Shown: positions 1-64,000 of the stretch, piece by piece | Layout: every line of letters begins with the position of its first letter | How positions within the stretch are numbered: position 1 is the stretch's first letter | Source of the DNA: Caulobacter vibrioides | GTDB taxonomy: Bacteria > Pseudomonadota > Alphaproteobacteria > Caulobacterales > Caulobacteraceae | Direction: 5' to 3' | Length of the DNA stretch: 64,000 nucleotides | NCBI GenBank assembly: GCA_001449105.1 | Contig: LNIY01000070.1 | Coordinates: 1-64,000, forward strand | Program-made: the position numbers and the translations under genes | Notes under the pieces: generated by a model | Seen by the model: the letters and a program-made list of their open reading frames with translations, nothing else | What the model was told of the DNA's origin: nothing | The model's database searches: none

Positions 1-1
1 C

Positions 2-3000
2 GCCGGCGTGCTGACGCTGGAAACCCGCTCCATCTCGTTCGGGGACGGGAGCCTGCGGACCTATGGCGCTGGCGGCGGGGTCGTGCTGGCCGCGCGCGAG
101 GGCGTCTTCTACGAAGGCAAGGCGACCTTCGACGTCGGTTCGGCGGCCCTGACCCTGCACACGCCTTTCATCGGCGACCGTGCGACCAAGGACCAGGCCG
201 GAGCGCCGTCCAAGGTCGTTCCCAGCCTGACCCTGGCGACCACCGGCGCCGTGGTGGTCGACAATCTCGGCGGGGCGTCCCGGCCGACCGTGACCGGCGT
301 GGCCGGCGCCGGGTTGTCGATCTCGGGGATGAGCCTGTCGATCAGCGGCGCGGACCTGCGCGCCACGGCCGGCAAGCTGACCCTCACAGCAGTGCAGGGG
401 CTGACTGTCGGGGCGGGGGCGATCCTGCAGACGCCCGGATACGGCAAGGCCTTCGGCGACGCGACCGATCCCTATTCGGTTTCCGCGCCTGGCGGATCGC
501 TGACCCTCGTCTCCACCCAAGGCGACGTCGTGCTGGGCTCGGGATCCACCGTCTCGGTGGGCGGCGGCTCCGGCGCTGGCGGACTGCTGTCGGTCAAGGC
601 GAGCAAGGGGGCCGCGACGTTCGCCGGAACCATCGACGCTACGACGCCCGACGGCGGCGCGCGCTTCGACCTCGACACGGGGGGCGCCTTCGATCTCTCC
701 AACTTCGTCCGCGCGACGAAGGGCGGGTTCGACGGCGGCCTGACGGCCAAGACCGGAACGGGCGACCTGGTCCTCGCCGAGGGGCTGGGCCTGAAGGCGC
801 GCAACGTCGCGCTGGTGGCGGATGGCGGCGCGGTGATCGTGGCCGGGTCGATCGATGCTTCGGGAGTAAACGGGGGCGAGATCGGACTGTTCGGCGCGTC
901 CGGGGTCACGCTCGGCTCCAAGGCGGTGCTGGATGCGCGCGCCCTGGGCTACGCGGATACGTCGACGCGGGTGGCCGAGGGCGGGACGGTGCGGCTCGGC
1001 ACGGCCGGCAGCGGGGCGATCAGCGTCGCCGCGGGGGCCCGCGTCGAGCTCGGCGCCCGCAGGACGGCGCCCCGGCTCGTGGCGACGGTCGAGAACGGCG
1101 TCACCAACTATCGCCAGGTGGAGGCCGACCGGGGCGGCGAGCTGGTGCTGCGCGCGCCGGTGCTCGACGTGGCGGGAAGCCAGACGGTGAATGTCGACTT
1201 CAGCGGCGCGGTCTATGGCGCGGACAGCGTGGTGCTGGAGGGCTATCGCGCCTTCGATCTGGCCGCTGTGGCCCGCGACGATCGGTTCACCGGCGTGTCG
1301 ATTTCGGGCGCTGTGGCCACCCTCGACGTGAGGTCGACGGCGGCTGGCCGCGTCAACTTCCTGGCCGATCGCGCCAACGGAACCTTGGCCGACTTCATCC
1401 AGGCCTTCGACCTCTCCGGCGCCTACGGCCGCCTTGGCGGTCTGGCGAGGCAAGCCAATTTCCACGCCCGACCCGGCGTCGAGCTGAACCACGCCGGTTC
1501 GATCGTGCTGGCGTCGAACTGGAACTTCGGGGCCGGTACGGTGGACGTGGCCGGCGCGACGGCGGCGGGGTTGATGGCCGCTCATCCGGGCATCTCCGGG
1601 GCGGTCTATGTGCTGCCGGGCTCTGAGGGCCGTATCCTCGCCGACTACACGACCATGACCTACCGCGTCGGCGGCAAGGCCAGCGGCGAGGCCGGCGTGC
1701 TGACCCTGCGGGCCGGCGGCGATGTCGACATCAAGGGCAGCGTCACGGACGGCTTCTTCACCTTCGCCGACCAGAGCGATCCGGCGTTCCTGAACCGCGC
1801 CGTGGGCGGCGGGGTGCGGACCTACAACGGCTACCTCGCCTCGACCTGCCCGGGCGGGTGCGCGGTTGGCGATTTCACGACCGGCGCGGCGCCGACCACG
1901 ACGCTCACCGTCACCTTCCCGGCGCAGGCCAGCCTGCCCAACGTCGAGGTGGCGACCGGCAATCCGGCCCCCTACAACGCCGCCGCCAACAGCGCCGCCG
2001 CGCTCGGAAGCGGAGCGAGCGGCGCGGGCGACGCCATCGGCAGCGCCGAACTTTTCCCGCTGATCGACACGCCCGCTGGCCAACAGGCCGTGCAGTCCTG
2101 GTCCTATCAGGTCACCGCCGGCGCCAGCGTATCGGACGCGGGCGCGTTCAGCGTGGATCCAACCCGGATCCAGGTCGGATCCGCCGCCGGCATCACCGTG
2201 GCCGGGCAGAACAGCTACAGCTACGGGGGCGCGGCGCCGGTCACGAGCTTCTCGAACACGCTGCTGCTGGGCGTCGCCAACGGCGGACAGGTCTCGGCCG
2301 ACCAGTGGGTGCAGGCGCAACTGGCTCAGAACCGCTCGCTGACCGCCCAGTCCTACACGCGCCTGATGTTCAGCGCCGCGCCTGTCGCCGTCCGCACGGC
2401 TCTGGCCCAGCGGGCGGCTGCCTTCTTCGCCGCCCATCCGGGGGCCTACACGCTGACCGGCCCGGCCAACGCGCCGACCGGCGTGTCGACCAGCCTCGAA
2501 CTGGCCGGCGCCTTCCTCGCCTCGGTGGCCAACGACTGGGCTGGCCTCAAGGCCGCCTATACGCCGCCGCGCCCGACCACGCCCTCCCTGACCACCGTCG
2601 TCACCGCCCCGGTCATTCGAACGGGCACGGGCTCGATCGGTCTGGCCGCCGCCGGTGACATCGACCTGCGCAACGGCGCGACACCGATCTACCGCAACCC
2701 GACGACCGGCGCCCTGGCCACGGCCTCGACCGGCTATCAGGTCGGCGGCGTCGCGGTCTATACGGCCGGCCATCGCGTCGTTCCGAGCGCCTTCGACGCC
2801 CTCGATCCGGTCACCGGCGCGGCGCTGACGCTCGACCCCGGCGCCTACAGCCAGCCGCTCGTGATCAACGGCGGCGTCGTGCGCGGCGTCGCACGCAGCC
2901 AGCCCGTCTATGCCTCCGGCGGCGGCGACGTGTCCCTGACGGCCGGCGGCGACATCCTAGGTCGACGCGACACCTATGCCGGCGCGGTGTCGAACGCACT

Positions 3001-5743
3001 CAACGGCGGCGGCGCCCTGACCTTCATGGGCTCGATCCGCCAGCCCTGGCGGATGGGGCAGGTGGGGATGGCCACCGACATCCGGATCAACCCGCAACTG
3101 TTCACCGAGGGGCTCGGTACGCTGGGCGGCGGCGACATCCGCGTTTCGGCGGGCGGCGACCTTTCGGACCTGTCGATGGTGGCCGACACGACGCTGACCA
3201 CGGCCGACGTTCGAGCCGCCAACGGCGCCTTGCGGCCCGGGCGGGCGCTGCTGACCTTCGGCGGCGGCGACATCGGCGTCGACGTCGTCGGCGACATGCT
3301 GGGCGGGCGCATCGACATGGGATCGGGCGCGGCCCGCGTCCGGGTCGGGGGAGACCTGGGGGCGGCCGGCCTCACCCAGACCGGAGTCACGGCCCTGCAG
3401 GCGACGGAACTGGCGGCCAACACCCTTCGGCTGCGCCTGACCGATGCGACCATCGATCTTTCGGTCGGTGGGGATGCGACCATCCAGAGCATTTCGGCCC
3501 TCGGCGTGCGGCGGAACGCGACCCTGACGGGCGGCGTCGCGATCGACACCAGCAACGCCAATGCGCTGGGCTTCTACTCGGCCGAGGCGGGCGTCTCCAT
3601 CCTGGCCAACGGCGCGGGGACGATCAGCAACAGCGGCCCCGAAGCCGCCAGCTTCGGCGGGGGCAACAATCCCGGCAGGACCGTCAACAGCGAGGCCATC
3701 TATCCCGGCTCGCTGAGGGCCGTGGCCCTTTCGGGAGACCTCTCGTTCGGGGCCAAGAACCAGGCGGCGGTGCTGCTCTATCCCACCGCGAGGGGAACCC
3801 TGATCCTCGCGGCCGGCGGCGACATCTCGCCGGTGAACATCGCCATGCTCGATGAGGACCCGGGCCTCGTTCCCGGCGTCTTCTCCAGCTTCGGCGTCGA
3901 GGCCGACACGGTCAACGCCGGCCGGCCCTTCGACTTCCCGTCGGTCTTGTCAAGCACGTCGCTGGCCCAGCGCCGCGCCCAGCACAATCCGCTGACGCCC
4001 CATCTCGGCGACCAGACGCCCAACCGCATCTACGCCGGCGGCGATATCCTCGACATGATCGTGGCGACCCCCAAGCAGACCCGGATCGGCGCGGGGCGCG
4101 ACATCGTCAACATGATGTTCTTCGGCCAGAACCTCGACGCCCACGACGTCACGCGGATCGTCGCGGGGCGCGACATCACCGCCACGACCCTTCTTGCCGC
4201 CGCGCCGGTGCTGGTCGGCTCGAACCTGGTGTCGTCTCCCGCTCGGCCGACCTTGCAGGGCAACACCTTCGTGATCGGCGGGCCCGGCGTGCTGTCGCTC
4301 GAGGCCGGCCGAGACCTGGGACCGTTCCTCAACTCCGCGATCGACGGCTACGAGGGCCGCCCCGTGGCCGGCCTGCCCGACAGCCTCGTCTTTGGCGGCG
4401 GCGTGATGTCGGTCGGCAATGAGTGGAACCCGTGGCTGACAGCGCAGGGCGCGGACCTGTGGATCCAGTTCGGGGTCGCCAAGGGCGCCAATTTCGACGC
4501 CGTGCGCGAGACCTACGTCAATCCCGCCAACCTGCAGACCGCGCCGGACTATCTGTTCGTCCAGACCGAGGACGAGCACGGCGTCTTCGTCGCCGACAAG
4601 TCCAAGCCGATCTACGGGCCCAAGCTGATCGAATGGATGCGCGCCAACGAGGCTTCGGCGCTGAGCGAAGCCTTCGGTTCCACGACGGTCACCTACGAAC
4701 AGGCCTACCAGGCCTTCACGCGGCTGTCGGCGCTGCGCCAGCGGGGCTTCCTGCAGCAGGTATATTTCAACGAGCTGACCCAGACCTCCACCCCTGGGGC
4801 TTCGTTCCAGAAGTATTCGCGCGGCTACACGGCGGTGAACACGCTGTTCCCGGCCTCGCTCGGCTACACGGCCAACGATCTGACCGGCGGCTCCAACGGC
4901 GCCAACCGCCAGGTCTGGACCGGGGACCTCGACCTGCGCCTGGCCACGCTCCAGACGGCGCGCGGCGGCGACATCTCGATCCTGGGCCCGGGCGGGCGGG
5001 TGCTGGCCGGGTCCACCGTCAGCACCGCCCAGCAGGCCGCGCGCCGCAACTTCACCGGGCGTGACCTGTTCACCGCGGCGTTGCCAGCCATCTCGGCCAA
5101 CCGGTACATCTCGCAGATCAGCGCCATTCCGATCGGCTTCGAAGGGGTGCTCACCCTGCGCGGCGGCGCCATCTCCAGCTTCACCGACGGCGACTTCATC
5201 CTCAACCAGAGCCGCTTGTTCACCCAGCAGGGCGGCGACGTGGCGATGTGGTCGTCCAACGGCGATCTCAACGCCGGCCAGGGCCCCAAGACCTCGGCCA
5301 ATTTCCCGCCGGCGATCGTCAAGGTCAGCGACAACGCCTATGTCGAGGTCGACCAGGCCAGCGCGGTCAGCGGGGCGGGCATCGCCGCCTTCCAGCCGGC
5401 GCTCGGCGTGGCCGCGCCCGACGTCTACCTGATCGCGCCGCGCGGCACGGTCGACGCCGGCGACGCCGGGGTGAGGGTGGCGGGCAACCTGTTCGTCGCG
5501 GCCCTGACCGTCGCCAACGCCGACAACTTCAAGGCCGGCGGTTCGGTGATCGGCGTGCCGACCGCGCCGGCCCCGCCGGTGGTCGGGACCGAGTCCGCGG
5601 CCGCCAACTCCGCCGCGACCCAGGCCGCCCAGCAGGCCGTCGGCGGACGCGACCGGACCGAACGCTCGATCATCACGGTCGAGGTGCTCGGCTTCGGCGA
5701 CGAGCCTTGCGAGGATCCCAACGACCCCGTCTGCAAGCGCTGA
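2..5743 (+). CDS. Filamentous-haemagglutinin-type large exoprotein, 3' part (5' end outside window)
   Basis: The reading frame is open from base 2, so the gene starts upstream of the window; the GTG at 8 is only an internal valine. At least 1,913 codons are seen. The protein is glycine-, alanine- and aspartate-rich, with many degenerate repeats around GGDI or AGGDI (for example near 2650, 2945, 3130 and 3265), the pattern of a right-handed beta-helix exoprotein of the FHA/two-partner-secretion type. There are few cysteines: a STCPGGC patch near 1850 and a short C-terminal tail CEDPNDPVCKR. No C-terminal autotransporter barrel is evident, which fits TpsA-like secretion; a TpsB partner would have to lie outside the window. 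An M23 peptidase follows after 15 bp. Role (adhesion or surface structure) is inferred from the family; substrate unknown. Confidence 0.8.
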   Translation, partial: AGVLTLETRSISFGDGSLRTYGAGGGVVLAAREGVFYEGKATFDVGSAALTLHTPFIGDRATKDQAGAPSKVVPSLTLATTGAVVVDNLGGASRPTVTGVAGAGLSISGMSLSISGADLRATAGKLTLTAVQGLTVGAGAILQTPGYGKAFGDATDPYSVSAPGGSLTLVSTQGDVVLGSGSTVSVGGGSGAGGLLSVKASKGAATFAGTIDATTPDGGARFDLDTGGAFDLSNFVRATKGGFDGGLTAKTGTGDLVLAEGLGLKARNVALVADGGAVIVAGSIDASGVNGGEIGLFGASGVTLGSKAVLDARALGYADTSTRVAEGGTVRLGTAGSGAISVAAGARVELGARRTAPRLVATVENGVTNYRQVEADRGGELVLRAPVLDVAGSQTVNVDFSGAVYGADSVVLEGYRAFDLAAVARDDRFTGVSISGAVATLDVRSTAAGRVNFLADRANGTLADFIQAFDLSGAYGRLGGLARQANFHARPGVELNHAGSIVLASNWNFGAGTVDVAGATAAGLMAAHPGISGAVYVLPGSEGRILADYTTMTYRVGGKASGEAGVLTLRAGGDVDIKGSVTDGFFTFADQSDPAFLNRAVGGGVRTYNGYLASTCPGGCAVGDFTTGAAPTTTLTVTFPAQASLPNVEVATGNPAPYNAAANSAAALGSGASGAGDAIGSAELFPLIDTPAGQQAVQSWSYQVTAGASVSDAGAFSVDPTRIQVGSAAGITVAGQNSYSYGGAAPVTSFSNTLLLGVANGGQVSADQWVQAQLAQNRSLTAQSYTRLMFSAAPVAVRTALAQRAAAFFAAHPGAYTLTGPANAPTGVSTSLELAGAFLASVANDWAGLKAAYTPPRPTTPSLTTVVTAPVIRTGTGSIGLAAAGDIDLRNGATPIYRNPTTGALATASTGYQVGGVAVYTAGHRVVPSAFDALDPVTGAALTLDPGAYSQPLVINGGVVRGVARSQPVYASGGGDVSLTAGGDILGRRDTYAGAVSNALNGGGALTFMGSIRQPWRMGQVGMATDIRINPQLFTEGLGTLGGGDIRVSAGGDLSDLSMVADTTLTTADVRAANGALRPGRALLTFGGGDIGVDVVGDMLGGRIDMGSGAARVRVGGDLGAAGLTQTGVTALQATELAANTLRLRLTDATIDLSVGGDATIQSISALGVRRNATLTGGVAIDTSNANALGFYSAEAGVSILANGAGTISNSGPEAASFGGGNNPGRTVNSEAIYPGSLRAVALSGDLSFGAKNQAAVLLYPTARGTLILAAGGDISPVNIAMLDEDPGLVPGVFSSFGVEADTVNAGRPFDFPSVLSSTSLAQRRAQHNPLTPHLGDQTPNRIYAGGDILDMIVATPKQTRIGAGRDIVNMMFFGQNLDAHDVTRIVAGRDITATTLLAAAPVLVGSNLVSSPARPTLQGNTFVIGGPGVLSLEAGRDLGPFLNSAIDGYEGRPVAGLPDSLVFGGGVMSVGNEWNPWLTAQGADLWIQFGVAKGANFDAVRETYVNPANLQTAPDYLFVQTEDEHGVFVADKSKPIYGPKLIEWMRANEASALSEAFGSTTVTYEQAYQAFTRLSALRQRGFLQQVYFNELTQTSTPGASFQKYSRGYTAVNTLFPASLGYTANDLTGGSNGANRQVWTGDLDLRLATLQTARGGDISILGPGGRVLAGSTVSTAQQAARRNFTGRDLFTAALPAISANRYISQISAIPIGFEGVLTLRGGAISSFTDGDFILNQSRLFTQQGGDVAMWSSNGDLNAGQGPKTSANFPPAIVKVSDNAYVEVDQASAVSGAGIAAFQPALGVAAPDVYLIAPRGTVDAGDAGVRVAGNLFVAALTVANADNFKAGGSVIGVPTAPAPPVVGTESAAANSAATQAAQQAVGGRDRTERSIITVEVLGFGDEPCEDPNDPVCKR

Positions 5744-5758
5744 CCGGGAGGCGCGCGG

Positions 5759-6787
5759 ATGTCTCGCGGCGTTCGTCTGGCAGCCTCCGCCTTGTCGCTG
5801 AGCGCGACCCTGCTGGCGGCCGCCTCGACCGCGAACGTCCCTCCGCCGGTCGGCGGGGCGGCGGCAAGCGTCGTCGCCGCTCCGCCGCGCACACAGGCCG
5901 AGGCGACGGCCCTGGCCGTTCGCGACAACGCCCCGCTGCCGGTGCTTTTCGGCGCCGCGACCCCAGATCCGGCCGCCCAGACCCGGCTTCTGGAGGGCCC
6001 GGTAGAGGAGGTGCTCTACGGCGCCCCGGACGCCGATCCGGCCCGCAGGGCGGCCGTCGCCAAGGCGCTGGCGCTCTTCGCCCATCGGCTGGACGTGACG
6101 CGTGACATCGCCTTGGGCGACAGGGTGCGGCTGCTGATCCGCCAGCGCTCGGGCGACGCCGTCGACCTCGACTACGCCGAACTCGACGGCGCCTCGGCGC
6201 GGGTTCGGCTCTATCGCGAGGTCGGCGAGGATCGCCGCTCGCCGGTCTATCTGGACGAAAGCGGCGTTCCCCTGGATCGCTTTCTGCTGCGTACGCCGCT
6301 GCGGATCGCCAGGATCACCTCAGCGTTCGGGCCGCGCCTGCATCCGCTGCTGGGGTATGGTCGCATGCATCGGGGCGTGGATTTCGGCGCCGCGCCCGGC
6401 ACGCCGGTGCTGGCGGCGGGTGATGGGACGGTCGTGTCGGCCGGCTGGGCCGGAGGCTATGGCCGACGCATGGTCGTGCGCCACCCCGGCGGTGCGGAAA
6501 CGCTGTACGCCCACCTGTCCGGCATGGCCTCCACCGCCGCCCTTGGCGCGGCGGTCTCCCAGGGGCAGGTGATCGGCTGGACCGGCGCCAGCGGCCAGGT
6601 CACGGGGCCGCATCTCCACTACGAGGTGCGGTTGCAGGGCGTCGCCGTCGATCCGGCCGGGGCCGGGCCGGCGGCTCCGGCGGCGGACCCGGAGCGGCGG
6701 CTGGCCTTCGACGTCCGCAAGCAGGAGCTCGCCCGGCTTCTGGCCGCGTGCGAGGCCGTCGATCGGCAGCCGTGCCTGCTGTCCTAG
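5759..6787 (+). CDS. M23 family metallopeptidase (LytM domain), exported
   Basis: A 342-aa protein starting at ATG 5759, preceded by a GGGAGG ribosome binding site. Residues 1-25 form a signal-peptide-like hydrophobic stretch. The C-terminal half is a LytM/M23 domain with zinc-site motifs: MHRGVDF (His204, Asp208), YAHLSG (His252) and HLHYE (His285, His287), all ligand and catalytic positions present. Family members cleave peptidoglycan cross-bridges or act as regulated murein hydrolases in the periplasm. It lies 15 bp after the large exoprotein gene, probably in the same transcript, and ends 7 bp before a convergent sulfotransferase gene. The neighbourhood suggests wall remodelling linked to export of the giant protein, but that link is inference. 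The residues before the LytM domain show no recognised domain. Confidence 0.88.
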   Translation: MSRGVRLAASALSLSATLLAAASTANVPPPVGGAAASVVAAPPRTQAEATALAVRDNAPLPVLFGAATPDPAAQTRLLEGPVEEVLYGAPDADPARRAAVAKALALFAHRLDVTRDIALGDRVRLLIRQRSGDAVDLDYAELDGASARVRLYREVGEDRRSPVYLDESGVPLDRFLLRTPLRIARITSAFGPRLHPLLGYGRMHRGVDFGAAPGTPVLAAGDGTVVSAGWAGGYGRRMVVRHPGGAETLYAHLSGMASTAALGAAVSQGQVIGWTGASGQVTGPHLHYEVRLQGVAVDPAGAGPAAPAADPERRLAFDVRKQELARLLAACEAVDRQPCLLS

Positions 6788-6794
6788 CGCCGGC

Positions 6795-8657
6795 TCACGG
6801 CTCCCGGCCGTAGCCCAGGCGCTCGATCCACGGCCGCAGGATCGGCTCGACCGGCGCCAGGTGAGGTCGATAGTTCCGGAAGCGGAAGCGCGAGCGGTCG
6901 TACAGCTTCTCGGTGACCTGGGCGTAGCTGGCGGTCCGGGCGGGGCGGCGGTTCTCGTGGAAGGCCAGGCTGCTCGGATCGTAGGGCTCGCCGACGAAGT
7001 CGAACAGGCGGCGCACCTCGTGTTCCTGGTTGGCCACCATGTCCTCGTAGCGCACCGCCAGGTAGCGCATCGGCAGCACCGCGCGATAGTGCTCGACCAG
7101 GTCGGCCGTCAGGGCGAAGTGCCGGGCCGCGCTGTCCAGGCTCGAGGCGCAGTGGAAGCCGTGGCTCAGACCGTTGGAGAACACCGACAGCACGACGTCC
7201 ATCGGATGGCGCACCAGATGGATGATCGGCGAGCGCGGGAAGAGCAGGTGGATGAGGCCCAGGTGGGTCTCGTTCAGCGGCATCTTGTCGGTGAACCAGC
7301 GCGCGCCGGGCCGGATCGCGCCCAGGCGCGCGGCCTCGTTCAGATAGTGGTCGCGCAGGGTGTCGATCATGCCCGCCCGATCGCCGCTCCACAGCTCGCT
7401 GAGCGCCTGCGGATACGCGCCCTGGCTGCCCAGCAGGCCGCCCAGGCGCTCTGCGAGCTGGGTGACGACCGGCAGCTCGTCGCCGGCCGAGATGGCGGCA
7501 TGGGTGGCCAGCGTCTGCTCGACGAGCGTCGTCCCCGACCTGGGAAAGCCGACCACGAAGATGGGCTGGGGGCTGTCGGGACGCACGGCCGCGCGTGGCA
7601 TCAGGGGCGTGCGGCCCGCCGTGAAGAACGCCTTCAGGGCGGCCGCCTGGCGAGCGGCGGTGTCCGCGGCGTAGGCTTGGCCGGTAACCTCGCCCGTACG
7701 CTGCTTGAAGGCGGCGAAGGCTGCGAAGGCCTCGTCGTGGCGGCCGAGCGCGTCGAGGTTCTGGCCGCGCTCCTTGTGCGCCAGCGCCTCGAAGGGGCGA
7801 TGATCGGCGCCGGTCGGAATTCGCTCCAGAACGGCCAGGGCCCCGGCGAAGTCCTTGCGCCGGCGCAGTACGGCGGCCCGGCCCACGGCTATGCGCCCGT
7901 CGTCCGGGGCGGTTGCGGCGGCGCGCGCCAGCAGGGCGTCGGCGGCGTCCAGTTGAGCCGCGGCTTCCTCCATGTCGGCCCAGGCGATCAGGACCTCGCC
8001 AGGCTCGGCGCCGGCCGCATCGAGCGCCTGGGCGTAGAGTTCGCGGGCTTCCTCGAAGCGTCCCTGTCCACGAACGGCGCCGGCCAGGGCGCCCAGCGTT
8101 TCCAGATCCGCCGGAGCGCCCAGTTCGAGGGCGCGTCGCAGATGGCGCTCGGCGTTCACCGGCTGGCTGAGGCCGCCGAAGACCAAGCCCATGGTCGCCT
8201 GGGCCGGATGGGCGTCCGGCGCCAGGCGCAGCAGCACCCGGGCATGGGGCAGGGCCTCGTGCATGGCGCCCTTGGCGTGAAAGAACAGGGCGGCGTTGGC
8301 CCTCGTCATGGCGTCGTCGGGATGCAGGGTCGCCATCCGCCGGACCAAGGCCTCGGCGGCGTTGATCCGGCCGTCGTCCTTGCAGACGTTGTAGAGGCCG
8401 CCCAGGGCGTCGCGATGCCCCGGCGCCAGCCGCAGCGCGGCGTGGGCGAAATATTCGGCGAGGGTCAGTTCCCCGTCGCCATAGGCCTGGGCCATCTGGG
8501 CCAGGAGCGCGCCGAACTCGGAATCCATCGAGGTTCGGGCCGCCGTCGCCAGATCGAGCGAGCAGCAGAGGCGGCTCTCCAGGCCGGAGCCGCAATCGCA
8601 TGTCGACGGCGAGCGGGCGGCGCCGACTTGCGGGCGATCGGCTTCCAGCAGGGACAT
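6795..8657 (-). CDS. TPR-repeat sulfotransferase with N-terminal SEC-C-like motif
   Basis: 620 aa from ATG 8657. Residues 20-32 read CDCGSGLESRLCC, a good match to the zinc-binding SEC-C motif (CxCGSGxxxxxCC). Residues about 45-300 are alanine-rich helical repeats of TPR type. The C-terminal part is a sulfotransferase: GFPRSGTTLVEQ near residue 368 matches the 5'-phosphosulfate loop of PAPS-binding enzymes, and LVRHPMDVVLSVF the 3'-phosphate site. TPR-sulfotransferases of this kind resemble tyrosylprotein sulfotransferases, but the acceptor here is unknown. The gene runs towards the M23 gene (7 bp apart) and away from the type I secretion pair, whose last stop is about 100 bp upstream of it. 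A role modifying a secreted protein or surface polysaccharide is plausible; which one cannot be decided from sequence. Confidence 0.85.
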   Translation of the reverse strand: MSLLEADRPQVGAARSPSTCDCGSGLESRLCCSLDLATAARTSMDSEFGALLAQMAQAYGDGELTLAEYFAHAALRLAPGHRDALGGLYNVCKDDGRINAAEALVRRMATLHPDDAMTRANAALFFHAKGAMHEALPHARVLLRLAPDAHPAQATMGLVFGGLSQPVNAERHLRRALELGAPADLETLGALAGAVRGQGRFEEARELYAQALDAAGAEPGEVLIAWADMEEAAAQLDAADALLARAAATAPDDGRIAVGRAAVLRRRKDFAGALAVLERIPTGADHRPFEALAHKERGQNLDALGRHDEAFAAFAAFKQRTGEVTGQAYAADTAARQAAALKAFFTAGRTPLMPRAAVRPDSPQPIFVVGFPRSGTTLVEQTLATHAAISAGDELPVVTQLAERLGGLLGSQGAYPQALSELWSGDRAGMIDTLRDHYLNEAARLGAIRPGARWFTDKMPLNETHLGLIHLLFPRSPIIHLVRHPMDVVLSVFSNGLSHGFHCASSLDSAARHFALTADLVEHYRAVLPMRYLAVRYEDMVANQEHEVRRLFDFVGEPYDPSSLAFHENRRPARTASYAQVTEKLYDRSRFRFRNYRPHLAPVEPILRPWIERLGYGREP

Positions 8658-8758
8658 GGCGGAACTTCCAGTGACCTATGAGGGCGTCGCCGTTCGTGAA
8701 GAGCGATCGACCGGGCGGCAATGAGCCTAAGCACAGTGGCGGGATCGCGCAGCGACCC

Positions 8759-10147
8759 TCAGTGCTCGCGTCCCGTGCGCCAGAAGGTCTGCGACAGCGG
8801 CTCGACGAGATAGGCCAGGGCCGTTCGCTTGCGCAGCGGGATCAGCACCTCGACCGGAAGTCCGGCCTGAAGGCCCGAACGTCCGCCGCGCACCTTGCTG
8901 ATCTTGTCCAGTTCCTGCGGTGGGGCGGCGACTTCGGCCCGGAAGAACGAGGCCCCGGTCTTTTCGTCGGTGAAGCTGTCGGCCGACAGCTCGGTCAGGG
9001 CGCCGTTCAGCAGCGGCAGGTCGCGTTCGTGCAGCGAGGTGAAGCGGATCTGGGTCTTCTGCCCGGGCCTCAGGTCGTCGGCGTCGTTGGGCGAAATCCG
9101 CGCCTGGATGACCAGGCGCCGATCCTGCGGCACGATCTCCATCAGGGTCTGGCCGGGCGCCGCCACCCCGCCCACGGTGAAGAGGCTCAGCCCCACCACC
9201 TTGCCGCTGGAGGTGGCCCTGACCGTGGCCCGCGCCAGCTGTTCGCGCGCGGCCAGCACCTTGGGCTGCAGGTCGTCGAGCCGGACCTGGACGTCGCGCA
9301 GCTGGCCGGAGACCTCCTCCATCATCTCGCGCTCCAGCGACAGGGCCTGCAGGCGGGTCTCGCCGACGGCCTCGCCCGATCGCGCGATCTGGGCGCGATA
9401 GTTGCCGTCCTCGCCGGTCAGGGCGGCGGCGCTGCGTTGCAGGGCCAGGACCCGGGTCTTGGGCGCGTAGCCCTTGACCGCCAGTTCCTGGACGCCCCGC
9501 AGTTCCTCCTCGATCAGCCTCTGCTGCTCGCGATTGGCCTCCAGCTGGCGCTCGGCGCCCCTGGTCTGCTGGTCCAGTTGCAGCACCCGCTGGTCGAGCA
9601 CGCCACGCCGGGTCCGCAACGAACCTCGGCGGGCTTCGAACTGCTGGCGTTGCAGGCGCAGGGCGTCTTCGGCCAAGGGCTTGTCCTCGGGCGCCAGGGC
9701 GGCGAACTCGGACGGTGCGGCAATGCCGGCCAGGTGATCGCGCTCGGCGATCAGGCGCGCGCGCTGGGCCAGCAGGGTCAGGACCTCGCCGGTCATGCCC
9801 CGCTCGCTCGCGCGCAGTTCCGAGGCGGACAGCTCAACCAGCACCTGGCCCTTGACCACCTGCTGGCCTTCGATCACCCGGATCGCGGTGACGACCCCGC
9901 CCTCGCGGGTCTGCACCGCCTGGCGATTGCCGGCGACCGCGATCACCCCTTGGGCATAGGCGCCGGCGTCCAGCGGCGCCAGCGCCGCCCAGCCCAGAAA
10001 GCCGACGAAGAACAGGCAGGCCACGCTGGCCCCGGCGCGGATGGCCCAGGCCGGATCGTCCGACAGCCGCGGCGGAGCCTGCTTGGTGTCCTGGCCGGTA
10101 GGGGCGCCCGAGGCCGGCGCCGGAGGCTGGAGCGGAGAGCGGGTCAT
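8759..10147 (-). CDS. Type I secretion membrane-fusion adaptor, HlyD/PrtE family
   Basis: 462 aa from ATG 10147, whose ATGA overlaps the stop of the ABC gene; the longer open frame upstream is the shadow of that gene. After a proline-rich cytoplasmic tail there is one membrane segment (about residues 37-57), then a lipoyl-like half (GNRQAVQTREGG, VIEGQQVVKGQVLVEL), a long coiled-coil hairpin rich in Arg, Glu, Gln and Leu, the second lipoyl half (ATSSGKVVGL), and a beta-barrel end with RFTSLHERDLP. This is the HlyD/PrtE/LapC layout that bridges the inner-membrane ABC exporter to a TolC-type outer-membrane channel. No TolC gene is in the window next to it. Probable substrates nearby are the Hint-domain protein and the RTX protein at 20829. 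Confidence 0.92.
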   Translation of the reverse strand: MTRSPLQPPAPASGAPTGQDTKQAPPRLSDDPAWAIRAGASVACLFFVGFLGWAALAPLDAGAYAQGVIAVAGNRQAVQTREGGVVTAIRVIEGQQVVKGQVLVELSASELRASERGMTGEVLTLLAQRARLIAERDHLAGIAAPSEFAALAPEDKPLAEDALRLQRQQFEARRGSLRTRRGVLDQRVLQLDQQTRGAERQLEANREQQRLIEEELRGVQELAVKGYAPKTRVLALQRSAAALTGEDGNYRAQIARSGEAVGETRLQALSLEREMMEEVSGQLRDVQVRLDDLQPKVLAAREQLARATVRATSSGKVVGLSLFTVGGVAAPGQTLMEIVPQDRRLVIQARISPNDADDLRPGQKTQIRFTSLHERDLPLLNGALTELSADSFTDEKTGASFFRAEVAAPPQELDKISKVRGGRSGLQAGLPVEVLIPLRKRTALAYLVEPLSQTFWRTGREH

Positions 10148-11913
10148 GGCGCAGCCTGCAGGGCGGGCGTAGCGGCGGCGGACTTGCCGGCGGCCGCGCC
10201 GTTCGCCTGGACGGCGCTCTTGGCCGGGGGCGACATTCGGGCGACGACGTCGGCCCGCGGGCCGAGCATCTCGAGCTGGCCGTCGCGCAGCACCAGCAGG
10301 CGGTCGGCGATGTTGAGGATGCCGGTCCGGTGCGCGACGACCAGGATCGCCGCGTTGCGGGCCTTGGCGGCCAGGAGGGCGCGGTTCAGGGCCGCCTCGC
10401 CGTCGGCGTCGAGGGCCGAGTTCGGTTCGTCCAGCACCAGTAGCGAAGGCTCGCCGTAGAGCGCCCGCGCCAGAGCCACGCGCTGGGCCTGGCCCGCCGA
10501 CAGCCCGCGCCCGCTCGCCGCCAGCACGGTGTCGTAGCCCTTGGGCAGCCGCAGGATCAGATCGTGCACGCCCGCCGCCTGGGCCGCGTCCACGACCTGG
10601 GCGTCGACGATGGCCGGGTCGGCCCCGCTCCACAGGGCGAAGCGCGAGATGTTGTCCCTGATCGATCCCGCCAGAAGGCCGGACTCCTGGGGTACGTATC
10701 CGATATGTCGGCCGAGGCGATCACCGTCCCAATCGGCCAGGCTGGCCCCGTCCAGGCGCACGGCGCCGGCGTCGGGTGGGATCGCCGCGGCCGCCACCCG
10801 CGCCAAGGTGGTCTTGCCCGCCCCGCTGGGGCCGATGACGCCGAGAATTTCGCCCGGCGCGAGGCGCAGGGAAAGGCCCCGCAGCAGGATCCGCCCCTCG
10901 TCCGGCGCACGTACGGCCACCTGCTCAAGGGTCAGGATCCCCGCCGGCGGCGGCAACTGCGTGCCAGACGCTTCCGGTTCGGACGAGGGCTCAAACAGCT
11001 TGATCAGGTTGTTCAGGGCGCCGCGCGCCTGGCCGACCAGGCTCCAGGAGCCGACCAGTTGCTCGATCGGCTGCAGGGCGCGGCTCATCAGCACCGAGGC
11101 CGCGATGATCGCTCCGGCCGAGATCTGTCTCTCGACCGCCAGCCACGCGCCCAGCCCCAGGGCCGCCGATTGCAGGAAAACGCGGACGAACTTGGTCAGC
11201 GCGGCATAGCCGCCGCCGACGAACTGGGCCCTCGCCGAAAGGTCCAGGCCTTGACGGCGGTCGGCCAGCTGCCGCTCGCGCAGGGCGCCGCGCATGCCTA
11301 GAGACCGCACGACCTCGCCGTTGGCGGCGGCGGCTTCCTGCGAGGCGTAGGCCTTGGCCTGGGCGCCGAAGGCCTCCCGCGTGCGGGCGCGGGTGGCCCG
11401 CTCGTTCAGCGCCGCCAGGCTGATCAGCAGTCCGGCTCCGACGATCGTCATCGCGCCCAGCGCGGGGTGGATCAGGAAGGCCGCCAGCACATAGACCGGC
11501 GTCCAGGGGACGTCGAACAGGGCCAGCGCGGCCGGACCGGACAAGGTCTGGCGAACGAGGTCGAAGTCGCGCATGCCCTGCTGCGAGGCGCCCGGGATGG
11601 AGGCGCTCATCAGCCTTTGCAGCACGCCGCCGGCCATCAGCCGATCGAGGCGCAGGCTGGCCAGGACCAGCAGTCTCGACCGGACCGCGTCCAGGATCGC
11701 CAGCACGGCGAGGGCGAAGGCGACGACCAAGGTCAGGTAGAGCAGGGTCAGCCGGCCCTCGGTCGGCACAACCCGATCGTACACCTGCATCATGTAGATG
11801 GTGGGCGCCAGGAAGAGGATGTTGATCAGGGCGCTGAACACGGCGGCGGCCAGCAGGTGAGGGCGGCAGGCCCTCAGGGCGGCGGCCAGCGGCGCGGGTA
11901 GAAGAAGCGCCAT
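10144..11913 (-). CDS. Type I secretion ABC permease/ATPase, PrtD family
   Basis: 589 aa; start chosen at ATG 11913 (MALLLPAPLAAALR) rather than further upstream, because the membrane domain begins directly. The N-terminal half carries the six-helix exporter domain (FLAPTIYMMQVYDRVVPT is typical of PrtD/RsaD-like permeases). The ATPase half has Walker A GPSGAGKTT (about residues 361-369), the signature LSAGQAQRVALARAL (near 470) and Walker B LLVLDEPNSALD (near 492). There is no N-terminal C39 peptidase domain, so substrates should carry an uncleaved C-terminal signal, as for RTX proteins and S-layer proteins. A 4-bp overlap with the adaptor gene shows co-translation. About 110 bp separate it from the end of the Hint-domain gene on the same strand, so a joint transcript is possible. 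Confidence 0.93.
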   Translation of the reverse strand: MALLLPAPLAAALRACRPHLLAAAVFSALINILFLAPTIYMMQVYDRVVPTEGRLTLLYLTLVVAFALAVLAILDAVRSRLLVLASLRLDRLMAGGVLQRLMSASIPGASQQGMRDFDLVRQTLSGPAALALFDVPWTPVYVLAAFLIHPALGAMTIVGAGLLISLAALNERATRARTREAFGAQAKAYASQEAAAANGEVVRSLGMRGALRERQLADRRQGLDLSARAQFVGGGYAALTKFVRVFLQSAALGLGAWLAVERQISAGAIIAASVLMSRALQPIEQLVGSWSLVGQARGALNNLIKLFEPSSEPEASGTQLPPPAGILTLEQVAVRAPDEGRILLRGLSLRLAPGEILGVIGPSGAGKTTLARVAAAAIPPDAGAVRLDGASLADWDGDRLGRHIGYVPQESGLLAGSIRDNISRFALWSGADPAIVDAQVVDAAQAAGVHDLILRLPKGYDTVLAASGRGLSAGQAQRVALARALYGEPSLLVLDEPNSALDADGEAALNRALLAAKARNAAILVVAHRTGILNIADRLLVLRDGQLEMLGPRADVVARMSPPAKSAVQANGAAAGKSAAATPALQAAP

Positions 11914-11990
11914 CGGATGCGTCCTCGAAAACGCGCGGACCCGCGTATGCGGGGCCGGCAGGAGGGGTAAGTGGCGGATCGGAAGCGCCC

Positions 11991-12014
11991 GGCCGCCGCC
12001 CTGGGACGGCGGCC
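11991..12014 (-). terminator. Strong GC hairpin after the Hint-domain gene
   Basis: Arms GGCCGCCG and CGGCGGCC around an 8-nt loop, 9 bp downstream of the stop of the Hint-domain gene. No T-run follows on the minus strand, so termination is uncertain; it may instead stabilise the mRNA end or only attenuate read-through into the T1SS genes. Confidence 0.4.
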
Positions 12015-12023
12015 GGGGTCGGA

Positions 12024-13493
12024 TCAGCCCGCTTCGACCAGGCGCAGGCGGGGTGCTAAAGGGCTTGCCTGATTGAGCGCCTGGTCGGGCGCGACCCAAC
12101 GGGGAGAAACCATCGCCACCGCGATCTCGACCATGGTCTGAGCCTGTAGCGACGGCAGTTCGGCGGCGCCGTCGGTCCAGCGCCACGCCTGGCGCCGGCC
12201 GTCGGCCTCGAGGACCTCGAAGGCATGGAAACCGCGGCTCAGGGCTTCGGACGCCAGGTCGACCGCCGCGCCGCCGATGCGCAGTTCACTCAACGCCACG
12301 CCCAGCAGGCGGCGGTCCTGATGCTCGGGAGCGGCAAGCGCGGGGATGGCGGCGGGGCTGCGCAGCACCAGCCGGCGGGCCGGCTGAGCCAGGAACCAGA
12401 AGCGGTCGTGGTCGGAGAACACCGGAGCCAGCGACACGCCGTCGGCTTCGAGACTGACCTGGGCGTCGCGGGTGAACGTCCAGCCCAGGGCCAGGGCTCG
12501 GCTCCTCAGCTCGGCGCGCAGCGCATCGATTTTCGGGCCGTCGCGCAGCACCGGCGCACAGGCCTTGTCCCAGTCCTGGGGGTCCAGGCGGCCATACAGG
12601 GCCAGGTGGCCCGGCGCGTTGCCGAAGACCTGGCGGTTGCCGTCGTCGAGATAGCTCTCGCAGGGCAGGCCTTCGGCCAGCAGGATGTCGTGGGCGTCGA
12701 GTTCGACGTGGAAGTAGCGCACCAGCTCGACCGCTTCCTGGACGATGGTGGCGCCGTTGACCAGCAGGCCTACCGGGGTCAGCGCGCCATCGACATAGAC
12801 CGAGTGGCCCGGCGAAAGGCGCAGGTCGTCCGAGGGCAGGCCTTCGCCGAAGGCTCCGGCTCGCACCAGGATCGGCTGGACCTCGGCCGGGCGCGGGTGG
12901 CGGTCACAGCGCACCTGGCGGCTGCCGATCCAGATCGCCGGGCGAACGCCGCCACCGGCGGTGACCATCTCGTCGCCCTCGACCAGGTGCTCGACCGCCA
13001 CCGGGCCCCGCGTGGTCATGAGGCGAACGCCTTCGACGAAGCACACCGGCGCGACATAGGCGCTGGCGTCGTTGTCGAAGCTGAGGGGATAGGTCGGGTT
13101 GGGGGTGTTGCTGAGGATGGTGATCGGGTCCGACAGCGTGCCGTCCGGATTCTGGATCAAGAACGGGTTCAGGGAGAGTACGAGCCCGTTCTCCGTGGCG
13201 CCGAAGATATAGTATTGCGTCCCGCCGAAGTTGATCGTGCCAAATCTCGGGAAGTAATAGATGTAGGCGTAGTGGGCGGGACTATAGGCGCTGAAGCCCG
13301 CCGTGTAGGAGCTGTTGACGGCCGTTACTGTCTCGCCCGACGCGTTGGAACTGGTCAGCGTGCTGCCGTCGGAGATGGTGAGGGTGCCGGCCGCGGCGTT
13401 GGCCGAGGTCGGCGCGCTGAAGTTGAGGCGGCTCCCCACCGCGAAGGTGACGCCGACGAGGCTTTCCAGGACGCCGGGGTTGAAGGCGGGCAT
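12024..13493 (-). CDS. Hint (hedgehog/intein) domain protein, probable secreted protein
   Basis: 489 aa from ATG 13493, chosen because AGGAGAG sits 6 nt upstream. Residues 1-145 are Ser/Thr/Asn/Tyr/Gly-rich beta-type sequence with no recognised domain and no classical signal peptide. A Hint_2-type domain begins at Cys151 (CFVEGVRLMTTRGPVAVEHL), followed by GDEMVT, LSPGHSVYVDGALTPVGLLV and HVELDAHDILLAEGLPCESY, the arrangement common in alphaproteobacterial Hint proteins. The C-terminal 180 residues are unassigned. Hint domains can self-cleave at the Cys; here no partner extein is obvious. Lack of a Sec signal and the T1SS just downstream make it a candidate T1SS substrate (inference). The frame stays open upstream through a pentanucleotide tract to ATG 13637, an alternative start. 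Confidence 0.85.
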   Translation of the reverse strand: MPAFNPGVLESLVGVTFAVGSRLNFSAPTSANAAAGTLTISDGSTLTSSNASGETVTAVNSSYTAGFSAYSPAHYAYIYYFPRFGTINFGGTQYYIFGATENGLVLSLNPFLIQNPDGTLSDPITILSNTPNPTYPLSFDNDASAYVAPVCFVEGVRLMTTRGPVAVEHLVEGDEMVTAGGGVRPAIWIGSRQVRCDRHPRPAEVQPILVRAGAFGEGLPSDDLRLSPGHSVYVDGALTPVGLLVNGATIVQEAVELVRYFHVELDAHDILLAEGLPCESYLDDGNRQVFGNAPGHLALYGRLDPQDWDKACAPVLRDGPKIDALRAELRSRALALGWTFTRDAQVSLEADGVSLAPVFSDHDRFWFLAQPARRLVLRSPAAIPALAAPEHQDRRLLGVALSELRIGGAAVDLASEALSRGFHAFEVLEADGRRQAWRWTDGAAELPSLQAQTMVEIAVAMVSPRWVAPDQALNQASPLAPRLRLVEAG

Positions 13494-13510
13494 CGCGCTC
13501 TCCTGTGATC

Positions 13511-13553
13511 TTGTCTTGTCTTGTCTTGTCTTGTCTTGTCTTGTCTTGTCTTG
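13511..13553. repeat. Pentanucleotide tandem repeat, eight TTGTC units
   Basis: Eight perfect copies of TTGTC on the + strand (GACAA on the minus strand) followed by a partial TTG. On the minus strand the tract ends 17 nt upstream of the Hint-gene ATG, directly before its ribosome binding site. Short perfect tandem repeats with a unit not divisible by three are the classical substrate of slipped-strand mispairing. Confidence 0.97.
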
Positions 13554-13647
13554 GCTCGGCGCCGGTTCGGGGCGCGATCGACGGGTTGGCGCGACGGTAG
13601 GCGGGCGACCTGGGCGTGTCGCTGTGGCTAAACACATCTGGCGCAGC

Positions 13648-13680
13648 AAAAAGGGGCCTCGGCTTGCGCCGAGACCCCCC
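13648..13680 (-). terminator. Rho-independent terminator of the PstS-like gene
   Basis: On the minus strand, 24 bp after the stop at 13705, GGGGTCTCGGC and GCCGAGGCCCC form an 11-bp stem (one mismatch) with loop GCAA, followed by TTTTT. It isolates the PstS-like gene from the Hint gene, so the latter needs its own promoter between about 13494 and 13648, the interval that contains the pentanucleotide tract. Confidence 0.9.
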
Positions 13681-13704
13681 CAGTTGCGGTATTGCCTGAA
13701 AAGA

Positions 13705-15381
13705 TTAGGCGCCGACCTTGCTGCCGCAGGTCGAGTTGGTCACGCCGCTGGTGCCGGTCAGGCCGGTGCCGGCCGTCGCGATGCCCAGGTTCAGCGGGGC
13801 GGTCGGGTAGGTGCCCGCGGTGGTCGGCGTCAGGAAGGTGTTCTTGATCGCGGCTTGCCAGGCGGGCGGCAGGCCGGCCAGGCCGGCGTTGGCCAGGATG
13901 TTGGGGCTGCTGGTGTCGACGATCGCGTCGTCGAACCAGTAGTTCAGGTAGCCAACCGGGCTGCCGGTCGGGGCGGTGCGGATCACGTCGACGTTGCCGG
14001 CGGCGTAGCAGGTGTAGCCGATCCAGTTCACCGTGGCGACGATCGGATAGGCTTGGGCCGGGGTCGGGTTGGCGAGGTTGCCGACGCGGGTCCAGTCGGC
14101 CGGGTTGGAGCGGACGCCCCAGGCGGTCACGGTCGGATCATAGTCGCCCGAAGCGCCCGTGACGGTTTCCGGCGGACGGTTGGCGCCGAACGCGGTGGTC
14201 GCGTTGGCGGCGGTCGGGGCGCGATAGGCGCCGGCGCCGTTCTGCAGGTCGGCCGTGAACAGCGCGTAGGGCAGGCTGTTGTTGGACGAGTTCGGCAGGG
14301 TGTAGTCGGCGCCCAGATAGCCCAGGCGGCCTTGGGTCAGGCTGGTGCTGGCGGCCGGCGTGGCGGTGAAGCCCAGATAGGTGGCCGAGCCGTTGGTGCC
14401 GCTGGCGACGGTGAACTTGCCCGAGATCGGCGCACCGCCGACCGCGTTGCCGATGAGGGCGGGCGGCAGGGTGGAGGTGCCGGCGGCGGCGGTGAAGGCG
14501 TTGCCGGCCAGCGAGCCGCAGGCGGCCGCGAGGTGGCGGGTGGTCACTTGGGTCGTGCCCGAGCTGTCCGAACGGCCGACCAGTTCGATCGGAACGCTGA
14601 ACGCCGCCGCATCGGCCGGATCCTTCAGCGAGACGCCGCCGTTGTCGGCGGTGATGGCCGCGTCGTTCCAGTCGGTGATCTGGCCGTTCAGGATCTTGCA
14701 GTAGGTGGCTTGGCTGAGGCGCAGGCCGCCGTTGGCGCGAGCGAAGGCCGCGTTGACGGCGAAGCGGTAGGAGGTGACGGCGCCGCTGGCGTCGGCGACC
14801 TTCTTGTAGACCGGATCATAGGCCAGGGCGACCGGAGCCACGGCGACCGGGAACTGGACCAGCTTGCCGTAGAGCGGCTCGGGGATCGGGTACTGGTTGG
14901 CGCCCGACGGGCTGGCCGTCAGGGTCACGCCCTGGATCACGCCGCCGCTGTTGTAGGTCGTGACGTCGGCGTTCGACAGCGCGGTTTCCGACAGGCCGTA
15001 CTGGACCGACGGATAGTTCTGCGTGCCGGCGGCCGGGTCGACGTCGCCGTAGCGCAGGGGATCGTGGCTGTAGACGGCGGCGATGCCGGTGCCCGAACCG
15101 GTCGAGATGTATTCGACGGTGTTGCTGGTCGACAGGGCGGTCGGGCAGCCGGCGAAGGGCTGGATGTAGGGGGTGTAGGGCGCGCTGGTGTTGATCGGCG
15201 TCGGCGGCGTGCCGCGAGCGTAGAGCGGACGGTCGACGCCGTAGCAGTCGGCGACCTGGCGGTGATAGGGGGCGACCAGCGACGAGCCGCCGCCGTTGAT
15301 CTGGGCCTGGGCCACGCCGCCGAAGGCCGCGATGGCGGCCAGGGTGCTGACGCCCATCATGGCGTGCAGTTTGATAGACAT
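13705..15381 (-). CDS. PstS-like substrate-binding-domain protein, exported
   Basis: 558 aa from ATG 15381, with a clear signal peptide (MSIKLHAMMGVSTLAAIAAF... ending AQA, about residue 24). The mature start INGGGSSLVAPY, then QATYCKILNGQITDWND and GRSDSSGTTQVTTRHL are hallmarks of the phosphate-binding PstS/PBP-like fold. It is longer than classical PstS (about 340 aa) and lacks adjacent pstCAB genes, so it is more likely a free or surface-associated binding protein than part of a Pst importer; whether phosphate is the ligand is not shown. Codon use is highly biased and the gene has a strong terminator and a long AT-rich leader region, suggesting high, regulated expression. It is monocistronic. 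Confidence 0.85.
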   Translation of the reverse strand: MSIKLHAMMGVSTLAAIAAFGGVAQAQINGGGSSLVAPYHRQVADCYGVDRPLYARGTPPTPINTSAPYTPYIQPFAGCPTALSTSNTVEYISTGSGTGIAAVYSHDPLRYGDVDPAAGTQNYPSVQYGLSETALSNADVTTYNSGGVIQGVTLTASPSGANQYPIPEPLYGKLVQFPVAVAPVALAYDPVYKKVADASGAVTSYRFAVNAAFARANGGLRLSQATYCKILNGQITDWNDAAITADNGGVSLKDPADAAAFSVPIELVGRSDSSGTTQVTTRHLAAACGSLAGNAFTAAAGTSTLPPALIGNAVGGAPISGKFTVASGTNGSATYLGFTATPAASTSLTQGRLGYLGADYTLPNSSNNSLPYALFTADLQNGAGAYRAPTAANATTAFGANRPPETVTGASGDYDPTVTAWGVRSNPADWTRVGNLANPTPAQAYPIVATVNWIGYTCYAAGNVDVIRTAPTGSPVGYLNYWFDDAIVDTSSPNILANAGLAGLPPAWQAAIKNTFLTPTTAGTYPTAPLNLGIATAGTGLTGTSGVTNSTCGSKVGA

Positions 15382-15695
15382 GGGTGCGATCCTTTGTCTG
15401 TCTGAAATGAGCCCGCAGGCTCGCGATGTCTCGCTCCGCCACTCGCGCGGCGAAGAGTAGACTTTCAACTTTGATTAGTTGGTAGATTTGGTCTGTGGGC
15501 TTCCACTATCCGTTAGTCGATGTAACTCGCGGTGGTTGTGGTCGCTGTCTATTTCTATATTCGGCTGTAATTTTGAGTCAATTACTTGGGGTGGATTTGT
15601 TCAAGAATACATTATGTAAATAGTGTGACTGGTTTTCTGAATATAGTTATTGCGTCGATATGTTGAGATCGAAAGCTAGCTCGGGTTGGCGTTTT
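15382..15695. promoter_or_regulatory. AT-rich regulatory region upstream of the PstS-like gene
   Basis: A 314-bp gap between the PstS-like gene and the 3' end of the luxR-type gene. From about 15460 to 15700 the base composition drops sharply, with long AT stretches such as TGTAATTTTGAGTCAATTA near 15567 and TACATTATGTAAATAGTGTG near 15609, unlike the rest of the window. TACATTATGTA (15609-15619) is a near-perfect dyad. It must hold the promoter for the PstS-like gene. I could not identify a convincing Pho box or sigma factor consensus. Confidence 0.5.
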
Positions 15696-16457
15696 CTACT
15701 GTGATGTTATGAGGCCCAGGGAGATTGCGCGCGCGACGGCGGCGGTCTTGTTGGGCGTGGCCAGCTTGGCTCCCGCCCGAGACAGGTGGAACTGTACGCC
15801 GCGCCGGCTGAGCCGCAGCTCGGTCGCCGTCTCCATCTCGGTCAGGCCTTGGGCGGCCAGGCGCAGCACGTGGATCTCCCGCGCATTGAGCCCGCCTTCG
15901 GCGGAGCCGGGCGGCGGCAGGGTCGTCCGCGCCGCCGCGTGCAGGCGCACGGCCGCCAGAAGAGCCTGGGCGTCGCGGATCTCGCGGTCGGCCGAGGACG
16001 GCTCCAATGGTGCGGGACCGAAGAAATTCACGAAGGCGGGACCCGCGGTCGAGTCCTGGATCGGGGCGATCACGCCTCCCCTGACGCCCCAGGCCTCGAA
16101 GGCTCTCGCCAGCGGTCTTGCGCTGGGCGCGGCAAGGTCGGCCAGGCTCCAGCAGAAGGGCGTGAAGGCCTCCGCGGCCCGCGCCGCCAGCAGGTCGAAG
16201 GCGAGATAGCCGCGTTTGCGATAGAGCGTTTCGTCAAGGCCGCCGCTGGACACCAGCATGCCCGGCGCCTCGGTCGAGACGCTGTCGTCCCGCGAACCTT
16301 CCGGGTTCTGGCCTGCGCGCGTGAGCCGATAGCCCAGATGCATGTAGGCCGCGTTGGCGAAGCCGCAGGCGCCGGCCGCTTCGGCCAGGGACGCGCGAAA
16401 GGCCGCCTGCGGATCGAGCGGCGTCTCGGTCGCCGCCGGGGCGCGAGCGGGGATCAA
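15696..16457 (-). CDS. LuxR-type transcriptional regulator
   Basis: 253 aa from TTG 16457, preferred because AGGGAGG lies 6 nt upstream and the length then matches LuxR proteins; an in-frame ATG at 16613 would add 52 low-complexity residues. Residues about 10-150 form an autoinducer-binding-like domain (CGFANAAYMHLGY, FTPFCWSLADL, WGVRGGVIAPIQDS). The C-terminus is a GerE helix-turn-helix (LNAREIHVLRLAAQGLTEME, RRGVQFHLSRAGAKL). No luxI homologue is visible, so if it binds an acyl-homoserine lactone or other ligand it is an orphan. It resembles the LuxR protein at 20045 in size and domain order and the two bracket the capsule genes. Target genes are not evident. Confidence 0.85.
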   Translation of the reverse strand: MIPARAPAATETPLDPQAAFRASLAEAAGACGFANAAYMHLGYRLTRAGQNPEGSRDDSVSTEAPGMLVSSGGLDETLYRKRGYLAFDLLAARAAEAFTPFCWSLADLAAPSARPLARAFEAWGVRGGVIAPIQDSTAGPAFVNFFGPAPLEPSSADREIRDAQALLAAVRLHAAARTTLPPPGSAEGGLNAREIHVLRLAAQGLTEMETATELRLSRRGVQFHLSRAGAKLATPNKTAAVARAISLGLITSQ

Positions 16458-16931
16458 CGGACGCCTCCCTGGTCGCGTCTGGTCGGCTGAACGGGCGTGT
16501 CCCCACTGGCCATGGCGTCGAGCTCTCCTCGGCGGCCCGGATCCGGTCGCCGCTTCCCCCTGAAGACAGGTGGGAAGGCGTGGGAACGACACGGAAGTTC
16601 GTGAACCTTTCATGTAGGTCGATCGCGTGATCGGGGGCGGTCTTCGCGGCGTATCGGCAAGACGCGAGCAAGTAAGGCCGCAAGTGTTCCTGGGGCGTCC
16701 TTGGCCGGAAGTTGACGCAAAAATTTAACAAAACGCCGTGTCGCCGGGCGGCCGTCGTCTTTGTCTTAGAACTCGAGGAACGCGCGAGGGGGGAATGCGC
16801 CAGACCTTTGCGTCGTCGTCCATTGTCGTCCGTGCACGAACCAGCTCCGCTGGCGACGCGCGGGGGGTTGGTCGGCGGCGCGGCGGAATCTGGTCATCGT
16901 CCATCCTCCGGAAGCGCGCCTGTTCGTTCGG
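16458..16931. promoter_or_regulatory. Divergent intergenic region between luxR-type and araC-type genes
   Basis: A 474-bp gap without a convincing gene. It contains a dyad CGATC-N4-GATCG at 16620-16633, and TTGACGC at 16712-16718, which matches the Caulobacter housekeeping -35 consensus and sits in an A-rich stretch; no good -10 element follows. The overlapping short open frames have no coding character I recognise. Confidence 0.35.
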
Positions 16932-17489
16932 GTGGTAGAAACGATGGCGTACGAAGAAGTCCAAGGTCCGGCGCCGCCCCCAGGCCATGCCGGAACGTCG
17001 TCGACGTCACTGTTCAATACCGCATCTTCGGCCAAGGAGCTGGTTCGTCGGGCCGAGTACGGCGTCGCCGCCGCCCTGCCGCGCCGGCTGGTCGACGAGG
17101 TGCTGGCCGAAGCGTTGGGCGTCTCGACCGAGGTCCTGCGCACGGCGTTCGCGAGGGTGCACGGCGAGTCGATCTATCGGGCGCTCCTGAAGCTGCGCGT
17201 CGAGCTGGTCGACCTGACGCTGGCATCCGATCCGGCGCTCAGCCCTCGGGCTGTCGCCCAAGTATGCGGCTTTGGCTATTTCGGGCGCTTCCACCAGATC
17301 TATCGCCGCAACACCGGCCGTTCTCCCGAGGCGGGCTCGACCCGCGACGTGGCCGATGGCGCGGCGCTCCAGCGCGCGCGCGCGGCCGTCGCCGTCGCGG
17401 TCGGCCGACTGTTCGAGGGCGTCGAGCCGCTCGTGGTGGCGCCGGCCGAGCCCAGGTCGGTCGACGGGGCGTCGGCGTGCCGGCCGTGA
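16932..17489 (+). CDS. Small AraC-family regulator
   Basis: 185 aa from GTG 16932; ATG 16944 is an equally possible start. There is no good ribosome binding site for either. Residues about 60-140 match the double helix-turn-helix of AraC regulators: ALGVSTEVLRTAFARVHGES for the first helix pair and VAQVCGFGYFGRFHQIYRRN with TGRSP for the second. No ligand-binding domain of normal size is present, so the protein is almost only a DNA-binding unit. Its stop overlaps the GTG start of the KpsS-like gene (GTGA), implying co-translation and a role in controlling surface polysaccharide genes, perhaps its own operon. Confidence 0.75.
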   Translation: MVETMAYEEVQGPAPPPGHAGTSSTSLFNTASSAKELVRRAEYGVAAALPRRLVDEVLAEALGVSTEVLRTAFARVHGESIYRALLKLRVELVDLTLASDPALSPRAVAQVCGFGYFGRFHQIYRRNTGRSPEAGSTRDVADGAALQRARAAVAVAVGRLFEGVEPLVVAPAEPRSVDGASACRP

Positions 17490-18754
17490 GCGGCTCGGGA
17501 GGCGAGGCTGGACGCGGTGAGCGGCGGGAGGTCCTTTTCCTGCAAGGGCCGCCTGGAAGCTTCTTCCATGATCTGGCCCGGGGGCTGCGGGCGCGGGGAC
17601 ATGGCGTTCATCGCGTCAACTTCAACGGCGGCGATCGGCTGGACTGGCGGGGAGGGGCGGTCGACTACCGTGGCGGCCCTGGCGGCTGGCCGGGGTTTCT
17701 CGCCCGGCTCCTGATCGCTCGCGGCGTGACCGACGTGGTGCTGTTCGGCGACTGCCGACCGATCCATCGCACCGCGCGGGCGGTGGCGGGCGGGATGGGG
17801 CTGGCGATCCACGTCTTCGAGGAAGGCTACATCCGTCCCGACTGGGTCACTCTCGAGCGGGGCGGCGTCAATGGCTTCTCGGCGCTGCCGGCCGATCCGC
17901 AATGGTATCTTCAGGCCGTACGCCACCTGGATCCTTGCCCGGTCAGGCCGGCCCTGCCGTCGGCGATCGGCCGCCGCGGAAGGGCCGGCGTCGCCTATTA
18001 TCTGGCGGCGTTTCTCGCGGCTCCCGCCTATCCTGGCTATCGCACGCACCGGCCATGGCTGTCGGTGCTGGAGGCGCTGGGCTGGACGCGCCGGGCGCTC
18101 GTTCGCCGCTTGGCCGGGCGACGGGACCCGGTTCCGGGGCGGTCCTACTTCCTTCTGCCGCTGCAACTGGACTCCGACTATCAGCTGCGCACGCATTCCG
18201 ATTTCGAGGGCATGCAGCCGGCCCTGGCCCAGGTCATCGTGTCGTTCGCCCGCCACGCGCCGCCGGACGCCCAACTCGCGGTAAAGCGTCACCCCCTCGA
18301 CAACGGACTATGCGACTGGCGCCGGCGCACCCTGGACTTCGCCCGCGCCCTGGGCGTGGAGGGGCGGGTCCTCTTCCTGGAGGGCGGCGACATCGACGCC
18401 CTGGTCGGCGGGGCGCGCGGCGTGGTGACGGTCAACAGCACGACCGGCGCCCTGGCCCTGGCGGCCGGCGTCTCCGTCGCCACGCTGGGCCGCGCGGTCT
18501 ACGACATTCCCGGCCTGACGCATCAGGGCTCGCTGGACGCCTTCTGGCGCACGACGGAGCGGCCCGACGTACGGCTGTACGAGGCCTTTCGCCGCGTGCT
18601 GGCCGCCCGGTGTCTGCTTTGGGGCGGGTTCTACGCCAGCGAAACCCGCACGTTGCTGGTCGAGAGCGCCGCCGACCGCATTCTCGGCGGCGTCCATGTG
18701 GCGGCGGCGGGCGCGGATCTGCCCGTCGAGCCTTGCATGATGGCCGCGGAATGA
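17486..18754 (+). CDS. kpsS: Capsular polysaccharide export/modification protein, KpsS-like
   Basis: 422 aa. The open frame extends far upstream, but GTG 17486 overlaps the AraC stop in a GTGA junction and begins just before conserved sequence (REVLFLQGPPGSFFHDLARG), so it is the likely start. Characteristic features are LQGPPGSFF at the N-terminus, HVFEEGYIRPDWVTLE near residue 110, LLPLQLDSDYQLRTHS, KRHPLDNG and TVNSTTGALALAAG, all typical of the Capsule_synth (KpsS/LipB) family, which adds beta-Kdo to the phosphatidylglycerol anchor of exported capsules. The product is cytoplasmic and acts at the inner membrane. The following glycosyltransferase overlaps by 4 bp. Whether a true capsule or another lipid-anchored glycan is made is unknown, as KpsC, KpsM, KpsT, KpsD and KpsE are not in the window. 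Confidence 0.88.
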   Translation: MSGSGGEAGRGERREVLFLQGPPGSFFHDLARGLRARGHGVHRVNFNGGDRLDWRGGAVDYRGGPGGWPGFLARLLIARGVTDVVLFGDCRPIHRTARAVAGGMGLAIHVFEEGYIRPDWVTLERGGVNGFSALPADPQWYLQAVRHLDPCPVRPALPSAIGRRGRAGVAYYLAAFLAAPAYPGYRTHRPWLSVLEALGWTRRALVRRLAGRRDPVPGRSYFLLPLQLDSDYQLRTHSDFEGMQPALAQVIVSFARHAPPDAQLAVKRHPLDNGLCDWRRRTLDFARALGVEGRVLFLEGGDIDALVGGARGVVTVNSTTGALALAAGVSVATLGRAVYDIPGLTHQGSLDAFWRTTERPDVRLYEAFRRVLAARCLLWGGFYASETRTLLVESAADRILGGVHVAAAGADLPVEPCMMAAE

Positions 18755-20010
18755 TCGGCGCGGCTCCATCGGCGAGCGCGTTCGCCACGATCGATGCTCC
18801 CGCCCGGTCATCGGCGCCGGCCGAGGTGGTCATGGACGTCTCGGGCCTGCTGTCGCGTTGGCGGCAGGCCACGCCGACCGGGATCGACCGTGTCGAGATG
18901 GCCTATGCCCAGGCCCTGATCCGGCGCGACCCCGATCGCCTGGCGTTCGGCGGGCTTCGTCCCGGCGGGGGCTATGCCCGGTTTCCGACCGTCGTCGTTC
19001 GCGACTACCTGGAGGCCACCCAGGAGATGTGGGCCCTGGGCGAGGGCGGCGACGGGGCGCGGCGGGGCCGTCTGGCGTTCCTGGCGATGCTCGACATTCG
19101 TCCCGTGCCCGGCGGGGCCGCGCGGCGGCCGCGCGCCTACCTGCACCTGTCGCCCCGCGGTCTGGAGCGGTTGCGCGCCTACGAAGGCCTGCTCAAGCGC
19201 GAGCACGCGCGGATGGTGACCTTCGTCCACGATCTGATCCCTCTGGAGCATCCCGAGTTCGTGCGCGAAGGCGGGGCCGCGCGGTTCCGGCGCAAGCTGG
19301 AAACTCTCGCCAGGCTCGCCGACGGCGTGCTGGTCAACTCGCGGGCGACGGCTGCGGCGACCAGGGCGCACCTGGCCCAGCTCGGCCGTGAAATCCCGCT
19401 CAGGGTCGCTCCGCTGGGCGTGCCGCCGTCCGCCGCCGCGGGGCGGCATGGCCGGGGCGACAGACCCTATTTCGTCGTCCTGGGCACGATCGAGCCCCGC
19501 AAGAACCATCTGCTGCTGCTCAACATCTGGCGGCGCTGGGTCGAGCTGGAGGGGGCGCAAGCCGTACCCGACCTCGTCGTCGTGGGCCGGCGCGGCTGGG
19601 AGAACGAGAACATCCTCGATCTGCTCGACCGCAGCCCCGCCCTGCGCCGGGTCGTCGACGAGCGCGCCGGGCTGGGCGACGTGGCGACGCGTTCGCTGGT
19701 GGCCGGCGCGCGGGCCGTCCTCTGCCCGTCGTTCGCCGAGGGCTACGGCCTGGCCGTGGCCGAGGCGCTGCGACTGGGGACGCCGGTCATCGCCAGCGAC
19801 ATCGCCGCGCACCGCGAGGTCGGCGGCGCGGCGGCCGACTATCTCGATCCCCTGGACGGCCTGGCGTGGGTGCGGGCCGTGCGCGACTACGCCGAACCGG
19901 ATTCCGCCCGCCGGCGCGCCCAGCAGGCGCGCCTTGCCGATTGGAAGGGCGCCGGATGGGCCGAGCACTTCCAGATCGCCTTTCAGCTGATCGAGGACGT
20001 CGCCCGATGA
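18751..20010 (+). CDS. Family 4 (GT-B) glycosyltransferase
   Basis: 419 aa from ATG 18751, overlapping the KpsS-like stop (ATGA). The N-terminal half has FVHDLIPLEHPEF and VLVNSRATAAATRAHL; the C-terminal half has the donor-binding core YFVVLGTIEPRKNHLLLL, VVVGRRGWENENI, and CPSFAEGYGLAVAEALRLG followed by TPVIASD, including the EGYGLAVAE motif of retaining GT4 enzymes. It is probably a mannosyl-, glucosyl- or rhamnosyltransferase of surface polysaccharide assembly; the sugar cannot be named from sequence. The first 27 residues are low complexity before VVMDVSGLLSRW, so a slightly later start is possible. Its context with KpsS suggests capsule or exopolysaccharide synthesis. Confidence 0.88.
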   Translation: MIGAAPSASAFATIDAPARSSAPAEVVMDVSGLLSRWRQATPTGIDRVEMAYAQALIRRDPDRLAFGGLRPGGGYARFPTVVVRDYLEATQEMWALGEGGDGARRGRLAFLAMLDIRPVPGGAARRPRAYLHLSPRGLERLRAYEGLLKREHARMVTFVHDLIPLEHPEFVREGGAARFRRKLETLARLADGVLVNSRATAAATRAHLAQLGREIPLRVAPLGVPPSAAAGRHGRGDRPYFVVLGTIEPRKNHLLLLNIWRRWVELEGAQAVPDLVVVGRRGWENENILDLLDRSPALRRVVDERAGLGDVATRSLVAGARAVLCPSFAEGYGLAVAEALRLGTPVIASDIAAHREVGGAAADYLDPLDGLAWVRAVRDYAEPDSARRRAQQARLADWKGAGWAEHFQIAFQLIEDVAR

Positions 20011-20044
20011 GCGCCGCTTCGACGATCCTCCGCGAGGTTGCCTC

Positions 20045-20782
20045 ATGTCTCTAGCCGTCCTCAAGCTGGATCGCGCGCCCGCCGCAGAAGAGGGGGTGGG
20101 TTTCCGCGCCGCCGTGCTGGGTGAGCGAGAACCCCAGGGGCTGGACCAGCGATTGCGCAAGCTGGCCCAGGGGCACGGCTTCTACAGCGGCCTCTATCTG
20201 CACCTGGGCCACGCGCCGGTGGGTGGAGACCAGGATCACTTTGCGCCGTCGCGCCTGATCGCCTCGTCGCCGATCGCGCTGCGGCAGTATGGTGCGGCCC
20301 TGGCCGGCGGCAGCGTCGCGCGCCGGGCCGCCACGGCCCATCGGCCGTTCGCCTGGACCAGTGTCGAGGAGCACCTGCCTGGCTTGAGCGGTCGCCATGT
20401 CGGTTTGTCGGTGCCGGTCCAGGATCACGCCGCGGGACCCGGCCTCGTGGCCCTGATCGGCCAGGATCTCGACCTGGCTCGGGGGCTGGCCTCCAGCGCC
20501 GCCGGCGCGCTGATGCTGGCGGCCGCCGACCTGCATCAGGCGGCCCTGGCCGGCATGCGCCCGGCCGCGACGGCGGACGGGGCCCTGACCGTTCGGGAGA
20601 TCGAGTGCCTGAGGCTGGCGGCGGTCGGGCGGACTGTGGCCGACAGCGCGAGCATCCTGGGCATCACCGGCCGCACGGTCGAGTTCCACCTGAAGAACGT
20701 CACCGAGAAGCTTCGGGCCGCCAACAAGATCCACGCCGTCGCCATCGCCGTTAGCCACGGCCTGGTCTGCCTGCGCGCCTGA
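20045..20782 (+). CDS. LuxR-type transcriptional regulator
   Basis: 245 aa from ATG 20045. An N-terminal autoinducer-binding-like domain (HGFYSGLYLHLGHAP, RPFAWTSVEEHL, HVGLSVPVQDHAAGPGL) precedes a GerE helix-turn-helix (LTVREIECLRLAAVGRTVAD, GRTVEFHLKNVTEKLRAANK). It lies 34 bp after the glycosyltransferase on the same strand and may be the last gene of the araC-kpsS-GT transcript. It shares layout with the LuxR protein at 15696; whether either binds a small ligand is unknown, since key residues of the LuxR pocket are only partly recognisable and no synthase gene is nearby. Confidence 0.87.
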   Translation: MSLAVLKLDRAPAAEEGVGFRAAVLGEREPQGLDQRLRKLAQGHGFYSGLYLHLGHAPVGGDQDHFAPSRLIASSPIALRQYGAALAGGSVARRAATAHRPFAWTSVEEHLPGLSGRHVGLSVPVQDHAAGPGLVALIGQDLDLARGLASSAAGALMLAAADLHQAALAGMRPAATADGALTVREIECLRLAAVGRTVADSASILGITGRTVEFHLKNVTEKLRAANKIHAVAIAVSHGLVCLRA

Positions 20783-20792
20783 TCTAGGAGTT

Positions 20793-20820
20793 CGCCGTCG
20801 CCCCGAGCGGGGCGACGGCG
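20793..20820. terminator. Hairpin between convergent luxR and RTX genes
   Basis: A perfect inverted repeat (CGCCGTCGCCCC and GGGGCGACGGCG, central GAGC) 10 bp after the luxR stop and 8 bp before the convergent RTX stop. Likely a bidirectional terminator, although the T-runs are poor. Confidence 0.7.
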
Positions 20821-20828
20821 AGCCGGCC

Positions 20829-21878
20829 TTAGTGGAAGTCGCCCGAGACGACGAACTGGAAGTTGTCGAGCACGAACTGCGAGCCGTTGACGTCGTCGAA
20901 CGGGCTGTAGTCGCCGGTCGTGGAGACGCGGTCGATGACGAGGGTGTCGATGAGGCCCCAGTCGGCGTCGATGATCGTCGGCACGCCATAGGCGATGGTG
21001 GCCGTGATCGTGCCGACCTCGAAGCCGTCGAGGTAGCCCTTGAAGGTCACGACCTGCTGGGCGTCGGCGGCCGAAGCGATCTGGACCTTGTCGAAGATGA
21101 AGTCCGAGCCGTCGGCGCGGGTGATGACCAGCGGATCGGCGGCGAAGGGGTTGTAGGCGCCGATCTGGCCGTCGATCGCCGTCGCGTAGCCCGAGACGGG
21201 GAAGTCGTCCTTGTTCACGGCGTTCAGTTCCACGCCGGGCAGGTTGAAGTTGAAGCCGTGATAGCCGTCGAGGATGACCGGTTCCGACGAGGGGTCGATG
21301 TCCTCGAACGTCAGGATCACCGCTTCGGTCGGCTTGGGCACGAAGCGGACGTCGTCGGCGCTCAGGTGGGCGGCGCTGTCGGTGTTGATCAGCACGTAGC
21401 CGCTGGCCGAGGGATTGGCCGCGTCGTTGACCTTGTAGAGCTGGTTCGTCGCGCCGCCGACCGTGCCGACGAAGTCGAGGGTCGAGCCGGCCGAGAAGCC
21501 GTGCAGCACCAGGACGTCTTGCTCGACGCCGGCGTCGCTGTTGCCCGCGCCCTTGAAGCCCAGGATCACGTCGGGCAGCAGCGCCGAACCGGTCAGGTCG
21601 CCGGCATGGAACACGAAGGTGTCGTTGCCCGCGCCGCCGTCGACGATATCGAGGCCCGAGCCGCCGCGGATCACGTCAGCGCCGTCCTGGCCCAGGATGA
21701 TGTCGGCGCCGCCCCGGCCGTCCAGATGGTCGTCGCCGGCGCCGCCCTGGATCAGGTTGAAACCGGCCGAGCCGATGACGGTGTCGTTGCCCGCTTGAGC
21801 ATTGTAGATAATCGACGGCGTCAGGGTAGTTCCCAGAATTACCTGATCGTCGCCGGCAGTGCCGTTCCCATAGCTCAT
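20829..21878 (-). CDS. RTX-type calcium-binding protein, probable T1SS substrate
   Basis: 349 aa from ATG 21878, with no Sec signal. Residues about 25-95 hold glycine/aspartate nonapeptide repeats (NAQAGNDTVIGSAG, QGGAGDDHLDGRGGADIILG, GGSGLDIVDGGAGNDTF), the calcium-binding parallel beta-roll of RTX proteins. Unusually the RTX repeats are at the N-terminus; the C-terminal 180 residues (from VILTFEDIDPSSEPVILDGY) look like a beta-sandwich of the type found in PEP-CTERM-like or carbohydrate-binding secreted proteins, unassigned here. The T1SS pair at 8759-11913 is the obvious export route. It is monocistronic with an AT-rich upstream region and is convergent with the luxR gene. Confidence 0.85.
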   Translation of the reverse strand: MSYGNGTAGDDQVILGTTLTPSIIYNAQAGNDTVIGSAGFNLIQGGAGDDHLDGRGGADIILGQDGADVIRGGSGLDIVDGGAGNDTFVFHAGDLTGSALLPDVILGFKGAGNSDAGVEQDVLVLHGFSAGSTLDFVGTVGGATNQLYKVNDAANPSASGYVLINTDSAAHLSADDVRFVPKPTEAVILTFEDIDPSSEPVILDGYHGFNFNLPGVELNAVNKDDFPVSGYATAIDGQIGAYNPFAADPLVITRADGSDFIFDKVQIASAADAQQVVTFKGYLDGFEVGTITATIAYGVPTIIDADWGLIDTLVIDRVSTTGDYSPFDDVNGSQFVLDNFQFVVSGDFH

Positions 21879-22207
21879 GGCGTATTTCCTGAAATAGCCG
21901 CAAGCCCCTTAGCCCGGATTCAAGTACATTAAACGATCTGATCTCATAAGGGCGGGAAGTGAGAAATTTTCTTCACAAAACCATAGTGATTTCTTTTTGA
22001 CGTCCGCCGGGTTTGTCAGGCGGCTAGGGTGGATCGACATTCATCGACGGCCGTGCCCGCAATCCGTTCTTCCCCGCGAAGGCGGGGCCCCAAGCGGAGG
22101 TTGCGGATTGCTCGCGGCCGCGCCGTCTCCTGAAATGCAGCTTGGATCCCCGCCTTCGCGGGGAAACCCGGTGAGAAGCGACCCAAACTACTGAATGTCG
22201 ATCAGCC
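21879..22207. other. Intergenic region upstream of the RTX gene, with palindromic repeat pair
   Basis: 329 bp without a supported gene. The part nearest the RTX gene (about 21900-22000) is AT-rich and must contain its promoter; I see no confident -35/-10 pair. The remainder holds the inverted repeat pair described separately. Confidence 0.6.
22070..22165. repeat. Paired palindromic repeat (REP-like), Caulobacter type
   Basis: Two 26-nt arms in opposite orientation (22070-22095 and 22140-22165) differ at only two positions and are separated by 44 nt. Each arm contains its own hairpin CCCCGCGAAGGCGGGG. The same core recurs at 55697-55796, so it is a dispersed family. It lies between the 3' end of the prepilin peptidase gene and the upstream region of the RTX gene. 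Confidence 0.9.
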
Positions 22208-22978
22208 CTAGGGCGCGTGCGCCAGGTGCGGCGTCACGTCGAGCAGCCAGGTCAGCCAGGCGCCGGCGGCGAGGAACGTCCCGAAGGGCAGGGGCTGGGT
22301 CATGGACAGCCGGCGTCGTCGGCGCAGGCCCAGGAAGAGCGCGGTCCCCAGGCCCAGGGCGCACGCCCATAGCAGCACGGTCGGCAGGCCCTCCCATCCG
22401 ACCCAGGCGCCGATCGCTCCCAACAGGAACGGATCGCCGCCTCCCAGGCCTTCGCGATGGCGCAGCCTCTTGTAGGCCCAGGCGACGAGGGCCAGGGCGC
22501 CGTAGCCGACGGCGGCGCCGATCAGCGGCTCCAGTGGCGCGGCGATCCCCAGGCAAACGACGACCAGCCAGCCGGCGAGGCCCAGCGGCAGGGTGAGGAC
22601 GTCGGGAAGCCAGAGGTTCTCGGCGTCGACGATGGCTATGGCCAGCAGGCACCATCCAAAGAAGGCGGTGGCCAGGATCATCGCGCCGGTCTGGGTGAAT
22701 GCGCCGCCGATGGCGATCAGCAGGCATCCCGCCTCGATCAGTGGGTAGCGGCGCGGAATGGGCGCGCGGCAGGTGCGGCATCGCCCTCTCAGGGCCAGGA
22801 AGCTGATCAGCGGCAGCAGATCCGGAAAGGCCAGCCTGCGCTGGCAGCCGTCGCACGCCGAGCGGGCGGCGACCCACGGCAGTCCGGCCGGCAGTCGCAG
22901 GGTGAGCAGGCCGATGAAGCTTCCGACGCAGGGGGCGGCCATCAGGGCGGCGACGGTCCAGGGCAGGCTGGTCGGCAA
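22208..22978 (-). CDS. Type IV prepilin peptidase / methyltransferase family (A24)
   Basis: 256 aa from ATG 22978, strongly hydrophobic with about seven or eight membrane helices. Cys42-x2-Cys45 and Cys67-x2-Cys70 form the zinc-binding cytoplasmic loop of bifunctional prepilin peptidases. The two catalytic aspartates are likely Asp118 (IVDAENLWLPD) and Asp182 (GLGGGDPFLLG), matching the GxGD aspartyl protease family. Such enzymes cleave the leader of type IV pilin or type II secretion pseudopilins and N-methylate the new end. It stands alone, without pilin or gsp genes nearby, so it could serve either system (PilD or GspO type). No ribosome binding site stands out upstream. Confidence 0.9.
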   Translation of the reverse strand: MPTSLPWTVAALMAAPCVGSFIGLLTLRLPAGLPWVAARSACDGCQRRLAFPDLLPLISFLALRGRCRTCRAPIPRRYPLIEAGCLLIAIGGAFTQTGAMILATAFFGWCLLAIAIVDAENLWLPDVLTLPLGLAGWLVVVCLGIAAPLEPLIGAAVGYGALALVAWAYKRLRHREGLGGGDPFLLGAIGAWVGWEGLPTVLLWACALGLGTALFLGLRRRRRLSMTQPLPFGTFLAAGAWLTWLLDVTPHLAHAP

Positions 22979-23180
22979 GGCTCGATCCTCGTGCGGAGAG
23001 CCAGCCTGCGGACTTTTCGTGACAGCCGTGGCGCCGCGGCGCGGTCCCGGCGGGTGCGAAGCGTAACGGGCGCGCCGATTCCTTACGCGGCCTCGCGCAG
23101 TCGGCCCTCGCAGGTCTTCGGCCTGCGCAGCCGCCGGCTCGTCTGTCGCGAGCTGGGCGTCGGATATTTGGAGGAGGAAA

Positions 23181-23255
23181 TGGTGGATGCTGCAGGGATT
23201 GAACCTGCGACCCCCTCGGTGTGAACGAGGTGCTCTCCCGCTGAGCTAAGCATCC
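23181..23255 (-). tRNA. tRNA-Val (anticodon CAC)
   Basis: On the minus strand the cloverleaf is complete: acceptor GGATGCT/AGCATCC, D arm GCTC...GAGC, anticodon stem CCTCG/CGAGG with loop TTCACAC (anticodon CAC at 34-36), T arm GCAGG-TTCAATC-CCTGC, and an encoded CCA end. Anticodon CAC reads GUG, valine. Confidence 0.97.
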
Positions 23256-23306
23256 GCCGTGTGGGCTAGGCCTTCCGAAGAAGTCCCCGCCGCGAGAGGA
23301 AGGGGG

Positions 23307-24020
23307 CTATAGACCGCTCTTTTCCGCGCCGCAAGAGGCCAAAAGCGAGATTGCGGCCTCCGGGACCTCGGAAAAGCGATCTATCAACAGATCTCCGCCC
23401 AGCGTCTCGACCGGGGCCTCGGTGTAGCCGAACGAGACCAGCAGGGCCGGCACGTTCGCGGCCTTGGCGGCCAGGACGTCGTTGATGCTGTCCCCCACCA
23501 TGACGGCGCGGGCCGGGTCGCCGCCGACCGCGGCGATGGCCGCCAGCACGTGGCGCGGGTCGGGCTTGGGGGCGGGGGCGTCGTCGGCGCCGACCACGGC
23601 GTCGAAGAATCGGGTCAGGTCCACCGCGTCCAGCAAGGCGACCGAAAGGTGGGTCAGCTTGTTGGTGCAGACCACCAGGCGCGCCCCGGCCGCCTTCAAC
23701 TCGGTCAGCACCTCCACCACGCCCTCGAACGGCGCGCTCTCGTGGGCGATGTGGCCCAGATAGATGGCGATGAAGCGCTCGACGAGCCTGGGGGCGCGGT
23801 CGGCGTCCAGCGGCGCCCCGGCGGCGGCGAAGCCGCGCTCCAGCAGAGCCTTCGCGCCGCGTCCGACCATCTTGCGCACGTCGTCGAAGGGCAGGGCGGG
23901 CAGGCCCTCCTCGGCGAGGATGGTGTTCAGCGCGCCCACCAGGTCGGGCGCGGTGTCGACCAGGGTGCCGTCGAGGTCGAAGGCGATCGTCGTATCTTTG
24001 AGGGCGTGCGAAAGAGACAT
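23307..24020 (-). CDS. gph: Phosphoglycolate phosphatase (HAD family)
   Basis: 237 aa from ATG 24020. HAD motif I is [15 protein letters not shown] near residue 12 (nucleophile and acid/base aspartates), motif [14 protein letters not shown], and motifs [13 protein letters not shown] and MVGDSINDV. The alpha-helical cap between motifs I and II matches Gph. The enzyme dephosphorylates 2-phosphoglycolate, a DNA-repair and oxygenase by-product, in the cytosol. The gene is divergent from glmU with only 65 bp between the starts, so the promoters must overlap. Other HAD phosphatases of similar layout exist, so substrate assignment is by family. Confidence 0.9.
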
Positions 24021-24085
24021 GCTCTGGCCTTTCGGCTAAAGGCGCGGCTAATGCAACTTTGGTTCGCTTCGGAGTCGCGTCGCCC

Positions 24086-25468
24086 ATGACCGAGACCGCC
24101 CCTTCCCGTGACGGCAGCCGTCCGCGCGCGGCCGTGATCCTGGCCGCGGGCCAGGGCACGCGCATGAAGTCGCCGACGCCCAAGGTGCTGCACAAGGTCG
24201 GCGGACGCGCCATGCTCGACCACGCCATCGACGCCGCCCAGGCCCTGGGCTGCTCGCGGATCGTCGTGGTGGTCGGCGCCCACAGCCCGCAGGTCGGAGA
24301 GCATGTCCGCAAGCGCCTGGGCCCCGACGCCGCCGTCGTGCAGGACCCGCCGCTGGGCACCGGCCACGCCGTGCTGGCCGCTCGGGAGGCCCTGGCCGAC
24401 TTCGACGGCGACGTCGTCGTCACCTATGCCGACTGCCCCCTGCTGACCGCGCCGGTGATCGCCCCGCTGTTCGACCTGCGCGCCGTCGGCGCCGACGTTG
24501 CGGTGCTGGGTTTCGAGGCCGCCGATCCCGGCGCCTACGGCCGCCTGGTGCTGGCCCCCGGGCACGTGCTGCTGCGCATCGTCGAGGCCAAGGAGGCCGA
24601 GCCGGCCGTCCTGGCGCTGAAGCATTGCAATTCCGGCGTCCTGGCCGCCGACCGCGCGCAGCTGTTCGACCTGCTGGCCGCCGTCGGCAACGACAACGCC
24701 AAGGGCGAGTACTATCTGACCGACATCGTCGGCATCGCCCACGACCGCAAGCTGGCCACCCGCGCGACCTTCGCGCCGGAAGCCGCCGTGCAGGGCGTCA
24801 ATTCCCAGGCCGAGCTGGCCGCCGCCGAGGCCGTCTGGCAGGCCGGCCGCCGCGCCGCCCTGATGACCGAGGGCGTGACCATGCCCGCCCCCGAGACCGT
24901 CCACCTGTCGTGGGACACGACGATCGCCGCCGGCGTCACGGTCGAACAGTTCGTGGTGTTCGGCGCTGGCGTCAGCGTCGCCTCGGGCGCGGTGATCAAG
25001 GCCTTCAGCCATCTGGAAGGCGCATCGGTCGGGGAGGGGGCGCTGATCGGCCCCTACGCCCGCCTGCGTCCGGGCGCCGAGATCGGCCCCGAGGCCCACA
25101 TCGGCAACTTCGTCGAGGTCAAGAAGGTCAAGGTCGGCGCCGGCGCCAAGGCCAACCACCTGACCTATCTGGGCGACGGCAGCGTCGGGCCGAAGGCCAA
25201 CATCGGCGCCGGCACGATCTTCTGCAACTACGACGGCTTCGAGAAGTTCGAGACCCATGTCGGCGCGGGCGCCTTTATCGGCTCGAATTCGGCCCTGGTG
25301 GCGCCGGTGCGCGTCGGCGATGGCGCGATGACCGGCTCGGGCTCGGTGATCACGGGCGACGTGCCCGCCGGAGACCTGGCGCTCAGCCGCGCGCCGCAGA
25401 CCAACAAGACCGGGTGGGCGGCCAGGTTCCGCGCCCTGAAACAGGCCAAGAAGGACAAGAAGGCATGA
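24086..25468 (+). CDS. glmU: Bifunctional GlcNAc-1-phosphate uridyltransferase / glucosamine-1-phosphate acetyltransferase
   Basis: 460 aa, usual length. ATG 24086 is chosen over the in-frame upstream GTG 24059 because [10 protein letters not shown] leads directly into the nucleotidyltransferase motif [20 protein letters not shown]. The C-terminal half is a left-handed beta-helix with hexapeptide repeats ([40 protein letters not shown]) and ends in a Lys-rich tail. It makes UDP-GlcNAc for peptidoglycan and LPS in the cytosol. Its stop overlaps rpiA by 4 bp, so the two genes are co-translated, linking pentose and amino-sugar supply. Confidence 0.97.
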
Positions 25469-26145
25469 GCGCCGACGCGCAGAAGAAGGCTTCGGGCGAA
25501 GCCGCCGCCCTGCTGGTGGAGCCGGGCATGGTCGTGGGCCTGGGCACCGGCTCGACCGCCGCCTGGTTCGTGAAGGCCCTGGCCGCCCGCAAGCTCGACG
25601 TTCGCGGCGTGCCGACCTCGGAGGCGACCGCCAGCCTGGCCCGCGAGCTCGGCATTCAACTGGCGACGCTGGACGACGTCATGTCGATCGACCTCACCGT
25701 CGACGGCGCCGACGAGATCGGCCCCGGCCTGTCCCTGATCAAGGGCGGCGGCGCGGCCCTGCTGCGCGAGAAGCTGGTCTGGGAGGCCTCCAAGCGCTGC
25801 ATCGTCATCGCCGACGCGGCCAAGCATGTGAAGGTCCTGGGCAAGTTCCCGCTGCCGATCGAGGTGGTGCGCTTCGGCCACCCTCACACCGGGCGTCGTC
25901 TGGCCGATATCGCCGCTGAGTTCGACCTGCCGCCGCCGCGCCTGCGCATGGCCGACCGCGGCGTCGTCGCCACTGACGGCGGCAACGTGATCTACGACAT
26001 GGCTTCGGGCGCGATCCCCGATCCGGCGGCCCTGGCCCAGGCCCTGAAGACCGTCACCGGCGTCGTCGACCACGGCCTGTTCCTCGACCTGGCCGACGAC
26101 GCCCTGGTGGGAACCGACGAGGGGGTGGTCAAGCTTCTGCCTTGA
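25465..26145 (+). CDS. rpiA: Ribose-5-phosphate isomerase A
   Basis: 226 aa from ATG 25465 (ATGA overlap with glmU). Conserved motifs: [12 protein letters not shown] for phosphate binding, [20 protein letters not shown] containing the catalytic Asp region, and [12 protein letters not shown] with the catalytic Glu and Lys. It interconverts ribose-5-phosphate and ribulose-5-phosphate in the non-oxidative pentose phosphate pathway. The length is at the normal value for RpiA. A 48-bp gap then leads into gor on the same strand, and the three genes may form one transcript. Confidence 0.97.
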
Positions 26146-26193
26146 TCCCATATCCCGATCCCGACGCTGTAAATTCGCTTTGATCCGGAGCCG

Positions 26194-27594
26194 ATGATGG
26201 CTGAGTACGACTTCGACCTCTTCGTCATCGGCGCCGGTTCGGGCGGCGTGCGCGCCGCGCGGCTGGCGGCCCTGTCGGGCGCCAAGGTGGCGGTGGCCGA
26301 GGAATATCGGGTCGGCGGCACCTGCGTGGTGCGCGGCTGCGTGCCCAAGAAGTTCATGGTCTACGCCAGCGAGGTCTCCAGCCAGCTGAAGACCGCCAAG
26401 GGCTACGGCTGGACGATCGGCGAGGCCGGCTTCGACTGGAAGACCTTCCTGCACGACAAGGACGTCGAGATCGCACGCCTGTCGGGCATCTACGTCACCA
26501 ACCTGCGCAAGGCCGGCGCCCACCTGCTGCACGGCAAGGCCCGGATCCTCGATCCCCACACCGTCGAGGTGCTGCCCAAGGAAGGTTCCGAAGGGGACGC
26601 CGGCCGCTACACGGCCCGCCGCATCCTGGTGGCCACCGGCGGTCGTCCGGTGCGTCCGCAGTTCGAGGGCGCCGAGTACGGCATCACCTCGGACGAGGCC
26701 TTCCACCTGCCGACCCTGCCCAAGCGGGTGCTGGTGGTCGGCGGCGGCTACATCGCCGTCGAGTTCGCCGGCATCTATGCCGGGCTCGGCGTCGAGACCA
26801 CGCTCTGCTACCGCGGCTCCAACATCCTGCGCGGCTTCGACGACGACGTCCGCGCCCATCTCGCCGACGAGATGGAAAAGCGCGGGATCAAGGTCGTGCT
26901 CGGCTGCTCGCACCAGTCGATCGAGAAGACCGAGGCGGGCCTCGTCAGCACGTTCAACAACGGCCTGACCTTCGAGAGCGACGTCGTGTTGTTCGCCACC
27001 GGCCGCGACCCCTACGTCGAGGGCCTGGGCCTGGAGAGCGCCGGGGTGAAGCTGAAGGACGACGGCGCGATCGCCGTCGACGCCTATTCCAAGACCAATG
27101 TCGACAGCATCTGGGCCGTCGGCGACGTCACCGACCGCATCAACCTGACGCCCGTGGCGATCCGCGAGGGCGCGGCCTTCGCCCAGACCGAGTTCTACGG
27201 CAACCCGACCACCTTCGATCACGACCTCGTCGCTTCGGCGGTGTTCTCGCAGCCGCCGATCGGCGCGGTGGGCATGAGCGAGGCCGAGGCCCGCCACGCC
27301 TTCGGCAAGGTCGACATCTATCGCGCCGTCTTCCGGCCGATGAAGCTCACCTTCTACGGCGGCCAGGAGCGCTGCCTGATGAAGCTGGTCGTGCGCCAGG
27401 ACAACGAGCAGATCGTCGGCGTCCATGTCGTCGGTCCGGACTCGCCGGAGATCATCCAGATGGCGGCCATCGCCGTGAAGATGGGCGTGACCAAGCCGCA
27501 GTGGGATTCCACCTGCGCCGTCCACCCCACGCTGGCCGAGGAACTGGTCACGATGCGCGAGAAGTACGTGCCGGCCGAGGTGGGCGGCGTATGA
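26194..27594 (+). CDS. gor: Glutathione-disulfide reductase
   Basis: 466 aa from ATG 26194 (a second ATG follows at 26197). FAD-binding GAGSGGVRAARLAA is at the N-terminus, followed by the redox-active GGTCVVRGCVPKK (Cys44, Cys49), the NADPH-binding VVGGGYIAVEFAGIYAGLG, and the C-terminal dimer-interface HPTLAEELVTM with the active-site His-Glu pair. This is the Cys-x4-Cys class of flavin disulfide reductases, and the spacing and C-terminus match glutathione reductase. It regenerates GSH in the cytosol. It overlaps by 4 bp a membrane gene for an O-antigen-ligase-like protein, an unexpected partner. Confidence 0.95.
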   Translation: MMAEYDFDLFVIGAGSGGVRAARLAALSGAKVAVAEEYRVGGTCVVRGCVPKKFMVYASEVSSQLKTAKGYGWTIGEAGFDWKTFLHDKDVEIARLSGIYVTNLRKAGAHLLHGKARILDPHTVEVLPKEGSEGDAGRYTARRILVATGGRPVRPQFEGAEYGITSDEAFHLPTLPKRVLVVGGGYIAVEFAGIYAGLGVETTLCYRGSNILRGFDDDVRAHLADEMEKRGIKVVLGCSHQSIEKTEAGLVSTFNNGLTFESDVVLFATGRDPYVEGLGLESAGVKLKDDGAIAVDAYSKTNVDSIWAVGDVTDRINLTPVAIREGAAFAQTEFYGNPTTFDHDLVASAVFSQPPIGAVGMSEAEARHAFGKVDIYRAVFRPMKLTFYGGQERCLMKLVVRQDNEQIVGVHVVGPDSPEIIQMAAIAVKMGVTKPQWDSTCAVHPTLAEELVTMREKYVPAEVGGV

Positions 27595-28838
27595 GCGCGA
27601 CCCCCGTCGTTCCGGAGAAGGGCACGCCCTGGCTTGGCGGGGTGATGGTCTTCGTCTTCGCGCTCACCCCGCTGCTGGGCTACGCCGCGCAACTGGGCTT
27701 CGCGCCTCTGATGGCTCTGGCTGGGCTGCTGGTGCTGCCGGTGATGGGCAAGCCTCGCGCGCCCGCCGCGCCGGCCCTGATGCTGCTGCTGTTGGCGATC
27801 TGGGCAGCCTACAGCATGACCTGGAGCCCCGCCGCGCCGCCGCCCGGGTCGCTCAAGGACTACGGCGACGTCGAGAAGGTCACGGCGGTGAAGCTGTTCC
27901 TGCAGCTGGCGCTCTACGGCGCCGCCGTCGCCGCGGCCCTGCGCTTGTCGGCCCGCGCGGCCGACCGCGCGGCCACGGTCATGGGCTTTGGCCTTCTGGC
28001 CCTGGCCGTGGTGGTGGGCGTCGACGCCCTCAGCGGCGCGTCGATCTTCCAGAAACTGCGGGTGCTGACCGGTGATCCGGTTCGCCCCGACATCGCCAAG
28101 GTCAAGATATCCATCGGCTGCTACGTGATGGCGGTGCTGTTCTGGCCCGCCGCCGCGGCCTTGGCGCGCCGGGGCAAGCAGGCGGCCGTCGTGCTGCTGC
28201 TGGCCGGCGTGGTGACGACCTCGGTGCTGTCCAGCGCCGACTCCTGCCTGGTCGCCCTGGCGGCGGGCGGCGCGGTCTGGCTGCTGGTCAAGGGTACGGG
28301 CAAGCTGGGCGGTCGCCTGCTGACGCTGGTCGTGGCCGTTCCGTTCGTCGTCGCGCCGATCGCGGTGCTGTGGGCGATCCAGACCGGCTTCTGGGGCTGG
28401 CTGCACGGCCTGGTGCCGCCGTCATGGGATGCGCGCCTGAATATCTGGGCCTTCGCCGCCGACCACGTTCAGGACCACCCGTTCCGCGGCTGGGGGCTGG
28501 ACGCCAGCCGCACCTTCGGCGACGCGATCCCGCTGCACACCCATAACGCCCAGCTTCAGCTGTGGCTCGAACTCGGGGCCGTTGGCGCGGCCCTGGCCGG
28601 CGCCTTCTTCTGCTGGCTCGCCCACGGCGTCACCCGCACCGCCGAGACCGATCGGGGAACGGCGGCCATGAGCGGCGCGGCCCTGACCAGCTACCTGGTC
28701 ATCGGTGCGCTGAGCTTCGGGGTCTGGCAGGAATGGTGGATCGCCGTCGGCGCCCTGGCCATCGTCGCCTGCGTCGCGGTCCGTAGATCGAGCGGCGAAT
28801 ACAGCGACGAATGGGTTGAACTTTCCCCGGCCGACTAA
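27591..28838 (+). CDS. O-antigen ligase/polymerase family membrane protein
   Basis: 415 aa from ATG 27591, overlapping gor by ATGA. About ten to twelve membrane helices; between helices near residue 270-340 lies the periplasmic loop with DARLNIWAFAADHVQDHPFR and THNAQLQLWLELG, the conserved arrangement of Wzy_C/WaaL-type proteins that move lipid-linked glycans. No other polysaccharide genes flank it, so whether it ligates O-antigen, polymerises another glycan, or modifies protein is unknown. The short C-terminal tail is cytoplasmic. Expression presumably depends on the gor transcript. Confidence 0.82.
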   Translation: MSATPVVPEKGTPWLGGVMVFVFALTPLLGYAAQLGFAPLMALAGLLVLPVMGKPRAPAAPALMLLLLAIWAAYSMTWSPAAPPPGSLKDYGDVEKVTAVKLFLQLALYGAAVAAALRLSARAADRAATVMGFGLLALAVVVGVDALSGASIFQKLRVLTGDPVRPDIAKVKISIGCYVMAVLFWPAAAALARRGKQAAVVLLLAGVVTTSVLSSADSCLVALAAGGAVWLLVKGTGKLGGRLLTLVVAVPFVVAPIAVLWAIQTGFWGWLHGLVPPSWDARLNIWAFAADHVQDHPFRGWGLDASRTFGDAIPLHTHNAQLQLWLELGAVGAALAGAFFCWLAHGVTRTAETDRGTAAMSGAALTSYLVIGALSFGVWQEWWIAVGALAIVACVAVRRSSGEYSDEWVELSPAD

Positions 28839-28887
28839 AATATAGCTGTTCTCCGCACGATTTTTGCTTTTACCCGGAGGGTGCGCT

Positions 28888-29016
28888 ATGAGCGCTCCCT
28901 TTCAGAACCTTCGAGAAGATCATGACCGCCCGGTGGACCCCCGCGACCTGGAGAGCCAAACCCGCCAAGCACGTGCCGACGGACTATCCGGACGCGGGCG
29001 CTGTCGAGCGTGTTGA
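28888..29016 (+). other. Short upstream ORF overlapping the DAHP synthase start
   Basis: 42 codons from ATG 28888, preceded by the strong CCCGGAGGG ribosome binding site. The peptide begins [15 protein letters not shown] and is not rich in Phe, Tyr or Trp, so a classical aromatic attenuator is unlikely. It overlaps the aroG start at 28922 in another frame; the downstream ATG has only a weak site (GAGAAG), so translation of this ORF may couple to or compete with aroG. Not recognised as a protein; whether translated is unknown. Confidence 0.3.
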
Positions 29017-30301
29017 GCAGACTCTTCGCCAGATGCCGCCGCTGGTCTTCGCCGGCGAGGCGCGCCGCCTGAAGAGCCTGCTGGGCGACGTGGCCGAAGG
29101 TCGGGCCTTCCTGCTGCAAGGCGGCGATTGCGCCGAGAGCTTCAAGGAATTCCACGCCGACAACATCCGCGACACCTTCCGCCTGATCCTGCAGATGGCG
29201 GTGGTGCTGACCTTCGCCGGCGGCAAGCCGGTGGTGAAGGTGGGTCGCATCGCCGGCCAGTTCGCCAAGCCGCGCTCCGAGCCGATCGAGACCATCGGCG
29301 AGACGACCCTGCCGTCCTATCGCGGCGACATCATCAACGGCATGGACTTCAATGAGGCCGAGCGGGTTCCCGACCCGGACCGCCTGCTGAAGGCCTACGG
29401 CCAGTCGGCCGCGACCCTGAACCTGCTGCGCGCCTTCGCCAGCGGCGGCTATGCCGACCTCTACAACATCCACCGCTGGACCCTGGGTTTCGTTGGCGAC
29501 AGCCCGCAGGGCGCGCGCTACCGCGAACTGTCGGAGAAGATCAGCGAAGCCCTGACCTTCATGTCGGCCGTCGGCGTCACGCCCGACACCCAGCCCGACC
29601 TGAAGCGCGTGGAGTTCTTCACCAGCCACGAGGCCCTGCTGCTGGGCTTCGAGGAAGCCATGACCCGCGTCGATAGCACCTCGGGCGACTGGTACGACAC
29701 CAGCGCCCACCTGCTGTGGATCGGCGAGCGCACCCGCCAGCTGGACGGCGCCCACATCGAGTTCATGCGCGGCGTGAAGAACCCGATCGGCCTCAAGTGC
29801 GGCCCGACCATGGAAGGCGACGACCTCCTGCGCCTGATCGACGTGCTGAACCCGAACAACGAACCGGGTCGCCTGACGCTGTACGGCCGCTTCGGCTCGG
29901 ACAAGATCGCCGACCGCCTGCCGCGCCTGATGAAGGCCACGAAGGCCGACGGTCGCGCCGTGGTCTGGGCCACCGACCCGATGCACGGCAACACGCTGAA
30001 GGCCTCGACCGGCTACAAGACCCGTCCGTTCGACCGCATCCTTTCCGAAGTGAAGACTTTCGTGGAGGTGGCTCATTCGGAAGGCGTGCATCCGGGCGGC
30101 GTGCACCTGGAAATGACCGGGCAGAACGTCACCGAATGCCTGGGCGGCGCCCGGGCGGTGTCCGAGACGGATCTGGCCGATCGCTACCACACCCACTGCG
30201 ACCCGCGCCTGAACGGCGAGCAGGCCCTGGAGCTGGCGTTCCTGGTGGCCGAGAAGCTGAAGGCGGCCCGCGACGACCAGCGTAAGGTCGCCAACGGCTG
30301 A
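28922..30301 (+). CDS. aroG: Class II 3-deoxy-7-phosphoheptulonate synthase
   Basis: 459 aa from ATG 28922. N-terminal [20 protein letters not shown] and [20 protein letters not shown], then [40 protein letters not shown] and the metal-site region [13 protein letters not shown] are diagnostic of the plant-type/class II DAHP synthases. The enzyme joins PEP and erythrose-4-phosphate as the first step of the shikimate pathway in the cytosol. The start is fixed by homology, not by ribosome binding site strength. A separate 42-codon ORF with a stronger site begins 34 bp upstream in another frame. A terminator hairpin follows, so the gene is monocistronic. Confidence 0.95.
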
Positions 30302-30329
30302 CCTTAAGGTCAACCTCGGATTCGAGACG

Positions 30330-30365
30330 AAAGGGGCCTCGTGGATCAGTTCCACGGGGCCCTTT
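30330..30365 (+). terminator. Rho-independent terminator after aroG
   Basis: Stem AAAGGGGCCtCGTGG with CCACGgGGCCCTTT around a 6-nt loop, 29 bp downstream of the stop and ending in TTT. It reads as a terminator in both directions. Confidence 0.75.
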
Positions 30366-30501
30366 CAATAGTGCCCTTACGGCATGCGAAAAGATTTGTC
30401 GCAATTGCGAGGTTGCTTTTCGCAGATGCACACTCAAGACCTTCCAACGACTTGACCGCTAGCCCGGCGCTCTCCAATGGTTGTTTGAAGGGAGTGAATT
30501 T

Positions 30502-32292
30502 ATGCGTCTGCAGGCCAAGTTGAAGCGCGAGTGGCGGTTCCTGAAGGGGCTGACCCGCACCCTAAAGCGTGTGAAGTCGATCGCGCCCGACAGCGACAAC
30601 CTGATCTGCGACGATCTGGAGGCGGCGGTCGACAAGTGGCGCAACAACCCCGCCATCACGTTCGAAGGCAAGACGATCACCTATGCCGAGCTGGACGCGA
30701 TCGCGAACCGCTACGCGCACTGGGCCAAGGGGCAGGGGATCACCCGCGGCCAGACCGTGGCCCTCTTCATGCCCAACCGGATCGAGTACCTGGCCATCTG
30801 GTACGGCCTTTCGAAGGTCGGCGTCGCCACGGCTCTGATAAATAACCAACTGACGGGCGCCGCGCTGGCGCACTGCCTCAACATCTCCCAGGCGCTGCAC
30901 TGCATCGTCGACACCGAGACCTCGCCCTGTTTCGAGGACGTGAAGGAGCAGCTCGGTCGCCACATCCAGCAATGGGTGCTGGGTCCCGCCCACGGCGACC
31001 AGCGCGACCTGGTCAACGCCCTGAAGAGCTGCAGCCAGCTGCGCCCCGACCGCCTGACGGCCCGCGACGGCCTGGTGGCCAAGGACACCGCCCTCTACAT
31101 CTTCACCAGCGGTACCACGGGCCTGCCCAAGGCCGCGCGCATCACCCACATGCGCGCCCAGCTCTACATGCGCGGCTTCGCCGGCTCGACCGACTCGCGC
31201 GCCAGCGACCGCATCTACGTGACGCTGCCGCTCTACCACGCCACCGGCGGTCTCTGCGCCATGGGCGCGGGCCTGCTGAACGGCGGCAGCATCGTGCTGC
31301 GCAAGAAGTTCTCGGCCACGCACTTCTGGAGCGACGTGGTCGCCGAGAACTGCACCATGTTCGTCTATATCGGCGAGCTGTGCCGTTATCTGGCCAACCA
31401 GCCCGAGAGCGAGCACGAGCGCGCCCACAAGATCCGCCTGATCTTCGGCAACGGCCTGCGTCCCGACGTCTGGGACGACATGCTCGACCGCTTCAAGGTC
31501 GGCGGCGTGCTGGAGTTCTACGGGGCCACCGAAGGCAACGTGTCGCTGTTCAACTTCGACGGCCGCCGCGGCGCCATCGGCCGCGTGCCGGGCTACCTGA
31601 AGAAGAAGTTCAACATCCGCATCGTCAAGTTCGACGTCGAGACCGAGACTCCCGTGCGCAGCGCCAACGGCTGCTGCATCGAGGTCAAGCCGGGCGAGAT
31701 CGGCGAGTGCATCGGCCACATCGCCGGCGACGCGCGCTCCAACTTCACCGGCTACGCCGACAAGGCCGCCACCGAGAAGAAGGTGCTGCACGACGTCTTC
31801 GAGAAAGGCGACGCCTGGTTCCGCACCGGCGACCTGATGCGCCAGGACGGCGACGGCTACATCTACTTCGTCGACCGCATCGGCGACACCTTCCGCTGGA
31901 AGGGCGAGAACGTCGCCACCAGCGAGGTTTCCGAGCGCCTGGCCGGCTTCCCGGGCGTCAAGGAGATCAATGTCTACGGCGTGCCGGTGGGCGATCTGGA
32001 CGGCAAGGCCGGCATGGCCTCGCTCGTCGTCGGCCCCGAGTTCGAGATCGACAACCTGGCCGAATATGTCGACCGCGAGATGCCCGCCTACGCCCGTCCG
32101 GTGTTCGTGCGCCTGCAGCCCGAGATCGAGACCACCGGCACCTTCAAGTACCGCAAGATCGACCTGGTGAAGGAGGGCTTCGACCCGGCCGTCATCAAGG
32201 ATCCGCTGTACTTCCGCGAGCCCGGCAAGGGCTATGTGAAGATCACCAAGGCGGTCCACACCAAGATCCTGGCCGGCGGGTTCAAGCTCTGA
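30502..32292 (+). CDS. Long-chain acyl-CoA synthetase (FATP/VLACS type)
   Basis: 596 aa from ATG 30502 with GAAGGGAG ribosome binding site. The AMP-binding P-loop is FTSGTTGLPKAARITH near residue 204, followed by LPLYHATGGLCAMGAG, EFYGATEGNVSLFNF and FRTGDLMRQDGDGYIYFVDR, and the C-terminal hinge and swivel KYRKIDLVKEGFD. This subfamily (long-chain acyl-CoA synthetase of the very-long-chain, SLC27-like type) activates fatty acids with ATP and CoA. It precedes an alpha/beta hydrolase with no space between, suggesting lipid or ester catabolism. A poly-hydrophobic signal peptide is absent, so it is soluble or peripheral. Confidence 0.9.
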   Translation: MRLQAKLKREWRFLKGLTRTLKRVKSIAPDSDNLICDDLEAAVDKWRNNPAITFEGKTITYAELDAIANRYAHWAKGQGITRGQTVALFMPNRIEYLAIWYGLSKVGVATALINNQLTGAALAHCLNISQALHCIVDTETSPCFEDVKEQLGRHIQQWVLGPAHGDQRDLVNALKSCSQLRPDRLTARDGLVAKDTALYIFTSGTTGLPKAARITHMRAQLYMRGFAGSTDSRASDRIYVTLPLYHATGGLCAMGAGLLNGGSIVLRKKFSATHFWSDVVAENCTMFVYIGELCRYLANQPESEHERAHKIRLIFGNGLRPDVWDDMLDRFKVGGVLEFYGATEGNVSLFNFDGRRGAIGRVPGYLKKKFNIRIVKFDVETETPVRSANGCCIEVKPGEIGECIGHIAGDARSNFTGYADKAATEKKVLHDVFEKGDAWFRTGDLMRQDGDGYIYFVDRIGDTFRWKGENVATSEVSERLAGFPGVKEINVYGVPVGDLDGKAGMASLVVGPEFEIDNLAEYVDREMPAYARPVFVRLQPEIETTGTFKYRKIDLVKEGFDPAVIKDPLYFREPGKGYVKITKAVHTKILAGGFKL

Positions 32293-33122
32293 GCCTGGCG
32301 GAGGCCTGGTCGCCCCTGGCGATCTTCGCCGCCCTGACGCCCAAGGACCCCGCGCGCCGCCCGGTGCGCGGGGTTTCCTATGGCGACCACCCGCGCCGGA
32401 AGCTCGACGTCTATGCGCCCCCTCGAGGAGCGACGGGCGGGGCGGGGGATCGGCCCGTGCTGGTGTTCTTCTACGGCGGAGCCTGGAACTCGGGTCGCCG
32501 CGCCGACTACGCCTGGGCCGCCCGGGCCCTGGCGGCCCAGGGCTTCCTTGTCGTCGTGCCCGACTACCGGCTTCATCCCGAGGTCCGCTATCCGGCCTTC
32601 CTGGAGGACGCGGCCCTGGCCGTGCGCTGGACGATCGAGCACGCCGAGCGCTGGGGCGGGGATCCGGCCCGGCTGTCGCTGGCGGGCCACTCGGCCGGGG
32701 CCTACATCGCCGCCATGCTGGCGCTGGACCCGTCCTGGCTGGCGGCCGCCGGCGCGGCGCCCGGCGCGGTGAAGGCCTTCGCCGGCCTTTCCGGGCCCTA
32801 CGCCTTCCTGCCGCTGGATGGGCCGATCACCACCCGCACCTTCGGACACGTGGCGGACCTGCCGGCCACCCAGCCGACCAGCTTCGCCAGCGCCGACGCG
32901 CCCGCCGCCTTCCTGGCCGCCGGCGAGGGCGACCGCACCGTCCGCCCGCGCAACACCCGCAAGCTGGCCAAGGCCCTGCGCGAGGCCGGCGCGGTCGTCG
33001 AGGAGCAGGTCTATCCGGGCCTGGATCACGCCGCCCCGCTGCTGGCCCTGTCGCGACCCTTCCGCCGCAAGGCGCCGGTGCTGGCGCGGATGAGCGAGTT
33101 CCTGAAGGCCTGGGCGGGCTGA
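32289..33122 (+). CDS. Alpha/beta hydrolase, BD-FAE/esterase-lipase type
   Basis: Up to 277 aa. Oxyanion motif FFYGGAWNSG, nucleophile elbow AGHSAGAYIAAM (Ser), and the C-terminal GLDHAAP with catalytic His mark a serine hydrolase of the carboxylesterase family resembling acetylxylan or kynurenine-formamidase-like enzymes. The conserved N-terminus (SLAEAWSPLAIFAALTPKD) extends back to CTG 32289, which overlaps the acyl-CoA synthetase stop (CTGA); the first ordinary start is GTG 32364, which would remove that helix. The CTG call is therefore tentative but favoured by the protein. Substrate unknown; the neighbouring acyl-CoA synthetase suggests release and activation of acyl groups. Confidence 0.72.
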   Translation: MSLAEAWSPLAIFAALTPKDPARRPVRGVSYGDHPRRKLDVYAPPRGATGGAGDRPVLVFFYGGAWNSGRRADYAWAARALAAQGFLVVVPDYRLHPEVRYPAFLEDAALAVRWTIEHAERWGGDPARLSLAGHSAGAYIAAMLALDPSWLAAAGAAPGAVKAFAGLSGPYAFLPLDGPITTRTFGHVADLPATQPTSFASADAPAAFLAAGEGDRTVRPRNTRKLAKALREAGAVVEEQVYPGLDHAAPLLALSRPFRRKAPVLARMSEFLKAWAG

Positions 33123-33268
33123 ACCTGCGCGACGATCCACCGCGCCTTGCTGCGCTGCGATTGAACCTGGGGCCCATCCTGTCTATATGGCCGTGACTGA
33201 ACGCGGGTCATGTGTGTGGCGACCTCGCGAAATCCCAGTGTTTCAACGAGATAAGAAGGGGCGTCGCC

Positions 33269-33625
33269 ATGCTTCTGACCATGATGAAGGCCAAGCTGCA
33301 CCGCGCTACGGTCACCCAGGCCGACCTCGACTACGAAGGCTCGATCGCCATCGACCGCGACCTGCTGGACGCCTCGGGCATCCTGCCCAACGAACAGGTC
33401 GACGTGCTCAACATCACCACCGGCGCGCGTTTCACCACCTACGCCATCGAGGCCCCGCGCGGCTCCAAGGTGATCGGCGTCAACGGCGCCGCCGCCCGCC
33501 TGGTGCAGAAGAACGACACCGTCATCGTCGTCACCTACTGCCAGATGCCGGCCGAGGAGGCGCGCAACTACGCCCCGACCGTCGTGCTGCTCGACGAAGG
33601 CAACGTCATCAAGCAGGCCGCCTGA
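33269..33625 (+). CDS. panD: Aspartate 1-decarboxylase
   Basis: 118 aa from ATG 33269, with AGAAGGGG upstream. The self-processing site is YEGS (cleavage between Gly24 and Ser25, giving the pyruvoyl group), followed by [20 protein letters not shown] and [20 protein letters not shown], the full PanD fold and length. It makes beta-alanine for pantothenate and CoA in the cytosol. Adjacent starts at 33281 and 33284 are possible but less well placed. The gene overlaps a lipoprotein gene by one base (TGATG). Confidence 0.96.
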
Positions 33626-34092
33626 TGCGGTCGGCCGCCGCCCTGGCGCTCGTCCTGGCCGGCGCCCTGGCGCTGGCCGGCTGCGGCGGCTCCAAGCTGC
33701 CCAAGGGCGTCGACGAGGACGCCCTGACCCAGGCCGTGGGCCGGGCCATCGGCTCGCCCTCGACCTGCGTGCTGATCGCCCAGGCCGACGGCAAGGTGCT
33801 GTGGACCGGCGGCGGCTACATCTCCTGCGCCCGCAACCTGCCGACCTGCGAGGGCAAGACCTCCACGGCCCAGGACGTGCTGAAGGCCAACCTGGCCAGC
33901 GAGGCCAAGTTCATCAGCTGCGACAGCTCGGCTGCGAACCGCGTGGGCTGGGCCATGGGCCCGATGCCCGCCGGCGAGGGCCGACAGCCCTCCGGTCTGC
34001 GCTATCTCGCCGTCATGGAAGGCGAGCGGGCCCTGCCGGGCATCGAGATCCAGGACCGCGTCGAGCGCGCCTTCGTCCGCGCCGGCTTCTAA
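33625..34092 (+). CDS. Small predicted lipoprotein of unknown function
   Basis: 155 aa from ATG 33625, overlapping the panD stop by one base. The signal peptide ends in LALAGC with the lipidation cysteine at residue 20. After it, four more cysteines (STCVLIA, ISCARNLPTCEG, ISCDSS) could form two disulfides in the periplasm. I do not recognise a family; the sequence is moderately conserved-looking with a hydrophobic beta pattern (VLWTGGGYISC, SGLRYLAVMEGE). The operon with panD is probably accidental rather than functional. A bidirectional hairpin follows. Confidence 0.75.
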   Translation: MRSAAALALVLAGALALAGCGGSKLPKGVDEDALTQAVGRAIGSPSTCVLIAQADGKVLWTGGGYISCARNLPTCEGKTSTAQDVLKANLASEAKFISCDSSAANRVGWAMGPMPAGEGRQPSGLRYLAVMEGERALPGIEIQDRVERAFVRAGF

Positions 34093-34102
34093 AAAAGGAA
34101 AA

Positions 34103-34126
34103 CCTCGCTCCCGGTGGGGAGCGAGG
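34103..34126. terminator. Bidirectional terminator between lipoprotein and SIMPL genes
   Basis: Perfect 10-bp stem CCTCGCTCCC/GGGAGCGAGG with a GGTG loop; preceded by AAAAAAGGAAAA on the + strand, which is a T-rich run for the minus-strand gene that ends at 34155. It also closes the + strand transcript. Confidence 0.85.
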
Positions 34127-34154
34127 CTTCCGGCTTCAACGCTGACGCCGCTCT

Positions 34155-34892
34155 TTACGGCTGCGCCTCGTAGGTGGCGCTGACCTCGACCCGCACCTTC
34201 AGCTCGCCGCCCGAGATCGCCGTGGAGTCGGCCATCTCGCGCTTGGCCATGGCGAACATCGGCGCGGGCTGCGGCGAGGGCGTGTAGCCGCCGGCCTCGT
34301 TCAGGCTGACCAGTCGAACCACCTTGTAGCCGGTGGCCCGGGCGTAGAGGTCGGACTTGGCCTTCAGGGCCGCCACGGCCTTGATGCGCGCCTCGTCCTC
34401 GGCCTTCTGCGGGTTCTGCAGGCCGAAGCTGATGCCGCTGACGGTGTTGGCGCCGGCCGAGGCGGCCGCGTCCACGGTCTGGCCCAGCTTGGAGAGATCG
34501 CGCGCCAGGATCGTCACTTGGTTGCTGGCCTGGTAGCCGGTCAGGCGCGGCGGCTTGTTCTCCTCGTAGACGTATTGCGGATTGACGTTGAGGTTCGAGG
34601 TCTGGATGTCGCGCTCGGCGACCCCGGCCTTCTTCAGCGCCGCGATCACCTTGTTCATCGCCGAACCGTTGGCCGACAGGGCCGCAGCGGCGCTGGCGCC
34701 TTCGGTCTGCACGCCCAGGGTGATGGTGGCCATGTCCGGAGCGATCGCGGTCTCGCCGGTGGCCGACAGGTTGAAGGTCGTGGCCCGGAAGGCCGCGTCG
34801 TTGCTCTGGGCGGCCGCCGGGACGGCCGACAGGGCCAGGACGGCGACGCCGGCGGCGACCAGGGCCGGAACGGTCGAGCGGGTGCGGATCAT
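34155..34892 (-). CDS. SIMPL domain (DUF541) periplasmic protein
   Basis: 245 aa from ATG 34892. A signal peptide ends at PAAAQ about residue 29. The mature part is the SIMPL fold: FNLSATGETAIAPDMATITL, then ALKKAGVAERDIQTSNLNVN, GYQASNQVTILARDLSKLG, and AVAALKAKSDLYARATGYKV. Proteins of this family (YggE type) are periplasmic or outer-membrane associated and are linked to oxidative stress protection, but their biochemistry is unknown. The gene is convergent with the lipoprotein gene and shares its terminator hairpin. It is monocistronic. Confidence 0.9.
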   Translation of the reverse strand: MIRTRSTVPALVAAGVAVLALSAVPAAAQSNDAAFRATTFNLSATGETAIAPDMATITLGVQTEGASAAAALSANGSAMNKVIAALKKAGVAERDIQTSNLNVNPQYVYEENKPPRLTGYQASNQVTILARDLSKLGQTVDAAASAGANTVSGISFGLQNPQKAEDEARIKAVAALKAKSDLYARATGYKVVRLVSLNEAGGYTPSPQPAPMFAMAKREMADSTAISGGELKVRVEVSATYEAQP

Positions 34893-35048
34893 GGTTCTTG
34901 TTCTCCTGCGCGCGGGGACACGACAGTGCGTCGACCCGCGATTGGTTCCCCTGTCGCAAACTCAACCTGAACCGCACCTTTAAGCGGCGTGCAGCCCATG
35001 CTAATCGACCGTCCTCGCCCGCGCCGACTCTCGTCCCGCGCGGCATGG

Positions 35049-35124
35049 GGGCCTGTAGCTCAATGGTTAGAGCCGACCGCTCATAACGGTCTGGTTGGGG
35101 GTTCGAGTCCCTCCAGGCCTACCA
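35049..35124 (+). tRNA. tRNA with anticodon CAU (Ile2 or elongator Met)
   Basis: 76 nt, complete cloverleaf: acceptor GGGCCTG/CAGGCCT with a G-U end pair, D arm GCTC...GAGC, anticodon stem GACCG/CGGTC, loop CTCATAA (anticodon CAT), T arm GGGGG-TTCGAGT-CCCTC, and CCA encoded. It is not initiator-like because the acceptor has a 1-72 pair. The choice between tRNA-Ile2 (lysidine-modified) and elongator Met cannot be settled by eye; I lean towards Ile2. Confidence 0.9.
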
Positions 35125-35130
35125 CGCCCC

Positions 35131-35325
35131 TCAGCTATTGCTGCCTAGGTATCTCCGCACTTCCTCCACCGACGCGCCGGCGTGTTCGCAGGCGGTGTGG
35201 AGCTGTTCCTCGCTGACGCCCAGGGTCTCGGTCCAGTAGCGGACGGAGCGGGGTTCCTGCAGGTCGATGGACCTGTCGGCGCCTTCGGCGGGCAGGGCGG
35301 GCGGAACGGATCGGACGTGGGGCAT
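35131..35325 (-). CDS. Small DUF3606-type protein
   Basis: 64 aa from ATG 35325 with AGGAGG 6 nt upstream, which decides this start against the much longer open frame. The sequence RSVRYWTETLGVSEEQLHTA and VEEVRRYLGS matches the short DUF3606 helix-turn-helix-like fold (typically about 50-60 aa, W-E/K-LGVS core). Function is unknown; related proteins are widespread in Alphaproteobacteria. A second family member is at 56463. The gene ends 7 bp after the tRNA and points towards it. Confidence 0.8.
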   Translation of the reverse strand: MPHVRSVPPALPAEGADRSIDLQEPRSVRYWTETLGVSEEQLHTACEHAGASVEEVRRYLGSNS

Positions 35326-35933
35326 GGCGGCCTCCTTTGCGGAAGGAAGCCGCGAAGCGCCGCCGCGTTCCATGCGAGCGGCGCGTGCGGCCGCCGTCCC
35401 GCCTTGTCGGGGTAAGGCGAGGCGGCGGCCGGGCGGCCTCGGGGCTGGGGGAGGAGGGCCGCGCGGTTCGAGGGCGGTGCGGTGGAGCGCCCCTCGAACG
35501 ATGCCGATCCTGCGCCTCTGACCCTCGATCGGCTTGGAGGATGGCGGCCGGATTTGTCGAAACCCGGCCCATCCACGTCGGATTGATCGCCGATGCGACC
35601 GTTCAACCGCCGCGACAGCCTGCGACAAAACGTCCTGTGACCGCCGGTGGGCGGCGAAGGGCGACCTACTTTCAATCATGTCAGTCGCTCGCGATATAAC
35701 AACGTTCAAAAATCGACGTTTCCTTTGTGGCTCAACCAAAGCACGTCCCGAAAATTGACGTTTCTCCACTTCCGGGGGAGGTGGATTCGCCAACTCTCCA
35801 CCTGGGAGAGCGCAGCTTCCGCGACCGGCTGTCGCAGTCAGTCCTAATGCTCGTTAATCACTCGGCAACAGCGAGGGTCGCAAGTCTTACGCGAGTGAGA
35901 TCCTGTTCGAATTTCCAGAAGGGGCGGCCGGAC
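35326..35933. promoter_or_regulatory. Regulatory region upstream of the Csu-type pilus operon
   Basis: A 608-bp gap without a convincing gene. The half nearest the DUF3606 gene is GC-rich. From 35690 the region has two near-identical 14-15 nt direct repeats, AAAAATCGACGTTTC (35707-35721) and AAAATTGACGTTTC (35751-35764), about 44 bp apart, then stem-loops CCACTTCC/GGAGGTGG (35766-35784) and TCTCC/GGGAGA (35796-35810). These fit an operator and a structured leader. I see no proven -10/-35 pair. Confidence 0.5.
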
Positions 35934-36434
35934 ATGAAGAAAATAGCGACTTCAGTTTTCGTCGTTGGAACGATGGCGTTCATGGCGATGTCTGGTTCGG
36001 CGTCTGCTGCGACGGCGTCGAGTTCTTTTCAAGTCAACCTGACCATTCAAGGCGAGTGCAAGGTGCAGTCGGCCTCGAATGTTGACTTCGGTTCGCGCGG
36101 CGTCATCGACGCCAACATCGACACCACCAGCACGATCGGCGTGCAGTGCACCAATTCCACGCCCTATACGGTCGCCCTGAGCGCCGGCGCGGGCACCGGG
36201 GCCACGGTGGGCGCGCGCAAGATGACCAGCGCCGCCAATGACACGGTCGGCTACGCCCTCTACCGCGACGCGAGCCGCACCCAGGTCTGGGGCGTGACCC
36301 AGAACGTCGACACCCAGGCCGGCACCGGCAACGGCGCCGTGCAGTCCTATACCGCCTACGGCCGTGTCTCGGCCCAGACGACGCCGGCCCAGGGCGCCTA
36401 CAGCGACCTCGTGGCGGTGACGATCACCTACTGA
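35934..36434 (+). CDS. Spore coat U domain pilin, major subunit of Csu-type pilus
   Basis: 166 aa from ATG 35934; the longer open frame upstream is not needed. A signal peptide MKKIATSVFVVGTMAF... ends at SASA, about residue 25. The SCPU domain follows: CKVQSASNVDFGSRG, VQCTNSTPYTVALSAG, VQSYTAYGRVSAQTTPAQGAYS with a C-terminal DLVAVTITY donor-strand-type end, typical of archaic chaperone-usher subunits (CsuA/B). One cysteine pair is likely. It is the first gene of the four-gene operon (next gene 1 bp after). Confidence 0.9.
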   Translation: MKKIATSVFVVGTMAFMAMSGSASAATASSSFQVNLTIQGECKVQSASNVDFGSRGVIDANIDTTSTIGVQCTNSTPYTVALSAGAGTGATVGARKMTSAANDTVGYALYRDASRTQVWGVTQNVDTQAGTGNGAVQSYTAYGRVSAQTTPAQGAYSDLVAVTITY

Positions 36435-36435
36435 C

Positions 36436-37143
36436 ATGCGCGCGGTCGTCCTCCTGGCCGGTCTGGCCCTGGCCGCGCTGAGCGGCGTGCAAGCGACGGC
36501 CGCGTCGCTGCGCGTCAGTCCGGTGAGCCTGGACCTGCCCGCGGGCCAGAACGCGACGACCCTGACGCTGCAGAACGACGACGCCGCGCCGCTGAACGTC
36601 CAGATCCGGGTGTTCCGCTGGACGCAATCGGGCGGTCGCGACGTCCTGACACCCGCCACCGGCGTGGTCGCCAGCCCGCCGATCGCCAGGGTCGAGCCGG
36701 GCGCCAGCCGCACGGTGCGCGTCGTGCGCCTCGACGGCCGTCCGCCGGAAGGCGAGGAATCCTATCGCCTGATCGTCGACGAGCTGCCGCCGCCGCTCAG
36801 CGAGGCTGGTCGGCAGGTGACCCTGCTCATGCGCCATTCCATCCCGCTGTTCTTCGGTTCCGGCCGCGAGCGCCCCCGCATCGAATGGCGGCTGCAGCCG
36901 TCCGAGGACGGCGGGGCGGCCCTGGTCGGCCGCAACACCGGCGCCCGCCGCGTGCGCTTGGCCAATCTGCGGATCGGCGACGCTTCCGGCGCGGTCCTTG
37001 CCGAACGCAAGGGCCTGGTGGGCTATGTTCTGCCTGGAGCGGAAGTCTCCTGGCCCGCGGGGGCCTTCAAGCCCGCCGCCGGAGTTCGGCTGATCGCCGA
37101 CACCGACACCGGGCCGATCGATGCGCCGCTCAAGAGCGACTGA
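36436..37143 (+). CDS. Periplasmic pilus chaperone, CsuC/PapD type
   Basis: 235 aa from ATG 36436. A signal peptide ends near residue 22 (ATAAS). The first Ig domain shows SLRVSPVSLDLPAGQNATTL, PLNVQIRVFRWTQ and the conserved RTVRVVRL strand that pairs with subunits; the second domain carries VRLIADTDTGPI at its end. It folds and caps SCPU subunits by donor-strand complementation in the periplasm. It overlaps the usher gene by 23 bp, indicating coupled translation. The expected conserved Arg-Lys pair of chaperones is only partly recognisable. Confidence 0.9.
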   Translation: MRAVVLLAGLALAALSGVQATAASLRVSPVSLDLPAGQNATTLTLQNDDAAPLNVQIRVFRWTQSGGRDVLTPATGVVASPPIARVEPGASRTVRVVRLDGRPPEGEESYRLIVDELPPPLSEAGRQVTLLMRHSIPLFFGSGRERPRIEWRLQPSEDGGAALVGRNTGARRVRLANLRIGDASGAVLAERKGLVGYVLPGAEVSWPAGAFKPAAGVRLIADTDTGPIDAPLKSD

Positions 37144-39520
37144 GGCGGTCGTCCTGGGCGCCGTCTTCACCGCCTTCGGGGCCTGCGCCCTGGCCCAGGA
37201 CCTGCCGCTGCCCGATCTCAAGGCCGTCGTGGCCATGCGCGAAGACCTGCAACTCGAAGTCTGGATCAACGGCCGCAATACCGGTCTTGTCGCCGCCGTC
37301 GCGCGCGAGGCCGACGGCCGGCTGCGAATGCAGGCCGACGAGATGCGCGCGGTCGGCCTTGCGGCCTCCGGCGCGGATCTCGTCGACCTGGCGTCGGTCC
37401 GTGGGCTGTCGGCGACCTATGACGACCTTGGCCAGCGCCTGATGGTCGCCGCCGACATCGATCAGCTCGCGATCCAGCGCTTCGACCTGGCCGTGCGCCG
37501 CGAGGCGGCCGGCGCGGCGCGCCAGGACCTGGGCGCGGTGCTCAACTACATCGTCTCGGCCGACGCCGGGCAGGGCGACGGCGGAGACGGCCTGGGCGTC
37601 GACGCCCTGGGCCTGGCGCTCGACGGTCGCGTCTTCGGCCGGTTCGGGGTCGTGGCTACGAGTGTTTCGGCCAGCCATGTCGGCGAAGAGACCCGCATCG
37701 TGCGCCTCGACAGCACCTGGTCCTGGTACGATCCCAGGCGGATGCTGGGCCTGCGGGGCGGCGACTACATCAACGGCGGCTTTGCCTGGACGCGGCCGAT
37801 CCGCATGGCCGGCTTCCAGATCCGCCGCGACTTCGCCACCCGTCCCGACATCGTCACCATGCCGTCGCCGCGCCTGGCCGCCACCGCCGCCGCGCCCTCG
37901 ACGCTGGAGCTCTACGTCAACGACAGCCGCATCCTCAGCCGCCCGGTGGGCGCGGGGCCGATCCGCATCGACGGCCTGCCCGCGGCCCAGGGGTACAGCA
38001 ACGTGCGCCTGGTGCTCGCCGACGCCGCCGGGCGGCAGGTGGCGGTGGACGCGCCGTTCTTCGCCACGCCGCTGCTGCTGCGCAAGGGACTGGCCGACTT
38101 CTCCGCCGAGGCGGGCTTCGCCCGTCGCGGTTTCGGGGTCGAGTCGGCCGACTACGCCGGTTCGGTCATCGGCTCGGCCAGCCTGCGCTACGGCGTGCTC
38201 GATTCCCTGACGCTGGAGGGCCATGTCGAGGCCGGCGCGGGTCTCGTGCAGGGCGGCGGCGGGGCGACCGTGCAGTTCGGCGGCCTGGGCGTGGTCTCGG
38301 CCTCGGCCGCGGCCAGCCACGTCGACGATCGCGGCGGCGCGCTGGCGGCCGTGGTCTTCGACAGCCGCTTCGCCGGCTTCTACGTCTCCGGCATGAGCAT
38401 GCGGGCCTCGGCCGGTTACCGCGACCTGGCCTCGGTCACCTCGCGCCCGTCCTTCTATCGCAACTGGCGGATGGCCGGCGACGAGCCGCCGTGCGCCATC
38501 GACCAGGTCACCGTCTCGACCCCGCTTCGCCTGGCGCCGCTGATGGCCAGCGGCGACGCCCCGGTGGTCAGCGCCTCCTACAGCGCCCAGACGCCGGCCA
38601 CGGGCCCCCGCCGCCAGGTCTGGAGCGGATCGCTGCGCCACACCCTGGCCGACCGCGTCACGGCCTATGCGACCGCCTACGCCAGCCGTGGAGAGCGGCG
38701 TGACGCCGGCGCGTTTCTCGGCATCTCCATCCCGCTCGGGGCCTCCGGCTCGGCGACGGCCGGCGTGCAGACCCAAGGCGGCGACACCGTCGCCTTCGCC
38801 GAGGCCAGCCGGGCCGAGACCCAGGTCGAGGGCAGCTATGGATGGCGTGGCCGGATCGAGCAGGGCGCGCGGCAGGGGGCGGAACTGCAGGGCGCCTATC
38901 GCGGCCGCAACGCCCGCGTCTCGGGCGCGGTGCAGTACGCCGACGGCGCCGCGCGCGGTCAGGTGCAGGTCGAGGGCGCGGTGGCCTGGCTAGGCGGGGT
39001 CAGCGCGGCGACCAACCGGCTGGAGGGCTCTTTCGCCTTGGTGGAGGTCGGCGCGCCCGATGTGCCGGTGCTCTACCAGAACCAGAAGGTCGGCCGCAGC
39101 GACCGCAACGGCCGTCTCCTGGTGCGCAATCTCGAGGCCTTCGAGGTCAACCGCCTGGCGATCGACAGCCAGGATCTTCCGCTGGAACTGGAGGCCGCCC
39201 AGACCGAGCGCACCGTCACGCCGATGGCGGGCGGCGGCGCCATCGTCCGCTTTGGCGTCGGCAAGAGCCCGCCGGCGGTGCTGCTGACCCTCTACCGCCC
39301 GGACGGCGGCTTCGTGCCGCCCGGCGCCGAGGTGATCCGCGCCGGCGTCGCCGAGCGGGCCATCGTCGGCTATGACGGCCAGACCTTCCTGACCGGCGTC
39401 ACTCAGGACGCCGACCTGCGCGTCGTCGTCGAGGACGGCGCCGAGTGCGTCGCGCGACTGGTCCTGGGCTCGGTCGCCAGCGAGGGAGGCCGGCATGTCG
39501 TCGAAGCCGTCTGCCGCTAG
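37121..39520 (+). CDS. Outer-membrane usher, CsuD/FimD type
   Basis: 799 aa from ATG 37121. Signal peptide, then N-terminal usher domain (DLPLPDLKAVVAMREDLQLE), the beta-barrel region with GDYINGGFAWTRPIRMAGFQ and SPRLAATAAAPSTLELYVND, the plug domain, and the C-terminal domains with LVEVGAPDVPVLYQNQKVGR. Normal length for archaic ushers. It exports and assembles chaperone-subunit complexes at the outer membrane. Overlaps its neighbours by 23 and 26 bp; no frameshift seen. Confidence 0.94.
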   Translation: MRRSRATEAVVLGAVFTAFGACALAQDLPLPDLKAVVAMREDLQLEVWINGRNTGLVAAVAREADGRLRMQADEMRAVGLAASGADLVDLASVRGLSATYDDLGQRLMVAADIDQLAIQRFDLAVRREAAGAARQDLGAVLNYIVSADAGQGDGGDGLGVDALGLALDGRVFGRFGVVATSVSASHVGEETRIVRLDSTWSWYDPRRMLGLRGGDYINGGFAWTRPIRMAGFQIRRDFATRPDIVTMPSPRLAATAAAPSTLELYVNDSRILSRPVGAGPIRIDGLPAAQGYSNVRLVLADAAGRQVAVDAPFFATPLLLRKGLADFSAEAGFARRGFGVESADYAGSVIGSASLRYGVLDSLTLEGHVEAGAGLVQGGGGATVQFGGLGVVSASAAASHVDDRGGALAAVVFDSRFAGFYVSGMSMRASAGYRDLASVTSRPSFYRNWRMAGDEPPCAIDQVTVSTPLRLAPLMASGDAPVVSASYSAQTPATGPRRQVWSGSLRHTLADRVTAYATAYASRGERRDAGAFLGISIPLGASGSATAGVQTQGGDTVAFAEASRAETQVEGSYGWRGRIEQGARQGAELQGAYRGRNARVSGAVQYADGAARGQVQVEGAVAWLGGVSAATNRLEGSFALVEVGAPDVPVLYQNQKVGRSDRNGRLLVRNLEAFEVNRLAIDSQDLPLELEAAQTERTVTPMAGGGAIVRFGVGKSPPAVLLTLYRPDGGFVPPGAEVIRAGVAERAIVGYDGQTFLTGVTQDADLRVVVEDGAECVARLVLGSVASEGGRHVVEAVCR

Positions 39521-40490
39521 CCTCCGACGCCTGCGCCTTGCGGCGCTGGCCGGACTGGTGCTGGTCGCCCTGGCCTGGCTCTGCGCGCCTTCGCCGGCGC
39601 AGGCCGCCGCCAGTTGCAACGCCTCGATCTCCAGCGTGAACCTCGGCTCGACCCTCAGTCCGCTGACGGCCGGGACGGTCGACGCCACGGCGACCCTCAA
39701 CTTCAGCTGCACCGGCCTGACGCCGCTGCTGCCCGTCTCGCTGTGCCCCAATCTCGACGCCGGTTCAGGCGGCAGCAACGGGGCGGGCCAGCGCTACATG
39801 GTCGGACCCGGCGGCGCGACCGTGCCGTTCCAGATCTACCAGGACAGCGGCCGCAGCCAGCCCTGGGGCTCGTCGGTGCTGCTGGTGTTCGGCGCGGTGC
39901 CGACCATCAGCGCCAATCCCGGCACGGGCAGTTCGATCAACGTCAACCAGACCGTCTATCTGCGGCTGTCGACCTCGAGCACGACGCTGCCCGGCGCCTA
40001 CGCCACCAGCTTCACGGGCCAGACCTTCTTCTGGGGCTTGAACCTGCTGTCCTGCGCGGGCGTCACGGTCGGCTCGACGCTGACGCCGGCCACCTTCACC
40101 TTCAGCGCCACCCTGATCGCCGACTGCACGATCACGACCGGCAACCTGAACTTCGGAAACGTCGGCGTGCTGGGCGTCGCCAAGGACGCCCAGACCGGCA
40201 TGTCGGTGACCTGCACCAAGGACACGCCGTACGCCATCGGCCTGGACAACGGCCAGCAGGGAACCTCGGCCACCGCCCGCCGGATGAAGGCCGCCGGCCA
40301 GTACGTCACCTACGGCATCTACAAGGACGAGGCGCGCGGCTCGCCCTGGGGAACGGGAACGGGGCTGACGGCCGGCGGCAGCGGCACGGGCGGCGCCCAG
40401 CCGCTCACCCTCTACGGTCGCGTGCCGGCCCAGACGACGCCGTCGCCCGGAACCTATGGCGACCAGGTGATCGCCACGGTGACCTACTGA
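39495..40490 (+). CDS. SCPU-domain protein with two domains, candidate CsuE-like tip adhesin
   Basis: 331 aa from ATG 39495, overlapping the usher stop by 26 bp. Signal peptide ends near PAQA, about residue 35. Two SCPU domains follow, at about 40-200 (CNASISSVNLGSTLSPLTAG) and 215-331 (CTITTGNLNFGNVGVLGVAK), the second ending in VIATVTY. In Csu operons the two-domain subunit CsuE is the tip adhesin with the N-terminal domain binding surfaces. CsuA and CsuB-like extra subunits are missing, so this is a minimal four-gene version. The last 7 bp overlap the convergent phosphatase gene. Confidence 0.87.
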   Translation: MSSKPSAASLRRLRLAALAGLVLVALAWLCAPSPAQAAASCNASISSVNLGSTLSPLTAGTVDATATLNFSCTGLTPLLPVSLCPNLDAGSGGSNGAGQRYMVGPGGATVPFQIYQDSGRSQPWGSSVLLVFGAVPTISANPGTGSSINVNQTVYLRLSTSSTTLPGAYATSFTGQTFFWGLNLLSCAGVTVGSTLTPATFTFSATLIADCTITTGNLNFGNVGVLGVAKDAQTGMSVTCTKDTPYAIGLDNGQQGTSATARRMKAAGQYVTYGIYKDEARGSPWGTGTGLTAGGSGTGGAQPLTLYGRVPAQTTPSPGTYGDQVIATVTY

Positions 40491-40987
40491 TCCAGGTCCC
40501 AGGCGAAGGCCTCGCCCTCGAAGGCGTCGGCGCCCCGGCCGATGGCCGTTACGGCCGCGATCATCCGGCCGTCCCGCCCCAGCGCCGCGTCGGCCAGGGC
40601 GATCATCAGCGGGTTTGGCGTGGCCGAGGGCGACAGCGCCCGCAGCGCCCTGGCCAGCTCCGCCTCGTCGCGCTCGGGCGCCAGGCGGCAGGCCAGGATG
40701 AACGCCGCCGCCGTCGAGCGGCTGACCCCGGCGTAGCAGTGCAGCAGCAGCGGTCGCGCGCCGTCCCAGCCGCCGGCGAAGGCCAGCAGCGCGCCGACCA
40801 TGGCCGCGTCGGGCGGTATGAGGCCCTCGCGCGGCTCGGCGATGTCGTGGAAGACCAGGTGCAGCCGCTCGACATCGGCGACGTCCGGCGCAAGGGCGGT
40901 CGGCGACAGCAGGCTGACCACGTGCGAGGGGGCGTGGGCCGTCAGATGCGCGTCCAGCCGGCTGAGCGGGCAGACGGCCAGGATCAT
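40484..40987 (-). CDS. Protein-tyrosine-phosphatase-fold phosphatase at the end of the cobalamin operon
   Basis: 167 aa from ATG 40987, overlapping cobS by 4 bp. The PTP loop is HCYAGVSRSTAAAF with catalytic Cys84 and Arg90 (HCx5RS), and a general-acid aspartate is likely in FHDIAEPREG. The size and sequence fit the small dual-specificity or tyrosine phosphatase superfamily. As the last gene of a tightly overlapping cobalamin operon that lacks a recognisable CobC-type histidine phosphatase, it could hydrolyse alpha-ribazole-5'-phosphate or adenosylcobalamin-5'-phosphate (inference). Alternatively it is a protein phosphatase carried along. The end overlaps the pilus gene on the other strand. 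Confidence 0.82.
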   Translation of the reverse strand: MILAVCPLSRLDAHLTAHAPSHVVSLLSPTALAPDVADVERLHLVFHDIAEPREGLIPPDAAMVGALLAFAGGWDGARPLLLHCYAGVSRSTAAAFILACRLAPERDEAELARALRALSPSATPNPLMIALADAALGRDGRMIAAVTAIGRGADAFEGEAFAWDLDQ

Positions 40988-41742
40988 GCCAGCAAGGCCG
41001 CCAGGCCCAGCAGGGCGCCCAGTTCGGCAAGCTGCTCGATCGCGCCCAGCACGTCGCCGACATAGCCGCCGATCAGCCGCCGGGCCAGCAGGGCCATGGC
41101 CGCGGCCAGGACGGCGGCCAGGCCGATCGCCGCCAGCGCGCCCAGCGGCGGGGCCAGCAGCAGGGGCCAGAGACCCAGCAGCGCGGCGACCAGCACCTCG
41201 GCCGGCTTCACGCCGTCGGGCGCGGGCTTGTACTTGGCGTCGGCGCGGTCGCTGACGTGGGGCAGGGCGGCCATGGTCGCCACGGCGGCGACGCGGCCGA
41301 TCCCGTGGGCGGCCAGCAGGGCCAGCGCGGCGTTCATCGGGGTCAGGCTGGCCAGGGTCGCGGCCTTGGTCCCCAGCACCGCCAGCAGGGCCAGCACGCC
41401 GTAGGTCCCGACGCGGCTGTCCTTCATGATCTCCAGGCGGCGCTCGCGGGTCAGGCCGCCGCCGAGGCCGTCGGCGGTGTCGGCCAGGCCGTCCTCGTGG
41501 AAGCCGCCGGTCAGCAGCAGTCCGACGCCCAGGGCCAGCAGGGCCGGAACCCAGCCGCTCCAGACCTGTCCGGCCGCCAGCAGGACCAGCGCGCAGATCC
41601 CGCCGACCAGGAGGCCGACCAGCGGGAAGTAACGCGCCGAACGGGTGATCCAGTCGGGCTCGAAGCCGCGCAGGGGCGGGGTCGGCAGCCGGGTCAGGAA
41701 CTGCACCGCGCAGAGCAGCAGTTGCAGCTGCCGGCCGATCAT
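40984..41742 (-). CDS. cobS: Adenosylcobinamide-GDP ribazoletransferase
   Basis: 252 aa from ATG 41742; overlaps cobT and the phosphatase gene by 4 bp each. Many hydrophobic helices. Diagnostic features are FLTRLPTPPL near the N-terminus, the metal site GGFHEDGLADTADGLGGG and MKDSRVGTYG. It joins adenosylcobinamide-GDP to alpha-ribazole(-phosphate) at the inner membrane in the last assembly step of cobalamin. Length and motifs are as expected for CobS. Confidence 0.95.
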   Translation of the reverse strand: MIGRQLQLLLCAVQFLTRLPTPPLRGFEPDWITRSARYFPLVGLLVGGICALVLLAAGQVWSGWVPALLALGVGLLLTGGFHEDGLADTADGLGGGLTRERRLEIMKDSRVGTYGVLALLAVLGTKAATLASLTPMNAALALLAAHGIGRVAAVATMAALPHVSDRADAKYKPAPDGVKPAEVLVAALLGLWPLLLAPPLGALAAIGLAAVLAAAMALLARRLIGGYVGDVLGAIEQLAELGALLGLAALLA

Positions 41743-42764
41743 CCCAGCACGTCGGCCAGGTCGGCCACTTCCGTCAGCAGGTTTGCCGCCGCCGCCAGCA
41801 GCGGCGCGGCCAGCACCGATCCCGTGCCTTCGCCCAGGCGCAGGCCAAGGTCGAGCAGGGGCTCAACGCCCAGGGCCGCCAGCATGGCCGCGTGGCCCTT
41901 CTCGGCCGAGCCGTGGGCGAAGACGCAGTAGTCCAGGGCCTCCGGCGCCAGGCGCACGGCCGCCAGGGCCGCGGCGGTGGCGATGAAGCCGTCGACCAGC
42001 ACCGGACGCCGCCGGGCGGCCGCGCCCAGCACCGCGCCGGCCATCATGGCGATCTCGCAGCCGCCGAATTCGGCCAGCACCGAGAACGGGTCCTCGGCGT
42101 CGCTGCGGGCGGCGGCGCGGGCGATGGCGGCGGCCTTGCGGGCCAGGCCCTCGGCGTCATGCCCCGTGCCTTGGCCCACGCACCCGTCCAGCGGCGCGGG
42201 CGCCAGGCGGTGCATGACCAGGGCCGCGGCCGAACTGTTGCCGATGCCCATCTCGCCGATGGCCAGCACGTCGGCCGTATCGAGAGCCCGGCCGGCGACC
42301 TCGACGCCGCGCGTCAGGGCCAGATGGGTCTCCTGCCGGGTCAGGGCCGCCTCGCGGGCGGCGTTGCGGGCGCCCAGGCGCACCTTGGCGTCGATCAGGT
42401 CCGGATGGGCCGCAAGCTCGGCCGCGACGCCGGCGTCCACCACCTTGACCGACACGCCGGTCGCCCTGGCGAAGGCGTTGACGCTGGACCGCCCCGACAG
42501 GAACAGCCCCACCATCGCCGCCGTCACGGCCGACGGATAGCTGGAGACGCCTTCTTCGGTCAGGCCGTGGTCGCCGGCGAACACCAGCAGCGCCGTGCGG
42601 TCGGCGCGGGGCGAGAGGCTGTCGGCGATCAGGCCCAGGCGCACGGCCAGGTCCTCGATCCGGCCGAGCGACCCCGGCGGCTTGGCCTTGCCGTCCAGCT
42701 TGGCCCGCAGCTTGGGCTCCAGCGCGCGGTCGACGGCGGCGATCGGCGGGGGCGCGAAGGTCAT
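41739..42764 (-). CDS. cobT: Nicotinate-nucleotide:dimethylbenzimidazole phosphoribosyltransferase
   Basis: 341 aa from ATG 42764 (in-frame sequence extends further upstream into cobD and is a shadow). KAKPPGSLGRIEDLAVRLG, FAGDHGLTEEGVSSYPSAVT and IGEMGIGNSSAAALVMHRLA match CobT, which makes alpha-ribazole-5'-phosphate from nicotinate mononucleotide and DMB. It overlaps cobD and cobS by 4 bp each. Normal length for the family. Confidence 0.95.
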   Translation of the reverse strand: MTFAPPPIAAVDRALEPKLRAKLDGKAKPPGSLGRIEDLAVRLGLIADSLSPRADRTALLVFAGDHGLTEEGVSSYPSAVTAAMVGLFLSGRSSVNAFARATGVSVKVVDAGVAAELAAHPDLIDAKVRLGARNAAREAALTRQETHLALTRGVEVAGRALDTADVLAIGEMGIGNSSAAALVMHRLAPAPLDGCVGQGTGHDAEGLARKAAAIARAAARSDAEDPFSVLAEFGGCEIAMMAGAVLGAAARRRPVLVDGFIATAAALAAVRLAPEALDYCVFAHGSAEKGHAAMLAALGVEPLLDLGLRLGEGTGSVLAAPLLAAAANLLTEVADLADVLG

Positions 42765-43717
42765 TGGGTCAGTCTCCAGCCGCCCAGGCACAGAAGGGTC
42801 ACCAGCAGCCACAGCAGGGCGCAGGCGCGGCGATAGATCCGAAGGCCCCGGCGCAGGTCGGTCAGGTCGGGCGCGCGGCCGTCGCCGAAGCTCGGCCGAT
42901 CGGTGGTCTCGCCGTCATAGCGAGCCGGACCGCCAAGCCTTACCCCCAAGGCTCCGGCCATGGCCGCCTCCGGCCAGCCGGCGTTTGGCGAGGCGTGCTT
43001 GCGCGCGTCGCGGCGCATGATCGCCCAGCCCCGCCAGCCCGCGCCCAGGCAGATCAGTAGGCCCGCCAGCCGCGCGGGCGCCCAGTTCATCACGTCGTCG
43101 GTCCTGGCCGCCGCCCAGCCGAACGCCCGCCAGCGCGGCTCCATGTGGCCGATCTGGCTGTCGGCGGTGTTCACGACCTTGTAGGCGAACAGGCCCGGCA
43201 GGCCGAACAGCGTCAGCCACGAGGCCGGCGCCACAACGCCGTCGTTGAAGCTCTCGGCCAGGCTTTCCAGCGCCGCGGCGGTGACGCCGTGCAGATCCAG
43301 GTCGTCGACGTCGCGCCCGACGATCAGGCCGACCGCGGCGCGCGCCGCCGGCAGGTCGCCGGCTTCCAGCGGGTCGAGCACCGCCATCACGTGCTGGTGC
43401 AGGCTGCGCTGCGCCAGGCCCAGGGTCGCCAGCAGCGCCACCACCAGCGTGGCCAGAAGGCCGCTATCGAACGCCGCCTCAAGTAGGCTGCCGATCAGGA
43501 TCGCGGCCCCGACCAGGATGGCCACCGTGACGACGCCCAGCTCCTTGCGGCGGATCTCGGAGGCCTCGGGCCGGTTCCACCGCCGCTCCATCGCGTCGAT
43601 CGCCTTGCCGATCCAGGTCACCGGATGCGGCAGCGCCTTGTGCAGGCCCTGGGGATAGCCGACCAGGGCCTCGATCACGAGGGCCAGCGGAGGCGCGAGC
43701 AGCAGCGGTTCAGCCAT
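42761..43717 (-). CDS. cobD: Adenosylcobinamide-phosphate synthase
   Basis: 318 aa from ATG 43717 (CbiB in salmonella nomenclature). N-terminal LVIEALVGYPQGLHKALPHP with VTWIGKAIDAMER, central LESLAESFNDGVVAPASWLT, and multiple membrane helices mark the CobD/CbiB amidase-like membrane enzyme that attaches aminopropanol (phosphate) to adenosylcobyric acid. It overlaps the ABC ATPase gene by 8 bp and cobT by 4 bp. No corrin-ring genes are in the window, so the route may be mainly salvage. Confidence 0.93.
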   Translation of the reverse strand: MAEPLLLAPPLALVIEALVGYPQGLHKALPHPVTWIGKAIDAMERRWNRPEASEIRRKELGVVTVAILVGAAILIGSLLEAAFDSGLLATLVVALLATLGLAQRSLHQHVMAVLDPLEAGDLPAARAAVGLIVGRDVDDLDLHGVTAAALESLAESFNDGVVAPASWLTLFGLPGLFAYKVVNTADSQIGHMEPRWRAFGWAAARTDDVMNWAPARLAGLLICLGAGWRGWAIMRRDARKHASPNAGWPEAAMAGALGVRLGGPARYDGETTDRPSFGDGRAPDLTDLRRGLRIYRRACALLWLLVTLLCLGGWRLTQ

Positions 43718-44507
43718 GGCGTCCCACAAGTTCGATCAGCGGACCCGTCTGGCCCTCGACCACTCTTGCCGTGACTCCATAGGCGCGGGCCAGCACGTCC
43801 GGCGTCAGGGCCTCTCGCGGCGGTCCGTCGGCGATCAGCCGGCCGTCGACCAGCACCAGCACCCGGTCGGCCAGGCGGGCGGCGATGGCCAGGTCGTGCA
43901 GGGTCATGACCACGCCCTGTCCCGCCTGGGCCGCGAAGCCGCGCATCAGGTCGACGGCGTCCAGCTGGTGGCCGGGATCCAGGCCCGCCAGCGGTTCGTC
44001 GGCCAGCAGCCAGTTGGGTTCGCCGGCCAGCACCCGGGCGAACAGGGCCCGCCCGCGCTCGCCGCCCGACAGGCTTTTCACCTCCCGGCGAGCGAGGCTT
44101 TCGAGGTCGGTGTGCTTCAGCGCCCGGGCCACGGCCAGATGGTCGGCTTCGGAGAGGCCCCGCGCGCCGCTGTGCGGAATGCGGCCAAGGCCCACCAGGG
44201 TCTCGACGTCGACGGCCCAGGCCACTTCCGGCGTCTGCGGCAGGAAGCCGATGCGGCGGGCGCGATCGCGGTGCGAAAGGGCGGCCAGGGGCGCGCCGTC
44301 GATGCTGACGCTCCCGGCGTCCGGCTTTCGCAAGCCCGCCAGGCACGCCAGCAGGGTCGACTTGCCCGCGCCGTTGGGACCGACCACGGCCGTGACCTCG
44401 CCGGCCCGGAAGGCGGCGGAGACCCCGTGCAGCACGGGGCGGCCGCCCAGGGCGACGCTGAGGTTCTCGGCGCAAAGCGCGGCGCCGGAGAGGTGGGGGG
44501 CGGTCAT
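43710..44507 (-). CDS. btuD: ABC transporter ATPase, vitamin B12/iron-siderophore type
   Basis: 265 aa from ATG 44507. Walker A GPNGAGKST at residues 43-51, Q-loop LPQTPEV, signature LSGGE at 146-150, and Walker B LLADEP at 167-172, all intact. FecE/BtuD class with its permease and binding protein directly upstream in the operon. Energises import of corrinoids through the inner membrane. The assignment to B12 rather than iron rests on the riboswitch and surrounding cob genes. Confidence 0.88.
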   Translation of the reverse strand: MTAPHLSGAALCAENLSVALGGRPVLHGVSAAFRAGEVTAVVGPNGAGKSTLLACLAGLRKPDAGSVSIDGAPLAALSHRDRARRIGFLPQTPEVAWAVDVETLVGLGRIPHSGARGLSEADHLAVARALKHTDLESLARREVKSLSGGERGRALFARVLAGEPNWLLADEPLAGLDPGHQLDAVDLMRGFAAQAGQGVVMTLHDLAIAARLADRVLVLVDGRLIADGPPREALTPDVLARAYGVTARVVEGQTGPLIELVGRHG

Positions 44508-45490
44508 GCGAGCCTCCGGCGCATGGAGATCAGGAGGGCCAGGAAGAACGGCCCGCCGACGGCGGCGGTGGCCACGCCCAGGCGCATCTCGGCGGCCGAG
44601 GGCGTCAGGCGCACGACGATGTCGGCCGCCAGCACCAGGGCCGAGCCGGCCAGGGCGGCGGGAACCAGCAGGGCGCCCGGCCGGTGCCCGACGAGGGGGC
44701 GCACCAGGTGCGGGGCGATCAGGCCGACGAAGCCGATCAGGCCGGTCACCGCCACGCTGGCGCCCGAGGCGATCCCGACGCCCACCGCCAGGATCACCCG
44801 CACGGCCGACAGGTTGACGCCCAGCGCGGTCGCGCCGGTTTCGCCCAGGGTCAGGGCGTCCAGCGACTTGCGCAGGGTCAGCAGGATGGCCAGGCCCACG
44901 ACGATCAGCGGCACGGCCAGCCGCACCTCCTCGACGCTGCGGTCGGCCAGCGAGCCCAGCAGCCAGCTGATGATCTCCTGCGCGGCCCAGGGATTGGGGG
45001 CCAGGGACAGGGCCAGAGCCACGCCGGCGCTGGCCACGGTGTTGAGGATCACGCCGGCCAGCAGGAAGGTCACCGTGCCGCCGGTGGTGCCGGCCAGGGC
45101 CAGCATGAGGACCACGCCCAGGCCCGCGCCCAGGATCGCGCAGGCCGGCAGCAGCCAGGTCGCCGTGAAGGCCAGGCCCAGATAGAGGCTCATCACCGCG
45201 CCCAGGGCGGCCATGGACGACACGCCCAGCACGCCGGGATCGGCCAGGGGGTTGCGGGTGTAGCCTTGCATGGCCGCGCCCGAGAGGCCCAGCGCGGCCC
45301 CGATGGCCACGGCCAGCACGGTGCGCGGCAGGCGCAGTTCGAAAATGATCGCCCAGCGCGGATCGGCGCGGTCGACCCAGGCGCTCCACGGCGCCCAGAC
45401 CCGGCCGCTCATCAGCGACAGGCCGAACAATACGGCTATGGCCAGCAGCAGGCCGCCGATCAGCAGCCAGGAACGTCGGGAATGGCTCAT
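44504..45490 (-). CDS. btuC: ABC transporter permease, BtuC/FecCD family
   Basis: 328 aa from ATG 45490, about ten membrane helices. Hallmarks are FELRLPRTVLAVAIGAALGLSGAA with MQGYTRNPLADPGVLG, and the coupling region TGLIGFVGLIAPHLVRPLVG HR. It forms the channel with BtuD and BtuF-like proteins. Overlaps both neighbours by 4 bp. Confidence 0.92.
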   Translation of the reverse strand: MSHSRRSWLLIGGLLLAIAVLFGLSLMSGRVWAPWSAWVDRADPRWAIIFELRLPRTVLAVAIGAALGLSGAAMQGYTRNPLADPGVLGVSSMAALGAVMSLYLGLAFTATWLLPACAILGAGLGVVLMLALAGTTGGTVTFLLAGVILNTVASAGVALALSLAPNPWAAQEIISWLLGSLADRSVEEVRLAVPLIVVGLAILLTLRKSLDALTLGETGATALGVNLSAVRVILAVGVGIASGASVAVTGLIGFVGLIAPHLVRPLVGHRPGALLVPAALAGSALVLAADIVVRLTPSAAEMRLGVATAAVGGPFFLALLISMRRRLA

Positions 45491-46362
45491 GCGCGGGCCT
45501 TCAGCACTTCGCGGCGAGCGGCCGCCAGGGTCGCGGCGGTGTCGATCAGGGTGGGGCCGCCGCAATAGAGCAGCCGCTCGGGAAAGACCGCACGGGTCAT
45601 GCGATGGCTCACGCTGGCGAGGGCGGGGTGGTTGAGCATGCGTTCGGCCCAGGTGGGGGCGTCGGGTCGCGCCTGGCCGGCCAGCAGCACCTGCGGAGGA
45701 TCGTCCAGCAGCCTCTCCAGCGAGACGTTGCCCCATTTCTTCAGGCCATAGCGGCTGGCGACGTTCGTGAAACCGGCGCGCTTCATCATCTCGTCGACCA
45801 GCGTGCCTTCGCCGGCCGCGAAGCCGTTGGGCTGGAACACCAGCGCCTCCAGCGGGCGCGAGCCGGGCGGCGGGGCGGAAGCCGCCAGCGCCCGGTCGAT
45901 GCGCGCGATCAGGGCCTCGCCGCGTTCGGGGCGGCCGGCGGCGTCGGCGATGCGGCGGATGTCGGCCTGGTTCTCGACCCAGCTGTTGGGCACCTTGAAG
46001 AGCTCGGCCCGCACGCCCAGCCGCTTCAGCGCCGCGCGGGTGGCGGGCGAGGAGTGGGCGGCGCTCAGCACCACGTCGGGCCGCAGCGCGATCACCTCCT
46101 CGGCGCTCTCGTAGGTGATCGGATAGCTCTTGGCGCGCTCGGCGATGCTCGACTGCTGCGGGTCACGGGCGTAGTGGCTCAGCGCGGCGATCTGGTCGCG
46201 ATCGGCCACCTCCACCAGCACGCCGTCGAGGCAGGGGTTGAGCGAGACGATGCGCGGCTTGCGCGCGGCGGCCTCGGCCGCGCCCGCGCCCGCCGTCAGG
46301 CCGGCGGCCAGGCTCGCGCTCAGGCCGGCGCCCAAGGCCGCGCGACGGCTCAGCGCGGTCAA
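45487..46362 (-). CDS. btuF: Periplasmic corrinoid-binding protein, BtuF-like
   Basis: 291 aa from ATG 46362. The signal contains SRRAALGAGLS followed by a hydrophobic core, so export may be by the Tat route. The mature protein begins RKPRIVSLNPCLDGVLVEVA and contains YESAEEVIALRPDVVLSAAH, the class III substrate-binding fold of BtuF/FhuD. It delivers corrinoid from the periplasm to BtuCD. Ligand assignment rests on operon context. Confidence 0.87.
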   Translation of the reverse strand: MTALSRRAALGAGLSASLAAGLTAGAGAAEAAARKPRIVSLNPCLDGVLVEVADRDQIAALSHYARDPQQSSIAERAKSYPITYESAEEVIALRPDVVLSAAHSSPATRAALKRLGVRAELFKVPNSWVENQADIRRIADAAGRPERGEALIARIDRALAASAPPPGSRPLEALVFQPNGFAAGEGTLVDEMMKRAGFTNVASRYGLKKWGNVSLERLLDDPPQVLLAGQARPDAPTWAERMLNHPALASVSHRMTRAVFPERLLYCGGPTLIDTAATLAAARREVLKARA

Positions 46363-46979
46363 AACTCGACCCCGCGCTGGGCCTTGAAGCCCTGCTCGAA
46401 GGGATGCTTGACCAGGGTCATCTCGGTGACCAGGTCGGCGATCTCCAGCAGTTGCGGCTTGGCGTTGCGGCCGGTCAGGCAGACGTGCTTGTCGTTAGGG
46501 CGGGCCTTCAGCACCGCCACCACCTCGTCGATGTCGAGATAGTCGTAGCGCAGGGCGATGTTGATCTCGTCCAGCAGCACGAAGTCGAGCGTCGGGTCGG
46601 CGATCATCGCCTTGCTCTCCTCCCAGGCGGCCTTGGCGGCGGCGATGTCGCGCTCGCGGTCCTGGGTGTCCCAGGTGAAGCCTTCGCCCATCACGCGATA
46701 GCGCACCTGGTCGGGAAAGCGGCTGAAGAACAGGCGCTCGCCGGTCTTCCACTTGCCCTTGATGAACTGCACCACGCCCACCTGCATGCCCCAGCCCAGC
46801 GAGCGGGCGACCATGCCGAAACCAGCCGACGACTTGCCCTTGCCGTCGCCCGTGTGGACCAGCAGCAGGCCCTTCTCGAGGGTCTTGGTCTTCATCAGCT
46901 CTTCGCGCTCGGCCTTGAGGGCGCGCATGGCTTCGGCGTGCTCGGCGGCAATGGCCTTCGCTTCGGTGTCTTCGCTCAT
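46359..46979 (-). CDS. cobO: Corrinoid adenosyltransferase
   Basis: 206 aa from ATG 46979 (MSEDTEAK). P-loop TGDGKGKSSAGFG at residues 43-55, VVQFIKGKWKTGERLFF and LLDEINIALRYDYLD match the CobO/BtuR (CobA) type. It transfers the adenosyl group from ATP to cob(I)alamin or cobinamide. Overlaps cobC and btuF genes by 4 bp each. Confidence 0.95.
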   Translation of the reverse strand: MSEDTEAKAIAAEHAEAMRALKAEREELMKTKTLEKGLLLVHTGDGKGKSSAGFGMVARSLGWGMQVGVVQFIKGKWKTGERLFFSRFPDQVRYRVMGEGFTWDTQDRERDIAAAKAAWEESKAMIADPTLDFVLLDEINIALRYDYLDIDEVVAVLKARPNDKHVCLTGRNAKPQLLEIADLVTEMTLVKHPFEQGFKAQRGVEF

Positions 46980-47962
46980 CGGGCGGTCTCCAGGGCGGCG
47001 GCCAGTCGCGCCCATTCGGCGTCGGATCCGGGCAGGCCGAAGCGTAGCAGGCTTGCGTCGTGGTCGAAGGGGCGGGTGAGGATGCCGGCGTGGGCCAGGG
47101 TCTCGAAGCGTCGCATGGCGTCGGCGGCGCGGACCAGACGGAACAGGCTGGTCCCGCCCACGATCTCATATCCGGCGCCGGCCAGCAGGGCGTCCAGCCG
47201 GGCGGCGGCGTCGGCCAGGCCGGCGCGCGTGGCGTCGGCCCAGGCCATGTCGGGATAGGCGGCCAGACCGGCGGCCAGGGCGGGAGCGGACAGCGGCCAT
47301 TCGCCCAGGGTGTCGCGCAGGCGGCGCGCCAGGGCAGGACGGGCGACGACGAAGCCCAGTCGCAGACCGGCCAGGCCGTAGAACTTGCCGAACGAGCGCA
47401 GCACGACCAGCCGCTCGTGGCCGGGCGCGCCGGCGAAGCGGGCGACCGACAGCGACAGCTCGCACTCGACGAAGGCCTCGTCGACCACGGCGCCGCGTTG
47501 GCCAAGCATCAGCACCGCCTCGGGCGCCAGGCTGCGGCCGTCGGGATTGTTGGGGTTGACCACCACGCAGACATCGGCCTGCGCCGGATCGGCGACCAGC
47601 TCGGAGCCGACGCGCCGCCAGGCGTGGGCGTGGCTGGAATAGGTGGGCAGGGGCAGGCTGACGCGCCCGCGCGGCAGGATCTTGGGCAGCAGGCGGATGG
47701 CGGTCTCGCTGCCGGGCAGGGCCACGACCCGGGCAGGATCATCGACGCCGAAGGCCTCGGCGGCGACCGCTTCCAGCCGCGCCAGGTCGTCCGGGTCGGG
47801 CAGGCGGCCCCAGTCCTCGAAGGCCTGGGGCGGAACCGGATAGGGGCGGGGATTGATCCCCGTCGAAAGGTCGAGCCACGGCGCGGGCGCGTCCGGAAAA
47901 CGCGCCCGCGCCGCCGCCAGGCGGCCGCCGTGTCCGGACAGGGACGACGGCGAACCGCTCAT
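46976..47962 (-). CDS. cobC: Threonine-phosphate decarboxylase-like aminotransferase
   Basis: 328 aa from ATG 47962. A fold-type I PLP enzyme: WLDLSTGINPRPYPVP at the start, VVVNPNNPDG, and the PLP lysine in SFGKFYGLAGLRLGF, as in cobalamin-pathway CobC (Pseudomonas naming) or CobD (Salmonella naming), which makes aminopropanol phosphate. It shares one base with the btuB stop and overlaps cobO by 4 bp. A general histidinol-phosphate aminotransferase is excluded by context. Confidence 0.9.
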   Translation of the reverse strand: MSGSPSSLSGHGGRLAAARARFPDAPAPWLDLSTGINPRPYPVPPQAFEDWGRLPDPDDLARLEAVAAEAFGVDDPARVVALPGSETAIRLLPKILPRGRVSLPLPTYSSHAHAWRRVGSELVADPAQADVCVVVNPNNPDGRSLAPEAVLMLGQRGAVVDEAFVECELSLSVARFAGAPGHERLVVLRSFGKFYGLAGLRLGFVVARPALARRLRDTLGEWPLSAPALAAGLAAYPDMAWADATRAGLADAAARLDALLAGAGYEIVGGTSLFRLVRAADAMRRFETLAHAGILTRPFDHDASLLRFGLPGSDAEWARLAAALETAR

Positions 47963-49872
47963 CAGAACTTCGCCCGCACGCCGGCGAAGAAGCCGCGGCC
48001 CACCGAGCCGTAGCGGTAGATCGTCTGGTATTCCTTGTCGAAGAGGTTCTCGACGCGGCCGAACACCTCGAACTGCTCGTTGACCGGATAGGCCGCGCGC
48101 AGGTCGAACAGGGCGTAGCTCTTCAGGCGACGGGCGTTGGTGACGTTGTCGTAGCTCTCGCCCACGTACTGCACCGAGACGCCCGTGGTCAGGCCGTTCT
48201 TCCAGTCGTAGTCGGCGTTCAGGTTGGCCGTTTCGCTCGGGCGGCGCGGCAGGCGCTTGCCGTTGTTCGTGGCCGACCGGTTGATGGCGTCCATGTTGGT
48301 GTAGTTGGCGGTCACCAGCAGGGCCGTGGTCACCGCGATCGTGGCCTCCAGCTCGACGCCGCTGGTCTCGGTCTTGGCGAAGTTGGCGTAGCCGCCGTAG
48401 TTCGGCGGGTTGTTGTTCGAGACGAAGTCGATCTGGTTGGTGATGTCGCGGTGGAACCAGGTCACGCCGGCGCGCACGCGGCCGTCCAGCACGCTGTGCT
48501 CGACGCCCAGGTCGACGCTCTCGGACTCTTCCGGCTTCAGGTTGCGATCGCCGTAGATGCTGTACAGCTGGTACAGCGACGGGGCCTTGAAGCCTTCGCC
48601 GTAGTTGGCGCGGAACACCGTGACGCCGTCGTTCGGCGAGTAGGTGGCGCCGGCCTGGTAGACGGTGGCGTCGCCGAAGGCCGAGTGGTCTTCCTGGCGC
48701 ACGCCGCCGGTCAGGGTCAGGCCCGCGATCGGCTTGGCCTGCAGTTGCAGGTACAGGCTGTCGGTGCTGGCGGCGTGACGATCCGGGGTCGGGTTCGGGT
48801 CAAAGGTCGAGGGCGAGGCGGTGCGGAACCACGAACGCTCGGTCTCGGCGCCGAAGGTGGCGCGCAGGGCCTCGCTGATCGTCCAGGAGCCCTGGTACTC
48901 GTAGCGGCTGTTGGTGCCGCGGGCGTCGAAGGTCTTGGCGACCGACGAGCTGGGATCGAAGTTGTCGCGGTCGGTCTGGGTGTAGGCGTAGCCGAAGCGG
49001 TTCTTCAGGGCGCCGTCGAAGGCGCTCAGGCGCACGCCAGCGTAGGAGACCAGCTCCTTGGTCTTGCCGTACTCGGGGCTGTCGGCGAAGGCGTAGAGCG
49101 GGGCGGGGAAGCCGTCGAACTCGTTCTTGGCCGCGGCGTAAGAGGCGCGCAGGTCCACGGCGGCCCAGTCGGTGACGTTCAGGTCCAGGCGGCTGCTGAT
49201 CGCGGCGTTGCGATAGCCGTCCTTCTCCTTGCCGCCGTACGACTTGCCGAAGGCCGAGACGCCGTCGGTGGTGTAGTAGGCGCCGGCCAGGCGGAAGCCG
49301 CCCCAGTCGCCGCCGGTGCTGACGGCCGCGTGGCCGTAGGCGGTGTCGCGCGAGCCGGCTTCGACCGCGGCCTGGGCGCCCAGCGGGCCGGTCGGCACGG
49401 CGGTGATCATGTTGACCACGCCGCCGATGGCCTGGCTGCCCCACAGCGTCGACTGCGAGCCGCGCAGCACCTCGATGCGGTTGATGTTGCCGGCCAGCAG
49501 GGTGGCGAAGTTGTAGCCGCCGCCCGTCGAGGACGGGTCGTTCAGCTTGACGCCGTCGATCAGCACCACGGTCTGGTCGGTCTCGGCGCCGCGGATGCGC
49601 AGCTGAGTCGTGCCGCCGACGCCGCCGTTGCGGGTCACGGTGACGCCGGGGGTGCGCGACAGCAGGTCGGAGATCACCACCGTCTGCGACTTCCGCAGCA
49701 GTTCGGCGTCGATCACCGTCATGCTGGTCGAGACTTCCGACAGTTTTTCGGGACCGCGGCTGGCGGTGACCACAACCTGGTCGACGGCGGCGGCGTCGTC
49801 GGCCCAGGCCAGGGCGGGCGAGGCGAGGGCGGGAACTGCGGCCGCGAGGGCCAGCAGGGAAACAAGGCGCAT
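47962..49872 (-). CDS. btuB: TonB-dependent vitamin B12 receptor
   Basis: 636 aa from ATG 49872 with GGAGGAA region upstream. Signal peptide ends ALAWA near 23. A TonB box is DQVVVTASR near 31-39, plug domain VISDLLSRTPGVTVTRNGGVGGT..., RIEVLRGSQSTLWGSQAIGG, then a 22-strand barrel ending in VGRGFFAGVRAKF with terminal phenylalanine. It imports cobalamin through the outer membrane. The cobalamin riboswitch 118 nt upstream on the same strand strongly supports BtuB over a siderophore receptor. Confidence 0.95.
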   Translation of the reverse strand: MRLVSLLALAAAVPALASPALAWADDAAAVDQVVVTASRGPEKLSEVSTSMTVIDAELLRKSQTVVISDLLSRTPGVTVTRNGGVGGTTQLRIRGAETDQTVVLIDGVKLNDPSSTGGGYNFATLLAGNINRIEVLRGSQSTLWGSQAIGGVVNMITAVPTGPLGAQAAVEAGSRDTAYGHAAVSTGGDWGGFRLAGAYYTTDGVSAFGKSYGGKEKDGYRNAAISSRLDLNVTDWAAVDLRASYAAAKNEFDGFPAPLYAFADSPEYGKTKELVSYAGVRLSAFDGALKNRFGYAYTQTDRDNFDPSSSVAKTFDARGTNSRYEYQGSWTISEALRATFGAETERSWFRTASPSTFDPNPTPDRHAASTDSLYLQLQAKPIAGLTLTGGVRQEDHSAFGDATVYQAGATYSPNDGVTVFRANYGEGFKAPSLYQLYSIYGDRNLKPEESESVDLGVEHSVLDGRVRAGVTWFHRDITNQIDFVSNNNPPNYGGYANFAKTETSGVELEATIAVTTALLVTANYTNMDAINRSATNNGKRLPRRPSETANLNADYDWKNGLTTGVSVQYVGESYDNVTNARRLKSYALFDLRAAYPVNEQFEVFGRVENLFDKEYQTIYRYGSVGRGFFAGVRAKF

Positions 49873-50221
49873 GTCGTTCCTCCGTGCGCGACAAGAAGGA
49901 GCGTGCTCCAAGAGGAACACGCCCGGACCAGACGTCGTCATGCGGGGAAGAACCCGATCGTACGGCGCACCCCGGCCGGACGAAAAACGACCGCGACAGG
50001 CAGGTCTCCTGGCTCGCGGGTCATCGTTGCTGCGCGTCGCCTTCCCAGGTCTTTTCCGAAGAACAGTCCCAGTGGCATGTGACGCGCGAACTCGCCGCTT
50101 ACAGTTGCGGGGGCAGCCCGGGTTTCACACCCGAGTTCCCTTTTCATCCTCTTTGGGAGGAACCTGTCGCGCCGGCTGCACTATATGGTGCGCCGCACAC
50201 CGTCAATCTGGAGGCTTTGCG
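49873..50221. other. Divergent region between btuB and cobU, mostly riboswitch
   Basis: 349 bp, of which about 180 are the cobalamin riboswitch. Between the riboswitch 5' end (50171) and cobU start (50222) only 50 bp remain for promoter elements of both genes, with CTGGAGG at 50207-50213 as the cobU ribosome binding site. Between 49873 and 49990 lies the btuB leader. Confidence 0.6.
49991..50171 (-). promoter_or_regulatory. Adenosylcobalamin riboswitch controlling btuB and the cobalamin operon
   Basis: Read on the minus strand, P1 forms from CGCGACAGG (about 50171) and CCTGTCGCG (about 49992). Between them lie the typical GGTTCC...AAAAGGGAA segment (50136-50165), the B12 box GCTGCCCCCGCAACTG at 50102-50117, GCCACTGGG (about 50070), GGGAAGGC (about 50040), and CAGGAGACCTGCC near the 3' end. 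It is oriented towards btuB (118 nt to the ATG). It represses the operon when adenosylcobalamin binds (family knowledge). It does not face cobU. Confidence 0.95.
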
Positions 50222-50737
50222 TTGTCAGTCACCCTGGTCCTGGGCGGGGCCCGTTCCGGCAAGAGCGCGTTCGCGCAGGGCGCGGCCGAGATCAGTGCAA
50301 GGACGAAAGGCGTCACGCCGGCGATGATCGTCACGGCCCAGGCCTTCGACGCCGAGATGGAGGATCGCATCGCCCGCCACCAGGCCGACCGGGGCGCGGC
50401 CTGGACGACGCTGGAGGCGCCCATGGACCTCGTCGGGGCCCTGCGCGGCCTGCCGCCGGGCGCCGTGGCGGTCGTCGACTGCCTCACCCTCTGGCTGACC
50501 AACCTGATGCTGGCCGAGTGCGACCTTTCGTCCGCCGCGGCCGAACTGGTCGACGCGGTCGCCGGTTTCGACGGCCAGCTGTGGCTGGTCTCCAACGAGG
50601 TCGGCTGGGGCGTCGTGCCCGACAACGCCTTGGCCCGCAGGTTCCGCGACGAGGCCGGCCGCCTGCACCAGGCCCTGGCGGGCGCCGCCGACGCCGTCCA
50701 TCTGGTCGTCGCCGGGCTAAGCCTGCGGATGAAGTGA
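50222..50737 (+). CDS. cobU: Bifunctional adenosylcobinamide kinase / guanylyltransferase
   Basis: 171 aa from TTG 50222, with CTGGAGG 8 nt upstream; the longer upstream frame passes through the riboswitch antisense and is not coding. GGARSGKS (residues 8-15) is the P-loop, DCLTLWLTNLML is the hallmark of CobU, and VSNEVGWGVVPDN follows. It phosphorylates adenosylcobinamide and adds GMP before CobS. It is divergent from the operon and not under the riboswitch strand, unlike the other cob genes. Confidence 0.93.
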   Translation: MSVTLVLGGARSGKSAFAQGAAEISARTKGVTPAMIVTAQAFDAEMEDRIARHQADRGAAWTTLEAPMDLVGALRGLPPGAVAVVDCLTLWLTNLMLAECDLSSAAAELVDAVAGFDGQLWLVSNEVGWGVVPDNALARRFRDEAGRLHQALAGAADAVHLVVAGLSLRMK

Positions 50738-50749
50738 GTCGCGCGACTC
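50736..50749. repeat. 14-bp perfect palindrome with two GANTC (CcrM) sites
   Basis: GAGTCGCGCGACTC starts on the cobU stop codon. It includes GAGTC and GACTC, both CcrM-type methylation targets in Caulobacter. Lies 109 bp upstream of the response regulator start. Confidence 0.6.
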
Positions 50750-50857
50750 GGCCGTCGGTTGCTCAACTTCGGGAAATGCGACGATTGCGCACGCTGACAC
50801 CGGGCGTCCCAGCATGGTTAAGACCTGTTCACACATTCGACAGGGCTGGGGCTGGCC

Positions 50858-51214
50858 ATGCGACGTATCCTTATCGCGGAAGACGATATCCTGCTCGGCG
50901 GGGTCTACGAGATCCTGCTGGAAGAGGCGGGGTTCGAGGTGCTGTGGAGCCGTGACGGCCAGGAGGCGCTCGAGGCGTTCGACGCCTTCGCGCCCGACCT
51001 GCTGATCACCGACAACGCCATGCCGCGCATGACCGGCGCCGAACTGATCCGCGCCGTCGAGGGCAGCCGGGTGCCGGTGCTGATGGTCTCGGCCAGCGAT
51101 CCGCGCGCGCTGAAGGTCGAGCCCGACATGTGGCTGGAAAAGCCGATCAATCCAGCTCGCCTGCTGAACGCGGTGCGCGCGCTGCAGCACCGCGACGTTC
51201 AGGCCGCGGCCTGA
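50858..51214 (+). CDS. Single-domain response regulator (CheY-like receiver)
   Basis: 118 aa from ATG 50858. Receiver fold with AEDD at 7-10 (acidic pocket Asp9, Asp10), phosphoacceptor Asp52 (LLITDNAMPRMTG), Ser80 at the switch position (LMVSAS) and Lys95 (EKPINPARLL). No output domain, so it works by protein interaction. No histidine kinase lies next to it. Its last 16 bp overlap a convergent small gene. Confidence 0.9.
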   Translation: MRRILIAEDDILLGGVYEILLEEAGFEVLWSRDGQEALEAFDAFAPDLLITDNAMPRMTGAELIRAVEGSRVPVLMVSASDPRALKVEPDMWLEKPINPARLLNAVRALQHRDVQAAA

Positions 51215-51339
51215 AGCCCCAGGGCCAGGATCGTCGCGAATAGTCCCAGGCCCACGGCCCAGGCGGTGCAGAACGCCAGGGTGGGGTGGCGCTGCCACCA
51301 GCGGGGATTGGGAACGCCGGTGATGGTCTTGTCGGTCAT
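51199..51339 (-). CDS. Very small predicted membrane protein
   Basis: 46 aa from ATG 51339, too short for a usual ORF cut-off. Sequence begins MTDKTITGVPNPRWWQRHPT, then one hydrophobic helix (LAFCTAWAVGLGLFATILAL). The pattern (short N-terminal tail, a Trp-Trp-Gln-Arg-His juxtamembrane patch, one helix) looks like a real single-pass protein. It overlaps the response regulator by 16 bp on the other strand; ribosome binding site GGCGAG is weak. No family recognised. Confidence 0.5.
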   Translation of the reverse strand: MTDKTITGVPNPRWWQRHPTLAFCTAWAVGLGLFATILALGLQAAA

Positions 51340-51398
51340 GCGGTCGTCTCGCCTGGTCGTCGAACAACCAACGCGAGACGACCGGTCTTCAGTTCCTT

Positions 51399-52043
51399 CT
51401 AGCCGCCGAAACCGCGCGAGCCGCCGCCGAAGCCGCCCCGCGAGATGACGCTGCTGCGGCTCTGCACGCGGGCCGGGGTCTCATAGCGCGAGGGCGCATC
51501 GAAGCTGTCGCGGCGCACCCGGCTGCGGCCCGAGAGGTAGTCGCGCGACACCGGATAGCCCGAGCCGCTGTAGTAGTTGCCCTCGCGGTCGCGATACATC
51601 GGCGCGCCGCGATAGCCGCCGCCCATGTTGTTGAGCGCCTGGCCGATGATGAAGCCGGTCAGCAGCGGGGTGAAGAAGCTGCCGCCGCCGTTGGCCTGGC
51701 TGCGCGGCACGCACTGGTCGACGCCGTAGCGCTCCTCGCAGCTCTGCCGGTCGGAATACTTCGGGGCGTTCTCGGCGCTGGCCTTCTGGGCCTCGTCATA
51801 GGCCGTCTGGCACTGGGCGGCGGTGAAGTCGCCCGAGGCCTTGCATTCGTCCAGGCTGGCGAAGCTGGAGGCGTCTACGCTCTTGCCCGAGACGGCGGCC
51901 GGCGGGTCGCCCCACTGGGTGGCCGAGCCGGGATCGTCGCACGCGACCAGGGTGAAGGCCGAGCCGGCCATCAGGCCGGTCAGCGCCACGGCGCCGGAGC
52001 GCTTGCGGCGTTTGGGGGTGGGCAGGGGAGAAAGCGCGTTCAT
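51399..52043 (-). CDS. DUF1190 lipoprotein (YjfM type)
   Basis: 214 aa from ATG 52043. A Lys/Arg-rich start is followed by a hydrophobic segment ending TLVAC, with a likely lipidation Cys35. Then comes a conserved cysteine-rich domain (FASLDECKASGDFTAAQCQT, YSDRQSCEERYGVDQCVPRS), the DUF1190 pattern, then a Gly/Arg/Ser/Tyr-rich tail (GGGYRGAPMYRDREGNYYSG and a terminal GGFGGGSRGFGG). It is the last gene of the minus-strand half of the yjf cluster, 8 bp after the DUF350 gene. Function unknown. Confidence 0.85.
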   Translation of the reverse strand: MNALSPLPTPKRRKRSGAVALTGLMAGSAFTLVACDDPGSATQWGDPPAAVSGKSVDASSFASLDECKASGDFTAAQCQTAYDEAQKASAENAPKYSDRQSCEERYGVDQCVPRSQANGGGSFFTPLLTGFIIGQALNNMGGGYRGAPMYRDREGNYYSGSGYPVSRDYLSGRSRVRRDSFDAPSRYETPARVQSRSSVISRGGFGGGSRGFGG

Positions 52044-52051
52044 ACCGGGCC

Positions 52052-52465
52052 TCACGAGGTCATGCAGGCGGCGTTCAGCAGGCCGACGGCCAGCGAGATC
52101 GACGCCAGATAGACGCCGGCCGCCAGCTCGTTCTTCTCGATCCGCTGGATCAGGTCTTTCAGCACCGTGAAGCGCACCAGGGTGAAGGCGGCGATCTGGA
52201 TGACGCCGGCCAGCAGGGCCCAGGCGGCGAACTCGATCAGGCTGACGGTGTGGCTCAGGGCGGAGGCCAGCGGCAGCACGTAGCCGACCACCGCGCCGCC
52301 GAGGGCGACGGCGGCCGCGACGTTGCCCTCGCGGATCAGCTTGGCTTCGTCGTAGGGCGTCACCGCCTGGTAGATGATCTTGAACACCACGGTGAACACG
52401 CCGGCGGCCACGAAGGCCACAAGGAAGGCCAGGGCGCTCTCGCCGAAGGCTTGGACGTCGAACAT
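52052..52465 (-). CDS. DUF350 membrane protein (YjfL type)
   Basis: 137 aa from ATG 52465. Four hydrophobic helices (ALAFLVAFVAAGVFTVVFKI, AAAVALGGAVVGYVLPLASA, EFAAWALLAGVIQIAAFTLV, LAAGVYLASISLAVGLLNAA), typical DUF350. In many bacteria DUF350 proteins occur with PspA-family proteins and are thought to act in membrane stress. It is 24 bp downstream of the DUF2491 gene. Confidence 0.9.
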   Translation of the reverse strand: MFDVQAFGESALAFLVAFVAAGVFTVVFKIIYQAVTPYDEAKLIREGNVAAAVALGGAVVGYVLPLASALSHTVSLIEFAAWALLAGVIQIAAFTLVRFTVLKDLIQRIEKNELAAGVYLASISLAVGLLNAACMTS

Positions 52466-52489
52466 CTTAGTTTCCCCCTGTCAGGTGGC

Positions 52490-53128
52490 TTAGGCGCGGA
52501 ATTCGCCCACTTCGAGCGGCACGCCGATCATGGTTTCGAACGAGACCTCGCGGTCCTCGGTCTCCATCTCGATGGCCAGCAGCAGTTCGCGGCCCTCGCC
52601 GGGCAGGTCGCGCGCGAACAGCATGCAGGTCTGGAATATCTTGCGGTCGGGAACGCCGTCGCGGTCGTCGTGCAGCTCTTCCCAGAAGGTGACGGGATCC
52701 TGGCTCTCGGCCTCCTCGCCGAACCAGAAGCGGTGGTACTCGGGCAGGCCGGCGGCGTTGAAGCTGCGGGCGCGCAGGCGCTTGCCCCACGCGTCGCGGT
52801 CGGCGCGGCCGCCCGGATAGGCGCTGTCCCAGGGCACGAAGATCGTCACGTCGGTCAGGCGCTGGCCGGCGCGGTCGTCCGACACGGCCTGAAACATCAC
52901 GTGGTCGTCGGTGTAGAACCGGTGCACGAAGCCGCCGTCCTTCAGGTCGACCAGGCCCTGGGCGGTGATTTCCAGCGTGTCGCGGTCGAGCGGGAACTTG
53001 GTGTCGGCGCCGAACCGCTTCCAGGCCAGCGGGTCCAGCCAGACGGTCCGGCCCAGGGTCACGTTGCGGATGGCGGGCAGGGCCGATTCCGGAGCGGGCT
53101 CCTTGCGGCCGAATAAGCGACTGAACAT
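52490..53128 (-). CDS. DUF2491 protein (YjfK type)
   Basis: 212 aa from ATG 53128. MFSRLFGRKEPAPES at the start, then RTVWLDPLAWKRFG, LEITAQGLVDLKDGGFVHRF, EYHRFWFGEEAESQDPVTFW and VPLEVGEFRA, matching the DUF2491 (YjfK) family of beta-rich cytoplasmic proteins. First gene of the minus-strand half, divergent from the DUF2170 gene by 145 bp. Biochemistry unknown. Confidence 0.85.
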   Translation of the reverse strand: MFSRLFGRKEPAPESALPAIRNVTLGRTVWLDPLAWKRFGADTKFPLDRDTLEITAQGLVDLKDGGFVHRFYTDDHVMFQAVSDDRAGQRLTDVTIFVPWDSAYPGGRADRDAWGKRLRARSFNAAGLPEYHRFWFGEEAESQDPVTFWEELHDDRDGVPDRKIFQTCMLFARDLPGEGRELLLAIEMETEDREVSFETMIGVPLEVGEFRA

Positions 53129-53273
53129 GGCGGGTCCCTGCAACACTAGCCCTTCATGTACGGCGCCAGCCTGCGCTGTAAAAGGGGCGACGCTCGCTCT
53201 CGACGGCTGGCGTTCGGCCTCCCATCTTGTATGAACACGGCCAAGATGGCCCGTTGAAGAGGATCACGACCCG

Positions 53274-53714
53274 ATGAGTCAGACGCCCTGGACTGTCCGC
53301 TCGCTGAAGGCGGCCCTGGACGAAGCGCCCGGACGCGGCGCCGACGAGATCACCGTCGGCATCCTGGAAGGCGCCGACGAGATTCTGCTGGCCACCATGC
53401 ACTGGCACGGCGACCTGGAAATCTACATCAGCGTCAGCGACCAGCAGGTCGCGGCTTCCGCCCTGCTGTGGCCGGTCGACGAACAGGAAGACCGTCACGC
53501 CTTCAACGAGTTCCTGCTCAAGGCCCAGAAGCTGGTGCCGCTGTCGAACTTCGGCATCTGCGTCGTCGGCGGCCGCGACTACTACGAACTCTTCGGCGAG
53601 CTCTCGACCACCACCTCGATCGAGGACATCCTGATCGAACTGCGCACCCTGGCCGAGAACGCCATCGAAGTGGCCTCCGACCTGCGCACTTCGTTCTCGT
53701 CCGCCGCCGCCTGA
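53274..53714 (+). CDS. DUF2170 protein (YjfI type)
   Basis: 146 aa from ATG 53274. MSQTPWTVRSLKAALDEAP, then ILLATMHWHGDLEIYISVSD, HAFNEFLLKAQKLVPLSNFG and DYYELFGELSTTTSIEDILI match DUF2170 (YjfI). It precedes the PspA-like gene by 30 bp, as yjfI precedes yjfJ in E. coli. Cytosolic, function unknown; perhaps a partner or regulator of the PspA-like protein. Confidence 0.88.
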   Translation: MSQTPWTVRSLKAALDEAPGRGADEITVGILEGADEILLATMHWHGDLEIYISVSDQQVAASALLWPVDEQEDRHAFNEFLLKAQKLVPLSNFGICVVGGRDYYELFGELSTTTSIEDILIELRTLAENAIEVASDLRTSFSSAAA

Positions 53715-53744
53715 CCCAAACCTAGAATTTCCCGGAGCCTTCCG

Positions 53745-54479
53745 ATGTCCATCTGGCGCAAGCTTTTCACCCTGGGTCGCGCCGGCGCCCACGAAGCCAC
53801 GTCCGCCGTCGTCGACGCGAACGCCATCCGCATCCTCGACCAGGAGATCCGCGACGCCGACGCGGCCCAGGCCAAGGCGCGCGACAACCTCGCCACCCTG
53901 GTCGCCCGTCGCCGCATCCAGGAGAACGACGTCAAGAGCCTGCGCGAGCAGGTGACCAAGTACGAGAACTCCGCCCGCGCCGCCGTCACCAAGGGCGACA
54001 TGGATCTCGCCCGTCAGGTCGCCCAGCGCATCGCCGACATCGAGAGCGAGGTCTCGCTGAAGGAGCCGCAGATCGGCTCCATGCGCGAGGCCGAGGACCA
54101 GTTGCACCAAGCCATCGCCGCCACCGACCGCCGCATCGACACGCTCAAGCGCGAGGTCGAGGTCGTGAAGGTCAACGAGTCTGTCCAGAAGGCGCAGGAA
54201 GCCGTCACCGCGCGCGGCGCGGGCGCCGGCGCCTCGCTGGGCTCGGCCGCCGACAGCCTGGCGCGGATCAAGGAACGCCAGATGGTCCGCGGCGAGAAGA
54301 TCAAGGCCGCCGGCGAACTGGAAGACCGCCGCACCGGCGCGGATCTCGACGAGAAGCTGCGCGTGGCCGGCATCCTGCCGGGCCAGTCGTCGGCCGACGA
54401 CATCCTGGCGCGCCTCGCTCCGCAGCCTGCTCCGCTGCAGATCGAGGACAAGGCCGCCGACGGCTCCAAGCCCGAATAA
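53745..54479 (+). CDS. PspA/IM30 family protein (YjfJ type)
   Basis: 244 aa from ATG 53745. Starts with an amphipathic helix (MSIWRKLFTLGRAGAHEATS) then a long coiled-coil (ILDQEIRDADAAQAKARDNL to VNESVQKAQEA), as in PspA/Vipp1/ESCRT-III-like membrane repair proteins. The C-terminus (LRVAGILPGQSSADDILARL) is YjfJ-like. Peripheral inner-membrane protein, likely in envelope stress. Followed by the ATP-grasp gene after 9 bp. Confidence 0.92.
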   Translation: MSIWRKLFTLGRAGAHEATSAVVDANAIRILDQEIRDADAAQAKARDNLATLVARRRIQENDVKSLREQVTKYENSARAAVTKGDMDLARQVAQRIADIESEVSLKEPQIGSMREAEDQLHQAIAATDRRIDTLKREVEVVKVNESVQKAQEAVTARGAGAGASLGSAADSLARIKERQMVRGEKIKAAGELEDRRTGADLDEKLRVAGILPGQSSADDILARLAPQPAPLQIEDKAADGSKPE

Positions 54480-54488
54480 GGACCAAGC

Positions 54489-55649
54489 GTGCGTCGTCTT
54501 ACCCTGACCCCTCGCGCCGACTGGCGCGAGAAGGCCGAGGCCGTCGGCTTCGTCTACCATCACACCGGCGGACAGGCCTATTGGGACGAGGGGACGGCGT
54601 ACGCCTTCACCCTGCGCGAGATCGAGGAGGATCTGGAGCCGGCCGCCGCCGAGCTTCACGACCTGTGTCTCGACCTCGTCGACGAGGCGGCGGCCAGCGA
54701 GGAAGTCCTCGAAAAGCTGGCCATCCCGCGCGAGCACTGGGACTTCGTCGCCGCCTCCTGGCGCGCCAAGGAGCCCTCGCTCTACGGCCGCTTCGACTTC
54801 GGCTACGACGGATCAAGCCCGCCCAAGCTCTACGAATACAACGCCGACACCCCCACCAGCCTGTTCGAGGCCGCCACCTTCCAGTGGCTGTGGCTGGAGG
54901 ACCTGCTGGGGAAGGGCGCGCTGCCCCCCGGGACCGACCAGTTCAACAGCCTGTTCGAGGCGATGCGCGATCGCTTCAAGCTGCTGTTCCCGAACGGCGG
55001 CTTCGTCCACTTCGCCAGCGACGACGAGGCCGTCGAGGATCGCCAGACGGTGCGCTTCCTCGAGGATCTCGCCGCCCAGGCGGGCCTGGATCCCAAGTTC
55101 GTGGCCATGAACGCCATCGGCCTCAACGAGGAGGGCCAGTTCGTCGACACCGACGGCTACCTGCTGCAGGCCGCGTTCAAGCTCTATCCGTGGGAAGACA
55201 TGCTGCGCGAGCCGTATGCGGCCAACCTGGCCACGGCCAAGGTCCGCTGGCTGGAGCCGCCGTGGAAGGCGATCCTGTCCAACAAGGCGATCCTTCCGCT
55301 GCTGTGGGAGCGTCACAAGGGGCACCCCAACCTCCTGGAGGCCTATTTCGAGGGTGATCCGGCCGCCTCGGCGCTCGGCGCGAACTACGTGCGCAAGCCG
55401 CTGTTCTCGCGCGAGGGCGCCAATGTCGAGATCGTCGGCGCGTCCGCCGAGCCGGTGCTCGACCAGGGTTACGGAGCCGAGGGCGCGATCGTCCAGGCCT
55501 TCCATCCGCCGCCCAGCTTCGATGGCAAGCATCCGGTCGTCGGCGCCTGGATCGTCGGGGCCGAGCCCGTCGGCATGGGCATCCGCGAGGATGACAGTCA
55601 GGTCACCAAGAACCTGGCGCGCTTCGTGCCGCACATCATCGAGGGGTGA
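54489..55649 (+). CDS. Glutathionylspermidine-synthase family ATP-grasp enzyme (YjfC type)
   Basis: 386 aa from GTG 54489. PKLYEYNADTPTSLFEAATF with QWLW, FPNGGFVHFASDDEAVEDRQ, YLLQAAFKLYPWEDMLREPY, ILSNKAILPLLWERHKGHPN and GAWIVGAEPVGMGIREDDSQ match the C-terminal amidoligase (ATP-grasp) domain of glutathionylspermidine synthase, without the N-terminal amidase. YjfC-type proteins are likely amide-bond-forming ligases with unknown substrates; true glutathionylspermidine synthesis is not implied. Third gene of the plus-strand half of the yjf cluster. Confidence 0.9.
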   Translation: MRRLTLTPRADWREKAEAVGFVYHHTGGQAYWDEGTAYAFTLREIEEDLEPAAAELHDLCLDLVDEAAASEEVLEKLAIPREHWDFVAASWRAKEPSLYGRFDFGYDGSSPPKLYEYNADTPTSLFEAATFQWLWLEDLLGKGALPPGTDQFNSLFEAMRDRFKLLFPNGGFVHFASDDEAVEDRQTVRFLEDLAAQAGLDPKFVAMNAIGLNEEGQFVDTDGYLLQAAFKLYPWEDMLREPYAANLATAKVRWLEPPWKAILSNKAILPLLWERHKGHPNLLEAYFEGDPAASALGANYVRKPLFSREGANVEIVGASAEPVLDQGYGAEGAIVQAFHPPPSFDGKHPVVGAWIVGAEPVGMGIREDDSQVTKNLARFVPHIIEG

Positions 55650-55696
55650 GGTTCGGCTCGAACCTGGATTGATCTCTCGGGGAAGGCCAACCTCCC

Positions 55697-55796
55697 CCGT
55701 AAAATCCCCGCGAAAGCGGGGACCCAGGCTTTTTCTGAAACGTGTGGCGCTCGACGATAAAACACCTGGGTCCCCGCTTTCGCGGGGATTTTACGG
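55697..55796. repeat. Perfect inverted repeat pair (REP-like), 32-nt arms
   Basis: Arms 55697-55728 and 55765-55796 are exact inverses, with a 36-nt spacer. Each contains the inner hairpin CCCCGCGAAAGCGGGG, the core seen also at 22070. Flanks continue to pair in part (CCTCCCC and AGAAGGGGG). Can fold into a very stable structure, 17 bp before the start of the next gene. Confidence 0.95.
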
Positions 55797-55813
55797 AGAA
55801 GGGGGCTTGGCTC

Positions 55814-56296
55814 ATGGATGACACCGCCGCTCCTTCCTTGGCCAGCTTTCAATGGGCGCGATCGGTCGTGGCCGCCGCGGCGATCCCGGCTGTCATCGCG
55901 TTAGCCTGGTTCATCGTCGAATTCCGTCTCACCAGCACGATCCAGACCCCCTACATCGGCGCGTTGTCGTCGACGCTGTCGTTGAGTTCAATTCTCGCCG
56001 TGGCCGCCTTCTCGTTCTGCATCCCGGCCTTGGCCAAGATGCTGTGGGGACGGCGGTGGATCGCCGCGCTGCTGCCGGTCGTGTTCATGGTCGCGATGTG
56101 GTTCGCGCTCGGTCTGACCAGCGTCGAGGGGGTCCTGCTGGAAATGGGACATGCGGCGGGGATCCGGCGCGTGGCCGCCTTCGCTCAAGCCGACGTCCTG
56201 GCGGTCGTGCTGTTCGTCGCGGCGACAGCCATCGGCGCGGGCCTCGTGGCATGGTCTCGGCCTGACTTGCCGCCCATGCTACGCTCCACCCCATGA
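55814..56296 (+). CDS. Small membrane protein of unknown function
   Basis: 160 aa from ATG 55814, the first start after the palindrome. Four predicted helices (VVAAAAIPAVIALAWFIVEF, TLSLSSILAVAAFSFCIPAL, WIAALLPVVFMVAMWFALGL, QADVLAVVLFVAATAIGAGL). No known family recognised. Followed by two small genes that overlap (ATGA and TGATG), so the three are probably one operon. Confidence 0.68.
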   Translation: MDDTAAPSLASFQWARSVVAAAAIPAVIALAWFIVEFRLTSTIQTPYIGALSSTLSLSSILAVAAFSFCIPALAKMLWGRRWIAALLPVVFMVAMWFALGLTSVEGVLLEMGHAAGIRRVAAFAQADVLAVVLFVAATAIGAGLVAWSRPDLPPMLRSTP

Positions 56297-56463
56297 GCGA
56301 CTCCCAGGATGACGGCCCGCCCGGCGAAACCCCGATCCAGCGGGCGCTGCGCATCAAGCAGGCGGCTATCGCCGCCCGTCCCAAGCCGCCGCGCGGCGGT
56401 CGCTTCCAACGCGAGCAGGCGTCCCGCAAGGCCGCCGGCTCCACCAAGCCGTGGAACAGCTGA
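56293..56463 (+). CDS. Small basic protein of unknown function
   Basis: 56 aa from ATG 56293 (below common ORF limits), overlapping the stop before it. Begins MSDSQDDGPPGETPIQRALR, continues with IKQAAIAARPKPPRGGRFQR and ends KAAGSTKPWNS. Basic, mostly disordered, no cysteine. Short proteins of this look occur in Caulobacter-type genomes; function unknown. Overlaps the DUF3606 gene by one base. Confidence 0.6.
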   Translation: MSDSQDDGPPGETPIQRALRIKQAAIAARPKPPRGGRFQREQASRKAAGSTKPWNS

Positions 56464-56645
56464 TGGCCGGTCTCAAGGACAAGCGTGGATTCATCGACAA
56501 GGACCGGCTCGATCTCTCCGAGCGCCAGGCCGTCGAATACTGGATGAAGCGCTGGGGCGTGACCCGCGATCAGATCACGGCCGCCCACCGCAAGGTGGGC
56601 CGGATGACCAAGGACATCGCCGCCGAACTGGGCAAGAAGCGCTGA
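56463..56645 (+). CDS. Small DUF3606 protein
   Basis: 60 aa from ATG 56463, TGATG junction with the preceding gene. IDKDRLDLSERQAVEYWMKR then WGVTRDQITAAHRKVG is the DUF3606 core (tryptophan-lysine-x-x-GVT). A second copy of the family is at 35131 with a different sequence. Function unknown. Confidence 0.78.
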   Translation: MAGLKDKRGFIDKDRLDLSERQAVEYWMKRWGVTRDQITAAHRKVGRMTKDIAAELGKKR

Positions 56646-56993
56646 GCGGGCGTTCCGCTCGCTGTGCGATCATTGTCATTTCGAGCGTCCTGGGGTGGCC
56701 TTCGACCAGTCCCCGTAAAGCGCTGCCATTCTCCGTGTGGCGACGTTTCGTGCCTTTGAAATGGCGCGTGCTGTCAAACTGCGATCAAGACAACGTTGTC
56801 ATAGCAATGATTTGCTGAATTCTTGGCAAATCTGCGGGAACGCAACGCACATGTGGACGCGTTCTTGGCCAAAATGCTAGGGAGGCCACGGATATTGCAC
56901 TGCGAGATTCAGATTTCGCGGGGCTGTTCCAGGGCGAGACGACCCCGATAGAGGGCGCGGCCTTTCTTCACTTTATCGCAGGGTGAACTCAAT
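56646..56993. promoter_or_regulatory. Upstream region of ppdK with a LacI-like palindrome
   Basis: 348 bp without a supported gene. GACAACGTTGTC at 56789-56800 is a perfect 12-bp palindrome with a central CG, as in LacI/GalR-type operators. Further down, TGGACGC (56854-56860) and GCTAGGGA (56876-56883) resemble a Caulobacter housekeeping promoter at 15-bp spacing. These would start transcription about 110 bp upstream of ppdK. Confidence 0.5.
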
Positions 56994-59678
56994 ATGCCGG
57001 TAGAGACGCTGACGAAGTCCCTTTGGGTCTATTCGTTCGGGGGAGGCGGCGCTGACGGCGACGCTTCCATGAAGAACCTCCTCGGAGGCAAGGGCGCCAA
57101 TCTCGCCGAGATGTCGTCGCTGGGTCTGCCGGTTCCGCCCGGCTTTACGGTCACCACCGAGGCCTGCGTCCACTACTACGCCAACGGCAAGCAGTATCCG
57201 GCCGAGCTGGCCGGGCAGGTCGCCGCCGGCCTCGCCAAGATCGAGGCCATCACCGGCAAGCGCTTCGGCGATGTGGCCAACCCGCTGCTGGTCTCGGTGC
57301 GCTCGGGCGCCCGCGCCTCGATGCCGGGCATGATGGACACCGTCCTGAACCTGGGCCTCAACGACGAGACCGTCGAGGGCCTGGCCGTCCTGTCGGGCGA
57401 CCGCCGCTTCGCCTACGACAGCTACCGCCGCTTCATCCAGATGTACTCGAACGTCGTGCTCGACCTGGAGCACCACATGTTCGAGGAGATCCTCGACGAC
57501 CATAAGGATCGCCTGGACGTCCACGTCGACACCGGCCTCACCGCCGACGACTGGGCCGCGGTCATCAAGGACTACAAGGCCGCCGTCCAGAACGAGCTGG
57601 GCAAGCCGTTCCCGCAGGACGCCCAGGAGCAGCTGTGGGGCGCCGTCGGCGCCGTGTTCGCCAGCTGGATGAACGACCGCGCCAAGTTCTATCGCCGCAT
57701 GCACGACATCCCCGAAAGCTGGGGCACCGCCGTCAACATCCAGTCGATGGTGTTCGGCAATATGGGCGACACCTCGGCCACCGGCGTGGCCTTCACCCGC
57801 AACCCGAGCAACGGCGACAACCGCCTGTACGGCGAGTTCCTGATCAACGCCCAAGGCGAGGACGTCGTCGCCGGCATCCGCACGCCGCAGTCGCTGACCA
57901 AGGCCGCCCGCGAGGAGATGGGCGACACGTCTCCTTCGATGGAAGAGGCGATGCCGGAGGTCTTCCAGCAGTTCAAGACCGTGGTCGAGACGCTGGAGCG
58001 CCACTACCGCGACATGCAGGACATCGAGTTCACGGTGGAGCAGGGCGTGCTCTACATGCTGCAGACTCGCAACGGCAAGCGCACCGCCAAGGCCGCGCTG
58101 AAGATCGCCGTCGACATGGCCGCCGAGGGCGTGATCAGCAAGGAAGAGGGCGTCTCGCGCGTCGAGCCGGCCTCGCTGGACCAACTGCTGCACCCGACCA
58201 TCGACCCGACCGCCCATCGCGACGTCGTCACCGTCGGCCTGCCGGCCTCGCCCGGCGCGGCCACCGGCAAGATCGTCTTCGACAGCGACGAGGCCGAGAA
58301 GGCCGCCGCCAACGGCGAGGCCGTGATCCTGGTGCGCGAGGAGACCTCGCCCGAGGACATCCACGGCATGCATGCGGCCCGGGGCATCATCACCGCCCGC
58401 GGCGGCATGACCAGTCACGCCGCCGTCGTGGCGCGCGGCATGGGCCGTCCCTGCGTATCGGGCGCCGGCGACGTGTCGATCTTCGCCAAGGAAGGCCTGT
58501 TCCGGGCCAAGGGCCGCGAGTTCAAGGCCGGCGAGGTGATCACCATCGACGGCTCCACCGGCGAGATCCTGGCCGGCGCGCCCAAGATGATCGAGCCCGA
58601 GCTGACCGGCGACTTCGCCACCCTGATGGGCTGGGCCGACCAGGTCCGTCGCCTGAAGGTGCGCGCCAACGCCGAGACGCCGCTCGACGCCAAGACCGCC
58701 CGCCAGTTCGGCGCCGAGGGCATCGGTCTTTGCCGCACCGAGCACATGTTCTTCGACGACACCCGCATCGCCGCGGTACGCGAGATGATCCTGGCCGACG
58801 ACGAGGCCGGCCGCCGTACGGCTCTGGCCAAGATCGCGCCCTTCCAGAAGGCCGACTTCGTCGAGCTCTTCACGATCATGGAAGGTCTGCCGGTCACCAT
58901 CCGCCTGCTCGACCCGCCGCTGCACGAGTTCCTGCCGCATACGGAAGAAGACGTGCAGGCCGTGGCCGTCGCGACGGGCCTGGACGCCGCCAAGCTGCTG
59001 CGCCGCGCCAAGGAGCTGCACGAGACCAACCCCATGCTCGGCCACCGCGGCTGCCGCCTGGGCGTCTCCTATCCCGAGATCTACGAGATGCAGGTCCGGG
59101 CCATCCTTGAGGCGGCATGCGAGATCGCCAAGTCGGGCAAGGCCGCGCCCGTGCCGGAGATCATGCATCCGCTCGTCGCCAAGGGCGAGGAGATGAAGTA
59201 CCTGCGCGACCTGACCGACCGCGTCGCCAAGGCGGTGCTGGCCGAGCAGGGCGTCGACCTGAAGTACACCGTCGGCACGATGGTCGAGCTGCCGCGCGCC
59301 GCCCTGCGGGCCGGTGACCTGGCCGCCAACGCCGAGTTCTTCAGCTTCGGCACCAACGACCTGACCCAGACGACGTTCGGCATCAGCCGCGACGACGCCG
59401 GCAAGTTCCTGGGCGCCTATATCGACAAGGGCATCTTCGAGAAGGACCCCTTCGTCAGCCTCGACCAGGACGGCGTCGGCGACCTGATCCGCATCGCCGC
59501 CGAGCGGGGCAGGGCGGCCCGTCCCGACGTCAAGCTCGGCATCTGCGGCGAGCATGGCGGCGACCCGGCCTCGATCTCGTTCTGCGAGAAAGTCGGCCTC
59601 GACTACGTCTCCTGCTCGCCCTACCGCGTGCCGATCGCCCGCCTCGCGGCCGCCCAGGCGGCCCTGGCCGGGAAGTAG
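56994..59678 (+). CDS. ppdK: Pyruvate, phosphate dikinase
   Basis: 894 aa from ATG 56994, typical length. N-terminal ATP-grasp (LLGGKGANLAEMSSLGLPVP, VSVRSGARASMPGMMDTVLN), the phosphohistidine domain with GGMTSHAAVVARGMGRPC (catalytic His475), and the C-terminal PEP/pyruvate barrel with FSFGTNDLTQTTFG and CGEHGGDPASISF, VSCSPYRVPIAR (catalytic Cys). It interconverts pyruvate and PEP with ATP and phosphate in the cytosol. The gene is monocistronic, with a palindromic operator candidate upstream and repeat elements downstream. Confidence 0.97.
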   Translation: MPVETLTKSLWVYSFGGGGADGDASMKNLLGGKGANLAEMSSLGLPVPPGFTVTTEACVHYYANGKQYPAELAGQVAAGLAKIEAITGKRFGDVANPLLVSVRSGARASMPGMMDTVLNLGLNDETVEGLAVLSGDRRFAYDSYRRFIQMYSNVVLDLEHHMFEEILDDHKDRLDVHVDTGLTADDWAAVIKDYKAAVQNELGKPFPQDAQEQLWGAVGAVFASWMNDRAKFYRRMHDIPESWGTAVNIQSMVFGNMGDTSATGVAFTRNPSNGDNRLYGEFLINAQGEDVVAGIRTPQSLTKAAREEMGDTSPSMEEAMPEVFQQFKTVVETLERHYRDMQDIEFTVEQGVLYMLQTRNGKRTAKAALKIAVDMAAEGVISKEEGVSRVEPASLDQLLHPTIDPTAHRDVVTVGLPASPGAATGKIVFDSDEAEKAAANGEAVILVREETSPEDIHGMHAARGIITARGGMTSHAAVVARGMGRPCVSGAGDVSIFAKEGLFRAKGREFKAGEVITIDGSTGEILAGAPKMIEPELTGDFATLMGWADQVRRLKVRANAETPLDAKTARQFGAEGIGLCRTEHMFFDDTRIAAVREMILADDEAGRRTALAKIAPFQKADFVELFTIMEGLPVTIRLLDPPLHEFLPHTEEDVQAVAVATGLDAAKLLRRAKELHETNPMLGHRGCRLGVSYPEIYEMQVRAILEAACEIAKSGKAAPVPEIMHPLVAKGEEMKYLRDLTDRVAKAVLAEQGVDLKYTVGTMVELPRAALRAGDLAANAEFFSFGTNDLTQTTFGISRDDAGKFLGAYIDKGIFEKDPFVSLDQDGVGDLIRIAAERGRAARPDVKLGICGEHGGDPASISFCEKVGLDYVSCSPYRVPIARLAAAQAALAGK

Positions 59679-59682
59679 GGAA

Positions 59683-59787
59683 GGGCCCCCTCAGTCGCTT
59701 CGCGACAGCTCCCCCAGAGGGGGAGCATTTGCGCGGCGATAGATCCTCCCCCTCTGGGGGAGGTGGCCCGTAGGGCCGGAGGGGGTC
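59683..59787. repeat. Caulobacter-type palindromic repeat pair after ppdK
   Basis: Two opposed arms around 59683-59727 and 59744-59787, each with the palindrome CTCCCCCAGAGGGGGAG and a GACCCCCTC/GGGGCCCCCTC outer part. Different family from the CCCCGCGAAAGCGGGG elements. Located directly after the ppdK stop. Confidence 0.85.
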
Positions 59788-59810
59788 TCGCCCCACCCGC
59801 GACAACAGGA

Positions 59811-59846
59811 ACGGCCCCGCTCCCGCGAGCGGGGCCGTTTTTCTTT
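59811..59846 (+). terminator. Rho-independent terminator after ppdK
   Basis: Stem ACGGCCCCGCTC/GAGCGGGGCCGT with loop CCGC followed by TTTTCTTT. Strong and canonical, 132 bp after the ppdK stop, beyond the repeat element. Confidence 0.93.
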
Positions 59847-59867
59847 CCGCGTCGGCTTGCATCGATA

Positions 59868-59907
59868 TCGATAGGAAGCTATCTAAATAGATAGCAAGCT
59901 ACCTATC
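59868..59907. promoter_or_regulatory. Nested palindromes upstream of marR, probable MarR operator
   Basis: GCTATCTAAATAGATAGC (59878-59895) is a perfect 7+4+7 inverted repeat, flanked by an outer pair CGATAGG (about 59868) and CCTATCG (about 59901). It ends about 20 bp before the marR ATG, in a position suited to autorepression. Confidence 0.75.
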
Positions 59908-59926
59908 GTTCTTCGAGCATCGTTAC

Positions 59927-60382
59927 ATGACGTCCCGCATTCCCAGCGAACGCACCTTCACGGGCGCGGTTCTGCGCCTGGCGCGCATCTATCGCCGCGA
60001 GGTCAATCGCGCCCTGGCCGAGCACGGCCTTTCCGACGCCCGCGCCCTGCCGGTGCTGCACATCGCCCGCGCCGGTTCGGGCATGCGGCAAGGCGTGCTG
60101 GCTGAGGAGCTGGGCGTCGAAGGCCCGTCCCTGGTCCGCGTGCTGGACCAGCTGTGCGCCGCCGGCCTGGTGGAGCGTCGCGACGACCCCGCCGACGGCC
60201 GCGCCAAGACCCTGCACCTGACCCCCGACGGCGCGGCCCTGGCCGTGATCGCCGAGGACACCGTCCAGGCCGTCCGCTCGCGCCTGCTGGTCGGGGTCAG
60301 CGACGAGGACCTGGCCGCCACCCTGCGCACCTTCGCCGCCTTCGAGGCGGCCCTGGAAGCCGCCAACGGGCAGGGGGCGTAA
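59927..60382 (+). CDS. MarR-family transcriptional regulator
   Basis: 151 aa from ATG 59927. Winged helix: LPVLHIARAGSGMRQGVLAE, ELGVEGPSLVRVLDQLCAAG, LVERRDDPADGRAKTLHLTP is the canonical MarR wing. It probably represses itself and the efflux genes that follow after 7 bp, through the palindromes at 59868-59907, and releases on binding an aromatic acid or drug. Ligand unknown. No ribosome binding site is evident. Confidence 0.9.
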   Translation: MTSRIPSERTFTGAVLRLARIYRREVNRALAEHGLSDARALPVLHIARAGSGMRQGVLAEELGVEGPSLVRVLDQLCAAGLVERRDDPADGRAKTLHLTPDGAALAVIAEDTVQAVRSRLLVGVSDEDLAATLRTFAAFEAALEAANGQGA

Positions 60383-60389
60383 GGCTTCC

Positions 60390-62399
60390 ATGCCAAAGTT
60401 CGACCGGTGGACGCTGCTGTTCTCGCTGAACAGCTTCGTCGCCGCCATGCTCGCCCTCTGGATCGGCTTCGCCCTGGGCCTGCCGCGTCCGTACTGGGCC
60501 ATGACCACGGCCTACATCGTCAGCCAGCCTCTGGCCGGGGCCGTGCGCTCCAAGGCGCTGTACCGCGTGCTCGGCACCATACTGGGCGGCGCGGCCGCCG
60601 TCGCCATGGTGCCCAACCTGGTCAACGCGCCCGTGCTGCTGTGCCTGGCTCTGGCCCTGTGGGTCGGCGCGTGCCTGGCCATCTCGCTGCTGGACCGCAC
60701 CCCGCGCAGCTACGTCCTGATGCTGGCCGGCTACACCGCCGCCATCATCGGCTTCCCGGCCGTCAGCCAGCCCGGCGCCATCTTCGACCTGGCCGTCTGG
60801 CGCGTGGTCGAGATCGGCCTGGGCATCATCTGCGCCACCCTGGTCCACAGCCTGGTCTTCCCGCGCCCCGTCGGGACCATCCTGCGCGCGCGCCTGGGCG
60901 CCTGGCTGGGCGAGGCCGACCGCTGGGCGCTGGACGTGCTGAAGGGCGCCGACGAGCAGGCCTTCGCCCGCGACCGCCGGCATCTGGCCGCCGCCGCCAG
61001 CGAGATCCAGATGCTGGCCACGCACCTGCCGTTCGACACCACCCGTCTGCGCGAGACCACCGGCGTCGTGCGCGCCCTGCACGAGCGCCTGCTGATCCTC
61101 ATCCCGCTGCTGTCGGGCCTGTCGGACCGCATGCTGGCCCTCAAGGACGTCAAGGACCCCGCCGCCCGAGCGGCGCTGGACGCGGTCATCGCCTGGATCG
61201 AGGCCGGCGCGACCCGCGGCCCGGGCCTGGAGCTGATCGACCACCTCAAGGCCGAGGCCGCCACCCGGCGCGGCGGCGACTGGAACGCCCTCTTGGTCGA
61301 GAGCCTGCTGGCGCGCCTGGCCGAGACCGTCCAGGCCCTGGGCGAGGGCCACGCCCTGATGGGCCGCCTGGAGAACCCCGACGCCCCGCTGTCGCCCAAC
61401 CTGGCGACCGCCACGGCCAACGCCGCCCGCCGCCGCATGCACAGCGACCTGCCGCTGGCGCTCCTCTCAGGGGCGGCGGCCGCGATCGCCGTGCTCCTGT
61501 CCTGCGCCCTCTGGATCGTTTCCGGCTGGGGCGACGGCGCCTCGGCCCCGGTCATGGCGGCGGTGTTCTGCTGCTTCTTCGCGGCCATGGACGACCCTGT
61601 GCCGGCCATCCGCAGCTTCGGGATCTTCACCCTGGTCTCGCTGCCGTTGTCGGCGCTCTACATGTTCGCCGTGCTGCCGGCCATCGACGGCTTCCCGATG
61701 CTGCTGATGACCCTGGCCCCGCCGCTGCTGTTCATCGGCCTGTTCATTCCCAACCCCAAGACCATGGGGGCGGCCCTGGCCACGCTGATCGGCTTCTGTA
61801 ATGCGCTGGCCTTGCAGGAGACCTTCAGCGCCGACTTCGCCAGCTTCCTGAACATCAACCTCGGCCAGTTCGTCGGCCTGGGGGCCGCGATCTTCGTCAC
61901 CGCCGCCATGCGCTCGATGAGCATCGACGCCGGCGCCCGGCGCCTGCTGTCGCGCACCTGGAAGGGCATAGCGCGCCTGGCCCGCGCCGGCCGCGCGCCC
62001 GAGCCGGCCGCCTTCGCCGCCGCCCTGGTCGACCGCCTGGGCCTGCTGACCCCCAAGCTGGCCGGGTTCGGCCCGAGCCACGACCTGGTCGGCGTCGACG
62101 TGCTGCGCGACCTGCGGGTGGGGATGAACCTGGTGACCGTGCAGACCGCCCGGACCGGCGCGGCCGGCCCGGCCCGCGCGGCGCTGGACGCCGTGCTCGA
62201 CGGCGTGGGCGGCCACTACGCGGCCCTGTCGGCCGGCCGTCGCGCCCCGCCGCACGCCGACCTGCTGGCCAAGGTCGACCAGGCGCTCGCCCGCCTGGGC
62301 GAGGCCCAGTTCGTATCCGGCGGCGTCACCGGCCTCGTCGGCCTGCGCCGCAATCTCTTCCCCGACGCCCCCGCCTTCAATCCGGAGCCCGCCGCATGA
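60390..62399 (+). CDS. FUSC-family efflux permease (AaeB-like)
   Basis: 669 aa from ATG 60390. Two sets of membrane helices: N-terminal WTLLFSLNSFVAAMLALWIG and PYWAMTTAYIVSQPLAGAVR, and a second set starting near LPLALLSGAAAAIAVLL, with a cytoplasmic domain between and a further one at the C-terminus. This is the FUSC/AaeB type that exports aromatic carboxylic acids. Together with DUF1656, HlyD and NodT genes it forms a tripartite pump. Overlaps the DUF1656 gene by 4 bp. Confidence 0.92.
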   Translation: MPKFDRWTLLFSLNSFVAAMLALWIGFALGLPRPYWAMTTAYIVSQPLAGAVRSKALYRVLGTILGGAAAVAMVPNLVNAPVLLCLALALWVGACLAISLLDRTPRSYVLMLAGYTAAIIGFPAVSQPGAIFDLAVWRVVEIGLGIICATLVHSLVFPRPVGTILRARLGAWLGEADRWALDVLKGADEQAFARDRRHLAAAASEIQMLATHLPFDTTRLRETTGVVRALHERLLILIPLLSGLSDRMLALKDVKDPAARAALDAVIAWIEAGATRGPGLELIDHLKAEAATRRGGDWNALLVESLLARLAETVQALGEGHALMGRLENPDAPLSPNLATATANAARRRMHSDLPLALLSGAAAAIAVLLSCALWIVSGWGDGASAPVMAAVFCCFFAAMDDPVPAIRSFGIFTLVSLPLSALYMFAVLPAIDGFPMLLMTLAPPLLFIGLFIPNPKTMGAALATLIGFCNALALQETFSADFASFLNINLGQFVGLGAAIFVTAAMRSMSIDAGARRLLSRTWKGIARLARAGRAPEPAAFAAALVDRLGLLTPKLAGFGPSHDLVGVDVLRDLRVGMNLVTVQTARTGAAGPARAALDAVLDGVGGHYAALSAGRRAPPHADLLAKVDQALARLGEAQFVSGGVTGLVGLRRNLFPDAPAFNPEPAA

Positions 62400-62596
62400 C
62401 CGGCGAATACAACATCGACGGCGTCTTCCTGTCGTCCGTCCTCGTCTCGGCCGTCATGGCCCTCGTCGCCGCCTTCGTGCTCCGACGCGTGCTGTCCTGG
62501 GCCGGCGCCTACCGCTTCGTATGGCACCCGGCGCTCTTCGACACCGCTCTCTTCGTCATCCTCTGGGCCGCCGCCGTGGCCTTCGTCCGTCCGTAA
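62396..62596 (+). CDS. DUF1656 small membrane protein (AaeX-like)
   Basis: 66 aa from ATG 62396. Two hydrophobic helices (SSVLVSAVMALVAAFVLRRV, WHPALFDTALFVILWAAAVA); DUF1656 is always found between FUSC and HlyD genes of AaeX/AaeA/AaeB-like pumps. Overlaps FUSC gene by ATGA; next gene starts 7 bp later. Confidence 0.92.
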   Translation: MTGEYNIDGVFLSSVLVSAVMALVAAFVLRRVLSWAGAYRFVWHPALFDTALFVILWAAAVAFVRP

Positions 62597-62603
62597 GAAA
62601 AAC

Positions 62604-63527
62604 ATGCCCCAGCTCAAGACCATCCTCCCCCAAGCCGGCCGCGTCGCGGTCACCCTGGCCGTCGTCGCCGTCGCCGTGGTCGGGGGCAAGCGCCTCTGGG
62701 ACCACTACCAGGTCGATCCCTGGACCCGTGACGGCCGCGTCCGCGCCGACATCGTCCAGGTCGCCCCCGACGTCTCGGGCCTGGTCACCGGCGTCCAGGT
62801 GGTCAACGACCAGACGGTCAAGGCCGGCCAGCCGCTGTTCTATGTCGACCGCGAGCGCTACGCCCTGGCCCTGCGCCAGGCCGACGCCTTCGTCGCCGCC
62901 CAGAAGGCCCAGTTGGCCCAGGCCCGGCGCGAACTGGCCCGCAACCGCGTGCTCGGCGACCTGGTCGCCGGCGAGATCACCGAGCAGAGCCTGGCCAAGG
63001 TCGAGCAGGGCCAGGCGGCCCTGGCCCAGGCGCTCGCCGCCCGCGACCTCGCCGCCCTGAACCTGGAGCGCACCCTGGTGGTGGCGCCGACCGACGGCTT
63101 CCTGTCGGACCTGACCCTGCGCGCCGGCGACTACGTCACCGCCGGCAAGCCGGTGCTGGCGCTGATCGACAGCCGCTCCTACCGGGTCGAGGGCTACTTC
63201 GAGGAGACCAAGCTCAAGGGCCTGCATGTCGGCCAGAAGGTCAGCATCACGGTGATGGGCGAGGACAAGCCGCTGCACGGCCACATCCAGTCGATCGCCG
63301 CCGGCATCGAGGACCGCGACCGGGCCGCCGGGGCCAGCCTGCTGCCCAACGTCAACCCCACCTTCAGCTGGGTGCGGCTGGCCCAGCGCGTGCCCGTCCG
63401 CGTCGCCCTCGACGAGACGCCCAAGGACCTGCGCCTGATCGCGGGCCGCACGGCCACCGTCGCGGTTCTGGGGCAGGCGCAGGCCAAGGGCGGTGCGAAG
63501 GTCGCCGCCAAGGGGGCCGTCTCGTGA
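62604..63527 (+). CDS. HlyD-family membrane fusion protein (AaeA-like)
   Basis: 307 aa from ATG 62604. One membrane helix (VAVTLAVVAVAVVGGKRLWD), then DGRVRADIVQVAPDVSGLVT, a lipoyl hairpin (VKAGQPLFYVDRERYALALR, short coiled-coil), VAPTDGFLSDLTLRAGDYVT and a beta-barrel domain. Links the FUSC permease to the NodT-type outer-membrane channel. Overlaps the next gene by GTGA. Confidence 0.93.
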   Translation: MPQLKTILPQAGRVAVTLAVVAVAVVGGKRLWDHYQVDPWTRDGRVRADIVQVAPDVSGLVTGVQVVNDQTVKAGQPLFYVDRERYALALRQADAFVAAQKAQLAQARRELARNRVLGDLVAGEITEQSLAKVEQGQAALAQALAARDLAALNLERTLVVAPTDGFLSDLTLRAGDYVTAGKPVLALIDSRSYRVEGYFEETKLKGLHVGQKVSITVMGEDKPLHGHIQSIAAGIEDRDRAAGASLLPNVNPTFSWVRLAQRVPVRVALDETPKDLRLIAGRTATVAVLGQAQAKGGAKVAAKGAVS

Positions 63528-64000
63528 GTACGCTGCGCACCCTGGCCGCCGCCGCCTCGCTGCTGGCCCTGGCCGCCTGCACGACCGTTGGCCCGAACTA
63601 CAAGCGGCCCGACGCCGCCAAGATCAACGAGCCGGCCGCGCAAGGCCGGTTCATGGGCGCGCAAAGCGCCGCCGTCAGCCAGGACCCGGTCCCAGACGGC
63701 TGGTGGAAGCTCTATGACGACGAGACCCTCGACGGCCTCGTGCAGGAGGCCCTGAGCGCCAACACCGACCTGCGCGTGGCCGCCGCCAACCTGGCCCGCG
63801 CCCGCGCCGTGGCCGGCGAGGCCGACGACGCCGGCGGCTTCTCGGTCGGCGCCTCGGCCGCCGCGATGCACGCCCGCGAGTCCGGCGAGCAGTACCTTCT
63901 GACCCAGCCCCTGCCGGTCGAGAACCTGGCCGACGCCGGCGTGAAGGTCTCCTACCAGGTCGACCTGGTGGGCCGCCTCAAGCGCGCCGCCGAGGCCGCC
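63524..64000 (+). CDS. RND-type outer-membrane efflux lipoprotein, NodT family (partial, runs off right edge)
   Basis: 159 codons seen from GTG 63524 (GTGA overlap with the HlyD gene). Lipobox LAAC with lipidation Cys19, then TTVGPNYKRP, the NodT/OprM start, WWKLYDDETLDGLVQEALSA, NTDLRVAAANLARARA, typical TolC-fold helices. Completes the efflux set. The C-terminal part is beyond the window. Confidence 0.93.
   Translation, partial: MSTLRTLAAAASLLALAACTTVGPNYKRPDAAKINEPAAQGRFMGAQSAAVSQDPVPDGWWKLYDDETLDGLVQEALSANTDLRVAAANLARARAVAGEADDAGGFSVGASAAAMHARESGEQYLLTQPLPVENLADAGVKVSYQVDLVGRLKRAAEAA

Follow-up and report, generated by a model that had tools for sequence, protein, structure and literature searches.

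A lineage-specific pentanucleotide array in the probable 5' leader of a Caulobacter Hint-domain gene: a likely inert or weakly tuning spacer

Short tandem repeats located close to a start codon can act as switches of gene expression, and a perfect pentanucleotide array immediately upstream of a Hint-domain gene of Caulobacter vibrioides raises the question of whether its copy number switches, tunes or leaves unaffected the expression of that gene. The locus lies in a stretch of 64,000 nucleotides, analysed at its full length and referred to here as the window. The array and the elements at the gene start are as follows:

13509..13553, minus strand: perfect (CAAGA)9 pentanucleotide array of 45 bp (TRF score 90, 100% match)
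13498..13504, minus strand: Shine-Dalgarno-like (SD) sequence AGGAGAG, from the sequence, 4 nt before the ATG; AGGAGAG is kept in Caulobacter endophyticus
12024..13493, minus strand: Hint_2-domain protein of 489 aa (PF13403, E=2.4e-40, residues 150-284; start by orthologue alignment)

The preliminary description of this DNA reported eight TTGTC units at 13511-13553, located 17 nt from the ATG. The array itself was borne out but its extent was not, as TRF analysis gave a period of 5 and 9.0 copies at 100% match across 13509-13553, and the gap between the array end and ATG 13493 is 15 nt. On the minus strand the order is GCCGAGC, (CAAGA)9, TCAC, AGGAGAG (13504-13498), CGCG and ATG 13493; the array does precede the SD sequence of the Hint_2 gene, as had been described, with TCAC standing between them. 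It is real and far beyond chance. The longest period-5 run in the remainder of the 64-kb window is 13 bp, and a sample of 1.34 Mb from this genome has a next longest run of 16 bp (the repeat baseline also included 0.41 Mb of C. endophyticus), while the maxima of 40 Markov simulations were 13-17 bp. At 45 bp, the locus thus possesses the longer-than-chance perfect tandem array of a contingency locus. Neither the remainder of its own genome nor any of 74 other genomes in the genus contains the motif at three or more tandem copies. Two further features of simple sequence were observed in the sampled genome: a perfect 8-mer array (CAGAACAC) of 29 bp on contig C1 (L085:18619-18647), and, on contig C13 at about 26325-26426 (L101:6325-6426), a succession of long poly-C tracts, each with 13 to 22 C, and then poly-G within otherwise normal sequence, which looks like a sequencing or assembly artefact.

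The Hint gene is flanked by the following features:

10144..11913, minus strand: PrtD-type type I secretion ABC transporter (TIGR01842 above cut-off; start by homology with C. endophyticus)
8759..10147, minus strand: HlyD-type type I secretion adaptor (TIGR01843 above cut-off; start by homology with C. endophyticus)
13705..15468, minus strand: PBP_like_2 / PstS-like secreted phosphate-binding-type protein, the upstream neighbour (PF12849, E=2.6e-16)
about 13648..13681, minus strand: intrinsic terminator that ends the PBP-like gene (TTTTT after a hairpin of about -32 kcal/mol)

The Hint protein belongs to Hint_2 (PF13403) with 138.7 bits against a Pfam cut-off of 28.4; searches against solved structures and defence families showed no match. 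A CF.EG motif is present in the Hint proteins of the window, C. endophyticus and genomes G002 and G129, and its conserved cysteine (CFVEG) is a putative autoprocessing site. The secretion genes are followed by a TPR/sulfotransferase-like gene (named by inspection). The Hint protein is probably exported, and gene order alone suggests that it is a secreted substrate. A terminator closing the upstream gene at 13648 had been described and is real: the strong hairpin is followed by a T run, and it is conserved in two relatives. This terminator had been missed by a simple pattern scan, and the sole Rfam match, which was sub-threshold, lies on it.

Matches to the Hint gene were identified in four of 75 genomes of the genus, the window's own included. 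The closest relative, C. endophyticus strain BI (G020), has the gene order of the window, a Hint protein of 91% identity and an intergenic region differing by seven substitutions in 174 aligned positions. Comparison of tract copy number across related genomes, proposed with the preliminary description, showed that it differs between these sister species: C. endophyticus possesses two copies where the window possesses nine, a difference of exactly 35 nt or seven units. In a third, more distant congener (G002; Hint protein 64%) the PBP-Hint pair is kept and the repeat is absent. The array is therefore a lineage-specific, fast-evolving microsatellite, differing by seven units between sister species. 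One genome per species was examined, and the comparison behind direction and neutrality uses one close relative, C. endophyticus. The PrtD/HlyD pair (window 8759-11913) sits between the Hint and sulfotransferase-like genes in the window and in C. endophyticus; it is absent at the equivalent spot of G002, so this cassette has been gained or lost there. A fourth genome (G005) encodes a more distant Hint homologue in a different setting. Across 398 genomes of the order, one further homologue was identified; its N-terminus is different, and the tract is absent from the upstream bases examined. In another genus of the family (L121), a Hint homologue has a long, different N-terminal region, and a terminator and the end of another gene apparently lie upstream there too. 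Plasmids and viral contigs gave no matches.

Two conserved elements were identified between the terminator and the array:

13617..13636, minus strand: conserved 20-bp footprint TGTGTTTAGCCACAGCGACA with the dyad TGTG-N6-CACA inside (one occurrence per genome in three of 75)
13554..13616, minus strand: conserved leader from footprint to tract (alignment; one substitution in 63 nt against C. endophyticus)

The footprint (TGTGTTTAGYCACAGCGACA) occurs always upstream of the Hint gene and is absent, at up to two mismatches, from the other 72 genomes of the genus. It is the best 20-mer common to the intergenic regions of the window and G002, being the sole 20/20 match where the rest has diverged. 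It starts at the second base of an upstream ATG (13637), which it overlaps, and lies 143, 108 and 98 nt from the Hint ATG in the three genomes. It probably serves the Hint gene as promoter or operator. Upstream of this gene, the Caulobacter housekeeping promoter consensus scored no better than chance, and a sigma-70 scan gave nothing above chance. A -35/-10 reading made by eye (GCGACA-N14-CCTA, with fixed spacing in the window and G002) lacked statistical support and was dropped.

Two of 83 positions between the footprint start and the tract differ from C. endophyticus. Among four-fold sites of the Hint gene the figure is 61 of 288 (p about 1e-5), and among those of the PBP-like gene it is 22 of 284, relative to which the extra conservation of the leader falls short of significance (p = 0.13). 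Differences at four-fold sites amount to 0.21 for Hint, 0.24 for HlyD, 0.28 for the ABC transporter, 0.33 for LuxR and 0.08 for the PBP-like gene, and as the last value is low, conservation of the leader may be partly regional. The value of 0.08 was seen across the 439 C-terminal codons of the PBP-like gene (window 13705-15024), against 0.21-0.33 in its neighbours, and may reflect strong codon bias or local recombination. With regard to folding, the predicted cost of opening the SD sequence or the SD-start region is nearly constant from 5 to 15 copies (six assumed transcript starts), the energies differing mainly between 0 and 2 copies, and the repeat, which contains no U, is itself predicted to be unpaired. 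Predicted energies this flat speak against a strong influence of copy number by way of secondary structure, although copy number may still act through transcription, protein binding or the stability of the mRNA.

The reading that best accounts for these data, to which we assign a probability of about 0.6, is that the microsatellite lies in the probable 5' leader as an inert or weakly tuning spacer and is no on/off switch. Slipped-strand mispairing is the most likely process by which a two-copy CAAGACAAGA seed would have expanded into the array. The tract would lie within the untranslated 5' leader of the Hint mRNA, between a conserved promoter/operator and the SD sequence. As its copy number drifted, translation would be affected slightly or at most modestly, the tract acting as an inert spacer because it has no U and is predicted to be unpaired. 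Sequence comparison supports this reading through the two copies and nearly identical flanks at the same locus of C. endophyticus and the repeat-free orthologue of G002. It is also consistent with the uniqueness of the array in the genus, the footprint upstream of the tract, the conserved leader and the flat opening energies. Counted against it are a perfect, uninterrupted array right before the SD sequence of a secretion-linked gene, which is classic contingency-locus anatomy, the single close relative, a promoter consensus at chance level and the p value of 0.13 obtained against the PBP-like sites.

A less probable explanation, though the best placed of the rivals, is graded tuning, in which leader copy number would alter how much mRNA the Hint gene yields, how stable this mRNA is or how ribosomes load onto it. 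It has been described that the AGAT repeat of Moraxella catarrhalis uspA2 varies among strains and clones, with mRNA level tracking copy number and differing up to 3.4-fold (PMC7302503), and uspA1/uspA2 have been singled out as the cases in which repeats located between promoter and start codon were studied by experiment (PMC4679880). Like uspA2 (AGAT)n and the poly-G of uspA1, the Caulobacter tract is a short repeat between promoter and start of a surface- or export-linked gene. Its placement and perfection, the seven-unit difference between sister species and the location of the Hint gene, with its probably exported product, before type I secretion genes favour tuning. Unlike uspA2, the Caulobacter tract is known from sequence, with one genome per species. 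Predicted SD accessibility is flat over 5-15 copies. In contrast to the uspA1/uspA2 case, no other long period-5 array occurs in the sampled quarter of the genome (1.34 Mb), which gives no sign of general use of simple repeats. Marine Beggiatoaceae likewise have short tandem repeats directly upstream of start codons, the TAACTGA direct repeats, for which a post-transcriptional role has been proposed, but these occupy about 170 places in one genome, whereas Caulobacter has a single array with a normal SD sequence behind it (PMC4679880). It is somewhat more doubtful still that the tract is a Caulobacter pentanucleotide contingency locus tuning a type-I-secretion-linked Hint protein through 5' leader length; a literature search found no such contingency locus in this free-living genus.

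Transcriptional phase variation of the nadA or HMW kind, in which the array would change the spacing between an upstream operator and a gene-proximal promoter, is unlikely. The footprint does lie upstream of the tract at a distance from the ATG that varies among the three genomes, but the core promoter would have to be inside or downstream of the tract, in about 60 nt that are mostly repeat and that yielded no promoter-like site with support.

Translational phase variation by frame-shifting repeats, as with the CTCTT repeat of Neisseria opa, would require translation from ATG 13637 through the tract, each unit gained or lost shifting the frame, and is very unlikely here. The CAAGA unit is likewise a pentanucleotide not divisible by three. 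The upstream frame was correctly described as open: it runs for 82 codons upstream of ATG 13493, through the tract to ATG 13637 and beyond. Of the three genomes compared, however, it is open only in that of the window. In C. endophyticus a TAG lying 28 codons before the ATG closes it, with no ATG, GTG or TTG between this TAG and the Hint start, and the counterpart of ATG 13637 opens a different frame. In G002 the Hint ATG is immediately preceded by a TAG, and CTG stands where the window has the upstream ATG. ATG 13637 itself sits on the conserved footprint, and a good SD sequence serves ATG 13493, which changes in the tract leave intact. This ATG is the start common to the orthologues, as M-x-A-F-x-P-G-V-L-E-S-L-V-G aligns in the window, C. 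endophyticus and G002. Switching through an N-terminal extension is thus not supported; unlike in Neisseria opa, the tract lies outside the conserved coding sequence, and a change in copy number leaves the conserved frame untouched.

That the copy number is a sequencing or assembly artefact is least likely of all, for although the assembly is a draft (160 contigs) with at least one suspicious poly-C/poly-G stretch elsewhere, the 45-bp array is shorter than a normal short read, sequencing of pentanucleotide arrays is reportedly about as accurate as that of unique sequence (PMC4235727), and the seed and flanks recur in the independent genome of C. endophyticus.

If the tract does tune the gene, an environmental alphaproteobacterium and a Hint/type I secretion cassette would join the known cases of repeat-driven expression variation. 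If it does not, the locus would be instructive as a microsatellite with the looks of a contingency locus for which comparison with a sister species provides most of the explanation. The conserved footprint provides a concrete candidate regulatory site for the Hint gene.
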